DNA of 64,000 nt from Faecalibacterium sp. I4-3-84 (GTDB taxonomy: Bacteria; Bacillota; Clostridia; Oscillospirales; Ruminococcaceae), in NCBI RefSeq assembly GCF_023347255.1, contig NZ_CP094466.1:1612001-1676000 (forward strand), written 5' to 3'. A program made the position numbers and the translations under genes. The notes beneath the pieces were generated by a model. The model was not told the DNA's origin and ran no database searches. It was given only the letters and a program-made list of their open reading frames with translations. Below, in pieces: positions 1 through 64,000 of the stretch (within the stretch, counting starts at the first letter, position 1; each line of letters begins with the position of its first letter).

Positions 1-108
1 GTTGACGATGTTCATAACACCGAAAATGATGTTCTGGCCCATACCCATCAGGGAGTAGAAACCGCCCAGCAGGATCCCGTTTACCAGTGCTTGCAAAAAG
101 ACTTCCAT
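1..108 (-). CDS. Branched-chain amino-acid ABC transporter permease, LivH-like (N-terminus only)
   Basis: The first 36 residues of a protein that runs off the left edge. It opens MEVFLQALVNGILLGGFYSL and continues GMGQNIIFGVMNIVN, which is the first membrane segment and following loop typical of LivH-type permeases that import leucine, isoleucine and valine with LivM, LivG and LivF. I chose the ATG at 108 because GGGAGG lies six bases upstream; the in-frame ATG at 114 would sit directly on that ribosome site. Nothing of the rest of the operon is visible, so a different substrate of the same permease family (for example urea or amides) cannot be excluded. Confidence 0.75.
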   Translation of the reverse strand, partial: MEVFLQALVNGILLGGFYSLMGMGQNIIFGVMNIVN

Positions 109-457
109 TGACATCCTCCCGTTCTAAGCATCAGGCGATGGGAACAGATGCTGCAAAAACTGCACGCTGCATCCGCCACCGGCCCGTACTCGTGATTGAA
201 AATTGCCCTTGTGGACTCCATTTCCTCCCTTCTGCTCGTACAATTGAAATATCATCTGTATCGTAACGTAAGTGCAGCCTGTATACAAGATATTATTTCT
301 ACCAAACTTTGTCATGAATTTATATGGAAAGTGCTAGAATATTCCAGAGTTTTTGGTGTGCAAGCCAATTTTCGCAGTTAAAAATGGAGGATTGATGTCT
401 CATTGACATAATTTTGTTACTATTTCAGGCCAGAAATTTACGGAAAATGCAGAAAAA
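109..457. other. AT-rich intergenic stretch, nothing convincing
   Basis: Upstream region of the permease gene. It is AT-rich from about 235 to 450 and must hold the permease promoter on the minus strand, but no hexamer pair with good spacing stands out. No small ORF has a ribosome site. Confidence 0.4.
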
Positions 458-503
458 CCCGGCAGAAGAGCACCTGAACGTGTTCCCCTGCCGGGCTTTT
501 TAT
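458..503. terminator. Bidirectional intrinsic terminator
   Basis: Stem CCCGGCAG / CTGCCGGG with a 22-base loop that contains the small palindrome GAACGTGTTC. Runs of T follow the stem on both strands, so it can end transcripts from either side. It separates the permease promoter region from the repeat array. Confidence 0.7.
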
Positions 504-718
504 CCATAAAATGGCATGTGGTATTCAAGATGAAGGCGCACCGCCGCCCTGTCCCGGGTTGTGGTTCCCAGCGTATGCTTCACGCCTTGGAGCGGCGTTC
601 GCATCCCGCTGACCACGGCCCCAGCTTCGCTTTCCTGTACTCCCCTTTTTGTCGCTATGCGACATCTTCCCCCGACCGGGGGAAGTCTTTGCTCGCTGGC
701 GGCGGTCAGCTCAGCTGC
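504..718. repeat. GC-rich repeat remnant with an R-D hairpin element (642-687)
   Basis: Non-coding stretch. Positions 642-687 hold element R-D: a C-run and T-run, a small hairpin GTCGC/GCGAC, then the palindrome CTTCCCCCG/CGGGGGAAG. The same element recurs at 61000-61047, where it sits inside another repeat. The rest resembles degraded repeat sequence; ORFs through it have no ribosome sites. Confidence 0.55.
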
Positions 719-1388
719 AATTCCCGTACGGGTCAAATTAAAAACGCCCTTGCGCATTGCAGCGGCAGCAACCACATTAGACATTCCTACAGGATGGGAC
801 CCAAACACTAAAAAAGAGCCCACTGGGCTCTTTTTTGCCGCCTGCGGGCGGCCGTGTTCCTTTGATTCCTCGTACGGGTTGCATGAAACAGCTACCACAT
901 TAGACATTCCTACAGGATGGGACTTGCAACAACGACGACCGCAGCCAGTGGCCGATGCAGGGAGGAGTTGTTGGGGCAGCGGCCAGCAAGACGCAAGTGC
1001 CGCCCAAGGCACGCGCGGATGCTGGGAGCCGCAACCCGGGGCACTAAAAAAGAGCCCACTGGGCTCTTTTTTGCCGCCTGCGGGCGGCCGTGTTCCTTCG
1101 ATTCCTCGTACGGGTTGCATGAAACAGCCACCACATTAGACATTCCTAGCCGTTGGGACCCGCGGGCTAACCAAAGCCCCACTGGGGCTTTGGTTGCGGT
1201 GCTGCGCACCGCCGCCCTGTTCGATTCCCGTACGGGTCAAATTAAAAATCCCCCGAGCGAATGCAGCGGCAGCTACCACATTAGACATTCCTAGCCGTTG
1301 GGACCCGCGCACTAAGCAACAGCCCACTGGGCTGATTGCTTACCCTGCTGCGCAGGGCCGTGCTGTTCGATTCCCGTGCGGGTCAAAT
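719..1388. repeat. Tandem array of paired-hairpin units with tRNA-Glu-like 3' ends
   Basis: Four units share the same order of parts. (1) A conserved box CCACATTAGACATTCCTA ending TGGGAC, at 771-800, 894-923, 1130-1159 and 1275-1304. (2) A long hairpin with the constant tip CCCACTGGG, at 810-836, 1045-1072, 1169-1195 and 1314-1341. (3) A second short hairpin at 837-852, 1073-1088, 1196-1212 and 1343-1357. (4) A segment resembling the T-arm and acceptor end of tRNA-Glu, GATTCCCGTACGGGTCA, near 719, 864, 1100, 1222 and 1368. The stems differ between units but stay paired. The open frames that cross the array on the minus strand (repeating MSNVVA) are better explained by the repeat than by a protein. 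Confidence 0.7.
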
Positions 1389-1425
1389 TAAAAACGCCCT
1401 TGCGCAATGCGCAAAGGCGTTTTTA
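1389..1425 (-). terminator. Terminator of tRNA-Glu inside a large palindrome
   Basis: On the minus strand a stem AAAAACGCC / GGCGTTTTT with inner TTGCGCA / TGCGCAA directly follows the tRNA-Glu acceptor end and finishes in T5. The hairpin is the centre of a much longer inverted repeat, because an inverted copy of the tRNA 3' end lies beyond it at 1366-1384. Confidence 0.75.
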
Positions 1426-1497
1426 TGACCCGTACGGGAATCGAACCCATGTTACAGCCGTGAAAGGGCCGTGTCTTAACCGCTTGACCAACGGGCC
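1426..1497 (-). tRNA. tRNA-Glu (anticodon TTC)
   Basis: A 72-base cloverleaf on the minus strand. It starts GGCCCGTTGGTCAAGCGG, the anticodon loop reads CCTTTCACG with anticodon TTC, and the T-arm is GGGTTCGATTCCC. The acceptor stem GGCCCGT pairs with ACGGGTC (one G-T) and the discriminator base is A. CCA is not encoded. It lies 95 bases downstream of tRNA-Met on the same strand, so the two are probably cotranscribed and processed. Confidence 0.95.
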
Positions 1498-1505
1498 TTA
1501 GAAAT

Positions 1506-1584
1506 ACAGAGCTTCGCTAAAACCTCCGACTTCCATCGTCCACTACTGCAGACGACCGTCCCCCTAACCTTAGCGAAACTCTGT
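1506..1584. repeat. Inverted repeat in the spacer between the two tRNA genes
   Basis: Arms of 15 bases, ACAGAGCTTCGCTAA and TTAGCGAAACTCTGT, pair with one mismatch across a 49-base loop. In a Met-Glu tRNA transcript this would form a stem between the tRNAs, possibly a processing signal. No function is established. Confidence 0.5.
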
Positions 1585-1592
1585 AAAAGTGG

Positions 1593-1666
1593 TAGCGGTA
1601 ACTGGATTTGAACCGGTGACACTTCGGGTATGAACCGAATGCTCTAGCCAACTGAGCTATACCGCC
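1593..1666 (-). tRNA. tRNA-Met, elongator (anticodon CAT)
   Basis: A 74-base cloverleaf on the minus strand. It starts GGCGGTATAGCTCAGTTGG, the anticodon loop is GTTCATACC (CAT), the T-arm is CCGGTTCAAATCC and it ends ACCGCTA with CCA not encoded. The first base pair is G-A opposed rather than the C-A mismatch of initiator tRNA, and the body resembles firmicute elongator tRNA-Met; a lysidine-modified tRNA-Ile2 is the main alternative. Confidence 0.9.
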
Positions 1667-1790
1667 ACATATTGTTTGTGCACTTGAACAGTGCTCTATT
1701 ATTATACCCACAGATACCCCTTTTGTCAACACATATTTTTAAAAAAATCATATTTTTCGTGTCGTCCAAAATACAAACGGAGATACGTAA

Positions 1791-1828
1791 AAATCCCGCT
1801 TTCCATTGAATAGAAAGCGGGATTTTTC
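1791..1828 (-). terminator. Intrinsic terminator of serS
   Basis: Stem GAAAGCGGG / CCCGCTTTC with an 8-base loop, followed on the minus strand by ATTTTT. It lies about 45 bases after the serS stop and closes the noc-soj-parB-serS gene run. T residues on the other side make it usable from either strand. Confidence 0.8.
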
Positions 1829-1868
1829 AACCATTTATCCGAACCTTGTGGAAAAGTCGGTCAATTCT

Positions 1869-3200
1869 TCAGCCCTTCTTATGGGTGGGAACCATGACCT
1901 TCAGGCCGCCCATATACGGCTGCAGCACTTCGGGGATGGTCACGGTGCCGTCGGCCTGCAGATGGTTCTCCAGGAAGGCGATCAGCATACGCGGAGGTGC
2001 CACGCAGGTGTTGTTCAGGGTGTGGGCCAGATAGGTCTTGCCGTCCTTGCCCTTCACGCGGATGTGCAGGCGGCGTGCCTGTGCATCGCCCAGATTGGAG
2101 CAAGAGCAGACCTCGAAGTACTTCTGCTGGCGGGGGCTCCATGCTTCGATATCGCAGCTCTTCACCTTCAGGTCGGCCAGGTCGCCGGAGCAGCAGTTCA
2201 GCTGACGCACCGGGATCTCCATGCTGCGGAACAGCTCCACAGAGTTCTTCCACAGCTTCTCGTACCAGTCAGCGCTCTCGTCGGGGCGGCAGACCACGAT
2301 CATTTCCTGCTTCTCGAACTGATGGATGCGGTAAATGCCGCGCTCCTCGATGCCGTGAGCGCCCTTTTCCTTGCGGAAGCAGGGGCTGTAGGAGGTCAGG
2401 GTCAGGGGCAGAGTGGCCTCGTCCAGAGTCTGGTCGATGAAGCGGCCGATCATGGTGTGCTCGCTGGTACCGATCAGGTACAGGTCCTCACCCTCGATCT
2501 TATACATCATGGCATCCATTTCCGGGAAGGACATGACACCCTGCACCACGTTGCCGTGCATCATGAAGGGAGGGATCACATAGGTGAAGCCCTTGTTGAT
2601 CATAAAGTCGCGGGCATAGGCCAGCACAGCCTCGTGCAGGCGGGCGATGTTGCCCAGCAGATAGTAGAAACCGTTGCCGGCCACGCGGCCTGCAGCGTCC
2701 ATATCGATGCCGTCGAAGCTCTCCATGATCTCGGTGTGGTACGGAATGGGGAAATCGGGCACCACAGGCTCACCAAAGCGCTGTGCTTCCACGTTATAGG
2801 TATCATCCGGGCCGATGGGCACGCTGGGATCGATCATCTGCGGAATGGTGTACATGATCTCCTGAATGCGTGCGGACAGGGTCTCTTCTTCCTTTTCCAG
2901 CTCAGCCATCTTGTCGGCGTCGGCCTTGACGGCGGCATTGTTGGCGTCGATCTGAGCCTGCAGCTCAGCCTTCTGTGCCTCATCGGTGCACTTCTTCAGC
3001 TGGCCGAACAGGGGGCCGTTGGCCTTGCTCAGCTTGTTGCGGGCAGCCTTGAGGGCTTCCACTTCCTTCAGGCATGCGCGGTACTTGGCATCCTTCTCGA
3101 TGACCTCGTCCACCAGCGGGAGCTTTGCATCCTGAAACTTCTTCTTGATGTTTTCCTTGACAGCGTCCGGGTTTTCACGGACAAATTTGATATCAAGCAT
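1869..3200 (-). CDS. serS: Serine--tRNA ligase
   Basis: Class II synthetase that charges tRNA-Ser with serine in the cytoplasm. The 443 residues open MLDIKFVRENPDAV. An N-terminal coiled-coil tRNA arm occupies about residues 5-105, with the class II core from about 170. Motif 2 is visible as FRKEKGAHG followed by GIYRIHQF, and motif 3 keeps its arginine in APPRMLIAFLE. Motif 3 reads NNTCVAPPR rather than the usual NGSGLAVGR, a departure from the common bacterial form. The start is the ATG at 3200, behind CAAGGAGAG; an in-frame start 33 bases upstream has no ribosome site. It follows parB by 86 bases on the same strand. No T-box is present upstream, so it is probably read through from the soj-parB transcript. 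Confidence 0.95.
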   Translation of the reverse strand: MLDIKFVRENPDAVKENIKKKFQDAKLPLVDEVIEKDAKYRACLKEVEALKAARNKLSKANGPLFGQLKKCTDEAQKAELQAQIDANNAAVKADADKMAELEKEEETLSARIQEIMYTIPQMIDPSVPIGPDDTYNVEAQRFGEPVVPDFPIPYHTEIMESFDGIDMDAAGRVAGNGFYYLLGNIARLHEAVLAYARDFMINKGFTYVIPPFMMHGNVVQGVMSFPEMDAMMYKIEGEDLYLIGTSEHTMIGRFIDQTLDEATLPLTLTSYSPCFRKEKGAHGIEERGIYRIHQFEKQEMIVVCRPDESADWYEKLWKNSVELFRSMEIPVRQLNCCSGDLADLKVKSCDIEAWSPRQQKYFEVCSCSNLGDAQARRLHIRVKGKDGKTYLAHTLNNTCVAPPRMLIAFLENHLQADGTVTIPEVLQPYMGGLKVMVPTHKKG

Positions 3201-3286
3201 GATTGACTCTCCTTGCTCTATTTCGGTTCGCACAGAAGATCCCCTCCCCTGTGCCGTTCAAAGACGGTCGCCCGCCTTGGATCGCT

Positions 3287-4156
3287 TTATTCTTCGTTCT
3301 GGTACTGTCCCAGCAGGTTGGCAAAGGCCCGCAGCTGCTCGTCTGAATAGAAATGCACGGTCAGCTTGCCCTTGCCGTCGTGGTAGGCCACGTTCACCTC
3401 GCTGCCCAGCACCTGCTTGAGGCTTTCTTCCACCTCCACCGGCAGGGTGCCGCGCGGCTGGGGCTCTCTGGGCTCCTTTGCGGGCTTTGCCAGCTTTTTG
3501 CACAGCGCCTCGGCCTGACGCACATTCAACTGGTTGTCCGCAATGATCTGCGCCGCCTGCTCCTGCAACTCCGGTGTGGGCAGGCTCAGGATCACCTTTG
3601 CGTGGCCGATATTGATAAAGCCGCTTTTCAGCAGTTCCAGCACGTTTTCCGGCAGGTTCAGCAGGCGCAGGCTGTTGGCCAATGCGCTGCGGCTCTTGCC
3701 CAGCTTCTGTGCCGCCTGCTCCTGCGTCAGGCCGCAGCGGGTCATCAGCTCCCGGATGCCGGTTGCTTCTTCCACCGGATCCAGATCCTCGCGCTGCAGA
3801 TTTTCCACCAGAGCCAGCTCCATGGCCTGCTCGTCGCTGACTTCCTTAATGACCACCGGCACATCGTTCAGCCCTGCCATGCGGCAGGCACGCCAGCGGC
3901 GCTCACCCGCCACGATGCTGTAGCCGCCGCGCGGGCGCGGACGCACCGCGATGGGCTGCAGCAGACCATGCTCTGCAATGCTGGCCGCCAGCTCGCCCAG
4001 CGCCTGTTCATCAAAGGTCTTGCGCGGCTGTTCCGGGTCCGGTTCGATCTCACGCAGGGGCAAGGTGTCTACCTTTGCACCGGACTCAAAAACCGGGGCG
4101 GCATCTTCAAACAGACTGTCCAGCCCGCGGCCAAGTCCTCCTTTTCCTCTTGCCAT
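3287..4156 (-). CDS. parB: Chromosome-partitioning protein ParB (Spo0J)
   Basis: Binds parS sites near the origin, clamps DNA in a CTP-dependent way and loads SMC. The 289 residues start MARGKGGLGRGLDSLF, the usual ParA-activating N-terminus. The CTP-binding fold spans about 30-120 and includes GERRWRA at 84-90. A helix-turn-helix follows near 138-164 (LTQEQAAQKLGKSRSALANS) and a C-terminal dimerisation region ends the protein. It lies 18 bases behind soj in one operon. Matching parS-like palindromes occur at 5039, 5635 and 7273. Confidence 0.95.
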   Translation of the reverse strand: MARGKGGLGRGLDSLFEDAAPVFESGAKVDTLPLREIEPDPEQPRKTFDEQALGELAASIAEHGLLQPIAVRPRPRGGYSIVAGERRWRACRMAGLNDVPVVIKEVSDEQAMELALVENLQREDLDPVEEATGIRELMTRCGLTQEQAAQKLGKSRSALANSLRLLNLPENVLELLKSGFINIGHAKVILSLPTPELQEQAAQIIADNQLNVRQAEALCKKLAKPAKEPREPQPRGTLPVEVEESLKQVLGSEVNVAYHDGKGKLTVHFYSDEQLRAFANLLGQYQNEE

Positions 4157-4174
4157 TCATGTTCCCCCTGAGGT

Positions 4175-5008
4175 TTAATCTTCCAGAGCATTTTTCGTCT
4201 GCTCTGCGACGGGTGCACTTTTTCTGCGGGCCTTTTTGGGCTCGTGCGGGCGGTTGTTCTTGACAAATTCGATTGCCAGATCCATGTACGCTTCGCTGCC
4301 CTTGCCCTTGGGTTCATAGAAATTGATGGGCTGGCCGTAGCTGGGTGCCTCCGAAATGCGGATGGAGCGCGGGATGGTGGTCTTGTACACCTTGGAGCCG
4401 AAATACTTCTGCACCTGCTCCACCACCTGCACGGTCAGGTTATACCGCAGCGAGAACATGGTGAACACCACGCCCTCGATATCCAGATACGGATTGTACT
4501 TTTTGCGAATGGTCTTTAAGGTGCTGATCAGCTCCGAAAGGCCCTCCAGCGCGTAATACTCGCACTGCACCGGAATGAGAACGCTGTCGCAGGCACTCAG
4601 GCCGTTCAGGGTGAGCAGGTCCAGACTGGGCGGACAATCGATAAAGATGAAGTCATAGTCCTTCTGCACCTCGGCCAGCGCCTTGCGCAGGCGGCTCTCA
4701 CGAGCGGGCAGGTCGATCATTTCCAGACTGGCACCGGCCAGACGGGTGTTGGAACCGATGACATCGGTGCGGTACTCGGTCTTACGGATGGCCTCGGATG
4801 CTCGTGCTTCACCGATCAGGATCTCGTAGGTTCCCTTTTCCACGCTGCGCTTCGGGATGCCGTAGCCGGTGGTGGTATTGCCCTGCGGATCAAGGTCTAC
4901 GATGAGCACCCGCTTGCCCAGCGCCGCAACGCAGGACGACAGGTTGACGGCGGTGGTTGTTTTGCCAACGCCGCCCTTCTGGTTCGCAATTGCTACAATT
5001 TTTGCCAC
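4175..5008 (-). CDS. soj: Chromosome-partitioning ATPase ParA (Soj)
   Basis: ParA-type ATPase that works with ParB in origin segregation and, in Bacillus, regulates DnaA. 277 residues from a GTG at 5008, giving the family N-terminus VAKIVAIANQKGGVGKTTTA with the deviant Walker A at about 10-17. The motif FIDCPPSLDLLTLN (switch II) follows near residue 120. An ATG frame extension 26 codons upstream exists, but it would read through the parS site and AAGGAAG lies in front of the GTG. The C-terminal tail after about 255 is basic (KKARRKSAP). First gene of soj-parB-serS. Confidence 0.93.
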   Translation of the reverse strand: MAKIVAIANQKGGVGKTTTAVNLSSCVAALGKRVLIVDLDPQGNTTTGYGIPKRSVEKGTYEILIGEARASEAIRKTEYRTDVIGSNTRLAGASLEMIDLPARESRLRKALAEVQKDYDFIFIDCPPSLDLLTLNGLSACDSVLIPVQCEYYALEGLSELISTLKTIRKKYNPYLDIEGVVFTMFSLRYNLTVQVVEQVQKYFGSKVYKTTIPRSIRISEAPSYGQPINFYEPKGKGSEAYMDLAIEFVKNNRPHEPKKARRKSAPVAEQTKNALED

Positions 5009-5038
5009 GCACAATTCTTCCTTCCGGGAAAATTTAAT

Positions 5039-5054
5039 TGTTCCATGTGGAACA
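5039..5054. promoter_or_regulatory. parS site 1
   Basis: TGTTCCATGTGGAACA, a 16-base near-palindrome close to the Bacillus parS consensus TGTTNCACGTGAAACA. It lies in the soj 5' leader, 30 bases upstream of the start codon, so ParB binding here may also regulate soj-parB. Confidence 0.85.
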
Positions 5055-5104
5055 TTCGCAGTCATGCCCGCCGGTTTCCCGTCCATACAGGCACCTTAAC
5101 ACCT

Positions 5105-5133
5105 AGTATAGCACATCCAAATCGGTTTTTGAA
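5105..5133 (-). promoter_or_regulatory. Promoter of soj-parB
   Basis: Minus-strand hexamers TTCAAA (-35, 5128-5133) and TATACT (-10, 5105-5110) spaced by 17 bases. The predicted transcript starts near 5098 and carries parS site 1 in its leader. Confidence 0.6.
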
Positions 5134-5229
5134 CCATCTGAAGCGTTTTTCCGCTGGATTTTTAACTTTTAGAGGTGGGAAAATCAAAAACTGCACTGTT
5201 TCGGGAGACAAAACAAACGATTTTGAATG

Positions 5230-5397
5230 CGCGCCGGGAAGCTGGCTAACCCTCTCAGTCAAGCCCTGTCGGGCTTGCCAGCTCTCCCAAAGGGAGAGCC
5301 CTTGGCATGACGGCAAAGTTTCCGGGCAGACCGCAACGCTTGCGGGTGCGCTTGCTCCCACTTGGGGGAGCTGTCGCGCAGCGACTGAGGGGCTTCC
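5230..5397. repeat. Dispersed hairpin repeat R-C, copy 1
   Basis: Contains the family marks CCCTCTCAGTC, a GCCCTG/CAGGGC-type hairpin, CTCCC..GGGAG pairs and GGCATGACGGCAAAG. Related copies lie at 40686-40881, 59576-59656 and 60961-61167. Non-coding. Confidence 0.65.
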
Positions 5398-5630
5398 AAT
5401 CGGCGGAACACAAAAAATCCTTTAGCGAAGCGACTTGGATTTTTTGTATGGAGCCCAACAGCTTTGGGGTTACTAGGGGCGAGCAGCCCCTAGTTCGTGC
5501 CTCCCGCGCCTCGAAAGTAGCGGGTGCTTTTCTGGTTCTCTTTTGGCACGCAAAAGAGAACGTACCCGGCGGCAATGCTTTAGCAAAAGGCATGAAACTT
5601 TAAACACGCGACTACGCTCTGCACGGGAGT
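5398..5630. repeat. Dispersed multi-hairpin repeat R-B, copy 1
   Basis: About 230 bases, nearly identical in layout to 9903-10250 and in part to 58143-58265. It holds stems AAAAAATCC/GGATTTTTT, CTAGGGGC/GCCCCTAG, CCCGC/GCGGG and GGTTCTCTTTTG/CAAAAGAGAAC in that order. Several stems differ from copy 2 by paired changes. Non-coding. Confidence 0.7.
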
Positions 5631-5634
5631 TTCC

Positions 5635-5650
5635 TGTTCCACATGGAACA
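5635..5650. promoter_or_regulatory. parS site 2
   Basis: TGTTCCACATGGAACA, the reverse orientation of site 1. It lies just beyond the 3' end of noc, between a repeat element and the stop codon. Confidence 0.85.
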
Positions 5651-5653
5651 ATT

Positions 5654-6451
5654 TTACCGTTCGGCGGCGGTGGTTGGGATGCGCACCGTATATTCGATAT
5701 ACCCGTCCTTCTCCTCCCGGTGGGCAGTGGCGGGCACACCATTATCGGTCATCAGACGGATGGCATGGTCGATGGTGTTCACAAAAATACGCACATCCTT
5801 GACCATCGAGATGCGGTGCCTGCCTTTTGCAGGGGTGTTGAGCAGCTGTTCAATGTAGAGGTCGGTCTGGCGGGCGTTCATGCGGCGCTTGGCAATGTTG
5901 ATCAATGCTTCACTGCGGCGGTTCTCCGGCAGACGCAGCACCGCCCGGGCATGGCGCTCGGTGAGGCTGTTGTCCAGCACGAACTGCCGCTGGTCGGCGT
6001 TCAACTGCAAAAGCCGCAGCTTGTTGGCAAGGGTGGGCTGCGCCATGCCCAGTCGCTTGGCGGCTTCGGCCTGGGTGCAGTCCCACAGCACCATCACATC
6101 CTTTAAGCCCTGCGCCTGCTCAAAGGGGTTCAGGTCGGCCCGCTGGATGTTTTCCAGCAGACCCAGCGCGGCGGTGCGCTCATCGTCGTAATCACAGAGG
6201 ATGGCAGGGATGGTGTTCATTTTAGCAAGGCGGCAGGCACGGAGCCGCCGCTCCCCGGCTACCAGCTCGTAGCCGCCATCCGACACTTTTCGCACCGAGA
6301 TGGGCTGCAGCAGACCATTTTCACGGATGCTCTGGGCCAGTGCAGCCAGCTCCTGCTCGCTGAACTCCCGCCGTGCCTGAAACGGCGACGGCCTGATCTG
6401 ATCGATGGGCAGGAAATAAATCTTGCCCGCCTGCTTTTTGCGTTCAAACAT
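5654..6451 (-). CDS. noc: Nucleoid occlusion protein Noc (ParB family)
   Basis: ParB paralogue that binds NBS sites over the chromosome and blocks division over the nucleoid. 265 residues starting MFERKKQAGKIYFLP behind AAAGGAG. The CTP-binding motif GERRLRA lies at 66-72, a helix-turn-helix follows (CTQAEAAKRLGMAQPTLANK), and the C-terminus DVRIFVNTIDHAIRLMTDNGV matches the Noc C-terminal domain better than ParB. The amphipathic membrane-anchoring N-terminus of Bacillus Noc is not evident. The position between rsmG and soj is the standard one for noc. Two TTTCCCGGGAAA palindromes (6499, 12805) fit its known site. Confidence 0.85.
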   Translation of the reverse strand: MFERKKQAGKIYFLPIDQIRPSPFQARREFSEQELAALAQSIRENGLLQPISVRKVSDGGYELVAGERRLRACRLAKMNTIPAILCDYDDERTAALGLLENIQRADLNPFEQAQGLKDVMVLWDCTQAEAAKRLGMAQPTLANKLRLLQLNADQRQFVLDNSLTERHARAVLRLPENRRSEALINIAKRRMNARQTDLYIEQLLNTPAKGRHRISMVKDVRIFVNTIDHAIRLMTDNGVPATAHREEKDGYIEYTVRIPTTAAER

Positions 6452-6498
6452 GGATACACGGCTCCTTTCGCGTGGTGGATGGGTTTTGTTTTTCACAT

Positions 6499-6510
6499 TT
6501 TCCCGGGAAA
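6499..6510. promoter_or_regulatory. Noc-binding palindrome upstream of noc
   Basis: TTTCCCGGGAAA matches the core of the NBS consensus known from Bacillus (ATTTCCCGGGAAAT). It lies about 50 bases upstream of the noc start codon, which would suit autoregulation. Confidence 0.65.
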
Positions 6511-6553
6511 GCGTGGAAAACTCAGGCTTCAGGCACAGTGTATCACACAAATA

Positions 6554-6588
6554 AAAGCCCTGCCAGAAGTTTCGTTCGGCAGGGTTTT
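6554..6588 (-). terminator. Terminator between rsmG and noc
   Basis: Stem CCCTGCC / GGCAGGG with flanking A and T runs, followed on the minus strand by CTTTTATTT. It ends the mnmG-proX-rsmG transcript, so noc needs its own promoter. Confidence 0.75.
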
Positions 6589-6610
6589 ACAAAGTTCTAT
6601 CGATATTTCG

Positions 6611-7318
6611 TTATTTCAACGGACTTTTCGCAATTTTTCCTCCGTTTCTGGGGTAGGCTGTCGGAGTCTGCGAAATCTTTTTGCACAGGATCAGTGTACG
6701 GGTGTCGCCGCCCGGAAGGTGCAGAGTGCGGGTCTCTTTGTACTCGCCGCCCAGCTTTTTGATGGCACCGCGCGCTACGGTCAGCTCTTCCTCACCGGAG
6801 GAGCCTTTCATGGCGAGGAAATTGCCGCCCACCTTTACCAGCGGCAGGCAGTATTCGGCCAGCATGGGCAGCGCAGCCACAGCCCGGGCAGATGCCAGAT
6901 CAAACTGTTCACGCCACGCCTTGCGGGCGGCTTCCTCGGCGCGCTCCTTTGCAAACTCCACGCCGGTCAAGCCCAGCTGGGCACAGGCGTACTTCAAAAA
7001 CTCCACCCGTTTGCCGGTGGGCTCCATCAGGGTCAGCTGCAGCTCCGGCTTGTAGATCTTGGTCACGATGCCCGGGAAGCCTGCGCCTGCGCCCACATCC
7101 ACCATGCGGCCCGCCACTTCCGGCTGGCTGGCAAACAGCAGGCTGTCGAGGAAGTGCTTATCCTCGATCCCCTCGGGGTCGGTGATAGCGGTCAGGTTGA
7201 CCTTCTGGTTGTAGTCCACCAGAATTTCGGCAAAGGCATCCAGCTGGTCCAGCTGGGTGCCGGTGAGAGTGATGTTCCATGTGGAACATTTTGCTTCAAG
7301 GCGCGGTTTATCGATCAT
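6611..7318 (-). CDS. rsmG: 16S rRNA (guanine527-N7)-methyltransferase RsmG
   Basis: Uses S-adenosylmethionine to methylate N7 of G527 in the 530 loop of 16S rRNA. 235 residues starting MIDKPRLEAKCSTW. The SAM-binding motif VDVGAGAGFPGI lies near residue 70, with ASARAVAALPML and the GGDTRTLILCKK C-terminal strand as in the family. A parS site is embedded in codons 11-16. It follows proX by about 20 bases in the mnmG-proX-rsmG transcript. Confidence 0.95.
   Translation of the reverse strand: MIDKPRLEAKCSTWNITLTGTQLDQLDAFAEILVDYNQKVNLTAITDPEGIEDKHFLDSLLFASQPEVAGRMVDVGAGAGFPGIVTKIYKPELQLTLMEPTGKRVEFLKYACAQLGLTGVEFAKERAEEAARKAWREQFDLASARAVAALPMLAEYCLPLVKVGGNFLAMKGSSGEEELTVARGAIKKLGGEYKETRTLHLPGGDTRTLILCKKISQTPTAYPRNGGKIAKSPLK
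7273..7288. promoter_or_regulatory. parS site 3, inside rsmG
   Basis: TGTTCCATGTGGAACA, identical to site 1, encoding part of the RsmG N-terminus (CSTWN). Intragenic parS sites near the origin are common in firmicutes. Confidence 0.85.
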
Positions 7319-7337
7319 ACGCAGGTTTTCCTTTCTG

Positions 7338-7895
7338 TTATTCGCCGGTCAAGTGAACGAAGATCGGCTCGTGGTGCACGGCAGGCAGGAAAGTTTCCAG
7401 CACATCTGCCGTGCGCAGCTTGAGCGAAGAGGTGTTGATGCAGGGGTGGCAGCCGAGGTACTCCCCTGCCTTTATGTCCTCATCCATCAGCAGCTGCACC
7501 TTATTTTCAGCATCATTGGCAAGGCCCATAATGGAGGAGGAGCCGGGCGTGCAGTCCAGATACTGCTCCATATCCTCGGGCGAGGCAAAGCTCAGGCGGG
7601 CAATGCCAAGCTGATGGGAAAGCTCTTTGGTTTTGAAGGGCTTGTCCCCGGGCATCATGAGCAGATAGAAGTTCGTCTTCTGCCGGTTGCACAGGAACAG
7701 GTTCTTGCACACGGTGGCATTCAGGCAGGCATCGATCACATGGCAGTCCTCCATGGTGTCGGCCTTCATCCAGCCGTGGTCGGTGCGCCAGAATTGGATG
7801 CCCAGCTTGTCCAGCAGGTCATAGGTACGGATCTCTTTTTCCAGCCGCCCGGCGCAGTCGGCAGGACGGCCCTCGTAAAGCTTCAGTTCTTCCAT
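7338..7895 (-). CDS. Prolyl-tRNA editing protein, ProX/YbaK-type
   Basis: Stand-alone trans-editing domain likely to hydrolyse Ala- or Cys-tRNA-Pro. 185 residues starting MEELKLYEGRPADCAGRLEKE. Family marks are LGIQFWRTDH, CKNLFLCNRQKTNFYLLMMPG, KELSHQLGIARLSFASPEDM and the GSSSIMGLAND...DEDIKAGEYLGCHPC core. The ATG at 7895 has GAGAGGAAAATAAA in front and starts one base after the mnmG stop, so the two are translationally coupled. The exact mischarged tRNA it clears cannot be told from the sequence. Confidence 0.85.
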   Translation of the reverse strand: MEELKLYEGRPADCAGRLEKEIRTYDLLDKLGIQFWRTDHGWMKADTMEDCHVIDACLNATVCKNLFLCNRQKTNFYLLMMPGDKPFKTKELSHQLGIARLSFASPEDMEQYLDCTPGSSSIMGLANDAENKVQLLMDEDIKAGEYLGCHPCINTSSLKLRTADVLETFLPAVHHEPIFVHLTGE

Positions 7896-7896
7896 T

Positions 7897-9768
7897 TTAT
7901 TTTCCTCTCGCTGCCAGTGCAATGCTCAGCTGCGCCACATCGGAGGGCGATACGCCCGGGATGCGCCCCGCCTGACCGAGGTTCTTCGGCCGGATGCGGG
8001 CCAGCTTTTCGCGGGCTTCCAGCGTCAGGCCGGCCAGATCCGCATATTCAAAGTTGTCCGGGATCAGGGTCTTTTCGTGCCGGGCCACGTCCCGGATCAT
8101 CCGGTCCTGCCGGGCAATATAGCCTGCATACTTGATCTCGGTCTCCAGCCGTTCGGCCAGCATGGGGGTGATCTCCTCGCCCCAGCCGATGACACCGGCC
8201 AGCAGCGGATAGCTGATCTCCGGGCGGCGCAGCAGCTCTTCCGCAATGCCGCCTTCGGCAGCAGGGGCAAGACCGGCCGCTTCCATGGCGGTGCGCAGGT
8301 CTGCGGTGCGCAGATGTGTCTCGTGCAGGCGGCGGCGCTCCGCTTCCAGAATGCTCTGGGTGTGCTGGTACTTGGCCCAGCGATCATCCTGCACAAGGCC
8401 GTATTCCCTGCCGATGGGGGTCAGCCGCTGGTCGGCGTTGTCCTGACGCAGGGTCAGGCGGTACTCGCTGCGGCTGGTCATCATGCGGTAGGGGTCCATG
8501 ACCCCTTTGGTGACCAGATCGTCCACCAGCGTGCCCAGATAGCTGGTGTGGCGCGGCAGAATGAGCTGCTCTTTGCCCAGCGCATTGCGGGCGGCGTTCA
8601 AACCTGCCAGCAGGCCCTGTGCGGCGGCTTCCTCGTAACCGGAGGTGCCGTTGAACTGGCCCGCACCGTACAGGCCCCGCACCACCTTGCTTTCCAGCGT
8701 GGCTTCCAGACTGGTGGGGTCCACGCAGTCGTACTCGATGGCGTAGGCCGGGCGCATGATCTCGATGTTCTCAAACCCTTTGATACTGCGGTAGAAGGCG
8801 TTCTGCACATCCTCCGGCAGGCTGCTGGAGGCACCCTGCAGATACATCTCCTCGGTGTTCTCGCCGCAGGGTTCCACAAAGATGGGATGCCTGTCCTTGC
8901 CCGCAAAGCGCACCACCTTGTCCTCGATGGAGGGGCAGTAGCGCGGGCCAACGCCCTCGATCATGCCGCCATAGAGCGGGCTGCGCTGGATGTTATCCAG
9001 AATGATCCTGTGGGTCTCGGGGTTGGTATAGGCGATCCAGCACTCCACCTTGTTGTGCATGGGTGCATCGGTCATAAAGCTGAAGGGCTGCAGCTCATTG
9101 TCCGGGTCGCCGGGCTGGCATTCCAGCTTGGAAAAATCGATGCTGCGGCGGTGCACCCGGGCAGGGGTGCCGGTCTTGAACCGGCGCAGCGGCAGCCCGG
9201 CAGCCTTCAGGCTGTCGGTCAGGGCGTTAGCGGCGTGCATCCCGTCCGGGCCGGAGGCGTACCACGCATCGCCCACAAAAATTTTGCCGCCAAGGTTCGT
9301 GCCGGTGGCAATGACCACGCATTTGGCGCTGTATTCCCCGTTCAGCTGGGTCACGACGCCCTTCACACGGCCGTTCTCGGTCTCGATGCTCACAACCTCA
9401 GCCTGATGGATGGCAAGGCCGGGCGTGAGTTCCAATGCATGCTTCATATATTCATGGTAGCGCTTGCGGTCAGTCTGCACACGCAGGGCGTGCACCGCCG
9501 GGCCTTTGCCCTTGTTGAGCATCCGGCTCTGCAGATAGGTGGCATCTGCAGCAAGGCCCATCACGCCGCCAAGCGCATCCAATTCACGTACCAGCGTTCC
9601 TTTTGCCGTTCCGCCAATGCTGGGGTTGCAGGGCATGTTGCCAATGGCATCCAGGCTCATGGTAAACACGGCCGTTCTCGCGCCCAGCGTTGCGGCGGCG
9701 TGAGCTGCCTCGATGCCAGCGTGGCCGGCACCGATGACGATAACGTCATAATCTCCTAAGTGGTTCAT
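7897..9768 (-). CDS. mnmG: tRNA uridine-5-carboxymethylaminomethyl modification enzyme MnmG (GidA)
   Basis: FAD enzyme that with MnmE installs the carboxymethylaminomethyl group on U34 of several tRNAs. 623 residues, normal family length. The N-terminal dinucleotide fold reads DVIVIGAGHAGIEAAHAAA, followed by NPSIGG and the CVIATGTNLGG segment. The C-terminal region has PGVSPSDVAQLSIALA. First gene of mnmG-proX-rsmG. Its partner mnmE lies upstream beyond a repeat element rather than in the same tight operon. Confidence 0.97.
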   Translation of the reverse strand: MNHLGDYDVIVIGAGHAGIEAAHAAATLGARTAVFTMSLDAIGNMPCNPSIGGTAKGTLVRELDALGGVMGLAADATYLQSRMLNKGKGPAVHALRVQTDRKRYHEYMKHALELTPGLAIHQAEVVSIETENGRVKGVVTQLNGEYSAKCVVIATGTNLGGKIFVGDAWYASGPDGMHAANALTDSLKAAGLPLRRFKTGTPARVHRRSIDFSKLECQPGDPDNELQPFSFMTDAPMHNKVECWIAYTNPETHRIILDNIQRSPLYGGMIEGVGPRYCPSIEDKVVRFAGKDRHPIFVEPCGENTEEMYLQGASSSLPEDVQNAFYRSIKGFENIEIMRPAYAIEYDCVDPTSLEATLESKVVRGLYGAGQFNGTSGYEEAAAQGLLAGLNAARNALGKEQLILPRHTSYLGTLVDDLVTKGVMDPYRMMTSRSEYRLTLRQDNADQRLTPIGREYGLVQDDRWAKYQHTQSILEAERRRLHETHLRTADLRTAMEAAGLAPAAEGGIAEELLRRPEISYPLLAGVIGWGEEITPMLAERLETEIKYAGYIARQDRMIRDVARHEKTLIPDNFEYADLAGLTLEAREKLARIRPKNLGQAGRIPGVSPSDVAQLSIALAARGK

Positions 9769-9902
9769 ACTTTCTCGGGTTCCCTCTATCGGTAAGATAA
9801 TGATTTAAAATTGTCTCCGCTTCGCTCTGACAATATCAGCGGAAATATTATTTATATTTTGTAAATTGGAAAAATCTGCGGATTTTTCCAATTTACTTTT
9901 TC
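9769..9902. other. mnmG upstream region with a 16-bp perfect hairpin (9861-9896)
   Basis: GTAAATTGGAAAAATC and its exact complement flank a TGCG tetraloop, and a T-run follows on the plus strand. On the minus strand there is no T-run, so it is a terminator only for plus-strand transcription, where no gene is known. The remainder is AT-rich leader of mnmG. Confidence 0.5.
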
Positions 9903-10250
9903 ACAAAAAGGGGTCATAACGGGAAACGGCATATTGCTGCTGTCAGCCTGCAGCTGTCGCGCAGCAGATAACGCATAAACTTGTCCGTATGGCTCGTCGC
10001 GCAAGCGACTACAAATCGGCGTAACACAAAAAATCCTCTAGCGGAGCGACTTGGATTTTTTGTATGGAGCCCATCTCCTTTGGGATTATTAAGGGCGAGT
10101 AGCCCTTAATTCGTGCCTCCCGCGCCTCGAAAGTAGCGGGTGCTTTTCTGGTTCTCTTTTGGCACGCAAAAGAGAACATCCCCGGCGGCGATGCATTTTG
10201 CAAAAGGCATCAAACTTTAAACACGCGACCACGCTTCGCGCGGGAAGCTC
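9903..10250. repeat. Dispersed multi-hairpin repeat R-B, copy 2 (longest)
   Basis: Begins GTCATAACGGGAAACGGCA, a segment shared with 58150. From 10013 it matches copy 1 at 5398-5630 block by block. The stem TTAAGGGC/GCCCTTAA here replaces CTAGGGGC/GCCCCTAG in copy 1. It fills the mnmE-mnmG gap and ends a few bases before the mnmE stop. Confidence 0.7.
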
Positions 10251-10254
10251 TTCG

Positions 10255-11625
10255 TCACTTTCCCACGCAGAAACGTTCAAACACCTGTTCGATCACAGCT
10301 TCCGAGGCGTTCTCACCGGTCAGGTCGCACAGGGCGGCCAGTGCGTCGTCCACACAGACGGAAACGGCATCCAGCCCAAAGCCGCCTGCGGCAGCATCCA
10401 GTGCACCGGCCACAGCGTCCCGCGCACGCAGTGCGGCGGAAAGCTGACGCTGGCCGGACAGACTGGCGGCATGGGGGTCGATCTGGCTGGTACCCAGCAG
10501 GCGGGCCACCGCAGCGGAGATCACCTTGCGGCTCTCCTCCTCCTGACAGCACACCGGCAGCACCATGGCAAAGCAGGGCGCTATCAACTCTGCATCAAAT
10601 TGCGTCGGTTTATCCTCTTTGTTGATAAGTGCAATGGCAGGACGGCCTGTGCAACGCTGTGCAAGCTCCAGATCTTCCCGCGTGGGCGGCTCAGAGCCAT
10701 CGAACACAGCCAAAATCAGGCCTGCCTCCTCCAGTTTTTTCCAACTGCGGCGGATGCCCTCGGCTTCAATGGCATCTTCGGTCTCGCGCAGACCGGCGGT
10801 ATCGAACAGATTCAGCTGGATATCCCCCAGCTGTACCGCCTGCTCCACCACGTCACGGGTGGTGCCAGCCACCGGCGTGACGATGGCCCTGTCGAACCCG
10901 GCCAGCAGGTTGAGCAGTGTGGATTTGCCCGCATTTGGTCTGCCCACAATGGCGCAGTCCACACCTTCGCGCAGGACGGTATCCGCCTGATAATTATGGA
11001 TCAGCTCGTCCAGCTCTGCCTTTACCCCACTCAGTACGCGGTGCAGATGGTCACCGTCCAGCTCCGGCACATCCTCTTCGGGAAAATCCACCCATGCGGC
11101 AAGGTGAGCCTGAATGGCGGTAAGCGCTTCCTTTTGGGCACTGATCTTCTTTGCCAGCGCACCGCCCAGCGCGGCATTGGCCAGCGCGGCACCCTGACGG
11201 CCATCCGCCGAGATCAGATCCATCACCGCTTCGGCCTGCGTCAGACCCAGCTTGCCGTTCAGGAACGCGCGGCGGGTGTACTCGCCGGGCGCGGCAGGCT
11301 GAGCACCGGCAGCAAGGCAGGCTTCCACCAGACGGCGGGCCACGGCGCTGCCGCCATGGCAGGAAAGCTCCACCACGTCCTCGCCGGTATAGCTGTGGGG
11401 CGCGCGAAAAAACAGGGCCACGCCCTCATCAAAGGCTTCGTCCCCTTCCCGGAATGTGCCGTACATGGCGGTGTAGCCTTTGGCATCCTCCACCTTTTTT
11501 GCGGCGTTGGCCGGGCGGAACACCCGGGCTGCTATGGGATAGCTCTCCGCACCGGAGAGCCGCACGACGGCAATGCCGCCTGCGCCCGGCGCTGTTGCAA
11601 TGGCTGCAATGGTCGTTTCCTGCAT
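10255..11625 (-). CDS. mnmE: tRNA modification GTPase MnmE (TrmE)
   Basis: GTPase partner of MnmG in U34 modification of tRNA. 456 residues starting MQETTIAAIATAPGAGGIAV behind AAAGGAAAA; longer frames upstream overlap the GGDEF gene. The N-terminal folate-binding domain is followed by a G domain with GRPNAGKSTLLN near residue 225 and NKEDK as the NKxD motif. The protein ends FERFCVGK, the conserved C(I/V)GK tail needed for modification. It starts 10 bases after the GGDEF gene, so they are cotranscribed. Confidence 0.96.
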   Translation of the reverse strand: MQETTIAAIATAPGAGGIAVVRLSGAESYPIAARVFRPANAAKKVEDAKGYTAMYGTFREGDEAFDEGVALFFRAPHSYTGEDVVELSCHGGSAVARRLVEACLAAGAQPAAPGEYTRRAFLNGKLGLTQAEAVMDLISADGRQGAALANAALGGALAKKISAQKEALTAIQAHLAAWVDFPEEDVPELDGDHLHRVLSGVKAELDELIHNYQADTVLREGVDCAIVGRPNAGKSTLLNLLAGFDRAIVTPVAGTTRDVVEQAVQLGDIQLNLFDTAGLRETEDAIEAEGIRRSWKKLEEAGLILAVFDGSEPPTREDLELAQRCTGRPAIALINKEDKPTQFDAELIAPCFAMVLPVCCQEEESRKVISAAVARLLGTSQIDPHAASLSGQRQLSAALRARDAVAGALDAAAGGFGLDAVSVCVDDALAALCDLTGENASEAVIEQVFERFCVGK

Positions 11626-11635
11626 GGTTTTCCTT

Positions 11636-12691
11636 TCAGCGTCCCTGCTGCTCTCGCAGGACGCGGTAATGCTCTTCCTTATCAAGATACATCCGCTTTT
11701 CTGCCTTGCGGCACAGCGCACCGACATCGATGCCGCCCGCACTCTCGGTGGCAACCCCCACGGCCACCGAGTAACCTGCGCTGCCCACGATGGAGACAAA
11801 ATCCTTTACACATTTGCGCACAGCCGGATCCTGCCGGTCCGTCACATAGGCTAAAAATTCATCGCCGCCAATGCGGTAGCAGTTGTTTTTGCCAAACATT
11901 TCCCGTATTTCCAGCGCCACCACCTGCAGCATCCGGTCACCTTTGTCGTGGCCTTCGCTGTTGTTCAGGTCATGCAGGCCGTTCACATCCATATAGATGC
12001 AACTCAGCGACACCGAGCAGCGGGAAGCCCAGTCCTCCCGCTCCCGTTCGTAAGCATTGCGGTTCTTCATGCCAGTAAGGATATCAAAACTGGCGATTTC
12101 GCGCATCCTTTTGCGGGAGAGTGCGTTCTGGTACATGGTGATCATGGTAAATGTGGAAATGATGCAGGAGATCACCCCAAAAAACACCGCATTGACGATA
12201 TCCACCGTCACGGTGCGGCCGCTTTCAAACACGACCACCATCCCGATAAAGATGCCGTCAAACAGAAGCACATTGGCAATGTGCTGGATGGGCGGCATCA
12301 TGAACAGCAGTGGCACCGCCAGCAAAAATGCAATGAAGGTGACAGAAAGCTCTTCCGGCGCGTGCACCGCTTCCGCAATGCCCAGCGCATACAACATAGC
12401 TGCAAAGGCATACATCAGCCACCGCAGAAGCAGGCCGTTTTGATCCGGAAACATCAGATCCACAACACGCAGGCCCGCGCACACCACAAGGGCGATGCAA
12501 TAGAGCAGGCTGTGCTCTCGCAGAACACCGATCCCTCCCGACAGGCAGGTGATTGCAAACAACAGGCCGCACGCCATGTTCAGGTACACATGCATCTTTC
12601 TGCGGTTCTCTTCCTCGATCTCCGGCTGACAGTCCCTGTAATCCTGCACTTCCAGCCCGCTATAACACAGGAGCTTTTGGATCTGGTTCAA
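11636..12691 (-). CDS. Membrane protein with GGDEF domain (putative diguanylate cyclase)
   Basis: Likely makes cyclic di-GMP from two GTP. 351 residues from a TTG start behind GAAGG. Five or six hydrophobic segments span about 30-185, then a GGDEF domain from about 200. The active-site loop is intact (RIGGDEF, motif at 275-279), and DxLTG-like DILTGMKNRNAYE opens the domain. No RxxD inhibitory site is seen upstream of the loop. It is the first gene before mnmE. The organism is expected to be non-motile, so a role in surface polysaccharide or attachment is only a guess. Confidence 0.8.
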   Translation of the reverse strand: MNQIQKLLCYSGLEVQDYRDCQPEIEEENRRKMHVYLNMACGLLFAITCLSGGIGVLREHSLLYCIALVVCAGLRVVDLMFPDQNGLLLRWLMYAFAAMLYALGIAEAVHAPEELSVTFIAFLLAVPLLFMMPPIQHIANVLLFDGIFIGMVVVFESGRTVTVDIVNAVFFGVISCIISTFTMITMYQNALSRKRMREIASFDILTGMKNRNAYEREREDWASRCSVSLSCIYMDVNGLHDLNNSEGHDKGDRMLQVVALEIREMFGKNNCYRIGGDEFLAYVTDRQDPAVRKCVKDFVSIVGSAGYSVAVGVATESAGGIDVGALCRKAEKRMYLDKEEHYRVLREQQGR

Positions 12692-12761
12692 TGCTGTCTG
12701 CCTTCTTTCTGCAAGATCCCTGTGATCCTTTTTCTTTCAAAAAAGATACCAATACTTTTTT

Positions 12762-12770
12762 ATTGTACCA
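12762..12770 (-). promoter_or_regulatory. Extended -10 promoter of the GGDEF-mnmE operon
   Basis: TGGTACAAT on the minus strand is a TGn-TACAAT extended -10; the -35 region is poor. It lies about 70 bases upstream of the TTG start. Confidence 0.45.
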
Positions 12771-12793
12771 CGAAAATTCACAGAATGATACTG

Positions 12794-12827
12794 TTTTTCA
12801 ACCATTTCCCGGGAAAAGGTTGAAAAA
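12794..12827. promoter_or_regulatory. 34-bp palindrome with a Noc-type core (12805-12816)
   Basis: Arms TTTTTCAACC and GGTTGAAAAA enclose TTTCCCGGGAAA; one position is mismatched in the whole palindrome. The core equals the palindrome upstream of noc. It lies upstream of the GGDEF promoter and downstream of the nucleotidase terminator. Confidence 0.55.
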
Positions 12828-12844
12828 AGCGTCTTCTATTACTC

Positions 12845-12885
12845 AAAAGGGGCCTTCCGGCCCAAACCGGAAAGCCCCCGTTTTT
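12845..12885 (-). terminator. Terminator of the 5'-nucleotidase gene
   Basis: On the minus strand GGGGGCTTTCCGG and CCGGAAGGCCCC pair with one bulge and are followed by TTTTGAG. It starts 16 bases after the stop. Confidence 0.75.
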
Positions 12886-12900
12886 ACAGAGATCTGTTTT

Positions 12901-14712
12901 TTAGAACTTGGCGATATCCGCCGTGGTGATGGCCTTGCCGGGCAGCGTGCGTGCATCGGCGTTCTCATTCAGGGCCAGCTTGCCTTCGCGCAGCAGCTGC
13001 ACAGCCTTCTGGTGATCGGCAGCCTTCCAGTTGTTGCCCACGATCTTCCAGTTGTTGTTCACGTGCGGCTCAATGGTGCCGCCCTTCACGGTGCGGATGT
13101 ACTCGCCCAGCAGCTCGCGGATGCCGCCCACGTCGCCGCGCACATCGATCTCCAACAGCTTGGGCAGCTCTTCGCCCGGCAGGAAGATGTCCGCAGCCGT
13201 CAGCAGCTGGGTGGTTGCGCGGTAGTTGTTCACTGCCACAACAAAGGTGTCGGTGTCCTTTACGGCCTTGCCGTTCGGCCACTTGAGGTTCTTGATGCGG
13301 TGGCCCGGCTCCTTGGAGATGTCCAGCTCGTAGCTGACACCCTCAAAAGCATCGTACAGGTAGTAGCGCACCGAGGGGTCAAAGGCAATGGTCACTTCAT
13401 CCGGCTTCCATGTCTTGAAGAAGGCAGCAGACCACTCCATGAAGCGGCGCAGCTGCTCGCCGGTCATCTGCAGCTTGTACAGGGTGTTCTGGTAGGTGTA
13501 GATGCTGGCCATATCACACTTGCGGATGGTGCCTGCGCGCATCTGGGAGGTCATGGAGGTCAGGGCGGTAGCAGAGACCTGCGCACCGGTGTAGTACATC
13601 TGCACTTCGTTGATGAAGTCCAGCAGCGCGGTATCCTGCACCATGGCCTGCGGCAGGCAGTCGATCTCGTTTTCGGGGGCCAGATCGCCGCCCTTCAGCT
13701 CGCCAATGGGAGTAACAGCATCTTCCTTGGCGCGAGTGTCGTAGGAGGCCAGCAAAGCGGTCAGCTCCGGATCGGGCTCGTACTCCTTGATCTGCAGGTT
13801 TTCAGAGGTGCGGTTCACGACCTTCCACTTACCGTCCAGCTGGCGCTCCAGATAGACGTGGATCTCGGACAGGGTGGCACCGGCGTTCTTGTTCTCCACC
13901 ACCAGCACGTTGTTGATCATCATGTTGGGGATGCTCCTGTGGCCGTGGCCACCCACGATCACATCAAACTCCGGGCAGGCATTTGCCAGATCGGTAACGC
14001 CGGAGCCGTACACACCGTACTCGTTCTCGGTATCCATGTGCATGACGCCGATCAGAACATCCACCTGATCCTTGATCTTATCAATGATCTTGCGGCTCTC
14101 GTCCACGGGGTTGGTGACAGTCCAACCCTCCAGATTCTTGGCATCCCAGCGGGTGATGTTGGGCGTGACCATGCCGATGACACCGATCTTGACGGTGCCC
14201 TTCTTGATGATGGTGTAGCCGTCGGCCAGCGGGGTGCCGTCCGGTGCGTAAACGTTGCCGGTGAGCACCTTGGCCTTCTGTTGTCCCATGACCTTTTTCA
14301 GCACATCCATGCCGTAGTTGTACTCGTGGTTGCCGGTGGTCCAGATATCATAGCCGATGGCATTCATGGCAGCGACCATGGGATGCAGGTCATCGTTCAG
14401 GAACAGCTCTGCGGAGTTGGCCTGAATGGTATCGCCTGCATCCACCACCAGCGTGTTCCGGGTGCGGCACTGCTTGATGGCGGTCGCCTGCTGGGCCACA
14501 CTGCCGGAAGCATCTGCCTTATTGGCGGCGTAGTCCCATGGATCGAATTTACCGTGGGTATCGCTGGTGGCAAGGATCTGCAGATCCATGCTCCACAGGG
14601 ACTTGATGTCACAGGCGGCTGCAGAGGGTGCCATGCAGCTGGCGGCTGCGATGGTTGCGGATGCCCCTGCACCACGCAGGAAGCTGCGGCGGGAGATCTT
14701 GTTCTGAGCCAT
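12901..14712 (-). CDS. Exported 5'-nucleotidase / 2',3'-cyclic phosphodiesterase family protein with Tat-type signal
   Basis: Metallophosphoesterase of the UshA/YfkN class, expected to act outside the membrane on nucleotides. 603 residues. The N-terminus SRRSFLRGAGASATIAAASC has the twin-arginine pattern and a cysteine at 26 that could be lipidated, although the lipobox is weak. The metal ligands follow: SDTHGKFD (about 50), DAGDTIQ, TGNHEYNYG, VMHMD and GGHGHRS. The C-terminal 5'-nucleotidase domain starts near 340 and contains the substrate-binding region ending VVAVNNYRA. It has its own promoter and terminator. Substrate preference is not determined by what is seen. Confidence 0.85.
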   Translation of the reverse strand: MAQNKISRRSFLRGAGASATIAAASCMAPSAAACDIKSLWSMDLQILATSDTHGKFDPWDYAANKADASGSVAQQATAIKQCRTRNTLVVDAGDTIQANSAELFLNDDLHPMVAAMNAIGYDIWTTGNHEYNYGMDVLKKVMGQQKAKVLTGNVYAPDGTPLADGYTIIKKGTVKIGVIGMVTPNITRWDAKNLEGWTVTNPVDESRKIIDKIKDQVDVLIGVMHMDTENEYGVYGSGVTDLANACPEFDVIVGGHGHRSIPNMMINNVLVVENKNAGATLSEIHVYLERQLDGKWKVVNRTSENLQIKEYEPDPELTALLASYDTRAKEDAVTPIGELKGGDLAPENEIDCLPQAMVQDTALLDFINEVQMYYTGAQVSATALTSMTSQMRAGTIRKCDMASIYTYQNTLYKLQMTGEQLRRFMEWSAAFFKTWKPDEVTIAFDPSVRYYLYDAFEGVSYELDISKEPGHRIKNLKWPNGKAVKDTDTFVVAVNNYRATTQLLTAADIFLPGEELPKLLEIDVRGDVGGIRELLGEYIRTVKGGTIEPHVNNNWKIVGNNWKAADHQKAVQLLREGKLALNENADARTLPGKAITTADIAKF

Positions 14713-14774
14713 AGTTGAATACCTCTCTTTTCATCATTCTGTCTGTTCCTCACGAACAGAACGCTCTTGACTAC

Positions 14775-14804
14775 AGTATAAATCCTTGACCAATTGTTTT
14801 ACAA
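14775..14804 (-). promoter_or_regulatory. Promoter of the 5'-nucleotidase gene
   Basis: TTGTAA (14799-14804) and TATACT (14775-14780) on the minus strand with an 18-base spacer, about 60 bases upstream of the start codon. Confidence 0.5.
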
Positions 14805-14952
14805 TTGCCATTTAAGAGAAAGATTTCGGCAAAAAACAGGCAGGTTCTCCAAATTTTGAGAAGAATGACTTTTGACAGGCTCAGTATACCGCAACGGCTG
14901 CCCGCCCCGAAACCACCTTGGCATCAGGTTTTGGTAAAATCCTTTTTGCGTG

Positions 14953-14992
14953 AAAAAAGGTCTCCGGAAAATCCGCAGATCTTCCGGAGACC
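14953..14992 (-). terminator. Terminator after khpB
   Basis: Perfect stem GGTCTCCGGAA / TTCCGGAGACC with a 12-base loop, followed on the minus strand by TTTTTTC. Ends the rnpA-yidD-yidC-khpB operon. Confidence 0.85.
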
Positions 14993-15015
14993 CTGATTTC
15001 AAAAGTAATTCCGTA

Positions 15016-16179
15016 TTACAGCTCGATCTTGCCAAAGCTGAAATCGGCAAAATCGTCCACGCGCTCGGTGCGCTTGGGTGCTACCGGTGCTGCATTCTCT
15101 GCATCACGGGGTGCATAGGTGCGCTCCGGCACGCCGGAAGGCCGCGGGCCGCGGGGTGCACCATTGCGGCTGCCACGGTAACCGCCGCGGTTTCCATTGT
15201 GGTCGCCATGCTCAGAACGGTTCCCGCCGCGATAGCCGCCATTGCGGCTGCCGCCGGGACGACGGCCATTGCCGCGTCCGCCGCGGGGACGGCGCTCGCC
15301 ATAGGTGTTCTCGGTCTGTGCATCGGGTGCGGTGGAGTAGATGACCACACGGCGGTCACGGCCTTCGCCCTTGCTCTCGCTGCGCACGCCCTCCATCTTG
15401 CTGATGGCAGAGTGGATGATACGGCGCTCGTAGGGGTTCATGGGTTCCATGGCAAAGCTGCGGCCGGTCTTGCGCACCTTGGCACCAATGCGCTGTGCCA
15501 GTGCGGTCAGGTCGCTCTCGCGCTTATCGCGGTAGCCGGCCACATCCAGACCCAGCTTGATGTAATCGCCCTCCAGACGGTTTGCCACAAGGCTTGCCAG
15601 ATAGGAAAGGCTCTCCATGGTCTCGCCGCGGCGGCCGATGAGGGCACCCAGCTTTTCACCGTCCAGACGGATGATGGTAGCTTCGCCCTTCTGCACAGCG
15701 CTGAAGGTGACATTCTCCACGCCCATCAGGGCAATGACCTCACGCAGGTAGTCCACAGCAGCCTTGATCTTAGCGTTCTCTTCGATCACGATGGGGACTT
15801 CCGGCTCCTCTTCCTCGGCAGCGGGCTGCTCTGCAGCAGCTTCTGCAGCGGGGGCAGCAGGCTCTTCGGCCTTTGCTTCCGGCTGTGCTGCCGCAGCAGC
15901 AGGCTCCTCTGCCACGGGAGCGGCCTTGACAGCCTCCTGCACGGGAGTCTTTTTCTCAACAACAGGCTCAGCGGGTGCTGCAGCCGGAGCATCCGGCTCC
16001 TCCACGCTCACGCACACCTTAGCGGGGGTGAGCTTCAGTCCCAGAAAACCAGTCTTCTGGGGCATTTCCAGCACTTCGCAGCTGACATTCAGATCATCGG
16101 CCTGCACGCCCAGCAGAGCGCAGGCTTTTGCGCGGGCTTCATCGACCGTTTTGCCGGTCGCTTCCTGCTTACGGATCAT
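15016..16179 (-). CDS. khpB: RNA-binding protein KhpB/Jag with long acidic linker and RG-rich tail
   Basis: Partner of KhpA in a cytoplasmic RNA chaperone linked to cell elongation in firmicutes. 387 residues. The Jag-N domain (1-55, MIRKQEATGKTVDEARAKA) is followed by an Ala-Glu-Pro linker (about 60-130). A KH domain holds GALIGRRGETMESL near 183, and an R3H domain holds NPYERRIIHSAI near 255. From about 295 a tail rich in Arg and Gly (RGGRGNGRRPGGSRNGGYRG) extends well beyond Bacillus Jag (208 residues). It lies 17 bases behind yidC. Confidence 0.92.
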   Translation of the reverse strand: MIRKQEATGKTVDEARAKACALLGVQADDLNVSCEVLEMPQKTGFLGLKLTPAKVCVSVEEPDAPAAAPAEPVVEKKTPVQEAVKAAPVAEEPAAAAAQPEAKAEEPAAPAAEAAAEQPAAEEEEPEVPIVIEENAKIKAAVDYLREVIALMGVENVTFSAVQKGEATIIRLDGEKLGALIGRRGETMESLSYLASLVANRLEGDYIKLGLDVAGYRDKRESDLTALAQRIGAKVRKTGRSFAMEPMNPYERRIIHSAISKMEGVRSESKGEGRDRRVVIYSTAPDAQTENTYGERRPRGGRGNGRRPGGSRNGGYRGGNRSEHGDHNGNRGGYRGSRNGAPRGPRPSGVPERTYAPRDAENAAPVAPKRTERVDDFADFSFGKIEL

Positions 16180-16196
16180 AACCGTTCATCCTCCTC

Positions 16197-17270
16197 TTAT
16201 TCTTTATCCTGCTTGTTCAGCTCGCTCAGCGGCACGGTACGCTCGTCCTTGTAGCGCTCCTCGTCCAGCTGGCGGGCATACTCCAGACGGCGCTTGTTCA
16301 TCTCGCTGGCAGAAAGGTTCTTTTCCGTGGTCTTGCCGGTCTTGGGATCGGTGACCTTGACGGTAGTGTTCTTCACACCGCGTTTTTCCTGCTTTTTCTT
16401 TTCTGCGATCTGCGCTTCGATCTCCTTGCGCATCTTATCGGGGTCGTACACCTTGCGCATGACCTGGGTCTGCACGGTCATCACGATGTTGGAAATGACG
16501 TAGTACAGAGAGAATGCCAGAGGATAGGTGAAGCAGAAGAACAGGTACATCAGCGGCATCATATACATGGTCAGCTTCATGCTGCCCTGCATCTGCTGGC
16601 CGCTGGCCTTCATGCTGATATGGGTGGACAGGAGCATGGTGATGACCGACAGCAGCGGCAGCACGATGTCCAGAGAAAGGCCCAGCTTGGGGATGCGGGT
16701 CAGGTCGATGCCGAGGAAGTTCATGTGCTGGCTGAACTCGGTAATGGTAGCGATCTGCTCGGCGCTGAAGCAGCCCAGCACACCGCCGTTGCCAGCAATC
16801 ACCTGTGCGATGATGTTGGTATCGCGGGTGATGGCGGTAAAGGCGACGCCGGAGGCGGTCAGGGCCTCACCGGCGGCGGTCAGGGCAGCAGCGCTGATGT
16901 GGAAGATGCGCTCCAGCGGATTGTACACGACACCGATAACGCCGAACATGACAAGGAAGTTCAACAGCATGGGCACGCAGCCTGCGGTGGGGCTATAGCC
17001 GTAGTCCTGCTGCAGCTTGAGCATTTCTTCCTGCTGCTTTTCGGGCTTGTCCTTGTACTTGGTCTGGATCTCCATCATCATGGGCTGGAAGGCCGACATT
17101 TTAGCCATGCTCTTCTGCTGGCTCAGCTGCAGAGGGATCTTGACGATGTTGATGAGCAGCGTGAAGATGATGATGTCCCAGCCGTAGCTCGGGAGCAGCT
17201 TGTAGATCCACTCCATGACATAGCCGAGAGGACCGCTCAGGATGTAAAAGAAGTTCATACCTTTGTCCAT
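16197..17270 (-). CDS. yidC: Membrane protein insertase YidC/OxaI
   Basis: Inserts and folds membrane proteins alone or with Sec. 357 residues with the five-segment YidC1/2 core: a first segment near 10-30, WDIIIFTLLINIVKIPLQLSQQKSM, then YGYSPTAGCVPMLLNFLVMFGVIG with the conserved GCVPML. A basic C-terminal tail (KKKQEKRG, then KRRLEYARQLDEE) can contact ribosomes. The segment between about 125 and 175 is longer than usual and Ala/Thr-rich. No lipobox is evident at the N-terminus, which is unlike Bacillus SpoIIIJ. Third gene after rnpA and yidD. Confidence 0.93.
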   Translation of the reverse strand: MDKGMNFFYILSGPLGYVMEWIYKLLPSYGWDIIIFTLLINIVKIPLQLSQQKSMAKMSAFQPMMMEIQTKYKDKPEKQQEEMLKLQQDYGYSPTAGCVPMLLNFLVMFGVIGVVYNPLERIFHISAAALTAAGEALTASGVAFTAITRDTNIIAQVIAGNGGVLGCFSAEQIATITEFSQHMNFLGIDLTRIPKLGLSLDIVLPLLSVITMLLSTHISMKASGQQMQGSMKLTMYMMPLMYLFFCFTYPLAFSLYYVISNIVMTVQTQVMRKVYDPDKMRKEIEAQIAEKKKQEKRGVKNTTVKVTDPKTGKTTEKNLSASEMNKRRLEYARQLDEERYKDERTVPLSELNKQDKE

Positions 17271-17352
17271 TCTGCCCCGTCTGTGGCACGGGACTTGTTA
17301 TTTTTATCGTAGGACACGCTGCCCACAGTGCACCGCGTCACAAGAAGCATAT

Positions 17353-17667
17353 TTACTTTTCCACCTTTTGCTTGTGCCGTGTGGAAAACAGCTTTGCGGG
17401 CTGCAGCCGGCGGGCAGGGTTCTGCCATCTTCCCTGCTCCGGCACCGGGTCAAAGCCCCATTTGCCGAAGGGATTGCACCGGGCGATGCGCCATGCCCCC
17501 AGCAGGATGCCCTTTACGCACCCATGGGTCATGATGGCCTGCATGGTGTAGTTGCTGCAGCTGGGCGTAAAACGGCAGCTGCGGCCGATCCATGGGCTGA
17601 GAGTGTACTGGTAGGCCCGGATGGGCACGCACAGCGCGCGGCGGCAGATGTACTGCAGGCGGTTCAT
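17353..17667 (-). CDS. yidD: Membrane protein insertion efficiency factor YidD
   Basis: Small protein that aids YidC-dependent insertion. 104 residues with the family signature: YQYTLSPWIGRSCRFTPSCSNYTMQAI, then GAWRIARCNPFGKWGFDPVP. It overlaps the rnpA stop by four bases (ATGA), giving translational coupling. The last 25 residues are a basic tail not shared with shorter homologues. Confidence 0.93.
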   Translation of the reverse strand: MNRLQYICRRALCVPIRAYQYTLSPWIGRSCRFTPSCSNYTMQAIMTHGCVKGILLGAWRIARCNPFGKWGFDPVPEQGRWQNPARRLQPAKLFSTRHKQKVEK

Positions 17668-18074
17668 GCGTCCGGCTTTTCCGCCTGTGCCCTGCGTGCC
17701 GGGGGCACGGTGGCAGGGGGCGGCGCATCCGGCCGTTTGGCCTTATCCGGCAGACCAGCTTGTGCAAACAGCTTTGCCACAACGCTGCTCAGCTGCCAGC
17801 TCTTCAGCCGCGGGGTCATACCGCGGGCTACAAAGATCAGATCATAGCCGCCGATGTTGTAGTCCAGATGCTCGTCGATGGCCGCCTTCATCACGCGGCG
17901 GGCGCGGTTGCGCTGCACGGCGTGGCCGATCTTTTTGGTGGCGGTCAGACCCACGCGGGTCTTTTTGCTGCGGGTCTTGAGTACATACATCACAAGACCG
18001 GGGTTCACATAGGATTTGCCGCGGGCATACACTCTGCCAAACTCGCTGTTGCGGCGGATGGGACGATAGCGCAT
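17664..18074 (-). CDS. rnpA: Ribonuclease P protein component
   Basis: Protein subunit of RNase P, which matures tRNA 5' ends. 136 residues starting MRYRPIRRNSEFGRVYARGK, behind GAAAGGAGG. The conserved RNR block reads KKIGHAVQRNRARRVMKAA near 60-78 and is followed by GYDLIFVARG. The tail after about 112 is proline- and basic-rich and probably disordered. First gene of rnpA-yidD-yidC-khpB. Confidence 0.95.
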   Translation of the reverse strand: MRYRPIRRNSEFGRVYARGKSYVNPGLVMYVLKTRSKKTRVGLTATKKIGHAVQRNRARRVMKAAIDEHLDYNIGGYDLIFVARGMTPRLKSWQLSSVVAKLFAQAGLPDKAKRPDAPPPATVPPARRAQAEKPDA

Positions 18075-18132
18075 GATTCCGCGCCTCCTTTCTGTGGCTG
18101 AGAACACGCCCCGAAGGGTGCATTCTTCAGCC

Positions 18133-18138
18133 AGTATA
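18133..18138 (-). promoter_or_regulatory. -10 element of the rnpA operon promoter
   Basis: TATACT preceded by TGA gives an extended -10 (TGn). A weak -35 TTTCAA lies 17 bases upstream. The start of transcription would fall about 50 bases before the rnpA start codon. Confidence 0.5.
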
Positions 18139-18197
18139 TCAAAAATTTTTCGACTTTGAAAGCCCATGCGGGCATTTTTACGAAAATTCTTTCAATT

Positions 18198-18241
18198 TTC
18201 AAAAAAAAAAATAAGACCGCTAATCCAATATCAGCGGTCTT
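18198..18241 (-). terminator. Terminator of rpmH
   Basis: AAGACCGCT / AGCGGTCTT with an 11-base loop, followed on the minus strand by a run of A-interrupted T (TTATTTTTTTTTTT). It makes rpmH a separate transcript from rnpA. Confidence 0.85.
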
Positions 18242-18289
18242 TTGTGCGCATATTCATTTCTGCGCCGGATCCCGTCATAAAAGGCCGGA

Positions 18290-18424
18290 TCAGACAGTCA
18301 GGCTCTTGCGGCCCTTTGCACGGCGAGCATTGATGACCTTACGGCCGTTCTTGGTGCTCATGCGGGTCAGAAAGCCATGAACTTCCTTGCGCTGACGCTT
18401 CTTGGGCTGAAAAGTTCTCTTCAT
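18290..18424 (-). CDS. rpmH: 50S ribosomal protein L34
   Basis: 44 residues, [19 protein letters not shown] then [24 protein letters not shown], an unmistakable L34. GGAGGATACAACC precedes the ATG. It lies 356 bases from dnaA on the opposite strand, the standard firmicute arrangement. Confidence 0.97.
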
Positions 18425-18503
18425 GGTTGTATCCTCCGTAAAAACTTATCCCCGGTATGGGGTCTGATGTGGTCCCAGATTGGGGACAGGCTTGCAATTC
18501 AAC

Positions 18504-18533
18504 AGTATATCGCATAGTATGGCGTTCTGTCAA
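18504..18533 (-). promoter_or_regulatory. Promoter of rpmH
   Basis: Minus-strand TTGACA (18528-18533) and TATACT (18504-18509) with an 18-base spacer; near-consensus, as expected for a ribosomal protein gene. Confidence 0.8.
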
Positions 18534-18702
18534 GCATTTTTTTCGCTTTCCTTCAAACTTTTTTGTGAAAAGATTTTCAACTTTTTCACCATTCTGCCGT
18601 GGAAAACTCTTTTGCCACAAGATATTGTGGCCCTGTTTTGCCCATGCCACAACGGCCGTGCAGGGGCTTTTCTTATGTATTATAAATTACATTATAGAAA
18701 TA

Positions 18703-18731
18703 TGGACGCACAGCGTTTTTTGTGGTATACT
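18703..18731 (+). promoter_or_regulatory. Promoter of dnaA
   Basis: TGGACG (18703-18708) and TATACT (18726-18731) with a 17-base spacer. The rpmH-dnaA gap also holds DnaA-box-like sequences (CGTGGAAAA at about 18598 and an ATTGTGG/CCACAA pair near 18626-18656), so DnaA autoregulation is likely. Confidence 0.65.
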
Positions 18732-18780
18732 AACCTAGTATCAGCAGCATTGTTGAAAACTTTAACGGAGTGGATGTTTT

Positions 18781-20103
18781 ATGGATTCTTTTAAGGACGT
18801 TTTAGAGGCCGCCCAGGCGTACTGCAAAACGCAGATGGCCGAGCCGACCTATAATCTCTATATCGACGGACTGGAGCCGATCAGCTTTGAGGATTCCAGC
18901 CACATCACCCTTTCGGTGCGCAACGACTTCATCTGCAAGATCGTGACGGACCGCTACCTTGGCCTGCTCAAGGAAGCCTTCAAGACCGTGCTAGGCTTCG
19001 ACGTGGACATCACGCTGGTGGTGCCCAGCACGCCGCCGCACGAGGTGGTGCTGGCCCAGCAGTACGAGGCGAACCCCGCCTCCCCGCAGGGCAACTACGA
19101 GTTCACATTTGAAAACTTCATCAAAGGCCCTTCCAACCAGTTTGCGTTTGCTGCTGCACAGGCGGTTGCGGCCAATCCCTCCGGCGCATACAACCCGCTG
19201 TTCATCTACGGCGGCTCCGGCCTTGGCAAGACCCATCTGCTCACGGCCATCCAGACCGAGATCAAGCGCACCCACCCCGATTTCGTCATCATGTACGTTA
19301 CCTGCGAGCAGTTCACCAATGAGCTGATCGCCGCCATCCGCGCCGGCAGCACCGAGGACTTCCGCATGAAGTACCGCGTGGCAGACCTGCTGCTGGTAGA
19401 CGATATCCAGTTCATCGCCGGCAAGGAGTCTACGCAGGAGGAGTTCTTCCACACCTTCAACTCCCTGCACGATGCCCACAAGCAGATCGTCATTGCCTCC
19501 GACCGCCCGGCCAAGGAGATCAAAAGTCTGGAAGAGCGGCTGCGCACCCGCTTTGAGTGGGGCCTGACCGCCGATGTGCAGCCGCCGGATTTTGAGACCC
19601 GCGTGGCCATCGTCAAGCGCAAGGCAGAGCTTTTGCATCTGGATCTTCCCGAGGATGTGGCCGAGTTCATTGCCAACCACCTGAAGAACAACATCCGTCA
19701 GCTGGAAGGCGCTGTAAAAAAACTGAACGCCTACTACATGCTGGAGGGCATCCAGCCAGTCATCAGTGTGGCCCAGAATGCCATCAAGGACATCCTCAAC
19801 GAGACCCAGCCGGTACCCGTGACCATCGAGAAGATCATCGGCGAGGTGTCCCGCACCTTCAACGTCTCCCCTGCCGACATCCGCGGCACCAAGCGCAACG
19901 CCAACGTTGCCTCTGCCCGCCGTGTGGCCATCTACATCCTGCGCGAGGTCACCGGCATGAGCATGGAAGAGATCGGCCGTGAATTCTCCGGCCGTGACCA
20001 CTCCACCATCGTCTACTCCCTCAAGACCATGGAGCGTGACATGAAGAACGACCAGCACCTGCGCGAGACCGTGAGCGACATCATCAAGAACGTGAAGGCC
20101 TGA
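18781..20103 (+). CDS. dnaA: Chromosomal replication initiator protein DnaA
   Basis: AAA+ ATPase that binds DnaA boxes and opens oriC. 440 residues. Domain I covers about 1-75 and a short linker follows. The AAA+ core has Walker A GGSGLGKTH near 145 and Walker B LLLVDDIQF near 205. Domain IV carries the DnaA-box reading motif GREFSGRDHSTIVYSL near 400. GGAGTGGATGTTTT in front of the ATG supports the start. It heads the dnaA-dnaN-rlbA-recF-remB-gyrB-gyrA run. Confidence 0.98.
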   Translation: MDSFKDVLEAAQAYCKTQMAEPTYNLYIDGLEPISFEDSSHITLSVRNDFICKIVTDRYLGLLKEAFKTVLGFDVDITLVVPSTPPHEVVLAQQYEANPASPQGNYEFTFENFIKGPSNQFAFAAAQAVAANPSGAYNPLFIYGGSGLGKTHLLTAIQTEIKRTHPDFVIMYVTCEQFTNELIAAIRAGSTEDFRMKYRVADLLLVDDIQFIAGKESTQEEFFHTFNSLHDAHKQIVIASDRPAKEIKSLEERLRTRFEWGLTADVQPPDFETRVAIVKRKAELLHLDLPEDVAEFIANHLKNNIRQLEGAVKKLNAYYMLEGIQPVISVAQNAIKDILNETQPVPVTIEKIIGEVSRTFNVSPADIRGTKRNANVASARRVAIYILREVTGMSMEEIGREFSGRDHSTIVYSLKTMERDMKNDQHLRETVSDIIKNVKA

Positions 20104-20500
20104 CCTCAGAAATCGTGCAAAAGTCGTACTCATTTATGGGTGAAACCCCAAAATATGGGGAGAAAACGGAACAAAACGGGAAAAAAGAACCTATATCTTG
20201 TGGTAAAAACGCAAACCTTTCCACACTTTCCACAGAGTTTTCAACATTCAACCTCCGTTCTCCACATGGTCTGTGGAAAGAAAGACCTATCCCAACCTTT
20301 CCACGATCCATTCACAACACATTCACAACCCCGTGGAAACCAAAACCCCCGCATTCCGACAAGGCTTTTCGGGGTTTTCCACAAGTTCCCCACCCCCTAC
20401 TACGGTTACTACAACAAGTTCAATAAGATAGACCGATTCTGAAACTGTTTTCAAACACAAAACAACATCAGAAACGAAAAAACAAAGGAGAGAATTCAGT
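20104..20500. other. Replication origin oriC (dnaA-dnaN spacer)
   Basis: 397 bases packed with DnaA boxes: CTTTCCACA at 20217 and 20226, TTCTCCACA at 20258, reverse CTTTCCACA at 20272, CTTTCCACG at 20297, reverse GTTTCCACG at 20332 and a perfect TTTTCCACA at 20375. TTCACAAC occurs twice between them. An AT-rich stretch from about 20400 to 20490 next to dnaN is the likely unwinding element. Transcription points away from here on both sides. The dnaN start and its ribosome site lie at the end. Confidence 0.85.
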
Positions 20501-21607
20501 TTGAACATCGTATGTGATAAAGTTCTGCTGAGCGCAGCCATCGATGGTGTGTCCAAAGCCGTCACCATGCGTTCTGCCATCCCTGTGCTGGAAGGCATCC
20601 TGCTGAAAGCCGAAGGCTTCCAGCTCAACCTCACCGGCTACGATCTGGAAATGGGCATCGTGACCACCATCGAAGCCAATGTCAAGGAAGCCGGCGAGGT
20701 TGTGCTGAATGCAAAGCTGCTCAGCAGCATGATCAGCCGGATGCCCGCCGGTCAGGTCAGCATCCTCTCTGCCGAGAACGGCAAGACCACCATCCAGAGC
20801 GGCGTGGTCCAGTTCGAGATCCAGTCCATGCCGGCCAACGATTTCCCCGAGCTGCCCAATACCGGAGCGGAAGAGACCCTGACCATCAAGACCGGCGTGC
20901 TGAAAGATATGATCGATCGTACGTTATATGCTGTCAGCCAGGACGAGAAAAAGCCCGCCCACACCGGTGAGCTGTTCGAGATCCTGCCCGACAAGCTGAC
21001 TGTGGTGGCACTGGACGGCTACCGTCTGGCCATCGTGGAACGCCCGGTGACGGCGGTAAAGGATATCCGCATCATCGTGCCCAGCAAGACCATGACCGAG
21101 GTCGCCCACCTGCTGCCCAACGACGACGAAGAGCCGGTGCACATCAGCGCCAACCGCCGCTATGTGGTCTTTATGGCCGGCGGCTACACCATCATGAGCC
21201 GTCTGATCGAGGGCGAGTTCCTCAACTACCGCAACGTGATCCCCGCCGACAGCCGCACCCGCGTGACCATCGACACCAAGGAATTCATCGAGACCATCGA
21301 GCGTGCTTCGCTGATTATTACAGAGCGTTTAAAAAATCCTCTTCGCATCTCCTTTACAGAGGGTAGAGTCGTGGTGCGCTGCCAGACCAACCTTGGCCGC
21401 GTGGTGGACGAGTTCAACGCCGACTGCGAGGGCGACGAAGTGGAGATCGGCTTCAACAACCGTTATCTGCTGGATGCGCTGCGCAACGCCCGCACCGAGA
21501 AGGTCCGCATGGAGATCAGCGGCCCTCTGAGCCCGGTCAAGGTGCTGCCTGCCGAGGGCAACGACTTTTTGTATCTGGTGCTGCCGGTGCGCTTCAAGAA
21601 CGATTAA
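20501..21607 (+). CDS. dnaN: DNA polymerase III beta subunit (sliding clamp)
   Basis: Ring-shaped processivity clamp. 368 residues from a TTG start: AAAGGAGAGAATTCAG precedes TTG AAC ATC, and no other start fits the conserved N-terminus MNIVCDKVLLSAAIDGVSKA. The three clamp domains are all present, and the C-terminus VKVLPAEGNDFLYLVLPVRF matches the family. Use of TTG may tune its level against dnaA. Confidence 0.97.
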   Translation: MNIVCDKVLLSAAIDGVSKAVTMRSAIPVLEGILLKAEGFQLNLTGYDLEMGIVTTIEANVKEAGEVVLNAKLLSSMISRMPAGQVSILSAENGKTTIQSGVVQFEIQSMPANDFPELPNTGAEETLTIKTGVLKDMIDRTLYAVSQDEKKPAHTGELFEILPDKLTVVALDGYRLAIVERPVTAVKDIRIIVPSKTMTEVAHLLPNDDEEPVHISANRRYVVFMAGGYTIMSRLIEGEFLNYRNVIPADSRTRVTIDTKEFIETIERASLIITERLKNPLRISFTEGRVVVRCQTNLGRVVDEFNADCEGDEVEIGFNNRYLLDALRNARTEKVRMEISGPLSPVKVLPAEGNDFLYLVLPVRFKND

Positions 21608-21619
21608 GAGGGCGAAATT

Positions 21620-21835
21620 ATGCAGAAAATTCTCATCCATACGGAATTTATCAAGCTGGATGCCCTGCTGAAATATGCAGGCCTGTGCGAGACCGGCGGC
21701 GAAGCCAAGGAGCTGGTGCAGGGCGGTGCCGTGAAGGTGAACGGCGAGGTGTGCACCATGCGCGGCAAGAAGTGCCGTGCCGGTGATGTGATCGAGCTGG
21801 ACGGCCAGACCGTGGAAGTGGGTCAGGGCCAGTAA
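21620..21835 (+). CDS. rlbA: S4-domain RNA-binding protein RlbA/YaaA
   Basis: 71 residues that are a single S4 fold ([21 protein letters not shown], then [12 protein letters not shown] and GDVIELDG). Proteins of this type at this locus are linked to ribosome assembly. The stop overlaps the recF start by one base (TAATG), giving translational coupling. Confidence 0.9.
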
Positions 21836-22956
21836 TGCGTCTGCTTTCACTGGAAGTTGCGAATTACCGCAATATTGCGGCAGCGCAGCTGGAACCGGGC
21901 CGGGAGCTGACCGTGATCTGCGGCAACAACGGTCAGGGCAAAACGAACCTGTTGGAGGCCATCTGGCTTCTGACCGGCGGCAAAAGCTTCCGGGGCGGCA
22001 AGGATGCCGAGCTTGTGCGCCGCGGAGAAACATTCGCGGTACTGGAGGCCGTCACCCAACGCACCCGGCAGGAGGATCAGGAACCGGACGAACCGGCAAA
22101 TGTGCGCATTACGGTGGGCACGCCGGATGCACAGCGCCCCGGCCGGTATGCATCGGTCAACGGCTCTCCGCCCAAGCGGGCGGCGGGCCTTGCGGGCAGC
22201 TTTCCGGCTGTGGTGTTCGACCCCGGGCACCTGAGCCTTGTAAAAGGTGCACCGGAAGGACGGCGGCGGTTTCTGGACGCAGCGCTGTGCCAGCTGTACC
22301 CCGGCTACCTTGCCACCTACCGCCGCTATGTGCGGGCATTGCAGCAGAAAAACGCACTGCTTCGTCATTCGGCGGCTGGCGTAGAGCGCCCGTGGGCAGA
22401 AAAATGCGCCCTGCTGGAAGTGCTGAACCTGGAACTTGCCGCACAGGGCGAGGCCATCCAGAAGCGGCGGCGGGAGTATCTGGCCCTGCTCACACCGCTG
22501 GCCTGCGCCAACTATGCCGAGCTTTCCCACGGGGCAGAGCGCATGGCGGTGCGGTATGCCGCCCAGTTTGAGCCGGGCGGGCTGTCCACACTTTTGAAGC
22601 AGCGCCAGAACGAAGAGCTGCGCGCCGGGCAGAGCCTGTGCGGCATCCACCGCGAGGACGTTGAGCTGCTGCTGGACGACCAGCCCGCAAAGGTGTTTGC
22701 GAGTCAGGGACAGCAGCGCAGCGTGGTGCTGAGCCTGAAAATGGCCGAAGCGGCTGCCGCTGCCCGGATCACCGGAGAGCACCCGGTGCTCCTGCTGGAC
22801 GATGTGCTCAGCGAGCTGGACGAGGGCCGCAAGCAGTATCTGCTCACCCGCATGAAGGAAAAGCAGACCTTCGTGACCAGCTGCGATGATACCGCGTTCC
22901 TGAAAACGGACGGCGAAGTGTACCGCATGAACGGCGGTGTGCTGAGCAAAGCATGA
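21835..22956 (+). CDS. recF: DNA replication and repair protein RecF
   Basis: SMC-like ATPase that helps load RecA at gaps. 373 residues. Walker A GNNGQGKTNLLEAI lies near residue 30, the signature FASQGQQRSVVLSLKMAEA near 282, and Walker B VLLLDDVLSELDEGRK near 320. A glutamate/glutamine stretch in the N-terminal lobe (residues 70-85, ERRTRQEDQEPDEPAN-like) is longer than in Bacillus RecF. Confidence 0.95.
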   Translation: MRLLSLEVANYRNIAAAQLEPGRELTVICGNNGQGKTNLLEAIWLLTGGKSFRGGKDAELVRRGETFAVLEAVTQRTRQEDQEPDEPANVRITVGTPDAQRPGRYASVNGSPPKRAAGLAGSFPAVVFDPGHLSLVKGAPEGRRRFLDAALCQLYPGYLATYRRYVRALQQKNALLRHSAAGVERPWAEKCALLEVLNLELAAQGEAIQKRRREYLALLTPLACANYAELSHGAERMAVRYAAQFEPGGLSTLLKQRQNEELRAGQSLCGIHREDVELLLDDQPAKVFASQGQQRSVVLSLKMAEAAAAARITGEHPVLLLDDVLSELDEGRKQYLLTRMKEKQTFVTSCDDTAFLKTDGEVYRMNGGVLSKA

Positions 22957-23038
22957 AGAAATGATGCAAAAGTACATGCAGCCGCCGGTGAATAAACGGC
23001 GTTTTATGCATGAACTGCCAGAATGAGGAAAATACTGT

Positions 23039-23296
23039 ATGTATATTCATCTGGGCCGTGACTACGTGCTGAATGACCGGGACATCATCGGCATCTTCAA
23101 TCTGGAAACCACCACCATCACCCCCCGGGGCCGGGAGTTTCTGAACTACGCCCAGAAGAACGGCGCGGTGGTGAGCCTTTCGGACGAGCTGCCCCAGAGC
23201 TATGTTCTGGCAGACGGGGCCGTGGTGGATACGGTGTATCTTTCGGAGCTGTCGCCTGCTGCCATGCGGCGCAGAGCCGAAAAAATGATCGAGTAA
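23039..23296 (+). CDS. remB: DUF370 family protein, RemB-like (YaaB)
   Basis: 85 residues, MYIHLGRDYVLNDRDIIGIFNLE, then ITPRGREFLNYAQKNG. The fold is that of the RemA/RemB DNA-binding regulators, and the recF-gyrB position is that of yaaB/remB in Bacillus. What it regulates here is unknown. Confidence 0.88.
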   Translation: MYIHLGRDYVLNDRDIIGIFNLETTTITPRGREFLNYAQKNGAVVSLSDELPQSYVLADGAVVDTVYLSELSPAAMRRRAEKMIE

Positions 23297-23361
23297 ACCA
23301 GCCAACAGGCGGAGAATATGCTCTGCTTTTACGATAGATCGAACAAAAATGCAAACATTGA

Positions 23362-25374
<2,013 letters not shown>

Positions 25375-25386
25375 TTGGAGGAAACA

Positions 25387-27969
25387 ATGGAAGAAGATTA
25401 TGTGATGATACCGGGCAGCGGAACCAAAAAGATCATCCGCGATGTGAAAAAGGAGATCGAGACCGCATTCCTGGACTACTCCATGTCGGTCATCGTGTCC
25501 CGCGCCCTGCCCGATGTGCGCGACGGTTTGAAGCCTGTTCACCGCCGCATTCTGTACACCATGCACGAGCGCGGCAATGATCCCAGCCATCCCTACCGCA
25601 AATCCGCCGACACCGTTGGTGCGGTGCTGGGTTCCTACCATCCCCACGGCGACGCATCGGTCTACGATGCCATGGTCCGTCTGGCACAGGACTTCTCTCT
25701 GCGCTATCCGCTGGTGGATGGTCAGGGTAACTTTGGTTCTGTGGATGGCGACCCCCCGGCTGCCTACCGTTACACCGAGGCCCGCATGAGCCGCATGGCG
25801 GTGGAGATGCTGACCGATATCGAGAAGGACACCATCGACTGGGACCCCAACTTTGACGAGACCAAGAAGGAACCCAGCGTGCTGCCCTGCCGCTTCCCCA
25901 ATCTGCTGGTCAACGGCAGTCAGGGCATTGCGGTCGGCATGGCCACCAACATCCCGCCCCACAATCTGAGCGAGGTCATTGACGGCTGCATCGCCTATAT
26001 CGACGATCCGGACATCGACCTGCCCGGCCTGATGGAATACATCAAGGGCCCGGACTTCCCCACTGCCGGCATCATCATGGGCCGCAGCGGCATCCGCGCC
26101 GCCTACGCCACCGGCCGGGGCAAGATCACCCTGCGGGGCCGCGCCACCATCGAGGAAACCAAGAACGGCCGCACCCAAATCATCATTACGGAAATTCCGT
26201 ATATGGTCAACAAGGCCCGCCTCATTGAGAACATGGCCGACCTTGTCAAGGATAAGCGCATCGAGGGCATCACCGGCCTGAACGATGAGACCAACCGCAA
26301 GGGTATGCGCATCGTGGTGGACATCCGCAAGGATGCCAACGCACAGGTCATCCTGAACCAGCTGTACCAGTACACCCAGCTGCAGGATACCGTGGGCGTC
26401 ATCATGCTGGCCATCGACCACAAGGTGCCGAAAGTTCTCACCCTGAAGCAGATGCTTCAGAAATACGTGGAATTTCAGGACGAGGTGGTGCGCCGCCGCA
26501 CCCAGTACGACCTGAAAAAGGCCAAGGAGCGCGCCCACATTCTGGAAGGCCTGAAGAAGGCCACCGACATCGTGGACGAGCTGATCGCCACCATCCGCGC
26601 CTGCAAGGGCGGCATGGCAGAGGCCAAGGCTGCCATCATGGAGCAGTTCGGCTTTGACGACCCGCAGGCAGATGCCATCGTCAAGCTGCAGCTGGGCCGT
26701 CTGGCAGGCCTTGAGATCCTGAAGATCGAGGAAGAGCTTGCCAGCCTGCAGGCCAAGATCGAGAACTGGGAAGCCATTCTGGCCGACGATGCCCGGGTGC
26801 TTGCCATCGTCAAGGAAGAGTTGCTGGAAATGAAAAAGCGCTTCGGCGACGAGCGCCGCACCGAGATCCAGTCCGTGACCGGTGAGGTGGATATCGAGGA
26901 TCTGATCGCCGAGGAGCAGTGTGTCTACACCCTGACCGAGGCCGGCTATATCAAGCGCCAGCTCAAGGCCACCTATCAGGCACAGCGCCGCGGCGGACGC
27001 GGCATCTCCGGCATGACCCGCAAGGAAGAGGATATCGTGCAGGAGATGTTCGTAGGCTCCACCCACGACTATGTGCTCTTTGTCACCGACCGGGGCCGTC
27101 TGTTCCGCATCAAGGGCTACACCATCGCCGAGGGCAGCCGCACCAGCAAGGGCAGCAACATCGTCAACCTGCTGCAGCTGGCCGAGGGCGAAAAGGTCAC
27201 CAACATGATCTGCCAGTCGAAGGAAGCCGACACCGAGGGCGGCTTTGTGACCATGGTCACGAAGCAGGGCCTCATCAAGCGCACCCCGCTGGAACAGTAT
27301 GCTAACATCCGTAAGTCCGGCCTGATCGGCATTGCCCTGAACGAGGGCGACGCTCTGGCATGGACCCGCCTGACCTCCGGCCACGATATGCTCATCGTTG
27401 CCACCCGCAACGGTCAGGCCATCCGCTTCAACGAAGCCGATGCACGTCCCATGGGCCGCAGCGGCCACGGCGTGCGCGCCATCCGTCTGGCCGAGGGTGA
27501 TGAAGTTGTGGGCGTGTGCATCTGCCGCGAGGGCGGCACGGTGCTCACCGTCACCGAGAACGGCAAGGGCCGCCGGTCGGACATCGATACCTACCGCATC
27601 ACCGCCCGTGGCGGCAAGGGCATCCGCAACTACGATGCCGCCAAGGATAAGGTGGCTGCGGTCAAGATCGTGGACGACGTGGACGATGTGCTGCTGAGCA
27701 GTCAGGAGGGCATCATCATCCGTCTGCACGCCAACGAGATCCCGCTGCAGAGCCGCTACGGTTCCGGCGTGCGGGTGATGCGCTTGGGTGAGAACGACAA
27801 GGTGATGGTGCTTGCCCGCACCGACCACGACGACGAGGCCCAGACCGAGCAGATCGACACCTCTGATGCCGATGCCGAACCCACCGCAGAGCAGCTTGCC
27901 GCCATGGAAGCTGCGGATGCTGCCGCCGCTGCAGAAGCCCCGGAAGCAGACGATAAGGGCGAAGAGTAA
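25387..27969 (+). CDS. gyrA: DNA gyrase subunit A
   Basis: Breakage-reunion subunit of gyrase. 860 residues from the ATG at 25387; TTGGAGG directly after the gyrB stop is its ribosome site, not a start. The catalytic tyrosine lies in [10 protein letters not shown] (Y129). The C-terminal DNA-wrapping domain carries the GyrA box [12 protein letters not shown] near 540. The quinolone-facing loop reads [12 protein letters not shown], so the position of E. coli Ser83 is alanine (A90) and that of Asp87 is aspartate (D94). The C-terminus is an acidic, Ala-rich tail. Confidence 0.97.
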
Positions 27970-27996
27970 ACCTTGAAAACACAATAAGATTTGAAA

Positions 27997-28036
27997 GAAG
28001 CCGCCGCGCAGAGATTTCTGTACGGCGGCTTCTTTT
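27997..28036 (+). terminator. Terminator of the gyrB-gyrA transcript
   Basis: GAAGCCGCCG / CGGCGGCTTC with a 16-base loop followed by TTTTC. The stem is perfect. Confidence 0.9.
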
Positions 28037-28061
28037 CAAATCCATCCAAACCATGTATAAT
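28033..28061 (+). promoter_or_regulatory. Promoter of the glycosyltransferase cluster
   Basis: TTTTCA (28033-28038), overlapping the terminator tail, and TATAAT (28056-28061) with a 17-base spacer; about 50 bases upstream of the first gene. Confidence 0.6.
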
Positions 28062-28112
28062 AGAAATAGCGTGTGAGGAATAAAAATAAACACAGAAAGT
28101 GGTTTAAGGAAC

Positions 28113-29081
28113 ATGACAGAGCAAAAAAAATCCCCGGAGATCAGCATCATCGTGCCGGTGTATAAGGTGGAAAAATACCTGAACGAATGCATTGATTCCA
28201 TTCTGGCACAGACCTTTACGGATTTTGAGCTGATCCTTGTGGACGATGGCTCACCGGACAACTGCCCTGCCCTGTGTGATGCAGCGGCGGAAAAAGACAG
28301 CCGCGTGCGGGTGATCCATAAGCAAAACGGCGGTGTAAGCACAGCCCGTAATGCGGGTTTGGCAGCTGCACAGGGAAATTGGATCGGCTTTGTGGACCCG
28401 GATGACTTTGTAGACAAGACTTACTACGAAAAAATGCTGCGGGCAGCAAAGCAGACAGGTGCTGAACTTGCAGTCTGCAACGAAGTTTTTATGGAAGAGG
28501 ATGGAAGTCTTTGTGATTATCAGGAACAGCCTTTACGTACAGAAGTGCTTTCCCGTGAGGAAGCAATACACCGCATCCGCCTTACGCCGTTGATTCAGGC
28601 AGCAACAAGACTGCATCGGAGAGATGTGCTGGAAGGAATCGTTTTTCCTGTGGGCAAAAACTATGAAGATGCATTTACCACACCGGAAATCATTGAACAT
28701 GCAACAGCTGTGGCTTGTATAAAGGAAAAACTGTACCATTACCGGCTGCATCCGGCAAGCATCATGCATGGAAAGGTCACCTTGAAAAATCTGGATGAGA
28801 TCGATGCAAACTACGGCCTTCTTGCTTGTGCACTCAAGTATGGGAAAAAAGACACAGCATTCCTGCAGTATGTACTGATGAAACGCATGCTCCGAAACAC
28901 AAAAAAAAATCTGCCACCCAAACAGAGAAACAGTGAACGGGTTCAGCAGGCGGAAGCGTGCTTGAAAAAAGCAGGCAGAGAGGTTCGTCAACAGGGGGCC
29001 TGTACCCTGCGCAACGCAGCAGAAACCGCACTCTGTATTGCAAACCCGCAGTTCTACTTCAACTTCAAGTACCGGAAATAA
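28113..29081 (+). CDS. Family 2 glycosyltransferase, first of three tandem paralogues
   Basis: GT-A fold enzyme that would transfer a sugar from a nucleotide donor, probably to a surface glycan. 322 residues. The N-terminal catalytic half has ISIIVPVYKVEKYLNECIDS, LVDDGSPDNCPALCD and GGVSTARNAGL. The acidic DxD-type site reads FVDPDDF rather than the FVDSDD of its two neighbours. The C-terminal half (from about 110) is divergent and carries the HPASIMHGKVTLKNLDE block common to all three. No membrane segment is evident. Donor and acceptor are unknown. Confidence 0.85.
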   Translation: MTEQKKSPEISIIVPVYKVEKYLNECIDSILAQTFTDFELILVDDGSPDNCPALCDAAAEKDSRVRVIHKQNGGVSTARNAGLAAAQGNWIGFVDPDDFVDKTYYEKMLRAAKQTGAELAVCNEVFMEEDGSLCDYQEQPLRTEVLSREEAIHRIRLTPLIQAATRLHRRDVLEGIVFPVGKNYEDAFTTPEIIEHATAVACIKEKLYHYRLHPASIMHGKVTLKNLDEIDANYGLLACALKYGKKDTAFLQYVLMKRMLRNTKKNLPPKQRNSERVQQAEACLKKAGREVRQQGACTLRNAAETALCIANPQFYFNFKYRK

Positions 29082-29108
29082 AACTGAATTCCGAATGGGA
29101 GAAATACT

Positions 29109-30107
29109 GTGAGTGAAAGAGCAGAAAGTGGAAGACCGGAAATCAGCATCATCGTGCCAGTGTATCAGGTGGAAAAATATCTGAATGAGTGCATTGATTC
29201 CATTCTGGCTCAGACCTTTACGGACTTTGAACTGATCCTTGTGGACGATGGCTCACCGGACAACTGCCCTGCCCTGTGTGATGCAGCAGCAAAAAAGGAC
29301 AGCCGCGTGCGGGTGATCCATAAGCAAAACGGCGGTGTAAGCACAGCCCGCAATGCGGGTCTGGATGCAGCACAGGGAAATTGGATCGCATTTGTGGATT
29401 CGGATGATACAGTAGCACCAGAATATCTGGAAAAAATGCATAAGGCAGCGCTGGAAATGGGTGCAGATTTTGCAATCTGCAGCAGTCAGTGCATTGATGA
29501 AACGGGCAAAACGCTTGCAGGCGGAGAACATCGCCTTTTGAACGAGTTTTTGCCGCAGGAGGAAGTTCTGCGCCGGATGGTGGTGTCGGATTTTCAGGTT
29601 CCGTGGAATAAGCTTTATCGCCGAAAACTGCTGGAAAATCTGCGCTATCCAGAAAACAAGGCGTTTGAAGATACCTGTCTCATGCCGGTCATTTACGCAA
29701 GAGCGGCTTCTGCCTGCGGTGTATGGGATTTTTTATACAATTACCGCATCGTTACCGGCAGTGCCATGCACCGCAAGACTACCTTGAAAACACTGGACTG
29801 GGTGGAAGCATGGTACCGCCTGTTTGATGTGCTGTACCAAAACGGCATCCGGGATGCTTTGTGTGCAGCCTATCGCCCGATTTTGACTGCCGTGTGGGAC
29901 ATCTGGCTGCACCTGACACCGGAAGAGCGCAAAAGCCCCCGGATGAAGGAAGCCTTTGCGTATGAGCGTACAGCCCGCCATCGGCTGATGCAAGCCCGCG
30001 GCGTAACACTAAAAAATTTGTGGGCGGCAGTGGTCTGCGCTGCATCGGCCTGCAGTTATCTGGATCTATGCCGCAAAAGGGCGGAAAGACGGCAGAAAAC
30101 GACCTGA
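29109..30107 (+). CDS. Family 2 glycosyltransferase, second tandem paralogue
   Basis: 332 residues from a GTG behind GGGAGAAATACT. Its first 100 residues are almost identical to the first gene, at DNA level too (about 29150-29390 against 28150-28390), while the rest differs. The metal-binding site is FVDSDDT, and WNKLYRRKLLENLRYPENKAFED gives the acceptor-side block. Gap to the previous gene is 27 bases. Confidence 0.85.
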   Translation: MSERAESGRPEISIIVPVYQVEKYLNECIDSILAQTFTDFELILVDDGSPDNCPALCDAAAKKDSRVRVIHKQNGGVSTARNAGLDAAQGNWIAFVDSDDTVAPEYLEKMHKAALEMGADFAICSSQCIDETGKTLAGGEHRLLNEFLPQEEVLRRMVVSDFQVPWNKLYRRKLLENLRYPENKAFEDTCLMPVIYARAASACGVWDFLYNYRIVTGSAMHRKTTLKTLDWVEAWYRLFDVLYQNGIRDALCAAYRPILTAVWDIWLHLTPEERKSPRMKEAFAYERTARHRLMQARGVTLKNLWAAVVCAASACSYLDLCRKRAERRQKTT

Positions 30108-30125
30108 AGCAATGAGGAGTTTATT

Positions 30126-31103
30126 GTGCAGGAACAACATAAAAAACAGCCGGAGATCAGCATTATCGTGCCGGTATATAAGACAGAGCGTTTTCTGAAT
30201 GCCTGCATCGCTTCCATCCTTGCCCAGACCTTCACGGATTTTGAGCTGATTCTGGTGGACGATGGCTCTCCGGACAGCTGCCCTGCTTTGTGCGATGCCG
30301 CAGCGGCAAAGGACAGCCGCATCCGGGTCATCCACCAGAAGAACTGTGGTCTGAGCGGGGCCCGCAATGCCGGGCTGGACGCGGCAGAGGGCGAATGGAT
30401 CGCCTTTGTGGATTCAGACGACACCATCACGCCGGACTTCTGCGCAAAGCTTTACCATGCGGCGCAGGAGACCGGTGCACAGATGGCCGTGTGCAATTAC
30501 CGGCAGGTGGACGAAGCCCTGACCCCCATCCGGGAGCAGTATCTGCATGTGCGGCGGGAGGTGCTGACCCCGGAGCAGGCGTTGGAGCACAGCACCCTTC
30601 TGCCCTACATGGTGGTGTGGAACAAGCTGTACCACCGCAGCATTTTTGCGCAGCTGCGCTTTGCAGAGGGCAAGCTGAACGAGGACACCCTGCTGATCGC
30701 CTACGCCTACGAAAAAGCGGACAGAATCGCTAATATCCCGGATGTGCTGTACCTTTACCGCAAGGTGGCGGGCAGCATCGTCAACAGCAAAGTCACCCTG
30801 CGCAATCTCGACCGTGTGGAAGCAAACTATACCGTGTTCGAGTGCGTCCGCCGCCATGGCATCACGGGTTCGCTGTGTGAGCTGTACTGGGCACTGCTGC
30901 ACTCCCTGATCGATGTGGGAATGCACCTGACCGCCGAAGAGCGCCGGAGTGCCCGGATGCAGCAGGCGCGGGAGTACGAGAGCTGCGCCCGCCGGGCCTT
31001 GCGTCAGGAACATGCTGTTACCCTGAGGGCACTGGGCAACACCCTGTGTTTTATTATTTCACAGGACTGGTATTTTGCCCGCCGATGGAAAAATACCGTG
31101 TAA
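30126..31103 (+). CDS. Family 2 glycosyltransferase, third tandem paralogue
   Basis: 325 residues from a GTG behind AATGAGGAG. It shares ISIIVPVYKTERFLNACIAS, FVDSDDTITPDF and VWNKLYHRSIF with the second gene but is more diverged and more GC-rich at third positions than the other two. It ends the cluster; no terminator is obvious before the mntP promoter. Confidence 0.85.
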   Translation: MQEQHKKQPEISIIVPVYKTERFLNACIASILAQTFTDFELILVDDGSPDSCPALCDAAAAKDSRIRVIHQKNCGLSGARNAGLDAAEGEWIAFVDSDDTITPDFCAKLYHAAQETGAQMAVCNYRQVDEALTPIREQYLHVRREVLTPEQALEHSTLLPYMVVWNKLYHRSIFAQLRFAEGKLNEDTLLIAYAYEKADRIANIPDVLYLYRKVAGSIVNSKVTLRNLDRVEANYTVFECVRRHGITGSLCELYWALLHSLIDVGMHLTAEERRSARMQQAREYESCARRALRQEHAVTLRALGNTLCFIISQDWYFARRWKNTV

Positions 31104-31118
31104 CCGCGCAGGTTTGTC

Positions 31119-31147
31119 TGGACTTCCCTGCAAAGATATGCTACAAT
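31119..31147 (+). promoter_or_regulatory. Promoter of mntP
   Basis: TGGACT (31119-31124) and TACAAT (31142-31147) with a 17-base spacer, just upstream of the riboswitch. Confidence 0.6.
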
Positions 31148-31164
31148 GGCAAAACAATCACAAA

Positions 31165-31302
31165 TACCCGTGGGGGAGTAGCAGGCGCTTTTGCAGGGCG
31201 CAGCAAGTCAACATGATGACCGTTGGTTCCGGTCTGGCTTGCTTTCATTTGCGAGACTCATGTGTTTTTGGCGCATAGAACAGCGCCCGTGCACATGGAG
31301 TT
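31165..31302 (+). ncRNA. yybP-ykoY manganese riboswitch
   Basis: The 5' signature GGGGGAGTAGC is followed by paired arms, the GGTTCCGGTCTGG segment and the 3' signature GCGAGACTCATGTG, in the order and spacing of the yybP-ykoY aptamer (RF00080). This class senses Mn2+ and commonly switches on Mn2+ exporters. Here it stands in the 5' leader of mntP, a Mn2+ exporter, with an intrinsic terminator behind it. The limits given are approximate. Confidence 0.88.
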
Positions 31303-31317
31303 GGTTTCAAAAAATCA

Positions 31318-31357
31318 CCCGGTCCCGGACGTACATGTGCGCCCGTGACCGGGTTTT
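31318..31357 (+). terminator. Expression-platform terminator of the Mn riboswitch
   Basis: CCCGGTC / GACCGGG with an inner stem around GTACATGTGC, then TTTTG. The segment CACATGGAGT at the aptamer's 3' side can pair with part of this stem, which would provide the alternative fold when Mn2+ is bound. Confidence 0.75.
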
Positions 31358-31398
31358 GTATTGCCCGATATTCTGGTCAGATTCAGGAGGCAGACAAT

Positions 31399-31980
31399 AT
31401 GGAATGGAGTTTTGTATTTTTCCTCAACAGTGCCCTGCTGGGCGTGGGCCTTGCAATGGATGCGTTCTCGGTGTCTATGGCAAACGGCCTGCACGACCCC
31501 CGCATGAGCAGGGGAACCATGTGCAGGATCGCGGGCACCTTTGCCCTTTTTCAGGCCGTGATGCCCATGACGGGCTGGGTGTGCGTGCACACCATTGTGG
31601 AGCTGTTCTCTTCGTTTGAAAAATTCATCCCGTGGATCGCGCTGGCTCTGCTGGGCTATATTGGCGGCAAAATGCTTGTGGATGGCATCAAGGGCGAAGA
31701 GACCGAAGAAGCAGCAGAGCTGAGTGCGGGTGCACTGCTCATGCAGGGCGTGGCTACCAGCATTGATGCGCTTTCGGTGGGCTTCACCATTTCGGAATAC
31801 GGCTGGCTGATGGCACTTGCGGCATCGCTCATCATTGCGGTGGTCACCTTCTTTATCTGCATGGCGGGCCTGCGCATCGGCAAAAAGTTTGGCACCAAGC
31901 TCTCCGGCAAGGCATCCATTCTGGGCGGCATCATCCTCATTGGCATTGGTCTGGAAATTTTTATTTCCGGGGTGTTCTGA
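31399..31980 (+). CDS. mntP: Manganese efflux pump MntP
   Basis: Exports Mn2+ to prevent toxicity. 193 residues with six predicted membrane segments. The two repeats carry the conserved acidic motifs GVGLAMDAFSVSMANG and GVATSIDALSVGFTI. The ATG at 31399 follows CAGGAGGCAGACAAT. Control by the riboswitch upstream fits the function directly. Confidence 0.93.
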   Translation: MEWSFVFFLNSALLGVGLAMDAFSVSMANGLHDPRMSRGTMCRIAGTFALFQAVMPMTGWVCVHTIVELFSSFEKFIPWIALALLGYIGGKMLVDGIKGEETEEAAELSAGALLMQGVATSIDALSVGFTISEYGWLMALAASLIIAVVTFFICMAGLRIGKKFGTKLSGKASILGGIILIGIGLEIFISGVF

Positions 31981-31997
31981 AATTCAGACAGCATAAA

Positions 31998-32040
31998 ACA
32001 AAAGGGCACGGCGCTGCAATGCGCTGTGCCCTTTCGTTTT
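31998..32040. terminator. Bidirectional terminator between mntP and the GntR gene
   Basis: AAAGGGCACGGCGC / GCGCTGTGCCCTTT with a short loop; A-run before and T-run after, so it serves both converging genes. Confidence 0.85.
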
Positions 32041-32046
32041 ATAAAA

Positions 32047-32062
32047 TGTTCCACATAGAACA
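32047..32062. promoter_or_regulatory. parS-like site, one mismatch
   Basis: TGTTCCACATAGAACA differs from parS site 2 by one base. It lies directly after the GntR stop codon, 13 kb to the right of dnaA. Confidence 0.6.
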
Positions 32063-32063
32063 A

Positions 32064-32741
32064 TTACTTTTCCGGCTCAAAATAATCGGCATATTCTTCG
32101 GTCAGCTTGGAGCCAAGCCGCCGGATGCCGCCGTACAGGTGCCGTTCCACCAACGGTTCAAAGGCGGCAAGGTCGCACCGCTCGATGGCGTTCATCAGGT
32201 TGCGGTGGTCTGCGATCACCTCGGCAAGGCCGCCGGTGGTCATGGTGTCCAGCATCCGGAAGCGGCTGTAGTCGGCGTGGGCGTTCTGCAGGGTGCTCCA
32301 CAGGTACATTTTATCCATGGCCGCAAACCATGTCTCGTGCAGGGCACGGTCGGCTTCGTACAGCTTGTTGTAATCCGGGCTCTCCATGGCCGCAAGGGCC
32401 TCGTAGGCTTCCACCCGCCTGCGGATCAACGCCCGCTGCTCCGGGGTGCACCGGGGCGAAAAATCCCGCAATACGCGTGCTTCCACGGCGGTGCGCTCGT
32501 AGATCAGCTCGTCCACGATGCGGCGGTTCAGCCGGGTAACGGTGGTGCCCTTGTAAGGCACGATCTTTACCAGCCCGTTTTCCTGCAGCTTCTGCAGCAC
32601 CACCCGGATCAGGGTGCGCGGTGCGCCAAAGCGGGCACAGAGCGGATTTTCGCTCAGCAAAGAGCCGGGGCGGATGGTCAGGTCAATGATCTCCCGCTCC
32701 AGCACAGCATAGATCTCAGCATCAGTTTTGTATTGTTCCAT
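32064..32741 (-). CDS. GntR-family transcriptional regulator with FCD domain
   Basis: 225 residues. The winged helix-turn-helix (5-75) contains IYAVLEREIIDLTIRPGSLLSE and LVKIVPYKGTTVTRL. The all-helical FCD effector domain follows, with possible metal ligands in DRALHETWF, ADHRNLMNAI and ERHLYGG. The ATG at 32741 is chosen because AGGTGA lies five bases upstream; a GTG nine bases earlier is possible. The ligand and targets are unknown. It stands alone between two terminators or converging genes, which gives no clue to its regulon. Confidence 0.82.
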   Translation of the reverse strand: MEQYKTDAEIYAVLEREIIDLTIRPGSLLSENPLCARFGAPRTLIRVVLQKLQENGLVKIVPYKGTTVTRLNRRIVDELIYERTAVEARVLRDFSPRCTPEQRALIRRRVEAYEALAAMESPDYNKLYEADRALHETWFAAMDKMYLWSTLQNAHADYSRFRMLDTMTTGGLAEVIADHRNLMNAIERCDLAAFEPLVERHLYGGIRRLGSKLTEEYADYFEPEK

Positions 32742-32764
32742 ACCTCTCACCTAATGGAAATGCA

Positions 32765-33454
32765 TTATTCTTCAAACGGTTTCCAGAACGCACCCTCCGG
32801 CAGCGGCAGCGTAAATGCCATGGGCTTTCCGGTCTCCGGGTGCAAAAACTGCAGGCCACAGCTCTGCAGGGCAATGCTGCCTTTTACGCGGCTTCCGTAT
32901 TTGCCGTCTCCGGCCAGCGGATGCTTCCGGGATGCAAACTGCACCCGGATCTGATGGGTGCGGCCGGTGTGCAGCGTGATCTCAGCAAGGCTCATCTCTC
33001 CTGCCGTTTTCACGATGCGGTAATCCAGCACGGCTTCCCGCACACCTCTGCGCGGACGGCTCACAGGGAATACCCGGCCTTTGCGGCTGTCCTTGAACAG
33101 CCAGTCCCGCAGGGTGCCTTCGGCGGGCAGTGCTTCGTCCGGCCCGCCTGCAATGACGGCCCGATACCGCTTGATGAACTGCGGCACTTCCGGCTTCCCT
33201 TCGGCCCTGCCATCCTGCACAGCGTAGGCGTTCTGGCTCTGGGTGATCTGACGGCTGAGTGCGGCCGCAGCCCCGGGCGTTCTGGCAAACACCATCAGGC
33301 CGGACACACCCGTGTCCAACCGGTGCACCACGCCTACAAAGGCATCCGGCTGGCCCCACAGCTGCCGCAGGGCTGCGGGCACGCCCTCTTCGCTGGAAAG
33401 TCCGGCGGGCTTGTCCAGCACCACAAGGGCGGCATCTTCGTACAGGATGTTCAC
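32765..33454 (-). CDS. RluA/RluD-family pseudouridine synthase
   Basis: 229 residues. The catalytic motif VVHRLDTGVSGLMVFAR places the aspartate at 47, and the C-terminal TGRTHQIRVQFASRKHPLAGD box is typical. There is no S4 domain. It would isomerise uridine in rRNA or tRNA; the target site is not evident. Its start overlaps the stop of the Nudix gene by four bases (ATGA). Confidence 0.88.
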   Translation of the reverse strand: MNILYEDAALVVLDKPAGLSSEEGVPAALRQLWGQPDAFVGVVHRLDTGVSGLMVFARTPGAAAALSRQITQSQNAYAVQDGRAEGKPEVPQFIKRYRAVIAGGPDEALPAEGTLRDWLFKDSRKGRVFPVSRPRRGVREAVLDYRIVKTAGEMSLAEITLHTGRTHQIRVQFASRKHPLAGDGKYGSRVKGSIALQSCGLQFLHPETGKPMAFTLPLPEGAFWKPFEE

Positions 33455-34005
33455 AGCCTGCCCTCGGCGATCAGGGCCTTGAGCTTCAGGATACCGGCAA
33501 TGGTCTTGCCGTCCCGGATCTCGCCGCTCATGACCATCTCATAAGCTTTATCCAGCGGCACACGGTCAGGGGTCAGGAATTCATCGGCATCCAGATGCAT
33601 CTGGGTCTTGTGCAGGCCGGTGGCGACCCATGTATAGATCACTTCGGTGTCATAGCCCACGGTGGGGAAAAACTGGCCCAGAGAGATATAATTGTCCGCG
33701 GTCAGGCCGCACTCCTCGCCCAGCTCCCGCTTGGCGGCTTCAAAGGGGTCCTCACCCTTTTCCAGCTTGCCGGCAGGCAGCTCCCACAGCTCCTGCTGCA
33801 TGGCGTAGCGGAACTGGCGCACCATGCAGATGGTGCCGTCCTCAAAATAGGGCAGGATGCACGCACCGCCGTGGTGATGCACCACTTCGCGTTCGGCGGT
33901 CTTGCCGTTTTCCAGCAGAGCAGTGTCTTTTGTCAGGGTGATCACCCGGCCCTCGAAGAGCACCTCACTGGTGAGTGTTTTTTCGTAATGCACGGTCTTC
34001 TCCAT
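33451..34005 (-). CDS. nudF: ADP-ribose pyrophosphatase, Nudix hydrolase
   Basis: 184 residues from an ATG behind AAAGAGGG. The Nudix box is complete: GKLEKGEDPFEAAKRELGEE followed by CG. The extra strands before it, VVHHHGGACILPYFEDGTICMVRQFRYAMQQELWELPAG, match the NudF/ADP-ribose pyrophosphatase group, which splits ADP-ribose to AMP and ribose 5-phosphate. It is cotranscribed with the pseudouridine synthase. Confidence 0.88.
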   Translation of the reverse strand: MEKTVHYEKTLTSEVLFEGRVITLTKDTALLENGKTAEREVVHHHGGACILPYFEDGTICMVRQFRYAMQQELWELPAGKLEKGEDPFEAAKRELGEECGLTADNYISLGQFFPTVGYDTEVIYTWVATGLHKTQMHLDADEFLTPDRVPLDKAYEMVMSGEIRDGKTIAGILKLKALIAEGRL

Positions 34006-34051
34006 TTTATTACCCTCTTTGCCCGGCACAGCGCCGGTTTTCTATGGCTTC

Positions 34052-34081
34052 AGTTTACGGCAAAATGAGGTTTGTTGTCAA
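34052..34081 (-). promoter_or_regulatory. Promoter of the nudF operon
   Basis: Minus-strand TTGACA (34076-34081) and TAAACT (34052-34057) with an 18-base spacer. Confidence 0.6.
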
Positions 34082-34266
34082 TAAAGATGTGATAAATACA
34101 AGGGAGAGGGTTCCCTCCCCTTTTTGCGAAAAAAATTACAGGATCTGGCAAAGCAGGCAGGCCAAAACCGGAAAATCCGCGCCATTGCTCACTTTAACGA
34201 ACTAAAGACGTACAAAAGCGCTAAAAAATTTTCTTTATTTTTGGTGCGTTTGTTGAGCGGTTTGCG

Positions 34267-34295
34267 TTTACTTTATGGGCGGAATTTGCTATTAT
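34267..34295 (+). promoter_or_regulatory. Promoter of nifJ
   Basis: TTTACT (34267-34272) and TATTAT (34290-34295) with a 17-base spacer, giving a leader of about 95 bases. A G-rich hairpin (GGGAG/CTCCC) lies further upstream near 34101-34125. Confidence 0.55.
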
Positions 34296-34395
34296 AGTAT
34301 ACAAGCAATAGTGCCTTTATGGGGTTCTCCGGTCCCATGTGGGGCATATTGCCCCGCGCAAAAGGTACCAAATTCTGAATAATGGAGGAAGAAAA

Positions 34396-37300
34396 ATGCC
34401 TAGAGCAAAGCAAACTATGGATGGCAATACCGCTGCCGCCCATGTAGCGTATGCCTACACGGACGTGGCTGCCATCTACCCCATTACCCCGTCTTCTCCG
34501 ATGGCTGACTCTGTGGACCAGTGGTCCGCAGCTGGCCAGAAGAACATCTTCGGCAATCAGGTCAAGGTCGTCGAGATGGAATCTGAGGCCGGCGCTGCTG
34601 GCGCTGTGCACGGCTCTCTGGGTGCAGGTGCTGTTACCACCACCTTCACCGCTTCTCAGGGCCTGCTGCTGATGATCCCCAACATGTACAAGATCGCTGC
34701 TGAGCAGCTGCCCTGCGTGTTCGATGTTTCTGCACGTACCGTTGCTACCCAGTCCCTGAACATCTTTGGTGATCACAGCGACGTTATGGCATGCCGTCAG
34801 ACCGGCTTTGCAATGCTGGTCGAGAGCAGCGTGCAGGAAGTCATGGATCTGTCCCCTGTCGCACATCTGTGCGCCATCGAGGGCAAGGTTCCCTTCCTGA
34901 ACTTCTTCGATGGCTTCCGTACTTCTCATGAGTACCAGAAGATCGAGAAGTGGGATTACGCCGATCTGAAGGAAATGTGCAACATGGAGGCTGTGGAGGA
35001 GTTCCGTAAGAAGGCTCTGAACCCCGAACACCCCAAGATGCGCGGCTCCCACGAGAACGGCGACGTGTTCTTCCAGCATCGTGAGGCATGCAACAGCGTT
35101 TACAACGCTCTGCCTGCTGTTGTTGAGAAGTACATGGCCAAGATCAACGCAAAGCTGGGCACCAACTACGATCTGTTCAACTACTACGGCGCACCCGATG
35201 CTGACCGTGTGATCGTGGCTATGGGCTCCATCTGCGACGTTGCTGATGAGGTCATCGACTACCTGAACGCCAAGGGCGAGAAGGTCGGTATCGTCAAGGT
35301 CCGCCTGTACCGTCCCTGGGTCTCCGCTTCCCTGCTGAAGGTCCTGCCCAAGACCGCCAAGAAGGTAGCTGTGCTGGATCGCACCAAGGAGCCCGGCTCT
35401 CTGGGCGAGCCCCTGTACCTGGATGTTGCCGCTACCCTGCGTGAGGCTGGCCTGAACGATGTCGTTCTGACTGGCGGCCGTTACGGTCTGGGCAGCAAGG
35501 ATACCCCGCCGTCCTCCATCTTTGCTCTGTTCAAGGAGCTGGAGAAGGATCAGCCCAAGGAGCGCTTCACTCTGGGTATCACCGATGATGTCACCTTCCT
35601 GTCTCTGCCGGAAGTCAAGCCCGCTCCCATCACCGCAGCTGCTGGCACCAAGGAGTGCAAGTTCTGGGGTCTGGGCGGCGACGGTACTGTCGGTGCTAAC
35701 AAGAACTCCGTCAAGATCATCGGCGACCATACCGACAAGTATGTTCAGGCATACTTCCAGTATGACTCCAAGAAGACCGGCGGCGTGACCATCAGCCATC
35801 TGCGTTTCGGCGACAAGCCCATCCGCAGCCCCTACTACATCAACCAGGCTGACTTCGTGGCCTGCCACAACCCCGCTTACATCCACATGGGCATGAAGAT
35901 GGTCCAGGATGTCAAGCCCGGCGGCGTGTTCATGATCAACTGCCAGTGGTCCGATGAGGAGCTGGGCCAGCACCTGAACGCCGAGGCAAAGAAGTATATC
36001 GCTGACAACAACATCCAGCTGTATACCATCAATGCAATCGATAAGGCTATCGAGATCGGCATGGGCAAGCGCACCAACACCATCCTGCAGTCTGCATTCT
36101 TCAAGCTGGCTGACGTCATGCCCATCGAGGATGCCGTCAACTTCATGAAGCAGGCAGCTCAGAAGAGCTACGGCAAGAAGGGCCAGGACGTCGTTGAGAT
36201 GAACTGGAAGGCTATCGATGCAGGCGTTGACGCCATCCACAAGGTGGACGTGCCCGCATCCTGGTCCAACCCCGAGGCTGATCCCGCACCCAAGGCTCTC
36301 ACCGGCCGTCCGGAGCTGGTCAAGCAGATCCGCGATGTCATGGAGCCCATTGCCCGTATGGACGGCGACAGCCTGCCTGTCTCTTCCTTCGTGGCAAATG
36401 CAAACGGCGAGTGGGAGCAGGGCGCTTCTGCATACGAGAAGCGCGGCACCGCTGTCAACGTCCCCGAGTGGGATGCTGCAAAGTGCGTTGGCTGTAACCA
36501 GTGTGCATTCGTCTGCTCTCATGCTACCATCCGTCCCTTCCAGCTGACCGCCGACGAGCTGGCAGCTGCTCCTGCACAGACCAAGAGCCGCGACAACAAG
36601 CCCGCAAACGAGTACAAGTTTGTTATGGCTGTGTCTCCTCTGGACTGCATGGGCTGCGGCGAGTGCGTCACCGTCTGCCCCACCAAGGCTATCACCATGG
36701 TGCCGCAGGACAGCCAGGCCGATCAGCAGGCAGTGTTCGACTACTGCGTGGCCAACATCTCCAAGAAGCCTTCCAAGTTTGCTGACGATACCGTCATCGG
36801 TTCTCAGTTCAACCAGCCGCTGCTGGAGTTCTCTGGCTCCTGCGCAGGCTGTGCCGAGACTTCTTACGCTCGCCTGATCACTCAGCTGTTCGGCGAGAAG
36901 ATGTACATCTCCAACGCTACCGGCTGCTCCTCCATCTGGGGCGGCACCGCTTCCATCTCTCCGTACACCGTCAACAAGGACAGCGGCCATGGTCCTGCAT
37001 GGTGCAACTCCCTGTTCGAGGATAACGCAGAGCATGGTCTGGGCCTGTACATCGGCCAGAAGACCGTCCGCGAGAACCTGATCAAGGAGATCGCAGAGGT
37101 TGCTGGTTCCGACAAGGCTTCTGCTGAGCTGAAGGCTGCCTTTGAGAAGTTCCTGGAGACCAAGAACAACACCAAGGCCAACGACGAGCCCGCAAAGGCC
37201 CTGATCGCTGAGCTGGAGAAGGCTGCTGCTGCCGGCTGCGAGAAGTCTGCAGAGATCCTGAAGAGCAAGCAGTTCATCGCCAAGAAGTCCGTCTGGATCT

Positions 37301-37941
37301 TCGGTGGTGACGGCTGGGCATACGACATCGGCTTCGGTGGTCTGGACCACGTTCTGGCTTCCGGCGAGGATGTCAACGTGATGGTCTTCGATACTGAGAT
37401 GTACTCCAACACCGGTGGACAGGCATCCAAGGCTTCCAACATTGGTGAAGTCTGCCAGTTCGCTGCTGCTGGTAAGGAAATCAGCAAGAAGAGCCTGTCC
37501 GAGATCGCTATGACCTACGGTTACATCTATGTTGCTCAGATCGCACTGGGTGCTAACCCGGCTCAGGCTGTCAAGGCCATCGCTGAGGCTGAGGCTTACC
37601 CCGGCCCGTCTCTGATCATCGGCTACGCTCCCTGCGAGCTGCACGGTGTCAAGGGCGGCATGACCAACTGCCAGAACGAGATGAAGAAGGCAGTTGAGGC
37701 CGGTTACTGGAACCTGTTCACCTTCAACCCGGCAAACAAGGCTCAGGGCAAGAATCCGTTCACCCTGACCTCCAAGGCTGTGGATAACGAGAAGTATCAG
37801 GCACTGCTGGCTAACGAGACCCGTTACAGCCGCCTGACTCGTGCATTCCCCGACCGTGCTAAGGAGCTGTTCGCACGCAACCAGGAAGTTGCAAACGACC
37901 GCTACGAGCACCTGACCCGTCTGGTCGACCTGTACAAGTAA
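34396..37941 (+). CDS. nifJ: Pyruvate:ferredoxin (flavodoxin) oxidoreductase
   Basis: Single-chain PFOR that converts pyruvate and CoA to acetyl-CoA and CO2 and reduces ferredoxin, the central step of this kind of fermentation. 1181 residues starting MPRAKQTMDGNTAAAHVAYAY behind GGAGGAAGAAAA. Two 4Fe-4S clusters sit near 695-760 (CVGCNQCAFVCSH, CMGCGECVTVCP). The thiamine diphosphate region has GDGWAYDIGFGGLDHVLASG and TEMYSNTGGQ near 975-1015. Codon choice is strongly biased towards a small set (GCT, GGT, CTG), unlike neighbours, as expected for a very highly expressed enzyme. The ferredoxin at 52.3 kb is a plausible acceptor. Confidence 0.97.
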   Translation: MPRAKQTMDGNTAAAHVAYAYTDVAAIYPITPSSPMADSVDQWSAAGQKNIFGNQVKVVEMESEAGAAGAVHGSLGAGAVTTTFTASQGLLLMIPNMYKIAAEQLPCVFDVSARTVATQSLNIFGDHSDVMACRQTGFAMLVESSVQEVMDLSPVAHLCAIEGKVPFLNFFDGFRTSHEYQKIEKWDYADLKEMCNMEAVEEFRKKALNPEHPKMRGSHENGDVFFQHREACNSVYNALPAVVEKYMAKINAKLGTNYDLFNYYGAPDADRVIVAMGSICDVADEVIDYLNAKGEKVGIVKVRLYRPWVSASLLKVLPKTAKKVAVLDRTKEPGSLGEPLYLDVAATLREAGLNDVVLTGGRYGLGSKDTPPSSIFALFKELEKDQPKERFTLGITDDVTFLSLPEVKPAPITAAAGTKECKFWGLGGDGTVGANKNSVKIIGDHTDKYVQAYFQYDSKKTGGVTISHLRFGDKPIRSPYYINQADFVACHNPAYIHMGMKMVQDVKPGGVFMINCQWSDEELGQHLNAEAKKYIADNNIQLYTINAIDKAIEIGMGKRTNTILQSAFFKLADVMPIEDAVNFMKQAAQKSYGKKGQDVVEMNWKAIDAGVDAIHKVDVPASWSNPEADPAPKALTGRPELVKQIRDVMEPIARMDGDSLPVSSFVANANGEWEQGASAYEKRGTAVNVPEWDAAKCVGCNQCAFVCSHATIRPFQLTADELAAAPAQTKSRDNKPANEYKFVMAVSPLDCMGCGECVTVCPTKAITMVPQDSQADQQAVFDYCVANISKKPSKFADDTVIGSQFNQPLLEFSGSCAGCAETSYARLITQLFGEKMYISNATGCSSIWGGTASISPYTVNKDSGHGPAWCNSLFEDNAEHGLGLYIGQKTVRENLIKEIAEVAGSDKASAELKAAFEKFLETKNNTKANDEPAKALIAELEKAAAAGCEKSAEILKSKQFIAKKSVWIFGGDGWAYDIGFGGLDHVLASGEDVNVMVFDTEMYSNTGGQASKASNIGEVCQFAAAGKEISKKSLSEIAMTYGYIYVAQIALGANPAQAVKAIAEAEAYPGPSLIIGYAPCELHGVKGGMTNCQNEMKKAVEAGYWNLFTFNPANKAQGKNPFTLTSKAVDNEKYQALLANETRYSRLTRAFPDRAKELFARNQEVANDRYEHLTRLVDLYK

Positions 37942-38159
37942 GCATTCTTCTGCGCTTTGGATGCAGATATTTGCGGCACCTTAGCCCCACAATGCAAGAG
38001 GGCGGCTGCCCCGTACCGGCGGTTACTGCGCAATGCAGCGGTACGAAGCGGAGAAATGCATCCATCCATGCAGGTGATGTGCTGAAGTACAGCATTCGCC
38101 ATACGAGTTCTATCTGATTTCACTTCCCGGGCGGTGCTTTGTTCCGTGCGAAGCACCGC

Positions 38160-38317
38160 AGCGGGATATGAGATACCAAAGCGCCCGCGAGGGTCCTTGA
38201 AAGCACACCCCGCGTGTGTCAGGAGCATAAGGTCTGCTTGCAGATACCTTGCTCCGCCTGCTGCATAAGACCTGCTTTGCAGGGATCTTGCCGCAGTAAA
38301 AACGAGCTTCGTTTTAG
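38160..38317 (+). other. Structured 3' region of nifJ with two similar hairpins
   Basis: Between the nifJ stop and its terminator are two hairpins built alike: GGAGCATAAGGTCTG/CAGATACCTTGCTCC (about 38221-38254) and CTGCTGCATAAGACCTG/CAGGGATCTTGCCGCAG (about 38259-38297). The core GCATAAG..CTGCTT..CTTGC is shared and the flanking pairs differ in a compensated way. No ORF with a ribosome site is present. Confidence 0.5.
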
Positions 38318-38355
38318 CGCCCCGTTCACCGCAAGGTGACCGGGGCGTATTTTTT
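38318..38355 (+). terminator. Terminator downstream of nifJ
   Basis: CGCCCCGTTCACC / GGTGACCGGGGCG around a GCAA tetraloop, then TATTTTTT. It lies about 375 bases after the stop, leaving a long 3' untranslated region. Confidence 0.85.
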
Positions 38356-38366
38356 GTGTAAAAGAG

Positions 38367-38406
38367 AAGCGGCTGCTGTGATCTGGCATCACAACAGCCG
38401 CTTTTA
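38367..38406. terminator. Second hairpin terminator after nifJ
   Basis: AAGCGGCTGCTGTGAT / ATCACAACAGCCGCTT with a 5-base loop, A-rich and T-rich flanks on the two sides. It could back up the first terminator. Confidence 0.65.
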
Positions 38407-38532
38407 CAGTTCCATTTTAGCATGTGAAAAAACGAAGGTCAATCAAAAAATGTTATCACAAAATCTTCCAAAAGATACCATTCCCTTTTTACAGTTTCTT
38501 CATAGCTTCTTAACGAATTCAATTGTGAAAGC

Positions 38533-38541
38533 TGTTATACT
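38533..38541 (+). promoter_or_regulatory. Extended -10 promoter of candidate sRNA copy 1
   Basis: TGTTATACT is TGn-TATACT. The conserved helix begins eight bases downstream of the -10, that is, at the expected transcription start. No good -35 is present, as is usual with an extended -10. Confidence 0.6.
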
Positions 38542-38547
38542 TTTGCC

Positions 38548-38668
38548 ATGGGAAGCGGGGCCGCAACCGCTTACCCAAGTAACATGATTCCTCCTCACAC
38601 CAAGGCAATATCCAAGCAAAACACCCTTTTTCGTGTGCCGCAACACGGAAGAGGGTGTTTTGTTTTGC
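38548..38668 (+). ncRNA. Candidate small RNA, copy 1, with anti-Shine-Dalgarno segment
   Basis: About 120 bases. The 5' helix TGGGAAGCGG / CCGCTTACCCA (one bulged A) carries the loop GGCCGCAA. An unpaired segment with ATTCCTCCTCACACCAA lies at 38587-38603. A terminator hairpin follows: AAAACACCCT / AGGGTGTTTT with inner CGTGT/ACACG, ending in a T-rich tail. The same order of parts, with compensatory changes in the helix and the same loop and C-rich segment, occurs on the minus strand at 43762-43882. It stands between the nifJ terminators and the mgtE promoter. It could instead be a leader that attenuates mgtE, but mgtE has its own strong promoter 30 bases beyond. Confidence 0.7.
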
Positions 38669-38696
38669 AAAATTCTGGTAAATCGGTGGTTTAGGG

Positions 38697-38725
38697 TTGA
38701 CCCCGTTTTTTTGCGGCGCTATAAT
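38697..38725 (+). promoter_or_regulatory. Promoter of the mgtE leader
   Basis: TTGACC (38697-38702) and TATAAT (38720-38725) with a 17-base spacer; near-consensus. The start near 38732 leaves a 5' leader of about 325 bases before mgtE. Confidence 0.85.
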
Positions 38726-38763
38726 AAAAATGAATATGAAAACTTGGAGGTGAACGCAGGAAA

Positions 38764-38859
38764 ATGGACCCGGATCATAGTCGAAGTAGAACCACCGGCG
38801 CGGTGGATCAGAAAACAAAAACAACTGCGTTTTCCCCAACCGTTCGCCTCCTTCGCTGA
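38764..38859 (+). CDS. Putative mgtE leader peptide (MDPD...)
   Basis: A 31-residue ORF starting MDPDHSRSRTTGAVDQ and ending TVRLLR just before the first leader hairpin. An eight-base Shine-Dalgarno match GGAGGTGA lies 10 bases upstream of the ATG (13 from GGAGG), which is long but is the only start in range. The Asp-Pro-Asp opening recalls the E. coli/Salmonella MgtL leader (MEPDP), where such a run destabilises ribosomes at low Mg2+. The stop codon lies inside the 5' arm of a possible antiterminator. Translation is inferred, not shown. Confidence 0.45.
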   Translation: MDPDHSRSRTTGAVDQKTKTTAFSPTVRLLR

Positions 38860-38921
38860 GTCCTGCGGAAAAGCACCGCTTCAACGGTGCATCTTTCCGC
38901 AAAACAGAGCAGAGGAAGGCG
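38845..38921 (+). promoter_or_regulatory. Possible antiterminator of the mgtE leader
   Basis: CGCCTCCTTCGCTG (38845-38858) can pair with CAGAGGAAGGCG (38910-38921), enclosing the hairpin 38864-38901 (TGCGGAAA/TTTCCGCA with inner GCACCG/CGGTGC). The 3' arm overlaps the 5' arm of the terminator at 38919, so the two structures exclude each other. Confidence 0.5.
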
Positions 38922-38984
38922 CGGCTTTGTGTGCGCAGAATGCGGCGTTTGCGGCATTCCGGCAGGCAAGGCGGCGCGTTTTTT
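38919..38984 (+). terminator. Attenuator terminator in the mgtE leader
   Basis: GCGCGGCTTTG / CAAGGCGGCGC (one mismatch, one G-T) with an inner perfect stem GAATGC/GCATTC, followed by TTTTTT. It lies 73 bases upstream of the mgtE start codon, so it would stop transcription before the gene. Confidence 0.7.
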
Positions 38985-39056
38985 GTTTCCCGATCTGCTG
39001 CGTCCTCCGGATACAGGAGCTGCTCCTGTTCCGTAAAAACTGAGGAGGTACGCCCA

Positions 39057-40634
39057 ATGGATATGGAAGAAAAAAAGCTGACGGCTGATGCTGCGGAACA
39101 GGCTCTGCCGGTGCAGGAGCTGCCTGCTGATATCCCCGCCGAGGTCCGCCAGAAGCTGGCTGAAGATCTGAACGAGGAAGCTACTGAAGACCTCAAGCAG
39201 GATATGCGCGAGGCCGAAAAAGAGGAAGCCAATGACGAAGAGGTCAGGGCCAACCCTGAGATGCTCACCAAGAGCCGCCTGCTCAAGCTGCTCATCAAGA
39301 AGCAGTACGTCAAGCTGCGCGAAGTGACCGAGGAAGAGCAGCCTGCTGACTTGGCCGAGCTGCTGGAAGAGCTGGACGAAAACAACCGCCTTGTGGTGTT
39401 CCGCCTGCTCAAAAAGGAAGTGGCCACCGAGGCCTTTGCCTATATGTCCGACGAAGCCCGCGACGATCTGGTGAACGCCTTCTCAGATGTGGAGCTTGTG
39501 GGCGCTATTGAAGAGATGAGTCTGGACGATGCCGCCGATCTGCTGGAGGATATGCCTGCAGGCGTGGTGAAGCGGGTGCTGGAGAAATCCTCCAAGCAGA
39601 CCCGTGAGAGCCTGAACAAGCTGCTGAACTACCCCGAAAGCTCTGCCGGCAGCCTGATGACCCCCGAATATGTCCGTCTGCGCGAGGATATGACCGTGGC
39701 GCAGGCCTTTGAAGCCATCCGCAAGCAGGGCGAAAACGCAGAGACCGTGTACACCTGCTACGTGGTGGAGCGCAACCGCCTGAAGGGCGTTGTTTCTGCC
39801 CGAAGCCTGCTTCTGTCAGAGCCGCATACTCCCATCAACGAGATCATGGATGATAACGTGGTCACTGTGAAAGTGACCGACGATCAGGAGTACGTGGCCC
39901 GTGAGATGCAGCGCTACGACTTTACCGCTATGCCTGTTCTGGACAACGAGGGCATGTTCGTGGGTATCATCACCATCGACGATGCAATCGACGTTCTGAC
40001 CGACGAGAGCACCGAGGATATGCAGAAGATGGCTGCTATTCTGCCGGACGACGATGCCACCACCTACTTCGGCACCAGCGTCTGGACCCACGCAAAGCAG
40101 CGCATCCCATGGCTGCTGATCCTGATGCTGTCCGCCACCTTTACCGGCATGGTCACCACCCACTATGAAGAGGCCTTTGTCAGCCTGCCGCTGCTGGTCT
40201 CCTTCATGCCCATGCTGATGGATACCGCCGGCAACTGCGGCAACCAGATCAGCACCCTGATGGTGCGTGGTCTGGCTCTGGGCGAGGTGGAACCCAGCGA
40301 CTTTTTGCAGGTGCTGGGCAAGGAGCTGCGGGTGTCTGCCATCGTGGGCGCGGTGCTGGGCATCGTGAACGGCCTGCGCATCTACCTGATGTACACCTTC
40401 CTGTTCCCCGGCCAGTACGCCAACGTGATGGGCTATGCCATCGTGGTCAGCGTTTCGCTGTTCTTCAGCGTCATTCTGGCAAAGCTGGTGGGCGGTATGC
40501 TGCCGCTGGCAGCCAAGAAGCTGGGTGCCGACCCGGCCATCATGGCTACCCCCTTCATCACCACCATCGTGGATGCCTGCAGCCTGATCCTGTATTTCCA
40601 GATCGCACAGCTGGTGTTCCACAATATGATGTAA
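39057..40634 (+). CDS. mgtE: Magnesium transporter MgtE
   Basis: Dimeric Mg2+ channel gated by cytoplasmic Mg2+. 525 residues from an ATG behind TGAGGAGG. A 75-residue acidic N-terminal extension precedes the superhelical N domain (ELLEELDENNRLVVFRLL). The CBS pair follows near 215-330 (GSLMTPEYVRLREDMTVAQAF; YDFTAMPVLDNEGMFVGIITIDDAIDVL). Five membrane segments from about 350 carry the pore motif MLMDTAGNCGNQ. The long leader with an ORF and a terminator suggests control before the gene is reached. No M-box signature is present. Confidence 0.93.
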   Translation: MDMEEKKLTADAAEQALPVQELPADIPAEVRQKLAEDLNEEATEDLKQDMREAEKEEANDEEVRANPEMLTKSRLLKLLIKKQYVKLREVTEEEQPADLAELLEELDENNRLVVFRLLKKEVATEAFAYMSDEARDDLVNAFSDVELVGAIEEMSLDDAADLLEDMPAGVVKRVLEKSSKQTRESLNKLLNYPESSAGSLMTPEYVRLREDMTVAQAFEAIRKQGENAETVYTCYVVERNRLKGVVSARSLLLSEPHTPINEIMDDNVVTVKVTDDQEYVAREMQRYDFTAMPVLDNEGMFVGIITIDDAIDVLTDESTEDMQKMAAILPDDDATTYFGTSVWTHAKQRIPWLLILMLSATFTGMVTTHYEEAFVSLPLLVSFMPMLMDTAGNCGNQISTLMVRGLALGEVEPSDFLQVLGKELRVSAIVGAVLGIVNGLRIYLMYTFLFPGQYANVMGYAIVVSVSLFFSVILAKLVGGMLPLAAKKLGADPAIMATPFITTIVDACSLILYFQIAQLVFHNMM

Positions 40635-40644
40635 ATAATAAAGC

Positions 40645-40683
40645 AATGCCGGACGGTCTTGAAGTGACTGCCCGGCATTTTTA
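40645..40683 (+). terminator. Terminator of mgtE
   Basis: AATGCCGG / CCGGCATT with a loop of about 18 bases, then TTTAT. Confidence 0.75.
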
Positions 40684-40685
40684 TA

Positions 40686-40881
40686 GGACGAACCCTCTCA
40701 GTCGTCGCTGCGCGATGCCAACTCCCTCAGTCAAAACCTGACGGTTTTGCCAGCTCCCTCAAAGAGGGAGCCTCTGGCGTGCCGCAAGCTTTGCACATTA
40801 GCCGGAAACTTTTCCGTACTGCCAAAGGCCCCATCCCAGAGGGGGCTGTCGAGCGCAGCGAGACTGGGGGAGTTTGCTCCC
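40686..40881. repeat. Dispersed hairpin repeat R-C, copy 2
   Basis: Starts AACCCTCTCAGTCGTCGC, then CTCCCTCAGTCAAAACCTGA, a GGTTTT/AAAACC pair, CTCCCTC/GAGGGAG, and ends with CATCCCAGAGGGGGCTGTC. It matches 60961-61167 closely over its 3' half. Non-coding. Confidence 0.7.
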
Positions 40882-40911
40882 GGCGCGCCCGCGAGCAGCA
40901 GCTTTTTCCGG

Positions 40912-41359
40912 TGTGGAAAACTGCATGTTTCCCCGCCTTTTCCACACAGAAAAACGGCAGCGGCCCGGTGTTGAAAACTTGGGGCCAGCCATTCCGGATT
41001 GGAGAAAAATAAATCACCGCCCAGAAACGGTTTGTAGAATGCAAAGAAAATCCTTCGACTTTCTTTTTTATAAAAGGCAGAATGCCCGCATTTTTGCCCA
41101 AAACTTACCAGAAAGCTGCGGCCTGAATTACGGTGTGTATAGGGCTGATGCCCTTTTGTTGTGGAAAACCCGGTGGAAAAAGTGGAAAACCTCATGGAAA
41201 ACTTGCCCTTTTCTTCACAAAAACGGTGGAAAACCCGGTGGAAAAAGTGAAAAGTTCATTCCAGACAGGAAACTCCATACACTTTCCGGTTGTGCTTTTG
41301 TGCCGCAAGATCCGCTTGACAGCTGTATTTTTGGGCGGAAGATGCGGCAGTTTTCCACA
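40912..41359. other. DnaA-box cluster outside oriC
   Basis: Four perfect TTTTCCACA boxes (reverse at 40912 and 41160, forward at 40938 and 41351) and four one-mismatch boxes in reverse orientation (41172, 41181, 41225, 41237), plus weaker CATGGAAAA and TTCTTCACA. Part of it is a direct repeat of GGTGGAAAACCCGGTGGAAA. It lies upstream of the rhomboid-holB promoter. Confidence 0.6.
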
Positions 41360-41372
41360 CTGTGGCATTGCC

Positions 41373-41401
41373 TTGAATGCCCCGGCCAATCATGGTACAA
41401 T
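41373..41401 (+). promoter_or_regulatory. Promoter of the rhomboid-like gene and holB
   Basis: TTGAAT (41373-41378) and TACAAT (41396-41401) with a 17-base spacer, 64 bases upstream of the start codon and next to the last DnaA box. Confidence 0.7.
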
Positions 41402-41464
41402 AACAGCAGAAAAATGCGGCAAAACTCACCGATATCGGAATACAATGCGTTGGAGGCACCCTAT

Positions 41465-42109
41465 ATGAACAATTGGCTCAACCAGCTGGAGCGCAAATAC
41501 GGCCGCTTCGGCATCCCGAATCTGACCAACATTCTGGTGGGCGGGCAGATCCTTGTGCTGGCCATCGAGCTGTTTGTCAACCAGACCGTCAGTGTCTGGC
41601 TGGCACTCAGCCGCTATTTTCTGCTGCGCGGCCAGATCTGGCGCATCATCACCTTTGCGTTCATCCCCTCTTACGGCGGCAGCATCCTCAGCGCGGTGCT
41701 GGGCATCTATTTCACATGGTTCATCGGCACAGCGCTGGAACAGGAATGGGGCGATTTCCGCTATACGGTGTATCTGCTCTCCGGGATGCTGGGCACCGTG
41801 CTGGCCTGCCTACTCACCGGCGTGACCGGCAGCACCTACTGCCTGTCCCTTTCGCTGCTGCTGGCCTTTGCCATGCTGTACCCGGAAGTACAGGTACTGC
41901 TGTTCTTTGTCATCCCCATCCGGGTGAAATACTTTGGCTTTTTTGCGGCAGCACTGTGGGTGCTCAGCTTTCTGGGCGCGCCGCTGCCGCAAAAGCTGAG
42001 CCTGCTGCTCAGCATGGCGAATGTCTGGCTGTTCTTTGGCCCGATGGCTTATCGTTCCGTCCGCGCGTGGGTACGCCGTGAGCAGTGGAAGCGGAGAAAC
42101 AGAAGGTAA
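41465..42109 (+). CDS. Rhomboid-like membrane protein, apparently without catalytic residues
   Basis: 214 residues from an ATG behind TTGGAGG, with about six membrane segments. The layout is rhomboid-like: NILVGGQILVLAIELF, then RYFLLRGQIWRIITFAFIPS (compare the WR region of rhomboids) and IYFTWFIGTALEQEWGDFRYTVYLLSGML. The GxSG serine motif is absent; the matching place reads TGVTGSTYCLS, and no paired histidine is evident. It is therefore more likely a pseudoprotease of the Der1/rhomboid superfamily than a protease. holB follows 11 bases later. Confidence 0.75.
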   Translation: MNNWLNQLERKYGRFGIPNLTNILVGGQILVLAIELFVNQTVSVWLALSRYFLLRGQIWRIITFAFIPSYGGSILSAVLGIYFTWFIGTALEQEWGDFRYTVYLLSGMLGTVLACLLTGVTGSTYCLSLSLLLAFAMLYPEVQVLLFFVIPIRVKYFGFFAAALWVLSFLGAPLPQKLSLLLSMANVWLFFGPMAYRSVRAWVRREQWKRRNRR

Positions 42110-42120
42110 GGAGAAACACC

Positions 42121-43086
42121 ATGATGCTGGACCGCATGGAGGGCAATGCAGAACTGAAAAGCAGCGTGCAGCTGATGCTGGCAGCCCGCCGCCTGACCCA
42201 CAGCGTGCTGCTGGTGGGTGAAGAGGGCCTTGGAGCCGGTTTTGCGGCCCGCTGCATTGCGGCAGATTATCTTTACCCTGCAGGCGGAGCGCCCGCTGAG
42301 GCCCTTCTGCGGGGCGAATGCTGCCGTGCTGTGGGTAAGCCTGGCGACCGCGACAGCGGCCATGTGGAGACCGGCATCGTGCGTGAAGCGATCAGCGTTG
42401 CCGGTATGGGCGCAGGCGGAAAATATCTGGTCAGTCAGGTCAAGGCTATGCGCAGCGAGATCTTCAACACCAGCCTTTCGGCCGAGGGCCGTGCCGTGCT
42501 GCTCTACCATGTGGAAAAGATGAATGAGGAATCCGCCAATGCCCTGCTGAAGGTGATGGAAGAGCCGCCGGAGGGGGTGCTGTTCCTGCTTACGGCGGAT
42601 TCGCTGGCAGGCGTGCTGCCCACCATCCGCAGCCGCTGCGTCAGCTTTGCAGTGGCTCCTGTCTCGCCGGAGCAGTGCGCCCGCTACTGCGCCGCACAGG
42701 GGGTGGACAAAAAGACGGCCACGCTGTACAGCGAACTGTTCGACGGTCACATTGGTACGGTGCTTGCCGCCGCACAGGACGAAGCCCGCACCGCGCAGGT
42801 GGAAAAGGCCCTGCAGCTGGCAAAGGCCGCTGCCGACCGTGACAGCTATGCCGCAGCCTGCCTGCTGGCCGCCTACGAAAAGGACAAGGCCGGAGCCGCC
42901 GCCCTGCTGACGGACTTCCGCGCGGTGGCCGCTGCGGGCCTGCGGCAAAGCCCCCACGCACCGGTGCAGGGCATTGCCGCCCAGCGTGCCCTGCGGCTGG
43001 CCGAAGCCGCCATCCAGCGCCTTGGCGCGCAGGTGAACCCTAAAATCGTGCTCAGCGTGTTTGCGGCAAAGTTCCGCGCGCTGTAA
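42121..43086 (+). CDS. holB: DNA polymerase III delta' subunit (HolB)
   Basis: Clamp-loader subunit. 321 residues starting MMLDRMEGNAELKSSVQLML behind AAGGAGAAACACC. The P-loop is degenerate (GEEGLGAGFAARC), as usual for delta'. SAEGRAVLLYHVEKMNEESANALLKVMEEPPEGVLFLL contains the diagnostic delta' block, and IRSRCVSF is the SRC motif. The C-terminal collar is short. In many firmicutes holB neighbours ricT; here ricT lies 10 kb away. Confidence 0.92.
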   Translation: MMLDRMEGNAELKSSVQLMLAARRLTHSVLLVGEEGLGAGFAARCIAADYLYPAGGAPAEALLRGECCRAVGKPGDRDSGHVETGIVREAISVAGMGAGGKYLVSQVKAMRSEIFNTSLSAEGRAVLLYHVEKMNEESANALLKVMEEPPEGVLFLLTADSLAGVLPTIRSRCVSFAVAPVSPEQCARYCAAQGVDKKTATLYSELFDGHIGTVLAAAQDEARTAQVEKALQLAKAAADRDSYAAACLLAAYEKDKAGAAALLTDFRAVAAAGLRQSPHAPVQGIAAQRALRLAEAAIQRLGAQVNPKIVLSVFAAKFRAL

Positions 43087-43090
43087 AAGA

Positions 43091-43126
43091 AAAATCCCGG
43101 CAGACATGTAAATCTGCCGGGATTTT
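43091..43126. terminator. Bidirectional terminator between holB and the lipoprotein gene
   Basis: AAAATCCCGGCAGA / TCTGCCGGGATTTT with an 8-base loop; serves both converging genes. Confidence 0.88.
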
Positions 43127-43136
43127 AAATTGTAAA

Positions 43137-43715
43137 TTATTTGATCGTGGGAGTGTCAAGGGGCGAACTGTAAGAGAAGGTGACCTTATTGGAGCCATCC
43201 GTGTAGGTGACATCAAAGGGGCCGACATGAGAGATGTCCACATCGTAGATAGAGCCAAGATCAACATAGAGAGGAATAACAGAGTTACCGGTATTGATCG
43301 GTACAGTTTCAAAGTATTTATATTTCTGTGTGGCACTGTCAATAACGAAGTTGTCAAGGCTGCGGGCGTTTTTGGAGATATTGCCTTTCTTAAATGTAAA
43401 AGTGATCTGGTTTTTGCTGAGAGAAAAAGAAGTATCTACACTCTGAAAACCAAGGGCGGTGTAGAGATAATAGTGACGACATCCGTCACGTTCATACACA
43501 GAATTTGATTCAAAAGTGCCGCTGAATGTGCCCATGCCAACGGAATAACTGGAAAGTCCCTTGTAATTGAGAGTGTCAATGGTGGGCAGGGTCGGGTTGC
43601 CGGGGGTTGCACCATAACCTTCGCCGCAGCCAACCAGCATACTGCCGGCGGCAGCGACCAGTGCGGCGGCACCAGTGGCCTTTAAAAAAGTACGGCGGGT
43701 GATCAGTTCAGACAT
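43137..43715 (-). CDS. Predicted Tat-exported lipoprotein, unknown function (1)
   Basis: 192 residues. The N-terminus ITRRTFLKATGAAALVAAAG carries a twin-arginine motif, and the lipobox LVGC puts the lipid on Cys30. The mature part is rich in Ser, Thr, Tyr and beta-strand patterns (ITFTFKKGNISKNARSLDNF, DVTYTDGSNKVTFSYSS) and looks like one small beta-sandwich, but I do not recognise the family. AAAGGAGAGA precedes the ATG. Two promoters and two hairpins lie upstream, one of them the candidate sRNA copy 2. A second, unrelated-looking Tat lipoprotein gene lies 370 bases further up. Confidence 0.7.
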   Translation of the reverse strand: MSELITRRTFLKATGAAALVAAAGSMLVGCGEGYGATPGNPTLPTIDTLNYKGLSSYSVGMGTFSGTFESNSVYERDGCRHYYLYTALGFQSVDTSFSLSKNQITFTFKKGNISKNARSLDNFVIDSATQKYKYFETVPINTGNSVIPLYVDLGSIYDVDISHVGPFDVTYTDGSNKVTFSYSSPLDTPTIK

Positions 43716-43761
43716 AAAAATCTCTCCTTTGATTGCAGGAAATCATAAAATACAAAAGCTG

Positions 43762-43882
43762 ATGCAAACAGAAACTCCCTCCGGCGCTTGCGGTACACCG
43801 GAGGGAGTTTCTGTTTGGGGTATTGCTTTGGTGTGAGGAGGAATCATGTGCGGAAAGACGGTTGCGGCCCCGTCTCCCCGCA
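43762..43882 (-). ncRNA. Candidate small RNA, copy 2, with anti-Shine-Dalgarno segment
   Basis: Minus-strand counterpart of 38548-38668. The 5' helix is GCGGGGAGACGG / CCGTCTTTCCGC, 12 pairs including two G-U, with the same loop GGCCGCAA. ATTCCTCCTCACACCAA follows at 43828-43844. A 19-bp perfect hairpin (43766-43784 with 43798-43816; AAACAGAAACTCCCTCCGG) with a T-rich 3' side ends it. The start coincides with the helix start. It may also act as a leader of the lipoprotein gene 47 bases beyond. Confidence 0.7.
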
Positions 43883-43888
43883 GGATAT

Positions 43889-43917
43889 AGTATACCCGAT
43901 TTTAAGTGAAAAGTCAT
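43889..43917 (-). promoter_or_regulatory. Promoter of candidate sRNA copy 2
   Basis: Minus-strand ATGACT (43912-43917) and TATACT (43889-43894) with a 17-base spacer. The -10 sits 7 bases before the conserved helix, as in copy 1. Confidence 0.65.
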
Positions 43918-43995
43918 TACATTTCTGTGAAAAAACATCCCACAATGAACTTTTTACAAAATTCCCCCAATGATAAAAACCAAACAGCGCGGTGT

Positions 43996-44067
43996 ACAAA
44001 AATTCTGGTATTCCAGAATGCGGCAGACTGTCACTTTCACTATAGTAGATAAGGTGCAAAGTGTCAA
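43996..44067 (-). ncRNA. Strong promoter followed within 40 bases by a terminator
   Basis: On the minus strand TTGACA (44062-44067) and TATAGT (44039-44044) are spaced by 17. The predicted transcript, starting near 44032, reaches the hairpin ATTCTGG/CCAGAAT (44002-44019) and TTTTT after about 35 bases. It would be a very short RNA or an attenuated start for the lipoprotein gene at 43715. Confidence 0.4.
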
Positions 44068-44087
44068 TCTGAATCGCAGTTTTTCCC

Positions 44088-44630
44088 TTATGCCTTTTCT
44101 ACTTCGCCCACCACCAGCTCACCGGTCTCGGAGGAGTAGCTGCCGGTCACCTTCTGGTGGCCGCTGGTAAAGGTGAGGCTGACAGTATGAACCTGCTTGA
44201 ACCAGCTGTTGTAGGCACTCTCGCTGATGCGGTAGATCAGCACAAAGGTCTTTTCTTCGTTCGGCTGCAATTCGTAGTCCTTCTGGGTCCACCAGCTGTC
44301 GCCGCTGGCGTTGTCCGCAAAGCCAAAGTAGATGGGCGATGCAGCAGAATGGTCGATCTCAGCCGGGAAGTTGTCGGCGGTCAGGGTGACGGCACGGCTG
44401 CTGACGTTTTTCAGGGTGACAACCACCTTGACCACATGGATGGTGCCGTATTCCTGCGTGCCAAGGATCGTGCGGTTTGCGCTTCCGCTTACGTATCCGA
44501 TGCCGTTCACAGTGCCGGGGATGTCAATGCTGCCTGTGCCGCCGCAGGCGGTCAGGGTGCCGGTGAGCCCTGCCGCAAGCAGTGCTGCGCCGGAAAGCTT
44601 AAGGAATGCGCGTCTTGAAAGATTTTTCAT
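44088..44630 (-). CDS. Predicted Tat-exported lipoprotein with DUF4352-like domain (2)
   Basis: 180 residues from an ATG behind GGAGGTAAAAAAC. The signal is NLSRRAFLKLSGAALLAAG with lipobox LTAC (Cys29). The mature part, EYGTIHVVKVVVTLKNVSSR then AVTLTADNFPAEID, resembles the DUF4352/telomere-like Ig sandwich seen in firmicute lipoproteins. An ELQPNEEKTFVLIYRISE segment fits the same fold. A longer frame upstream has no ribosome site. Function unknown. Confidence 0.75.
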   Translation of the reverse strand: MKNLSRRAFLKLSGAALLAAGLTGTLTACGGTGSIDIPGTVNGIGYVSGSANRTILGTQEYGTIHVVKVVVTLKNVSSRAVTLTADNFPAEIDHSAASPIYFGFADNASGDSWWTQKDYELQPNEEKTFVLIYRISESAYNSWFKQVHTVSLTFTSGHQKVTGSYSSETGELVVGEVEKA

Positions 44631-44670
44631 GTTTTTTACCTCCTGCCCCCAAAACAAGGGCTTTTTGTAC

Positions 44671-44699
44671 AGTATACCATGGCTAAAAACGGGGGTCAA
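44671..44699 (-). promoter_or_regulatory. Promoter of lipoprotein gene 2
   Basis: Minus-strand TTGACC (44694-44699) and TATACT (44671-44676) with a 17-base spacer. The -35 overlaps the stop codon of the carbonic anhydrase gene. Confidence 0.75.
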
Positions 44700-45214
44700 T
44701 CCATTTTGCACTGTGCTGCGTGCACTCTGCCGTGCTCCACATAGTGGGCGGCGTTGTGCAGGTTGGCCTCGGCCTGTGCGGGGCTCACCTGCTTGATGAC
44801 CCTTGCGGGCACGCCCACAGCCACCGAGTTATCCGGGATCACCATGCCCTCCGGCACCAGCGCACCCGCGCCGATGATGCAGTTTTTGCCCACGACACAG
44901 TGGTTGAGCAGGGTGGCGTGCATTCCGATCAGGCTGCCGTCCCCTACCGTGCACCCGTGCACCAGCGCACTGTGGCCCACGGTGACGCTTTTGCCCAGCA
45001 TTACAGCACCGCCCACATCACAGTGCAGCACGGCGTTATCCTGCACGTTGGAGTTTTCGCCAATGGTCAAAGTGCCGTCGTCGCCGCGCAGCACGGCCCC
45101 GTACCACACCGTGGAACCGGCTTTCAGGATCACATCTCCCTGCACGGTGGCGTTGGGCGCAACAAAAGCAGCCCCCTCGTCGCGGGGAACTTTTCCACAA
45201 AAGGACAGAAACAT
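44696..45214 (-). CDS. Gamma-type carbonic anhydrase family protein (hexapeptide repeat)
   Basis: 172 residues forming a left-handed beta helix: AFVAPNATVQGDVILKAGSTVWYGAVLRGDDG and repeated [LIV]G-x4 steps. Zinc-ligand histidines of the gamma class occur in NAVLHCDVG and VTVGHSALVHGC. It is the YrdA/PaaY type; carbonic anhydrase activity is plausible but not certain for this subgroup. Single gene with its own promoter. Confidence 0.85.
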   Translation of the reverse strand: MFLSFCGKVPRDEGAAFVAPNATVQGDVILKAGSTVWYGAVLRGDDGTLTIGENSNVQDNAVLHCDVGGAVMLGKSVTVGHSALVHGCTVGDGSLIGMHATLLNHCVVGKNCIIGAGALVPEGMVIPDNSVAVGVPARVIKQVSPAQAEANLHNAAHYVEHGRVHAAQCKMD

Positions 45215-45272
45215 TGTTAAAAACCGCCTTTCTCTCTTTCTCTTTTGGCTGGTTTATGGTATTCTTTAAAGT

Positions 45273-45301
45273 AGTATAGCAAGCCAGAGCCTTTCCGGCA
45301 A
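45273..45301 (-). promoter_or_regulatory. Promoter of the carbonic anhydrase gene
   Basis: Minus-strand TTGCCG (45296-45301) and TATACT (45273-45278) with a 17-base spacer. Confidence 0.65.
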
Positions 45302-45367
45302 GTAGGAGCTGTTTCAAAACAAAAATTTTTGCCGTGCGTCGGCAAGCAGATACAAGGGGGCACGCTC

Positions 45368-46651
45368 ATGTTCAAAAACACCATCTTCCGCCGCATGACG
45401 GCGCTGGTGCTCACGCTGGCACTGGCCGCTGCTGCTGCACTGCCGGGCCTTGCGGTATATCCCATGCCCATCCAGACCGTCAGCGAGACCGAGGCGGTGT
45501 ACCTGTTCAACGCCGACACCGGCAAGACCATCCTGAACCAGAATGCTGACCAGCAGCAGTATGTTGCCAGCCTGACCAAGCTCATGACGGTCCTGCTGCT
45601 GCTGGAAAGCGGCAAGGATCTGAACGGTGAAGTGACCGTGCCCACCGCCCTGACCCAGGAGTTCCGGGATATCCAGAACGCCAACGGCACCACCATGGGC
45701 CTGCGCATCGGCGAGACGGTGCGCCGCATCGACCTGCTGAACGCCATGCTCATCGTCAGCGCCAACGACGCAGCCAGCGTCATTGCATACGATGTGGGCG
45801 GCAGCGTGCTGGATTTCGTCAAGCAGATGAACGCCCGTGCTGAGGAGCTGGGCTGCACCGGCACGAACTTTACCTGTGCCCACGGCCTGTTTGACTACGG
45901 CAACGTGTCCACCGCGCAGGATCTGGCAAAGATCGCCGCCGCCTGTGCGGCAAACCAGACCTTTGCACAGGTGGCGGGCACCGCCAGCTATGTCCTGCCG
46001 GCCACTAACCTCCGCAAGGCTGAGCACACCATCAGCAGCTCCAACAGCCTGATGAACAGCGAGAGCGCCAACTACCGGGAGTATGTCCGGTGGGTCAAGG
46101 GCGGCTTTACCACGCTGGCAGGCCGCTGCATCGTGGCCTTTGCGGAAAAGGACGGACACACCTACGGGCTGGTGATCCTTGGCTGCGATACGCCGGACCA
46201 CCTCTTTGCCGAGTGCGATGATCTGTTCGACTGGGCCTTTGAGAGCTTTGCGGACCGTCCGCTGGTGGATACCCAGACCGAGCTCACCACCGTGGCGCTG
46301 ACCAAGTGCCGCACCGAACCGGCGGTGGCGCTGTATGCCGCTGCGCCGGTCAGCGGCTACGGCCACGCAGACGATATCGTTACCTACTCCTTCGACCTGC
46401 CGGAAAGTGTTTCCGCTACCGTCAAAAGCGGCAGTGTGATCGGCTCGGCCACTGTTTATCTGGATGGCTACGAGGTGGGCACGGTAGACCTTGTGACCCA
46501 CAAGGAGTATGTCTCCGATTTCCGCACCGACATGAAGGCGACAGTGCTTCTGCTGTGCGCACTGGTGCTCATCCTGTTTGCAATGATGGTGCTCACGCTT
46601 GCGGCCGGCGGCGGTTCACTGAACCTTAAAAGAAGAAAGCGCCGCAGATAA
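45368..46651 (+). CDS. D-alanyl-D-alanine carboxypeptidase (DacA/PBP5-type)
   Basis: Trims the terminal D-Ala of peptidoglycan stem peptides outside the membrane. 427 residues from an ATG behind AAGGGGGC. A signal peptide covers about 1-30. The catalytic SxxK is SLTK (68-71), the SxN motif is SAND, and the KTG box reads KGG in WVKGGFTTLAGRC. A C-terminal beta domain is followed by one membrane segment (about 390-415) and a basic end KRRKRRR. This anchors it by a transmembrane helix, not by the amphipathic helix of E. coli PBP5. Confidence 0.92.
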   Translation: MFKNTIFRRMTALVLTLALAAAAALPGLAVYPMPIQTVSETEAVYLFNADTGKTILNQNADQQQYVASLTKLMTVLLLLESGKDLNGEVTVPTALTQEFRDIQNANGTTMGLRIGETVRRIDLLNAMLIVSANDAASVIAYDVGGSVLDFVKQMNARAEELGCTGTNFTCAHGLFDYGNVSTAQDLAKIAAACAANQTFAQVAGTASYVLPATNLRKAEHTISSSNSLMNSESANYREYVRWVKGGFTTLAGRCIVAFAEKDGHTYGLVILGCDTPDHLFAECDDLFDWAFESFADRPLVDTQTELTTVALTKCRTEPAVALYAAAPVSGYGHADDIVTYSFDLPESVSATVKSGSVIGSATVYLDGYEVGTVDLVTHKEYVSDFRTDMKATVLLLCALVLILFAMMVLTLAAGGGSLNLKRRKRRR

Positions 46652-46720
46652 AATGCCGTGGCCGCAGATGCGGCGATTACAGAATACCACGGCAAACTGC
46701 AAAAAACAATAAAGAACAGC

Positions 46721-46768
46721 AAAAAGCGGCACTCGGAGCCTTGCACAAAGGCCCGATGTGCCGCTTTT
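46721..46768. terminator. Bidirectional terminator after dacA-like gene and PqqD-like gene
   Basis: AAAAAGCGGCAC / GTGCCGCTTTT with inner CGG/CCG pairs; serves both converging genes. Confidence 0.8.
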
Positions 46769-46770
46769 GC

Positions 46771-47124
46771 TTACTTGTTCAGAAACTGGATGAAGTGGTA
46801 AGATTCCACGATCTGGAAATACTTGATGATGCGCGGGTACAGCGGTTCAGCTTTTTCACCAAACTGCTGCTTCATGCAGTCAGCAAGCTGTGCAACGGTC
46901 TTCTGGCCGTCGATCAGCGGCCAGAGATAGCTGCCGGTCTCGTCCAGATGCACCTGTGTGGTGCGCGGTTTATGGAACACTTTTTGCGCGATCGTATTGA
47001 ACACACCGGTGTTCTCCACCTCAAGGGTGATAAGGCCGGTGGCTTCGTCTGTGTGCCAGCGCAGGGTTTCCGCCCGCTGCGGAATGAGGTCCAGATAGTT
47101 GATGGACTGCTTTTTCTTACTCAT
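46771..47124 (-). CDS. PqqD-family protein
   Basis: 117 residues starting MSKKKQSINYLDLIPQRAE. The core VHLDETGSYLWPLIDGQKTV then AQLADCMKQQFGEK is the winged-helix PqqD fold used as the recognition element in many peptide-modifying systems. Its start overlaps the stop of the OPT transporter gene by one base (TGATG), so the two are made together. No radical-SAM partner or precursor peptide is visible nearby. Its role here is unknown; a substrate-binding or regulatory part for the transporter is only a suggestion. Confidence 0.75.
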   Translation of the reverse strand: MSKKKQSINYLDLIPQRAETLRWHTDEATGLITLEVENTGVFNTIAQKVFHKPRTTQVHLDETGSYLWPLIDGQKTVAQLADCMKQQFGEKAEPLYPRIIKYFQIVESYHFIQFLNK

Positions 47125-49013
47125 CAGTTCTTCTTTTTCTTCATGGAGAAGGCCAGCAGGCATGCGATCATCACGATCATCAGAACCACGCCGCCAATGT
47201 TGCCCAGATCAATGCTCAGGGCAGTGCTGATGCCGAACACGGCAAACACAGCCAGCAGGATGCCCACAAGGCCCTCGCCTGCGATCATACCGGCACAGAA
47301 CAGGGTGCCGCGGGTGGTCTGCTCTTCCTTGAGCTTCGCGTCAACATTCTTGCGGCTGTCCATGAACCAGCGCACCGCACCACCGATCATGATGGAGGTG
47401 TTCAGGTAGATGGGCAGATACAGGCCGATGGCAAAGGGCATCACGGGGATGCGCAGGACCTCCAGAGCAATGGCAAGGAACACACCGGTGAACACCAGGT
47501 TCCAGGGCAGGTTGCCGCCCATGATGCCCTCGACGATCATCTTCATCAGGGTAGCCTGCGGTGCGGGGACCTCGGCACCGCCGTAGCCCCATGCGCTGTC
47601 CAGCAGGTACAGCACACCACCGATGGCCAGACCGGCGGCAATCACGCCGATCAGCTCACCGATCTGCTGCTTGACCGGGGTCGCACCCAGCAGGTAGCCG
47701 GTCTTCAGGTCCTGAGAGGTATCCGCAGCAATGGCAGCACAGATGCAGATGACAGAGGCGATGGCCATGGAGCCGATCATACCCTCGATGCCAACGTTGC
47801 CGGTGGCCTTCAGGATCATGGTAGCGATCAGCAGGGTGGCAATGGTCATGCCGGAGACCGGGTTGTTGGAGCTGCCGATCATGCCGACCATACGTGCAGA
47901 GACGGTGGAGAAGAAGAAGCCGAAGATGACGATCAGCAGAGCACCCAGCGGGCTGACGGGGATGGCCGGAGCCAGCCAGATGATGAGGATGATGAGCAGG
48001 ATGCCGCCCAGAATAAAGGGCATGGGCATGTCCTTATCGGTGCGGGAGGTGCCGGAAGCGCTGCCGCCCTTCATGCTCTTCATGGCGTCGCGGAAGGTGG
48101 ATACGATCAGAGGCAGACTCTTGATCAGCGAAATAATACCACCGGTAGCAATGGCGCCTGCGCCGATATACTTGACGTAGTTGGACCAGATAGCGTCTGC
48201 ACCGCCTGCTGCATACAGATCAGCAATGGTGGTGCCGGCTGCTGCCGGGTACAGGGAGATGTTCGCGCCGAACAGGCAGATCAGCGGGATAATGACCATC
48301 CAGCCCACCAGAGAACCGGCGAACATGTAGGAAGCGGTCTTGGGGCCGACGATGTAGCCCACGCCCAGCAGAGCGGGGTACACTTCCATGCCCAGAGCAC
48401 CCTTGAAGGAGCTGAAGGCCACGGCAATGTCGGCGGGGATCATCTTCAGGCCATCCACGATGAACTTGAAGATGGCTGCCAGACCCATGCCGGAGAACAC
48501 GGTGGAGGCGTTTGCACCGCCCTCTTCACCGGCCAGCAGAACGTCTGCACAGGCGGTGCCTTCCGGGTACAGCAGGGTGGCGTGTTCCTTGACGATCAGG
48601 GCATTGCGCAGGGGCACCATGAACAGAACGCCCAGAATGCCGCCGCACAGGGCGATCAGGGTGATCTCCAGGATGCTGGGCTTGTCGCACAGGCCCTCTT
48701 TTGCCCACAGGAACAGTGCGGGCATGGTGAAGATGGCACCGGCGGCCAGGCTCTCGCCTGCGGAACCGATGGTCTGCACCATGTTGCTCTCCAGAATGGA
48801 GTTCTTTTTGAGCAGGACGCGGATCACGCCCATGGAAATGACTGCTGCCGGGATAGAGGCAGAAACAGTCATGCCGACGCGCAGGCCCAGATAGGCGTTT
48901 GCAGCGCCGAAGACCACGGACAGGATGATGCCCATGATCACAGAGGTCGCCGTCATTTCCGCGGTGATCTTTTCCGCAGGAATATACGGCTTGAAGGATT
49001 CTTGATCTTTCAT
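47124..49013 (-). CDS. OPT-family oligopeptide transporter
   Basis: 629 residues with about 15 membrane segments. Family marks are the N-terminal EMTATSVIMGIILSVVFGAANAYLGLRVGMT, then NMVQTIGSAGESLAAGAIFT and LYPEGTACADVLLAGEEGG. It belongs to the prokaryotic OPT group, which imports small peptides or related compounds driven by the proton gradient. The real cargo cannot be told. It has its own promoter and a stable hairpin directly before its ribosome site. Confidence 0.9.
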   Translation of the reverse strand: MKDQESFKPYIPAEKITAEMTATSVIMGIILSVVFGAANAYLGLRVGMTVSASIPAAVISMGVIRVLLKKNSILESNMVQTIGSAGESLAAGAIFTMPALFLWAKEGLCDKPSILEITLIALCGGILGVLFMVPLRNALIVKEHATLLYPEGTACADVLLAGEEGGANASTVFSGMGLAAIFKFIVDGLKMIPADIAVAFSSFKGALGMEVYPALLGVGYIVGPKTASYMFAGSLVGWMVIIPLICLFGANISLYPAAAGTTIADLYAAGGADAIWSNYVKYIGAGAIATGGIISLIKSLPLIVSTFRDAMKSMKGGSASGTSRTDKDMPMPFILGGILLIILIIWLAPAIPVSPLGALLIVIFGFFFSTVSARMVGMIGSSNNPVSGMTIATLLIATMILKATGNVGIEGMIGSMAIASVICICAAIAADTSQDLKTGYLLGATPVKQQIGELIGVIAAGLAIGGVLYLLDSAWGYGGAEVPAPQATLMKMIVEGIMGGNLPWNLVFTGVFLAIALEVLRIPVMPFAIGLYLPIYLNTSIMIGGAVRWFMDSRKNVDAKLKEEQTTRGTLFCAGMIAGEGLVGILLAVFAVFGISTALSIDLGNIGGVVLMIVMIACLLAFSMKKKKN

Positions 49014-49028
49014 GCTTGCTCTCCTTGC

Positions 49029-49074
49029 GACAGCACAAGTGCCTTGCTTTTTGGGGCATGGCGCTTGTGCTGTC
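49029..49074 (-). promoter_or_regulatory. Hairpin next to the ribosome site of the OPT gene
   Basis: GACAGCACAAG-type arms of 15 pairs (49029-49043 with 49060-49074, one G-U) enclose a 16-base loop. The hairpin ends two bases before AAGGAG. There is no T-run, so it is not a terminator; an effect on translation or mRNA stability is possible. Confidence 0.55.
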
Positions 49075-49137
49075 CGTTTTCCTATTTCCTAAAACACGCG
49101 CATCCTATCCAACAAAGGATACGCTGGCACGTACTCT

Positions 49138-49166
49138 ATTATACTAAAGTATGGCTGAATTGGCAA
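49138..49166 (-). promoter_or_regulatory. Promoter of the OPT-PqqD operon
   Basis: Minus-strand TTGCCA (49161-49166) and TATAAT (49138-49143) with a 17-base spacer; leader about 118 bases. Confidence 0.75.
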
Positions 49167-49299
49167 CTGGAAATGTACACAACAAATTCACAAAAAGTTC
49201 GTGAATTCAAGCGTTTTGCGGAAAAATCGAGCAAAAATGTGCAAAGAAACTCCATGCAGACTTAAAACTGTCTGCGTGGAGCGTACAGTTCTATAAAAC

Positions 49300-50067
49300 T
49301 CAGACGGCCCCGTAGATGCCGTGCACCGATACTTCGCCGGTAAAAACGTGCACTTCGCCGCTGTCGGTGCGCACCACCAGACGGCCCTCTTCGTCCACAT
49401 CGACAGCTTCACCGGCACCCTGCCCGCCGTCCGGCAGGTCAAAAGTGACCCGGCGGCCCAGATTGACGCAGGCGGCTTTGTATTCCTCCCGGAAGGGTGC
49501 AAAGCCATCGCGGGCAAACACATACATGTTGCGGTCAAAGCCAAAGTCGGTCAGGCCCTCGGCCAGCCATGCGGGGTCGGTGGAAAGATCCACCTTTGCG
49601 CCCTGCAGCGCCAGCGAGGTGCCGTTGGGCAGACCGGCGGCATCAAAGTAGCTCTGCGGCTGGGCCAGATTGATGCCGATGCCGCACAAAATGCCCCTGC
49701 CCTGCTGCTGGTAGCCGTAGCTCACGCTCTCGCACAGGATGCCCACGACCTTTTTGCCATTGAGCAGAAGGTCGTTGGGCCACTTGATCTGGCAGTCCAC
49801 GCCGTAGCGCAGTTTGAGCTGGGTGCGCACGGCAAGGCTTGCCAGCAGCGGCAGGGTGGCAGGCTGGGCCAGCGGTTCCCGGATGGCTGCTGTATAATAC
49901 AGGGCCTTGCCCTCGGCGTTCACCCAGCTGCGGCCCAGACGGCCCCGGCCGGCGGTCTGGTTCTCGGTATACACCGCGCCCACCGGGCCGAACTCCTCAA
50001 AATGTTCTTTGGCGTAAGCGTTGGTGCTGCCGCATTCCGGCAGATAGCGCACCTCATTGATGCTCAT
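49300..50067 (-). CDS. birA: Biotin--[acetyl-CoA-carboxylase] ligase
   Basis: Attaches biotin to carboxylase carrier proteins. 255 residues starting MSINEVRYLPECGSTNAYAK. The biotin/ATP site is clear: GRGRLGRSWVN near 45 and KWPNDLLLNGKKVVGIL near 100. A C-terminal SH3-like domain ends the protein. There is no N-terminal helix-turn-helix, so it is a monofunctional ligase without the repressor role of E. coli BirA. The start overlaps the stop of the upstream phosphoesterase gene by four bases. Confidence 0.93.
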   Translation of the reverse strand: MSINEVRYLPECGSTNAYAKEHFEEFGPVGAVYTENQTAGRGRLGRSWVNAEGKALYYTAAIREPLAQPATLPLLASLAVRTQLKLRYGVDCQIKWPNDLLLNGKKVVGILCESVSYGYQQQGRGILCGIGINLAQPQSYFDAAGLPNGTSLALQGAKVDLSTDPAWLAEGLTDFGFDRNMYVFARDGFAPFREEYKAACVNLGRRVTFDLPDGGQGAGEAVDVDEEGRLVVRTDSGEVHVFTGEVSVHGIYGAV

Positions 50068-50555
50068 TGTTTGGGTACCTCTTTGTGTTCGTATGTGATC
50101 ACTTTGCCTTCGTCCAGCGTCAGGATGCCGTAGGTGTCCGGCCCGGTGTAACACCGGCCGCAGGAGCCGGGGTTGAACAGGAACACCCCGCTGCGGGCCT
50201 CTGCATGGGGGATGTGGGTGTGGCCGAACAGGGCCACCTCGGCACCCCGGGCAGATGCGGCATCTGCCAGCGTATCCAGATCGTATTTTACACCGTACAT
50301 ATGACCGTGGGTGTAAAAGATCACCACGCCGTCAAAGGCGGCAAGGCCGTCGGTGGGTTCCAGTGCGCCGTAATCGCAGTTGCCCGCCACCGAGTAGGCC
50401 CGCAGCTTGGGGTACTGCGTCAGAGCCAGTTCCAGATCCCGCAGGCCGTCGCCCAGAAAGATCAGGGCATCGATGCTTTTGCTCTCTTTCATCAGCACGC
50501 GCTCAATGGCGGCACGTCCACCGTGGCTGTCGCTCAAAACCAGAAGTTTTGTCAC
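50064..50555 (-). CDS. Metallophosphoesterase, YfcE/MJ0936 family
   Basis: 163 residues with all phosphoesterase motifs: VLSDSHGGRAA, LGDGLRDLE, AGNCDYGA, THGHMYGV and FGHTHIPHAE, then NPGSCGR. Such enzymes hydrolyse phosphodiesters in vitro; the natural substrate is unknown. It lies between rsmI and birA in a minus-strand run. Confidence 0.88.
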   Translation of the reverse strand: MTKLLVLSDSHGGRAAIERVLMKESKSIDALIFLGDGLRDLELALTQYPKLRAYSVAGNCDYGALEPTDGLAAFDGVVIFYTHGHMYGVKYDLDTLADAASARGAEVALFGHTHIPHAEARSGVFLFNPGSCGRCYTGPDTYGILTLDEGKVITYEHKEVPKQ

Positions 50556-50595
50556 AAAAGGGGTCCTCCTCTATTACCATTTACCTGAGATGCTG

Positions 50596-51453
50596 TCATT
50601 CACCAGCCTGCTGGCCCTGTTGCAATACCAGCAGCTGCTTGTACACTTCGCTTTTAGAATAAGGTGTACCCTGTGCCGCCGCCTTGGCTGCGGCGGTGGG
50701 GCCAAAGCCCTGCCCGGTCAGCTCCAGCGCCCGATGCGCTGCCTGCTCCAGCGTCAGCTCCTGCTCCGGGTCGACGGTCTCCGGCGCACCGGCCATCACC
50801 AGCACATACTCGCCGCGCGGCTCGTTGGTCTTGTAGTGCTCCACCGCCTCGCCGAGGGTAGTCTTCCAGATATCCTCGTGCAGCTTTGTCAGCTCCCGGC
50901 ACAGGGTGATGCTGCGGTCTGCGCCAAAGGCATTGGCCAGATCGTCCAGCGTGGTGCGCAGCTTGTGGGGCGCTTCGTAAAAGATGGTGGTGCGCTTTTC
51001 CTGCAAAAGCTCAGCAAGGCGTTCCTTTTTCTGCTTGCGGTTCACGGGCAGAAAGCCCTCGAACACCCAGCGGGAGGTGTCCTGCCCGGACACGGCCAGC
51101 GCTGTGACGCAGGCGGAAGCCGCCGGCACCGGCACCACTTTGATGCCCCGGGCCAGTGCGTCCCGCACGATCACCTCGCCCGGGTCGGAGACGCAGGGCA
51201 TGCCTGCATCACTGCACAGGGCACAGCTCTCGCCTGCTTCAATGCGGCGCAGGATGCCCTCACCCTTCTGCAGGGCGTGCTCATAGTAGCTGACCATGGG
51301 CTTTTTCAGGCCCAGAAAGTTCAGCAGCTTCATGGTCACACGGGTGTCCTCGGCGGCAATAAAGTCGGCCGCGCCAAAGGTGGCCGCTACGCGCGGCGGC
51401 ATATCGTCCAGATTGCCGATGGGCGTTGCCACGATATAAAGAGTTCCTGCCAT
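50596..51453 (-). CDS. rsmI: 16S rRNA (cytidine1402-2'-O)-methyltransferase RsmI
   Basis: Methylates the 2'-OH of C1402 at the decoding centre. 285 residues with LYIVATPIGNLDDMPPRV at the start, AEDTRVTMKLLNFLGLKKP, and CALCSDAGMPCVSDPGEVIV, all signature blocks. The C-terminal domain ends in a helical segment. It begins four bases after the stop of the TrmN6-like gene. Confidence 0.95.
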   Translation of the reverse strand: MAGTLYIVATPIGNLDDMPPRVAATFGAADFIAAEDTRVTMKLLNFLGLKKPMVSYYEHALQKGEGILRRIEAGESCALCSDAGMPCVSDPGEVIVRDALARGIKVVPVPAASACVTALAVSGQDTSRWVFEGFLPVNRKQKKERLAELLQEKRTTIFYEAPHKLRTTLDDLANAFGADRSITLCRELTKLHEDIWKTTLGEAVEHYKTNEPRGEYVLVMAGAPETVDPEQELTLEQAAHRALELTGQGFGPTAAAKAAAQGTPYSKSEVYKQLLVLQQGQQAGE

Positions 51454-51456
51454 AGT

Positions 51457-52131
51457 TTACCTCCCATATAACGCCGCACCGGCGCTGATCAACACATCCG
51501 GCTCCACCCGCAGGCCGGTCTTGCGGTTCTTCTGCGCTTCCACAAGGAAGAGCCATGGCGCGCCGTCCGCCTTGTTCTTTACAAAGGCAAGACGTTTCGG
51601 CTCCAGCCGGGAAGCCCGCAGCACCGCCAGCACCTCCGCCAGCCGTTCCGGCCGGTGGCACAGCGCAAAACGCCCGCCATCCTTCAAAAGGCGGAACGCA
51701 CACTGGCACACATCGTCCAGTGTGCAGGTGTTCTCGTGCCGGGCAAGGGCGTGGGCTGCGTTTTGGCTTTGGGGGCCATCCGTGAAATAGGGCGGATTGC
51801 ACGCACACACGTCAAAACTTCCATCGCCCTGCCGAAAAGCGCGCAGGTCGGCACAGACAGGCTCAATGTGCCCGATGTCCTGCTCCTGCACCGCAGCGGA
51901 AAGCAGAGCGCTGCCCTCGGGCTGCAGCTCCAGCCCCATGCAGGGGCCGCGGTGGCCCCTGTCGTGCCATTCCAGCGCCACGATGCCGCAGCCGGAGCAC
52001 AGGTCTGCGGCCTTCTGGGCACGCTTTGGCTCACAGAAACGGGCCAGCAGCAGCGCGTCGGAGCCGAAACGATGCTCCGGCGAGCAATAAACCATAGTTC
52101 TATTATACAAGACTTCGGTAGAATGTTCCAT
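51457..52131 (-). CDS. TrmN6-like tRNA (adenine37-N6)-methyltransferase
   Basis: 224 residues in the longest reading. The SAM site follows FGSDALLLARF as ADLCSGCGIVALEW, and the catalytic NPPYF motif is DVCACNPPYF near 105. The family modifies A37 of tRNA1-Val in E. coli; the target in firmicutes is less clear. The start is uncertain. The ATG at 52131 has no ribosome site. The ATG at 52095 lies seven bases after a TATAAT (52102-52107), so the message may begin on that start codon. First gene of the run trmN6-rsmI-phosphoesterase-birA. Confidence 0.85.
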   Translation of the reverse strand: MEHSTEVLYNRTMVYCSPEHRFGSDALLLARFCEPKRAQKAADLCSGCGIVALEWHDRGHRGPCMGLELQPEGSALLSAAVQEQDIGHIEPVCADLRAFRQGDGSFDVCACNPPYFTDGPQSQNAAHALARHENTCTLDDVCQCAFRLLKDGGRFALCHRPERLAEVLAVLRASRLEPKRLAFVKNKADGAPWLFLVEAQKNRKTGLRVEPDVLISAGAALYGR

Positions 52132-52206
52132 AGATAAGTGTGCCGTACCCTCTCAAAAAAATGCGTGGAATTGCTCGGGGAATTTGTGCGAATTACTGCA
52201 AAACAA

Positions 52207-52244
52207 AAAAGCAGCAGACCTGCTTTGGACAGGCCTGCTGCTTT
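52207..52244 (-). terminator. Terminator of the ferredoxin gene
   Basis: AAAAGCAGCAG(A)CCTG pairs with CAGGCCTGCTGCTTTT with one mismatch; TTTTTTGTTT follows on the minus strand. Confidence 0.85.
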
Positions 52245-52272
52245 TGATGCGTTTTTTGTGCAGCTGCTAAAA

Positions 52273-52440
52273 TTATTCAGCAGTGATAGCACCGGTGGGG
52301 CAAGCACCCTCGCAAGCGCCGCAGTCGATGCAAGCGTCTGCGTTCACAGAAGCAACACCATCAACGGTGATAGCGCCAACCGGGCAAGCGCCCTCGCAAG
52401 CGCCGCAGCCAACACATGCGTCAGAAACCTTGTGTGCCAT
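52273..52440 (-). CDS. 2[4Fe-4S] ferredoxin (clostridial type)
   Basis: 55 residues, too short for most ORF cut-offs. Two cluster motifs, CVGCGACEGACPVGAI and CIDCGACEGACPTGAI, lie in a duplicated pair of halves whose DNA is also nearly repeated. It carries low-potential electrons and is a likely partner of PFOR (nifJ). AAAGGAGAG precedes the ATG, and the gene stands alone with its own terminator. Confidence 0.95.
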   Translation of the reverse strand: MAHKVSDACVGCGACEGACPVGAITVDGVASVNADACIDCGACEGACPTGAITAE

Positions 52441-52442
52441 AA

Positions 52443-52726
52443 TAAACTCTCCTTTTTATCTCCGTGCCCGAAGTATTGTATGAAGAGTCATGTATGGCAC
52501 GGCTGTGCATGTCTCTCCGGAAATCATATCCTTGCCTGCATTTTAACAAAGCAGGTGAGAAAAGGCAAGACTAACCGTGACCCGAAAAACACAAAAGTCT
52601 GTTTTTTGTTGGGTTGCACAAAAGCACAGGCTAACTTATGGCCAAATTTGCAGGAGTTTTTTGGCAAAAATCACGAAGAACAGTTAGTTTTGGCAGACTA
52701 ACCCCTCAGAGCCGCCGGCGCGGCCC
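52443..52726. other. Ferredoxin upstream region
   Basis: Holds the ferredoxin ribosome site and a probable minus-strand TACAAT -10 near 52476, without a good -35. Between 52560 and 52710 is AT-rich sequence with TTAGTTTTGG/GACTAAC pairing. No gene seen. Confidence 0.35.
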
Positions 52727-53680
52727 TCACTCCTTTTCGGCAGCGCGCTTCCGGGCGCAGCCACCGCCCGCGCAGCGCTTTTCGCCATCGTCGGAGGAAG
52801 CCACCACCGGGGCCGGGTTGCGCACGCCGGAGTAATCGTCGTCCGGGTCCGGGCGGCGGGGCGCACGCTTGCCGCCGCTGATATATTCGCACACGCCCAC
52901 CTTATAGTAACGGGGCGAAAGGCTTTCGGTGCCGCAGCGCACCCGCAGGTAGCCGGAGACCGGGTTCACCTCCAGCACGGTGCCAAGACCGTCCGGCGTG
53001 CGCACGGTGCTGCCCACCATGGGCATGATGCTGTTCAGGTACTCGTAGGCGCTCTCCTCATAGGCAAGGCAGCACATCAGCCGGCCGCAGGCACCGCTGA
53101 TCTTGGTGGGGTTCAGCGAAAGGCCCTGCTCCTTGGCCATCTTGATGGAGACGGGCTGGAAGTCCTTTAAAAAGCGGCTGCAGCAGAAGGGCTGGCCGCA
53201 GATGCCAAGGCCGCCGATCATCTTGCTTTCGTCGCGCACGCCGATCTGGCGCAGCTCGATGCGGGTGTGGAAGATACCGGCCAGATCCTTGACCAGCTCG
53301 CGGAAGTCCACGCGGCCATCGGCGGTAAAGTAGAACATGATCTTGGAGCGGTCCAGGGTATACTCGGCCTCCACAAGCTTCATTTCCAGGCCGTGGCGGG
53401 CAATGCACTCCTGACAGGTGCGGTAGGCGCGCTTTTCGTCCTCACGGTTCTGGCGCATCCGGCGGATATCCACGCTGTCGGCCATGCGGGTAATGGGCTT
53501 GAGGGCCTTGGGCACTGCCGCATCGGCGATCTCCCTCACGCCCTGCACCACCTCGCCGCACTCAATGCCGCGGGCGGTCTCCACGATCACGTATTCGCCG
53601 GTTTTGATGTCGGCCCCGGCGGGATCAAAATAATAGCTTTTGCCGTTCTCTTTGAAACGGACGGAAATGACTTTTTTCAT
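52727..53680 (-). CDS. ricT: PSP1-domain protein RicT (YaaT)
   Basis: Member of the RicA-RicF-RicT complex, which in Bacillus carries 4Fe-4S clusters and acts with RNase Y in mRNA maturation. 317 residues. The PSP1 domain spans about 30-215, with SKIMFYFTADGRVDFRELVKDLA. Cluster-type cysteines appear in CGQPFCCSRF and ACGRLMCCLAYE. After about 265 a basic, Cys-containing tail (CAGGGCARKRAAEKE) replaces the usual C-terminus. It has its own promoter here; ricA and ricF are not in the window. Confidence 0.92.
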   Translation of the reverse strand: MKKVISVRFKENGKSYYFDPAGADIKTGEYVIVETARGIECGEVVQGVREIADAAVPKALKPITRMADSVDIRRMRQNREDEKRAYRTCQECIARHGLEMKLVEAEYTLDRSKIMFYFTADGRVDFRELVKDLAGIFHTRIELRQIGVRDESKMIGGLGICGQPFCCSRFLKDFQPVSIKMAKEQGLSLNPTKISGACGRLMCCLAYEESAYEYLNSIMPMVGSTVRTPDGLGTVLEVNPVSGYLRVRCGTESLSPRYYKVGVCEYISGGKRAPRRPDPDDDYSGVRNPAPVVASSDDGEKRCAGGGCARKRAAEKE

Positions 53681-53755
53681 AGTGTTCCTCGTTTTTATCG
53701 GTCGAATCTATAGGATAAGGCCCGAAAAAGAGCCTGCTGATCCATTCTGTACTCT

Positions 53756-53784
53756 AGTATAACATATTCAAATGCACATTTCCA
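53756..53784 (-). promoter_or_regulatory. Promoter of ricT
   Basis: Minus-strand TGGAAA (53779-53784) and TATACT (53756-53761), spacer 17, with TGT before the -10 (extended -10). Confidence 0.65.
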
Positions 53785-53985
53785 CGCAAAAAACAAAAAG
53801 CGGCTCTGGCGCTTCAGCAGAAAAATTTTAAAAAGGTGCAACAATCTGCCCGGCTGCCGCGTATCCATAAAGGAAGACTGACCGAATTTGGTCGCACCCG
53901 CAGCCGAAAAATGGAAAAATGGAACGGCAAATGTTAAAATCTTGCGAAAGTATCTAAAGAATCGCAAAAGAATCCCACCCCGCTC
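53785..53985. other. Spacer between divergent ricT and RND promoters
   Basis: About 200 bases with no ORF carrying a ribosome site and no strong hairpin, apart from CCCCGC/GCGGGG around 53979-53997, which overlaps the RND -35 region. Confidence 0.4.
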
Positions 53986-54013
53986 TTGCAAGGCGGGGGC
54001 TTGCGTGTATAAT
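53986..54013 (+). promoter_or_regulatory. Promoter of the RND exporter gene
   Basis: TTGCAA (53986-53991) and TATAAT (54008-54013) with a 16-base spacer. A short CCCCGC/GCGGGG inverted repeat spans the -35. Confidence 0.65.
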
Positions 54014-54093
54014 AAAAATGTTGAAGTGTAGCCTTTCCCGCAGGGAAAGCAGCTGTCCTGCTTTGCGGCAAGGCAGAGAAACGGTAGGAGAAA

Positions 54094-57000
54094 ATGGAAA
54101 AATTCAGTGTCAAAAAGCCGTTTACGGTGCTGGTTGCAGTGGTCATGATCCTGATTCTGGGCTTTGTGGCGGTCACAAAGATGGATACGAACTTGCTGCC
54201 CAACGTGAACACACCGTATCTGATGGTGGTCACCGTGTATCCCGGCGCAAGCCCGGAGCGCGTGGAGAGCGAGGTCTCGGATGTGCTGCAGAACTCGCTC
54301 ACAGTGCCGGGCGTGTCCAAGATCACCGCAACATCGGCAGAAAACTACAGCCTGCTGCTGATGGAGTTTGCCGAGGATACGGATATGAACAGCGCGCTGG
54401 TCAAGGTGTCCAACAAGCTGGATCAGGCCAAAAGCGACCTGCCCAGCACCTGTCTGACCCCCTCCATCATTGAGTACAGCCTGAACATGAACGCTTTCAT
54501 GACGGTGGCTGTCAGCCGCGAAGGTGCCGACCAGTACGAGCTTTCTGAGTTTATCCAGAACACCCTTGTGCCGGAAGTGCAGCGCAAGGGCGGTGTGTCC
54601 AGCGTTTCGTCCAGCGGTCTGGTGGAAAAGCTGGTGCAGGTGCAGCTCAATCAGGATAAGATCGACGGGATCAACGCAAAGCTGCTGGAACTGATCGATA
54701 CCCAGCTGGCTGCAGCCCGCTCCCAGCTGGAAAGCGCCGAGGCGCAGATCACTGCCGGACGCAAGGAATACGAAAAGCAGCTGAAAAACTTTGGCAATAC
54801 GGTGTCCAACTCGGTCATGAGCCAGATGAGCACCGAGGTGGGTGCCGCAGTGGAAACGGTGCGCGCGCAGGCGCAGGCTCTTCTGGAGAGCGTGAACAGC
54901 CTGATCGCTGTGGTCAAGGAGCCTGAGATCCAGCAGGCCCTGATCGAAGTGCGCGACGGTCTGCAGAAGGTCATGGACAAGTTCAACGAGACCGGTATGC
55001 GAGATATCGACTCTCTGATCGATATTGTGGCTGAGCTGCGCACCATTACCGATAAGCTCACTACCGCCCTGCAGAAGCTGCAGGAGCGCGTGAACACCGA
55101 GACCGGCTCCGAAGGCAGCACCGCAGAGGATCTTGCCAATGAGATGCAGCTGCAGGAAAGCCTGAATGTGGTCTATAACACGCTGGAAAGCACTATCAAG
55201 GCCATGGACAATGTGCCCCAGCTGATGACCGAGTTCTCCGGCGCACTGGGCAGCTTCTCCCAGCAGCAGCTCAACGCCTATATGCAGTTCACCGAAGCGC
55301 GTGAAATGCTGAACGAGTACGAAAAGCAGCTGGAGGCCGCCAAGGCAGAGTACGAGACGGCCAAGACCAACGCTCTGGCACAGGCCGATGTGACAAAGCA
55401 GCTGGACATTGAAACGCTGGCGCAGCTCATCTATGCCCAGAACTTCTCCATGCCGGCCGGTTACGTGCAGGATAAGGACGGCGAGTCCTGGCTGCTGAAA
55501 GTCGGCGAAGAGTACGACAGTGTGAAGGATATCAGCGGTGCCCTGCTGCTGCATGTGGAGGGCTACGGCGACGTGCGCCTTTCTGATGTGGCGGATGTGG
55601 AGGTCATTGATAACTCCGCCGACAGCTACACCCGCCTGAACGGCGAAAAGGCATCCATCCTCAAAATCTATAAGAATGCGACTTCCAGCGCAGGCGAGGT
55701 CTCCGACAACTGCCTGACCGCATTTAAAGAGCTGGAAAAACAATACGACGGCCTGCACATGGTGGTGCTGTCCAATCAGGGCAACTACATCACCATCGTC
55801 ATCAACAGCATCCTCACCAGCATGGTGGTGGGCGCTGCACTGGCCATCATCGTGCTGGCCATCTTCCTGAAGGATATCAAGCCCACCCTCGTGGTCGGCA
55901 TCAGCATCCCGCTTTCCGTTCTGTTCGCGGTGGTGCTCATGTACTTTACCGGGCTGGACCTGAACGTGATGACCCTGGCCGGCCTTTCCCTCGGCATTGG
56001 TATGCTGGTGGATAACTCGGTGGTCGTCATTGAGAACGTCTACCGTCTGCGCAGCCGCGGCGTGCCTGCGGCCCGCGCTGCCGTGCAGGGCACAAAACAG
56101 GTGGGCATGTCGGTGGTGGCCTCCACCCTTACCTCGGTGTGCGTGTTCCTGCCGGTGGTGTTCTCGGCCAGCATTGTGCGCAGCCTGATGATGCCCATGT
56201 CCCTGTGCATCGGTTACTGCCTGATGGCCTCCCTCATCGTGGCGCTCACGGTGGTCCCGGCGGCATCCTCTACTGTGCTGAAAAAAGCTGAACCCAAGCG
56301 CCTTGCCTGGTTTGAAAAGGTGCAGGAAAAGTATGCCCATAGTTTGGAATGGTGCCTGCAGCACCGTGCCCTGCCCCTGATCGCGGCGGTGGTGCTGCTG
56401 GTGTTCAGCGGCTGGCAGGTGCTGAACATGGGCGTGGAGCTGCTGCCCAGCATCACCAGCAACGAGGCGCAGATCACCCTGTCCACCGCTGACGGCCTGA
56501 CCAAGGAGGAATCCTATGCCATTGCGGGTCAGGTGGCACAGGCGGCCCTGAATGTGGAAAATGTGGAAGAGGTGGGCATCACCCTCGACACCAGCATGGC
56601 CGGTCTGGATATCAGCCAGCTGGGCCTGCCCACTGCCATCACTGATATCCTGAACTCCGCCAATGCCTACGGCAGATACAAGATCAACGTCATGATGAGC
56701 GAGAGCCTTTCCTCCCGTGAGGTGGAAAAGACCCGGCAGGCCATGGAGGATGCAGTGTCCCAGATCGAGAACTGCACCGCTGAGGTCAAGCTGTACGGCA
56801 TGACCGATGATCTGACCAGCCAGCTGGCCACCGGCCTGTCGGTCAAGGTCTACGGCAAGGATCCGGAAACGCTGACCACCGTTTCCGAGAAGGTAATGGA
56901 GATCGTCAACGATACCGAGGGCTTTGCCAATGCGGACAACGGCCTTGGCAGCGGCGATGCCACCATCATCCTGAAGGTGGACCGCGACAAGGTGCGCGCC

Positions 57001-58038
57001 TACGGCCTGACCGTTGCGCAGGTGTACCAGCAGATCGCGGCAAAGCTCACCACCACCGCCACGGCCCAGACCCCCGTCACGGTGAACGGCACCACCATGG
57101 AGGTGAAGATCACCAATAATCTGGACCCCGTCACCAAGGAAAACATGATGGAGCTTACCTTTGAGACCACCGAAATGTCGGCAGACGGCACAGTGACCAA
57201 TGGTACCTGCACCTTGAACGATATCGCCAGCTGGACCACCGGCACCGCACCGGATGCCATTACCAGCGAGAACCAGACCGAGTATGTCACTGTGACGGCG
57301 GATACGCTGGATGGCTACAACACCATGGTGCAGTCCCGCGTGCTGCAGAAGAAGCTGGACGAGTACGCAGCCAGCGGCGAAATGCCGGAGAGCTGCAGCG
57401 TCACGCTGGGCGGCGAGACCGAGAGCACCGACTACATGGTGAACGAAATGGTGCAGTGGATGGCTCTGGCCCTGCCCTTTGTATATCTGGTCATGGTGGC
57501 ACAGTTCCAGAGCCTGCTGTCCCCCTTCATCGTGCTGTTCACGGTGCCGCTGGCCTTTACCGGCGGCCTGCTGGGCCTGCTGATCACCGGCCAGCAGCTC
57601 ACCATGATCTCCTTGATGGGCTTCATCGTGCTGATGGGCACGGTTGTCAACAACGGCATCGTGTTCGTGGACTATGCAAACCAGCTGCGCATTGGCGGCA
57701 TGGAGCGCCGCGCTGCGCTGGTGGCTACCGGCAAGACCCGTATGCGCCCCATCCTCATGACCACCCTGACCACCGTGCTGGCCATGCTGCAGCTGGTGTT
57801 CAGCGGCGATATGGCAAGCCAGCTGATGAGCGGCATGGCCATCGTCATCATCTGCGGCCTGAGCTACGCCACCCTGATGACCCTGTATATCGTTCCGGTG
57901 CTGTACGATATCCTGTTCAAGAAGCCGCCGCTCAACGTGGATGTTGGCAGCGACGATGATCTGGACGACATCCCGGACGATGCAGCCGAGTTCATTGCGG
58001 CGCAGAAGTCTGCGGGCACGGCACGGCCGGAAGCCTGA
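54094..58038 (+). CDS. RND-family efflux transporter with a long coiled-coil insertion
   Basis: 1314 residues, about 250 more than the Bacillus homologue SwrC. The N-terminus MEKFSVKKPFTVLVAVVMIL is followed by PNVNTPYLMVVTVYPGASPERVE. Residues about 195-450 form an inserted region rich in Glu, Gln, Lys and Ala with heptad-like patterns (LAAARSQLESAEAQITAGRK; EYEKQLEAAKAEYETAKTNA). The membrane block with GMLVDNSVVVIENVYRLRSRG lies near 635, and a second TM half ends the protein. No periplasmic adaptor or outer-membrane gene is nearby, as expected in a firmicute. Substrates are unknown; lipids, peptides or toxic amphiphiles are typical. Confidence 0.88.
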   Translation: MEKFSVKKPFTVLVAVVMILILGFVAVTKMDTNLLPNVNTPYLMVVTVYPGASPERVESEVSDVLQNSLTVPGVSKITATSAENYSLLLMEFAEDTDMNSALVKVSNKLDQAKSDLPSTCLTPSIIEYSLNMNAFMTVAVSREGADQYELSEFIQNTLVPEVQRKGGVSSVSSSGLVEKLVQVQLNQDKIDGINAKLLELIDTQLAAARSQLESAEAQITAGRKEYEKQLKNFGNTVSNSVMSQMSTEVGAAVETVRAQAQALLESVNSLIAVVKEPEIQQALIEVRDGLQKVMDKFNETGMRDIDSLIDIVAELRTITDKLTTALQKLQERVNTETGSEGSTAEDLANEMQLQESLNVVYNTLESTIKAMDNVPQLMTEFSGALGSFSQQQLNAYMQFTEAREMLNEYEKQLEAAKAEYETAKTNALAQADVTKQLDIETLAQLIYAQNFSMPAGYVQDKDGESWLLKVGEEYDSVKDISGALLLHVEGYGDVRLSDVADVEVIDNSADSYTRLNGEKASILKIYKNATSSAGEVSDNCLTAFKELEKQYDGLHMVVLSNQGNYITIVINSILTSMVVGAALAIIVLAIFLKDIKPTLVVGISIPLSVLFAVVLMYFTGLDLNVMTLAGLSLGIGMLVDNSVVVIENVYRLRSRGVPAARAAVQGTKQVGMSVVASTLTSVCVFLPVVFSASIVRSLMMPMSLCIGYCLMASLIVALTVVPAASSTVLKKAEPKRLAWFEKVQEKYAHSLEWCLQHRALPLIAAVVLLVFSGWQVLNMGVELLPSITSNEAQITLSTADGLTKEESYAIAGQVAQAALNVENVEEVGITLDTSMAGLDISQLGLPTAITDILNSANAYGRYKINVMMSESLSSREVEKTRQAMEDAVSQIENCTAEVKLYGMTDDLTSQLATGLSVKVYGKDPETLTTVSEKVMEIVNDTEGFANADNGLGSGDATIILKVDRDKVRAYGLTVAQVYQQIAAKLTTTATAQTPVTVNGTTMEVKITNNLDPVTKENMMELTFETTEMSADGTVTNGTCTLNDIASWTTGTAPDAITSENQTEYVTVTADTLDGYNTMVQSRVLQKKLDEYAASGEMPESCSVTLGGETESTDYMVNEMVQWMALALPFVYLVMVAQFQSLLSPFIVLFTVPLAFTGGLLGLLITGQQLTMISLMGFIVLMGTVVNNGIVFVDYANQLRIGGMERRAALVATGKTRMRPILMTTLTTVLAMLQLVFSGDMASQLMSGMAIVIICGLSYATLMTLYIVPVLYDILFKKPPLNVDVGSDDDLDDIPDDAAEFIAAQKSAGTARPEA

Positions 58039-58103
58039 CGATTCAGAAGGCCCTCCACGTCTTGCTGGGCATCTTCGGCGGAAGGATCATTTTAGAACAG
58101 AGC

Positions 58104-58142
58104 AATGCCGGGCGGTCTGCGGACCGCCCGGCATTATGTTTT
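58104..58142 (+). terminator. Terminator of the RND gene
   Basis: AATGCCGGGCGGTC / GACCGCCCGGCATT around TGCG, then ATGTTTTC. Confidence 0.8.
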
Positions 58143-58265
58143 CACGGAAAGGGTCGTAACGGGAAACGGCAGCTGCTGCTGTCGGCTTATCGCCGTCGCG
58201 CAGCGACTCAAAATCGGCGTAACACAAAAAATCATTTAGCGGAGCGGCTTGGATTTTTTTGTGTT
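58143..58265. repeat. Repeat R-B, partial copy 3
   Basis: Shares GTCGTAACGGGAAACGGCA, TGCTGCTGTC and the stem AAAAAATCa/GGATTTTTT with copy 2, but stops after GTGTTACA, lacking the downstream hairpins. Confidence 0.65.
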
Positions 58266-58358
58266 ACATGCCTCGCCACCTGAATAATTTCAACAAAAAA
58301 TAGCTGGAAAAATTGGATGCAAATTCTAAAATCGGTTCCCCACAAAGATATAAAACTG

Positions 58359-58367
58359 TGATATAAT
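58359..58367 (+). promoter_or_regulatory. Extended -10 promoter of the galM gene
   Basis: TGATATAAT is TGn-TATAAT; the -35 is weak. Leader about 68 bases. Confidence 0.6.
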
Positions 58368-58441
58368 CATAAATAAGATAGAATACAGTGGAAGTCTGCC
58401 TGACTGTATGTCCGAGTAAAATCTGAGGAGGCGAATGCCCA

Positions 58442-59515
58442 ATGGCACAGATCCGCTCCAAGCCCTTCGGTGTGACCAAACAGGGCGCAAATGTTACAGA
58501 GTACATCCTTTCCAATCCCGGCGGCCTGACGGTGAGCGTTCTGGACTACGGATGCATCATTAAAAACATCATCGTTCCGGCCAAGAACGGCCCGGTGGAT
58601 GTCGTGCTGGGCCACGACACCATGGCAGATTATGAGGATGACTTCACGTCCTCCAGCAGCACCTGCTGCGGCGCGTTCGTAGGCCGCTATGCCAACCGCA
58701 TCGAGAATGCCACCTTCAGCGTGGGCGGCAAGACCTACCAGCTGGAAGCCAACAACGGCCCCAACCATCTGCACGGTTGCTTTTCGCGCAAGCTGTACCG
58801 GGTAAAATCCTTTGGCGATACCCTGCTCATGGAGGCTGAAAGCCCAGACGGCGAGGACGGCTTCCCCGGCAGCCTGAAGCTGGCGGTGCGCTATACCCTC
58901 ACCGAGGACAATGCCTTCCGCATGGATTACCGCGTCTCTTCGGATGCGGATACCATCGTGAACCTCACGAACCACAGCTACTTCAACCTGAACGGTGAGG
59001 GCGATATTCTGGGCCAGAAGCTGCGCATCTATGCCTCCAACTATCTGGAAGGCAACAATCAGACCTGCCCCACCGGTGCCATTCTGCCGGTGGCAAACAC
59101 CCCCATGGATTTTACCGAGGGAAAGCTCATTGGCCGGGATATCGATACCGGCTTTGCCCAGACCACCATGGTGGGCGGTGGCTACGACCACTGCTTTGTG
59201 ATCGACCGCGCCCGCGGCTCCAGCCAGAGCATCTGCGCATGGGTCACCAGTGAAAAGACCGGCATCAGCATGAAACTGTACACCACCCAGCCGGGCATCC
59301 AGTTGTACACCGGCAACTTTTTGCAGGACTGCCCCACCCCCGGCAAGGGCGGCGTGCCCATGCAGAAGTACGGCGGCTTTGCGCTGGAGACCCAGCACTA
59401 CCCCTGCAGCCCTTCCCACCCGGAGTTCCCCACCACGGTGCTGCGGGCAGGCAAGGTGTTCCGCGCCACCACCACCCTGCGCTTCTTCACCGGCAAGCAG
59501 TGCGGAAAATTGTAA
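58442..59515 (+). CDS. galM: Aldose 1-epimerase (galactose mutarotase)
   Basis: Interconverts alpha and beta anomers of galactose or glucose, the first step of the Leloir pathway. 357 residues. Signature blocks are FVGRYANRIENATF, NNGPNHLHGC, the catalytic histidine block VNLTNHSYFNLNG and the catalytic glutamate in GGFALETQHYPCSP. GAGGAGGCGAATGCCCA precedes the ATG. galE lies next on the same strand but with its own promoter, after a terminator. Confidence 0.94.
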   Translation: MAQIRSKPFGVTKQGANVTEYILSNPGGLTVSVLDYGCIIKNIIVPAKNGPVDVVLGHDTMADYEDDFTSSSSTCCGAFVGRYANRIENATFSVGGKTYQLEANNGPNHLHGCFSRKLYRVKSFGDTLLMEAESPDGEDGFPGSLKLAVRYTLTEDNAFRMDYRVSSDADTIVNLTNHSYFNLNGEGDILGQKLRIYASNYLEGNNQTCPTGAILPVANTPMDFTEGKLIGRDIDTGFAQTTMVGGGYDHCFVIDRARGSSQSICAWVTSEKTGISMKLYTTQPGIQLYTGNFLQDCPTPGKGGVPMQKYGGFALETQHYPCSPSHPEFPTTVLRAGKVFRATTTLRFFTGKQCGKL

Positions 59516-59532
59516 AAAATGATGTACCACAC

Positions 59533-59561
59533 AAAAACGCCTGCTCCGGCAGGCGTTTTTT
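59533..59561 (+). terminator. Terminator of galM
   Basis: AAAAACGCCTGC / GCAGGCGTTTTT around TCCG, followed by T. Confidence 0.9.
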
Positions 59562-59575
59562 GCGTGGCAGGAGGA

Positions 59576-59656
59576 AAACTCCCCCAGTCGCCTACGGCGA
59601 CAACCCTCTCCGAGGGAGCTGGCAAAGCCGTCAGGCTTTGACGGAGGGAGTTTTCG
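59576..59656. repeat. Dispersed hairpin repeat R-C, copy 3 (short form)
   Basis: AAACTCCCCCAGTCGCC at one end and CTTTGACGGAGGGAGTTTT at the other form outer arms, with GTCGCC/GGCGAC and CTCCGAGGGAG-type inner pairs. This is a minimal version of the family. Confidence 0.65.
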
Positions 59657-59781
59657 CGTCATTTCTATGTTTTGCACAAACCGTGCCTTTTATCCATGAC
59701 AAAATGACAAAAAACGTTTTCAAATCAAAACCTCAAAAACAAAGATGCAACAAAAATTCATCTAAATAAAAGACACATCCC

Positions 59782-59810
59782 TTGATTCTGAGCCATAAAA
59801 GCGGTATTCT
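59782..59810 (+). promoter_or_regulatory. Promoter of galE
   Basis: TTGATT (59782-59787) and TATTCT (59805-59810) with a 17-base spacer. Confidence 0.65.
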
Positions 59811-59874
59811 TTAGGCAAGGCCGGGGAATGCCGGCATCAACTGTAATGTAAATGAGCGAGAGAGGTACTAGGCT

Positions 59875-60900
59875 ATGGCAATTTTGGTTTCCGGCGGCGC
59901 CGGTTATATCGGCAGCCACACCTGCATCGAACTGCTGAACGCTGGCTACGACGTTGTTGTGGCAGATAACTATTATAATGCATCTCCGGTGGTGCTGGAC
60001 CGCATCAAGCAGATCACCGGCAAGGACTTCCGCTTTTACAAGGCAGATATGACCAAGCACGAGGATGTGGAGCACATCTTCTCTGAGTGCCCGGACATTA
60101 CTGCTGTGATCCAGTTCGCAGCCTACAAGGCAGTGGGCGAGAGTGTTTCCAAGCCCATTGAATACTATTACAACAACCTCAACTGCACGCTGGTCATTCT
60201 GGACGTGATGCGCCATCACAACTGCCACAACTTCGTGTTCAGCTCTTCCGCAACCGTCTATGGCGACCCCGCCAGCGTGCCCATCACCGAGGACTTCCCC
60301 ACCGGTGCCACCACCAACCCCTACGGCACGACTAAGGTGTTCACCGAGCGCATCCTGCAGGATGTGTGCAAGGCAGACCCCAGCCTGAACGTGGCCCTGC
60401 TGCGCTACTTCAACCCCATTGGTGCGCACAAGTCCGGCCTCATCGGCGAGGACCCCAACGGCATCCCCAATAACCTCATGCCCTATATCGCCAAGGTGGC
60501 CGTAGGCAAGCTGGAAAAGGTGCATGTCTTTGGCAACGACTATCCCACCCCGGACGGCACCGGCGTGCGCGACTACATCCACGTGGTGGATCTGGCCCGC
60601 GGCCATGTGTGCGCCATCAAGAAGCTGGAAACGAACTGCGGCCTGTTCATCTGCAATCTGGGCACTGGCAAGGGCTACAGCGTGCTGGATGTGATCCACG
60701 CATTCTCCAAGGCATGCGGTAAGGAGATCCCCTATGTGATCGACCCGCGCCGCCCCGGCGACATTGCCGAGTGCTATGCAGACCCCACCAAGGCAAAGAA
60801 CGAGCTTGGCTGGGTGGCGGAATACGGCATCGAGGAAATGTGTGCCGACAGCTGGAACTGGCAGAAGAACAACCCCGATGGCTACCACACTGTGAAGTAA
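59875..60900 (+). CDS. galE: UDP-glucose 4-epimerase
   Basis: Interconverts UDP-glucose and UDP-galactose with bound NAD. 341 residues. The NAD fold begins MAILVSGGAGYIGSHTCIELL; the catalytic SSSATVYG and YGTTK (Tyr and Lys) follow near 125 and 148; VRDYIHVVDLARGH marks the substrate side. It works with galM and may supply UDP-sugars to glycosyltransferases such as those at 28-31 kb. Confidence 0.96.
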   Translation: MAILVSGGAGYIGSHTCIELLNAGYDVVVADNYYNASPVVLDRIKQITGKDFRFYKADMTKHEDVEHIFSECPDITAVIQFAAYKAVGESVSKPIEYYYNNLNCTLVILDVMRHHNCHNFVFSSSATVYGDPASVPITEDFPTGATTNPYGTTKVFTERILQDVCKADPSLNVALLRYFNPIGAHKSGLIGEDPNGIPNNLMPYIAKVAVGKLEKVHVFGNDYPTPDGTGVRDYIHVVDLARGHVCAIKKLETNCGLFICNLGTGKGYSVLDVIHAFSKACGKEIPYVIDPRRPGDIAECYADPTKAKNELGWVAEYGIEEMCADSWNWQKNNPDGYHTVK

Positions 60901-60915
60901 ACGCATAAGCTTTCA

Positions 60916-60955
60916 AAGCCGTGCATTCTCTGAAAAGAGGGGGCACGGCTTTTTT
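60916..60955 (+). terminator. Terminator of galE
   Basis: AAGCCGTGC / GCACGGCTT with an 18-base loop, then TTTTT. Confidence 0.85.
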
Positions 60956-60960
60956 GTGTG

Positions 60961-61167
60961 CAAACTCCCTCCGTCAAAACCTGACGGTTTTGCCAGATTC
61001 CCCTTTTTGTCATCTGCGGTGACATCTTCCCCCGGCCGGGGGAAGTCGTCCTCGGAGAGGGAGCCTCTGGCGTGCCTGCAAGCTTTGCGTTTTAGCTGCA
61101 AACTTTCCCGCTATGCCAAAGGCCCCATCCCAGAGGGGGCTGTCTGCGCAGCAGACTGGGGGAGTTA
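60961..61167. repeat. Repeat R-C, copy 4, with R-D inserted in it
   Basis: The 5' part (AAACTCCCTCCGTCAAAACC, GGTTTTGCCAG) and the 3' part (GAGGGAGCCTCTGGCGTGCC to CATCCCAGAGGGGGCTGTC) match copy 2 at 40686. Between them, at about 61000-61055, lies R-D (GACATCTTCCCCCGGCCGGG), also found at 642-687. Confidence 0.7.
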
Positions 61168-61187
61168 AACCTTCACCATTTTATCTA

Positions 61188-61216
61188 TTGACAACCGCGC
61201 AAAGTTAGCCTATATT
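61188..61216 (+). promoter_or_regulatory. Promoter of feoAB with possible DtxR-type operator
   Basis: TTGACA (61188-61193) and TATATT (61211-61216) with a 17-base spacer. GTTAGCCTA at 61204-61212 matches the core of the DtxR/IdeR box (TTAGGTTAGSCTAACCTAA) and overlaps the -10. GTTAACACAAACTAAC follows at about 61223. Confidence 0.65.
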
Positions 61217-61275
61217 ACTATTGTTAACACAAACTAACACACTTTGACAGTGGATAAAATGAGAAGGTCGATCTT

Positions 61276-63621
61276 ATGACATTAAAAGAATTGCAGATCG
61301 GAAAAAGCGCTGTTGTGGATACCGTCGGCGGCAGCGGCGCACTGCGCCAGCATTTTCTGGATATGGGTCTGATCCCGGGGGCGGAGGTCACGCTGGTCAA
61401 GCTGGCACCCATGGGCGACCCCATGGAGCTGCGCATCCATGGCTACGAGCTGACCCTCCGGCTGGACGATGCCGCGCAGATCGGCATCACCCCCACCGAA
61501 AAGGCCCCGGCAATGTCGGCGGCTCCGGCAGATGATAGAATGGTGGATCACCCCGGCCTTGGCGAGGGCGGAAAATACCACATCAAAAAGGGGGAGAATC
61601 CCCTGCCCGAGGATAGGACCCTCACCTTTGCGCTGGCTGGCAACCAGAACTGCGGTAAGACCACCCTGTTCAACCAGCTCACCGGTTCCAACCAGCATGT
61701 GGGCAATTTCCCGGGCGTGACGGTGGACCGCAAGAGCGGTGCCATCAAGGGCCACCCGGAGACCGAGGTCACCGACCTGCCGGGCATCTACTCCATGTCC
61801 CCCTATTCCAGCGAGGAGATCGTCACCCGGCAGTTCATCATCGGCGAAAAGCCCACCGGCATCATCAACATCGTGGATGCCACCAACATCGAGCGCAACC
61901 TCTACCTGACCATGCAGCTCATGGAGCTGGACATCCCCATGGTGCTGGCACTGAACATGATGGACGAGGTGCGCGGCAACGGCGGCACGGTGCGCATCAA
62001 CAAGATGGAGGCCATGCTGGGCATCCCGGTCATTCCCATCTCCGCCGCCAAGAATGAGGGCGTGGATGAGCTGGTAGACCACGCCCTTCATGTGGCAAAG
62101 TATCAGGAGCGGCCCGGTCGCATGGATTTCTGCAGTGAGGACGACCACGGCGGCGCCGTACACCGCTGCATCCACGGCATCATCCACCTGATCGAGGACC
62201 ACGCTAAGGCGGCGGGCATTCCGGTGCGGTTTGCCGCCACCAAGCTGGTGGAGGGCGACCAGCGCATTGAGGAAGCCCTGAAGCTGGATCAGAATGAAAA
62301 AGAGATGATCGAGCATATCATCGTGCAGATGGAGCAGGAGCGCGGGCTGGACCGCGCCGCCGCCATTGCGGATATGCGGTTCTCCTTTATTCAGGAGCTG
62401 GTGGCCAAGACGGTGGTCAAGCCCCACGAAAGCAAAGAGCAGCTGCGCTCTAACCGCATCGACAAATTCCTCACCGGCAAGTACACCGCCATCCCGGCCT
62501 TTATCGCCATCATGGGTCTGGTGTTCTTCCTCACCTTCAATGTCATCGGCCTGTTCTTCCAGAACCTGATGGAAACGGGCATCGACGCGTTGACCGGCAT
62601 CGTGGACACGGCGCTTACCAACTGGAACGTCAATGCGGCGGTGCACTCCCTGCTCATCGACGGCATCTTTACCGGCGTGGGCAGCGTGCTGAGCTTTCTG
62701 CCCATCATCGTGGTGCTGTTCTTCTTCCTCTCCATGCTGGAGGATACCGGTTACATGGCCCGCGTGGCCTTTGTGATGGATAAGCTGCTGCGCCGCATCG
62801 GCCTTTCGGGCCGCAGCATCGTGCCCATGCTCATCGGCTTTGGCTGCACGGTGCCCGGCGTCATGGCAAGCCGCACCCTGCCCTCGGAGCGGGACCGCAA
62901 AATGACCATCCTGCTCACCCCGTTCATGAGCTGCTCGGCAAAGCTGCCCATCTACAGCCTGTTTGCGGCGGCGTTCTTCCCGCAGTATGCGGGCCTTGTG
63001 ATGGTGCTGCTGTACTTTACCGGCATCGCGGTGGGCGTGCTGGCGGCACTGCTGCTCAAGAGCACGGTGTTCAAGGGCGAGGCGGTGCCCTTTGTCATGG
63101 AGCTGCCCAACTACCGCCTGCCCGGCCTGAAAAACGTGGCACAGCTGCTGTGGGAAAAGGCCCGGGACTTTTTGCAGAAGGCCTTCACGGTGATCTTTGC
63201 GGCCACCATCGTCATCTGGTTTTTGCAGAACTTTGACCTGCAGCTGCGGTTGACCGCCGACCCGCAGGCCAGCATCCTTGCCCGCATTGCGGGCGACATC
63301 GCCCCGCTGTTCGGGCCTTTGGGCTTTGCGGACTGGCGCATATCCACCGCCCTCATCACCGGCTTCATGGCAAAGGAGAGCGTGGTGTCCTCGCTGCTCA
63401 TCCTCTTTGGCTCCGAAGCTGCGCTGTCGGCGGCCCTCACCCCGGCGCAGGCGGCTCCCCTGCTGGTGTTCTGCCTGCTGTACACCCCCTGCATCGCGGC
63501 AGTGGCATCGGTCAAGCGGGAGCTGGGCAACAAGTGGGCGGTCATCATGGTGGTGAATCAGTGCGCCGTGGCATGGCTGTGCGCTTTGCTGGTGCGTCTG
63601 GCGGCTGTGGTGCTGTTCTGA
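61276..63621 (+). CDS. feoB: Ferrous iron transporter, FeoA-FeoB fusion
   Basis: Imports Fe2+. 781 residues in which a FeoA SH3-like domain (about 1-75, LKELQIGKSAVVDTVGGSGA, then MGLIPGAEVTLVKLAPMGDP) is joined to FeoB. The G domain has GNQNCGKTTLFNQLTG near 120, DLPGIYSM and NMMDE. The membrane core from about 410 carries the gate motifs GFGCTVPGVMASR and SCSAKLPIY. Fusions of this kind occur in clostridia. It is monocistronic, with a strong terminator. Confidence 0.95.
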   Translation: MTLKELQIGKSAVVDTVGGSGALRQHFLDMGLIPGAEVTLVKLAPMGDPMELRIHGYELTLRLDDAAQIGITPTEKAPAMSAAPADDRMVDHPGLGEGGKYHIKKGENPLPEDRTLTFALAGNQNCGKTTLFNQLTGSNQHVGNFPGVTVDRKSGAIKGHPETEVTDLPGIYSMSPYSSEEIVTRQFIIGEKPTGIINIVDATNIERNLYLTMQLMELDIPMVLALNMMDEVRGNGGTVRINKMEAMLGIPVIPISAAKNEGVDELVDHALHVAKYQERPGRMDFCSEDDHGGAVHRCIHGIIHLIEDHAKAAGIPVRFAATKLVEGDQRIEEALKLDQNEKEMIEHIIVQMEQERGLDRAAAIADMRFSFIQELVAKTVVKPHESKEQLRSNRIDKFLTGKYTAIPAFIAIMGLVFFLTFNVIGLFFQNLMETGIDALTGIVDTALTNWNVNAAVHSLLIDGIFTGVGSVLSFLPIIVVLFFFLSMLEDTGYMARVAFVMDKLLRRIGLSGRSIVPMLIGFGCTVPGVMASRTLPSERDRKMTILLTPFMSCSAKLPIYSLFAAAFFPQYAGLVMVLLYFTGIAVGVLAALLLKSTVFKGEAVPFVMELPNYRLPGLKNVAQLLWEKARDFLQKAFTVIFAATIVIWFLQNFDLQLRLTADPQASILARIAGDIAPLFGPLGFADWRISTALITGFMAKESVVSSLLILFGSEAALSAALTPAQAAPLLVFCLLYTPCIAAVASVKRELGNKWAVIMVVNQCAVAWLCALLVRLAAVVLF

Positions 63622-63638
63622 AATATTCGTTTGGTTTT

Positions 63639-63679
63639 GAGGTCCTGAAAAGCCTGCGGGCTTTTCAGGACCTCTTTTT
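63639..63679 (+). terminator. Terminator of feoAB
   Basis: GAGGTCCTGAAAAGC / GCTTTTCAGGACCTC around CTGCGG, then TTTTTCTC. Perfect 15-bp stem. Confidence 0.92.
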
Positions 63680-63682
63680 CTC

Positions 63683-63711
63683 TTGACATCTCTCCTCTTC
63701 TGCACTATAAT
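63683..63711 (+). promoter_or_regulatory. Promoter of the MarR-family gene
   Basis: Consensus TTGACA (63683-63688) and TATAAT (63706-63711) with a 17-base spacer. Confidence 0.88.
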
Positions 63712-63713
63712 AC

Positions 63714-63740
63714 TTCAAAAATGAATCATTCAAAGATGAA
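63714..63740 (+). promoter_or_regulatory. Tandem operator-like repeats in front of the MarR gene
   Basis: TTCAAAAATGAA (63714-63725) and TTCAAAGATGAA (63729-63740), each with inverted TTCA/TGAA ends, start just after the -10. They are likely autoregulatory sites. Confidence 0.55.
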
Positions 63741-63754
63741 AGGACGGACCTGCT

Positions 63755-64000
63755 GTGAACCCGAACGTAGAATTTGCGATCAAGACCTCGCAGGCGTACA
63801 ATGCCGTCTGTAAGCCGCTGTGTCAGGAGCTGAAGCTGCCGCAGACGGCATTTGACATTTTGATGTTTCTTGCCAACAACCCGGACTATAAAACGGCCCG
63901 GGATATCGTGGAGGTGCGCCATATCAAGGCGAACCTCGTCTCCATGAATGTGGATAAGCTGGTGCAGGAAGGGTATCTGGAACGGTACGCTGTGGTCGGC
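63755..64000 (+). CDS. MarR-family transcriptional regulator (N-terminus only)
   Basis: 82 residues from a GTG behind AAAGGACGG, cut by the right edge. MNPNVEFAIKTSQAYNAVCK is followed by LPQTAFDILMFLANNPDYKT, ARDIVEVRHIKANLVSMNVD and KLVQEGYLERY, the winged helix-turn-helix of MarR proteins. The target and ligand are unknown. Confidence 0.8.
   Translation, partial: MNPNVEFAIKTSQAYNAVCKPLCQELKLPQTAFDILMFLANNPDYKTARDIVEVRHIKANLVSMNVDKLVQEGYLERYAVVG

Follow-up and report, generated by a model that had tools for sequence, protein, structure and literature searches.

Background

Faecalibacterium and its relatives are very abundant human gut bacteria, and the literature matches listed in our searches included no study of small RNAs in them. 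A stretch of 64,000 nucleotides from Faecalibacterium sp. I4-3-84 (hereafter the window) contains two similar segments, each with a -10 hexamer, a 5' hairpin, a C-rich block and a terminator hairpin. A first-pass annotation had read them as two copies of a discrete small-RNA family, with a leader or attenuator of the nearby gene mgtE as the alternative. Which of these do the segments encode, and what might such an RNA do? We report here that the RNA family is, with near certainty, real and widely conserved. As far as our searches show, it is undescribed and of a known kind, the trans-acting small RNA (sRNA) with an anti-Shine-Dalgarno (anti-SD) segment. The reading that we favor, with moderate confidence and from sequence analysis, is a trans-acting sRNA of about 120 nt that would be induced by a two-component system of the OmpR/PhoB family and would block ribosome binding.

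Layout of the two window copies

Every element was found in both copies, which span 38548-38668 on the plus strand (copy 1) and 43762-43882 on the minus strand (copy 2), and the earlier claim that they share TATACT, a helix, an identical loop and an identical block was borne out throughout. In copy 1 (plus strand), the direct repeats TTTACA, TTCATA and TTAACG, spaced by 11 bp, lie at -48, -37 and -26 from the start of the -10 hexamer (38488-38515) and form a putative site for an OmpR-family regulator. They are followed by an extended -10 hexamer, TATACT with TGT ahead (38536-38541), a covarying 5' hairpin (38549-38577) with the loop GGCCGCAA at 38559-38566, the near-invariant block ACATGATTCCTCCTCACACCAA (38582-38603), which is complementary to a start region made up of SD and AUG, and an intrinsic terminator (38614-38668; hairpin 38614-38665) with CCGCA in its apical loop. 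Copy 2 (minus strand) has the regulator repeats TTCACA and GTAATG at -37 and -26 (43915-43931), and only TGGGAT at -48. Its TATACT lies at 43889-43894, its 5' hairpin of 13 bp at 43849-43882 with the same loop at 43869-43862, its near-invariant anti-SD block, again ACATGATTCCTCCTCACACCAA, at 43828-43849, and its terminator hairpin, with CCGCAA in the loop, at 43765-43817.

In the predicted fold of each copy, the 5' hairpin with its eight-base loop is separated from a long terminator hairpin by a stretch that is mostly open. Compared with dinucleotide shuffles, the folding energy had a z-score of -6.05 for copy 1 and -9.20 for copy 2, none of 200 shuffles being as good. The two terminators had been described as unrelated, which is true of their stems but not of their loops, as CCGCAA is common to both of these and to the 5' loop.

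The exact loop-plus-block pattern occurs in this genome only in the two window copies. A third, diverged copy, in which CCTCCTTTACC replaces CCTCCTCACACC, lies outside the window (G000:C1:2209103-2209290, L071) and was found by a search with the promoter repeats alone; without the -10 hexamer these repeats are weakly specific (13 matches versus 7 for the control), so that the other matches of that search are mostly noise. Flanking this copy are ORFs assigned by reading as ABC-permease-like and penicillin-binding-protein-like, and a similar copy is present in another genome (G006, L123). The third copy, the promoter repeats and the loop common to both hairpins are additions to the first-pass annotation.

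Genomic context

Downstream of copy 1, on the same strand and about 390 bases past the sRNA terminator, lies mgtE (Pfam MgtE), and mgtE also stands beside copies in several Faecalibacterium genomes, an arrangement from which a cis-acting leader or attenuator of that gene could be argued. However, the terminator ahead of mgtE is a strong one, the mgtE neighbor cluster is restricted to Faecalibacterium loci, and mgtE is not beside the third copy. Outside Faecalibacterium, a variety of genes is found downstream, frequently in convergent orientation. Flanking genes in general differ between genera and occur in either orientation, which on balance argues against a leader. Domains that recur among them are NERD, biotin-ligase and calcineurin-like phosphoesterase, each confirmed by Pfam in one example, in a neighbor clustering whose largest clusters are partly impure. 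The RNA thus holds no constant position ahead of mgtE, and we regard the leader reading as very improbable. Having its own promoter, its own terminator and no fixed neighbor, the RNA appears from its sequence to be a discrete unit, in agreement with the free-standing transcript that the first-pass annotation had deduced from promoter, body and terminator.

Copy 2 is situated between two small ORFs on the minus strand (43137-43715 and 44088-44711) that resemble lipoproteins with twin-arginine-type (Tat) signals, TRRTFLK and SRRAFLK, and have no Pfam family. One such ORF, on the same strand, starts about 50 bases past the copy 2 terminator, a distance that fits a local effect which copy 2 may have on it. 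We also observed that, besides these Tat-type signals next to copy 2, tatA has the same promoter repeats as the sRNA (see below). Elsewhere in the window, a terminator-like hairpin at 38318-38352 (+), CACC-GCAA-GGTG, looks like the sRNA loop; it follows a long ORF (34339-37941) that was assigned by reading as pyruvate-ferredoxin oxidoreductase-like.

Distribution and novelty of the family

The exact loop-plus-block pattern was present, mostly twice, in 27 of 31 genomes of the genus (our own included), and the reversed-pattern control in none of the 31; paired copies lie 2-7 kb apart in many of the 27. Of the 39 distinct genus copies, 26 went into a covariance model (R2). Run on 396 genomes of the family, it found matches in 58, which belong to 16 of 126 genera, with one match per matched genome outside the genus. 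One of these matches (G068, L135; E 0.006) is doubtful, being without stem and loop, and we count it as chance. Counts over the 58 model-found copies, given below, refer to 58 of 60 model rows, L094 and L096 having been left out with the same score as L095. A genome collection of 84,980 species, scanned for an exact 21-mer, yielded 84 stretches, found only in Faecalibacterium, Gemmiger, Subdoligranulum, Fournierella, Anaerofilum, Pygmaiobacter, Ruthenibacterium and unnamed Oscillospiraceae, Ruminococcaceae and Clostridia, a kinship that agrees with a Faecalibacterium-type source of the window. Viral contigs gave no match to the RNA.

Scanned at gathering thresholds against Rfam 15, the window and 20 loci of relatives showed no match other than tRNAs and a single Moco riboswitch, all elsewhere than the RNA, and the 18 matches of a permissive scan of 37500-44500 were all below gathering. 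Membership of any Rfam 15 family was rejected, as no score over the RNA exceeded gathering. Judged by title and start of abstract, the literature matches listed contained no description of this RNA, which might have an unnamed entry in the supplementary tables of PMC8040213.

Covariation of the 5' helix

In the family alignment (53 distinct rows), all 11 pairs of the 5' helix show changes on both sides with pairing kept. The covariation score of the helix was 0.517, versus 0.194 for shuffles and at most 0.098 for slid controls, and pairing cells amounted to 86.3%, versus 65.2% and at most 57.7%, respectively, in an alignment that was fitted to the structure of the model and hence leans towards that structure. 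A genus alignment made with MAFFT gave 84.5% paired versus 72.9%, and RNAalifold on a MAFFT alignment (A2) independently predicted the same helix, with nine pairs. These pair counts, which served as the covariation test, and the covariance-model search over relatives together uphold what the first-pass annotation had proposed, a discrete small-RNA family with a covarying 5' helix, a fixed loop and an anti-SD segment.

A loop shared by the two hairpins

As judged by a folding program, CCGCA recurs in the apical loop of the terminator, as in the 5' loop, in 80 of 97 non-redundant sRNA copies, a set that, like the 75 promoters discussed below, was picked by a pattern requiring CATGATTCCTCCT and a GCCGCA or TCCGCA loop, so that invariance at those letters is by construction. 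Counts over the 58 model-found copies are free of this bias; 47 of them have CCGCA within 60 bases past the matched part. When one hairpin scanner was applied to both sets, CCGCA was present in 43 of the 63 sRNA terminators that it recognized among the 97 copies, versus 6 of 170 other terminator-like hairpins from the window and eight Faecalibacterium stretches, sequences in which it recognized only one of two sRNA terminators. Most copies without CCGCA in the terminator loop come from genera further removed, Pygmaiobacter and Ruthenibacterium among them.

Two hairpins with one common loop suggest a binding partner or a repeated seed. The recurrence of this loop on unrelated stems lends weight to a different reading of the molecule, a protein-binding or sponge RNA in which the twin CCGCA loops would dock an RNA-binding protein, the invariant block would be part of the protein site or be held open for it, and the complementarity to SDs would be incidental. 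Against it stand the frequent absence of CCGCA from the terminator loop in the more distant genera and the lack of a candidate protein; the block itself, to which we now turn, bears on it in both directions.

The near-invariant block and its possible targets

The block CATGATTCCTCCT is present in 57 of the 58 model-found copies, and its 20-base version ATGATTCCTCCTCACACCAA in 51. It includes CCUCCUC, lies between the two hairpins and is exactly complementary to GGTGTGAGGAGGAATCATG, a full start region. In the minimum-energy folds, the block is weakly paired in copy 1 and unpaired, first base excepted, in copy 2; in the centroid fold of copy 1 it is unpaired. The CCUCC core is complementary to the commonest bacterial SD.

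A peptide-coding reading of the conserved AUG AUU CCU CCU CAC ACC was rejected, as the frame is not kept and all codon positions are near-invariant. From this AUG to the next conserved motif, 56 copies are distributed 34/11/11 over the three frames, with drift directly past the block in 22 of 56. An in-frame stop occurs within 20 codons in 15 of 57 copies, and no SD precedes the AUG in the two window copies.

At up to three mismatches, GGTGTGAGGAGGAATCATG was found in our own genome only in the two sRNA copies, with no perfect antisense target, and GTGAGGAGGAAT at up to one mismatch gave 53 matches in five genomes (seven of them sRNA genes) versus 38 for the reversed-pattern control. These scans of our own genome and of the five genomes revealed no mRNA with conserved extended complementarity to the block. 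For 46 start regions in the window, pairing with the block was predicted at -11.5, versus -9.7 for shuffled blocks (sd 1.0), a modest gain, and 12 of the 46 start regions paired at or below -14 versus 27 of 230 coding stretches. One of the best predicted pairings (-22.0) is with the start region of the ORF at 44088-44711 (-), beside copy 2. By eye, the mRNA of the candidate regulator (see below) in G002 could form 11 perfect pairs with the block at its SD. Feedback onto the regulator mRNA was nevertheless rejected, as such pairing is not kept across five species, for which the duplex energies are -23.7, -17.2, -15.7, -11.0 and -10.8. As a separate observation, TTGAGGAGGAATCATGAAAAAACGATTTATGTAA in another genome (L319, G050:C1:898798, -) matches the complement of the sRNA block over 15 bases; it lies at a start codon, and the frame opened there has only six codons.

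Near-invariance across the whole 22 nt exceeds the needs of SD pairing, and such strict conservation may leave room for a protein partner; together with the failure of the scans above to find a cognate mRNA, it speaks for the protein-binding or sponge reading. On the other hand, the CCUCC core is exposed and matches the prevailing SD, and start regions pair slightly better than shuffles do. Taken together, we judge a protein-binding or sponge RNA to be possible but rather unlikely. Our analysis suggests occlusion of the SDs of several mRNAs through short seeds as the likeliest mode of action.

Promoter repeats and the genes that share them

In 75 non-redundant promoters, the mean match to TTHAYA was 0.82, 0.90 and 0.76 at -48, -37 and -26 from the start of the -10 hexamer, versus 0.31-0.59 at other offsets, the -10 having been assigned automatically and about a dozen rows that are visibly out of register having been kept in the means. 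Three direct repeats one helical turn apart correspond, as far as layout can tell, to a site of the OmpR/PhoB family. Searching 24 genomes for the repeats plus the -10 hexamer gave 56 matches versus 3 for the reversed pattern. Of the 56, 27 are sRNA promoters; every one of the 24 genomes contributes one or more, although the pattern misses copies 2 and 3 of our own genome. We regard the regulatory site as well supported. A two-repeat form without the -10 was not specific (13 versus 13 matches in our own genome and 9 versus 9 in G248).

We read 24 of the 29 non-sRNA matches, leaving out G030, G344:2760634, G017:C16, G000:1883442 and G071:C35. In four of the Faecalibacterium genomes read, the gene behind the repeats and -10 is tatA, Pfam having been run for the G000 protein alone. 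A response regulator of the OmpR family takes that place in G006, G017 and G084, and HSP20 genes do so in two genera. In G248 the gene encodes a Bax1-I membrane protein, and in G344 a pyridine nucleotide-disulfide oxidoreductase. The remaining matches read were lipoprotein-like, TetR-like or unassigned, again by reading, and many of the 29 are without a clear common theme. The G030 match consists of the same 54 letters as the tatA match of G000.

Two other kinds of repeat came to light in these searches. Repeats of the TTTCATAACACC type are arrayed between two genes of our own genome (L062, G000:C1:475786, about 1495-1620) and may be a further regulator site or a repeat element. In G145, which was included without a check for presence of the sRNA, the TTTACANNNTGTTCAYAG pattern gave about 18 near-copies that have no obvious in-register -10 and look unrelated; these near-identical, scattered TTTACANTTTGTTCACAW sequences (L237, L243, L249, L255, L261 and L263-L275), mostly with GTT ahead, could be a repeat or an operator.

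A candidate regulator

Two-component systems are often autoregulated, and for that reason the response regulator that has the repeats in its own promoter would be the natural candidate for the activator. In the loci read, the next gene after the regulator is of kinase size, and that of G006 encodes a HAMP-HisKA kinase (Pfam). The regulator promoters of G002 and G016 contain related repeats, seen by eye and below threshold; in our own genome, the regulator gene was not found in two 20-kb stretches beside tatA. The best NCBIfam model for the candidate was PhoB (TIGR02154), at 219.0 and 220.5 bits. Both scores are below the cut-off of 296.2, and identity as a PhoB equivalog was rejected. Among proteins of solved structure, RegX3 and PhoP of mycobacteria come closest to it. 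With a PhoB score below the cut-off and these relatives, the candidate cannot be named.

This resemblance raises the question of whether the same RNA might be activated by the phosphate regulator PhoP/PhoB and act in the phosphate-starvation response. PHO boxes are defined as 11-nt direct repeats (PMC4415409), and the repeats described here have the same spacing. In addition, the Streptomyces sequence GTTCACC resembles GTTCACA here, and TTTAC[AC] repeats with 11-bp spacing are present in the pstS promoters of several relatives. However, these pstS repeats are TTTACC-like and in a different register to the -10, and in some genomes they are no better than shuffles, 35 of 100 (L291) and 44 of 100 (L286) shuffles being as good. 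The regulator, for which PhoB is the nearest model, falls short of that model's cut-off, and the 24 of 29 non-sRNA matches read, with tatA, HSP20 and Bax1-I among them, included no recognizable pst or phosphatase gene. We therefore consider a phosphate regulator unlikely as the activator.

Proposed mode of action

In the anti-SD reading that we prefer, a response regulator of the OmpR/PhoB family would switch the sRNA gene on. The activator would most likely come from the regulator-kinase pair that has the repeats in its own promoter in several relatives, and a regulon with tatA, HSP20 and Bax1-I would be of the envelope or protein-quality stress type. The CCUCCUC block would then base-pair with the SD regions of selected mRNAs and exclude ribosomes, and the two CCGCA loops might stabilize the RNA, bind a protein or add specificity. 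As a segment complementary to ribosome-binding sites is combined with a promoter that appears to answer to a two-component system, the sRNA probably turns down the synthesis of certain proteins. A bolder version, which we hold to be improbable, would make the RNA a mobile copy of the ribosome's own anti-SD: two hairpins with the same loop would hold out one invariant strip whose complement is an entire start region, from the SD through the spacer to the AUG, and the RNA would be released under envelope stress as a broad brake on translation, its loops gripped by a dedicated protein.

The family is marked by a strong structural signature. Its predicted activator, a two-component system, comes with a set of promoters that share the site, and the RNA itself contains a precisely defined target for mutation. 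This would bring direct tests of an anti-SD sRNA network in gut Clostridia within reach.

Comparison with known systems

OmrA/OmrB and other enterobacterial envelope-stress sRNAs occur as close sibling copies, are induced through the OmpR family, and act on envelope and regulator mRNAs. By description, the Faecalibacterium RNA resembles them in its sibling copies and its predicted OmpR-family induction, Rfam scans having served as the sequence comparison, but differs in that no conserved target was found for it. In Firmicutes, RsaE/RoxS and FsrA direct a C-rich single-stranded seed against G-rich SDs and end in a Rho-independent terminator. The C-rich seed and the terminator are shared with the present RNA, whereas the seed itself and the regulators differ, and these families gave no Rfam match here.

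A further close parallel is the NfeR1/alpha-r14 family of rhizobia (PMC10746234, PMC3927594). NfeR1 is a product of Alphaproteobacteria rather than Clostridia, and its activator is LsrB and its repressor NtrC, where an OmpR-type activator site is predicted for the Faecalibacterium RNA. It contains three hairpins, each with CCUCCUCCC in unpaired regions, whereas the present RNA has CCGCA in the loops of its two hairpins and CCUCCUC in a single linear block, and membership in the alpha-r14/NfeR1 family was rejected on these grounds. Like the RNA described here, NfeR1/alpha-r14 is a free-standing sRNA with an ultraconserved, unpaired anti-SD motif of the CCUCC type, and the sequence of its stems is free to diverge. 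Both are connected, here by prediction, with a two-component system, and both are predicted to pair at numerous translation starts. Occlusion of an SD, the mode of action that we consider likeliest for the Faecalibacterium RNA, is reported for NfeR1 and ntrB (PMC10746234).
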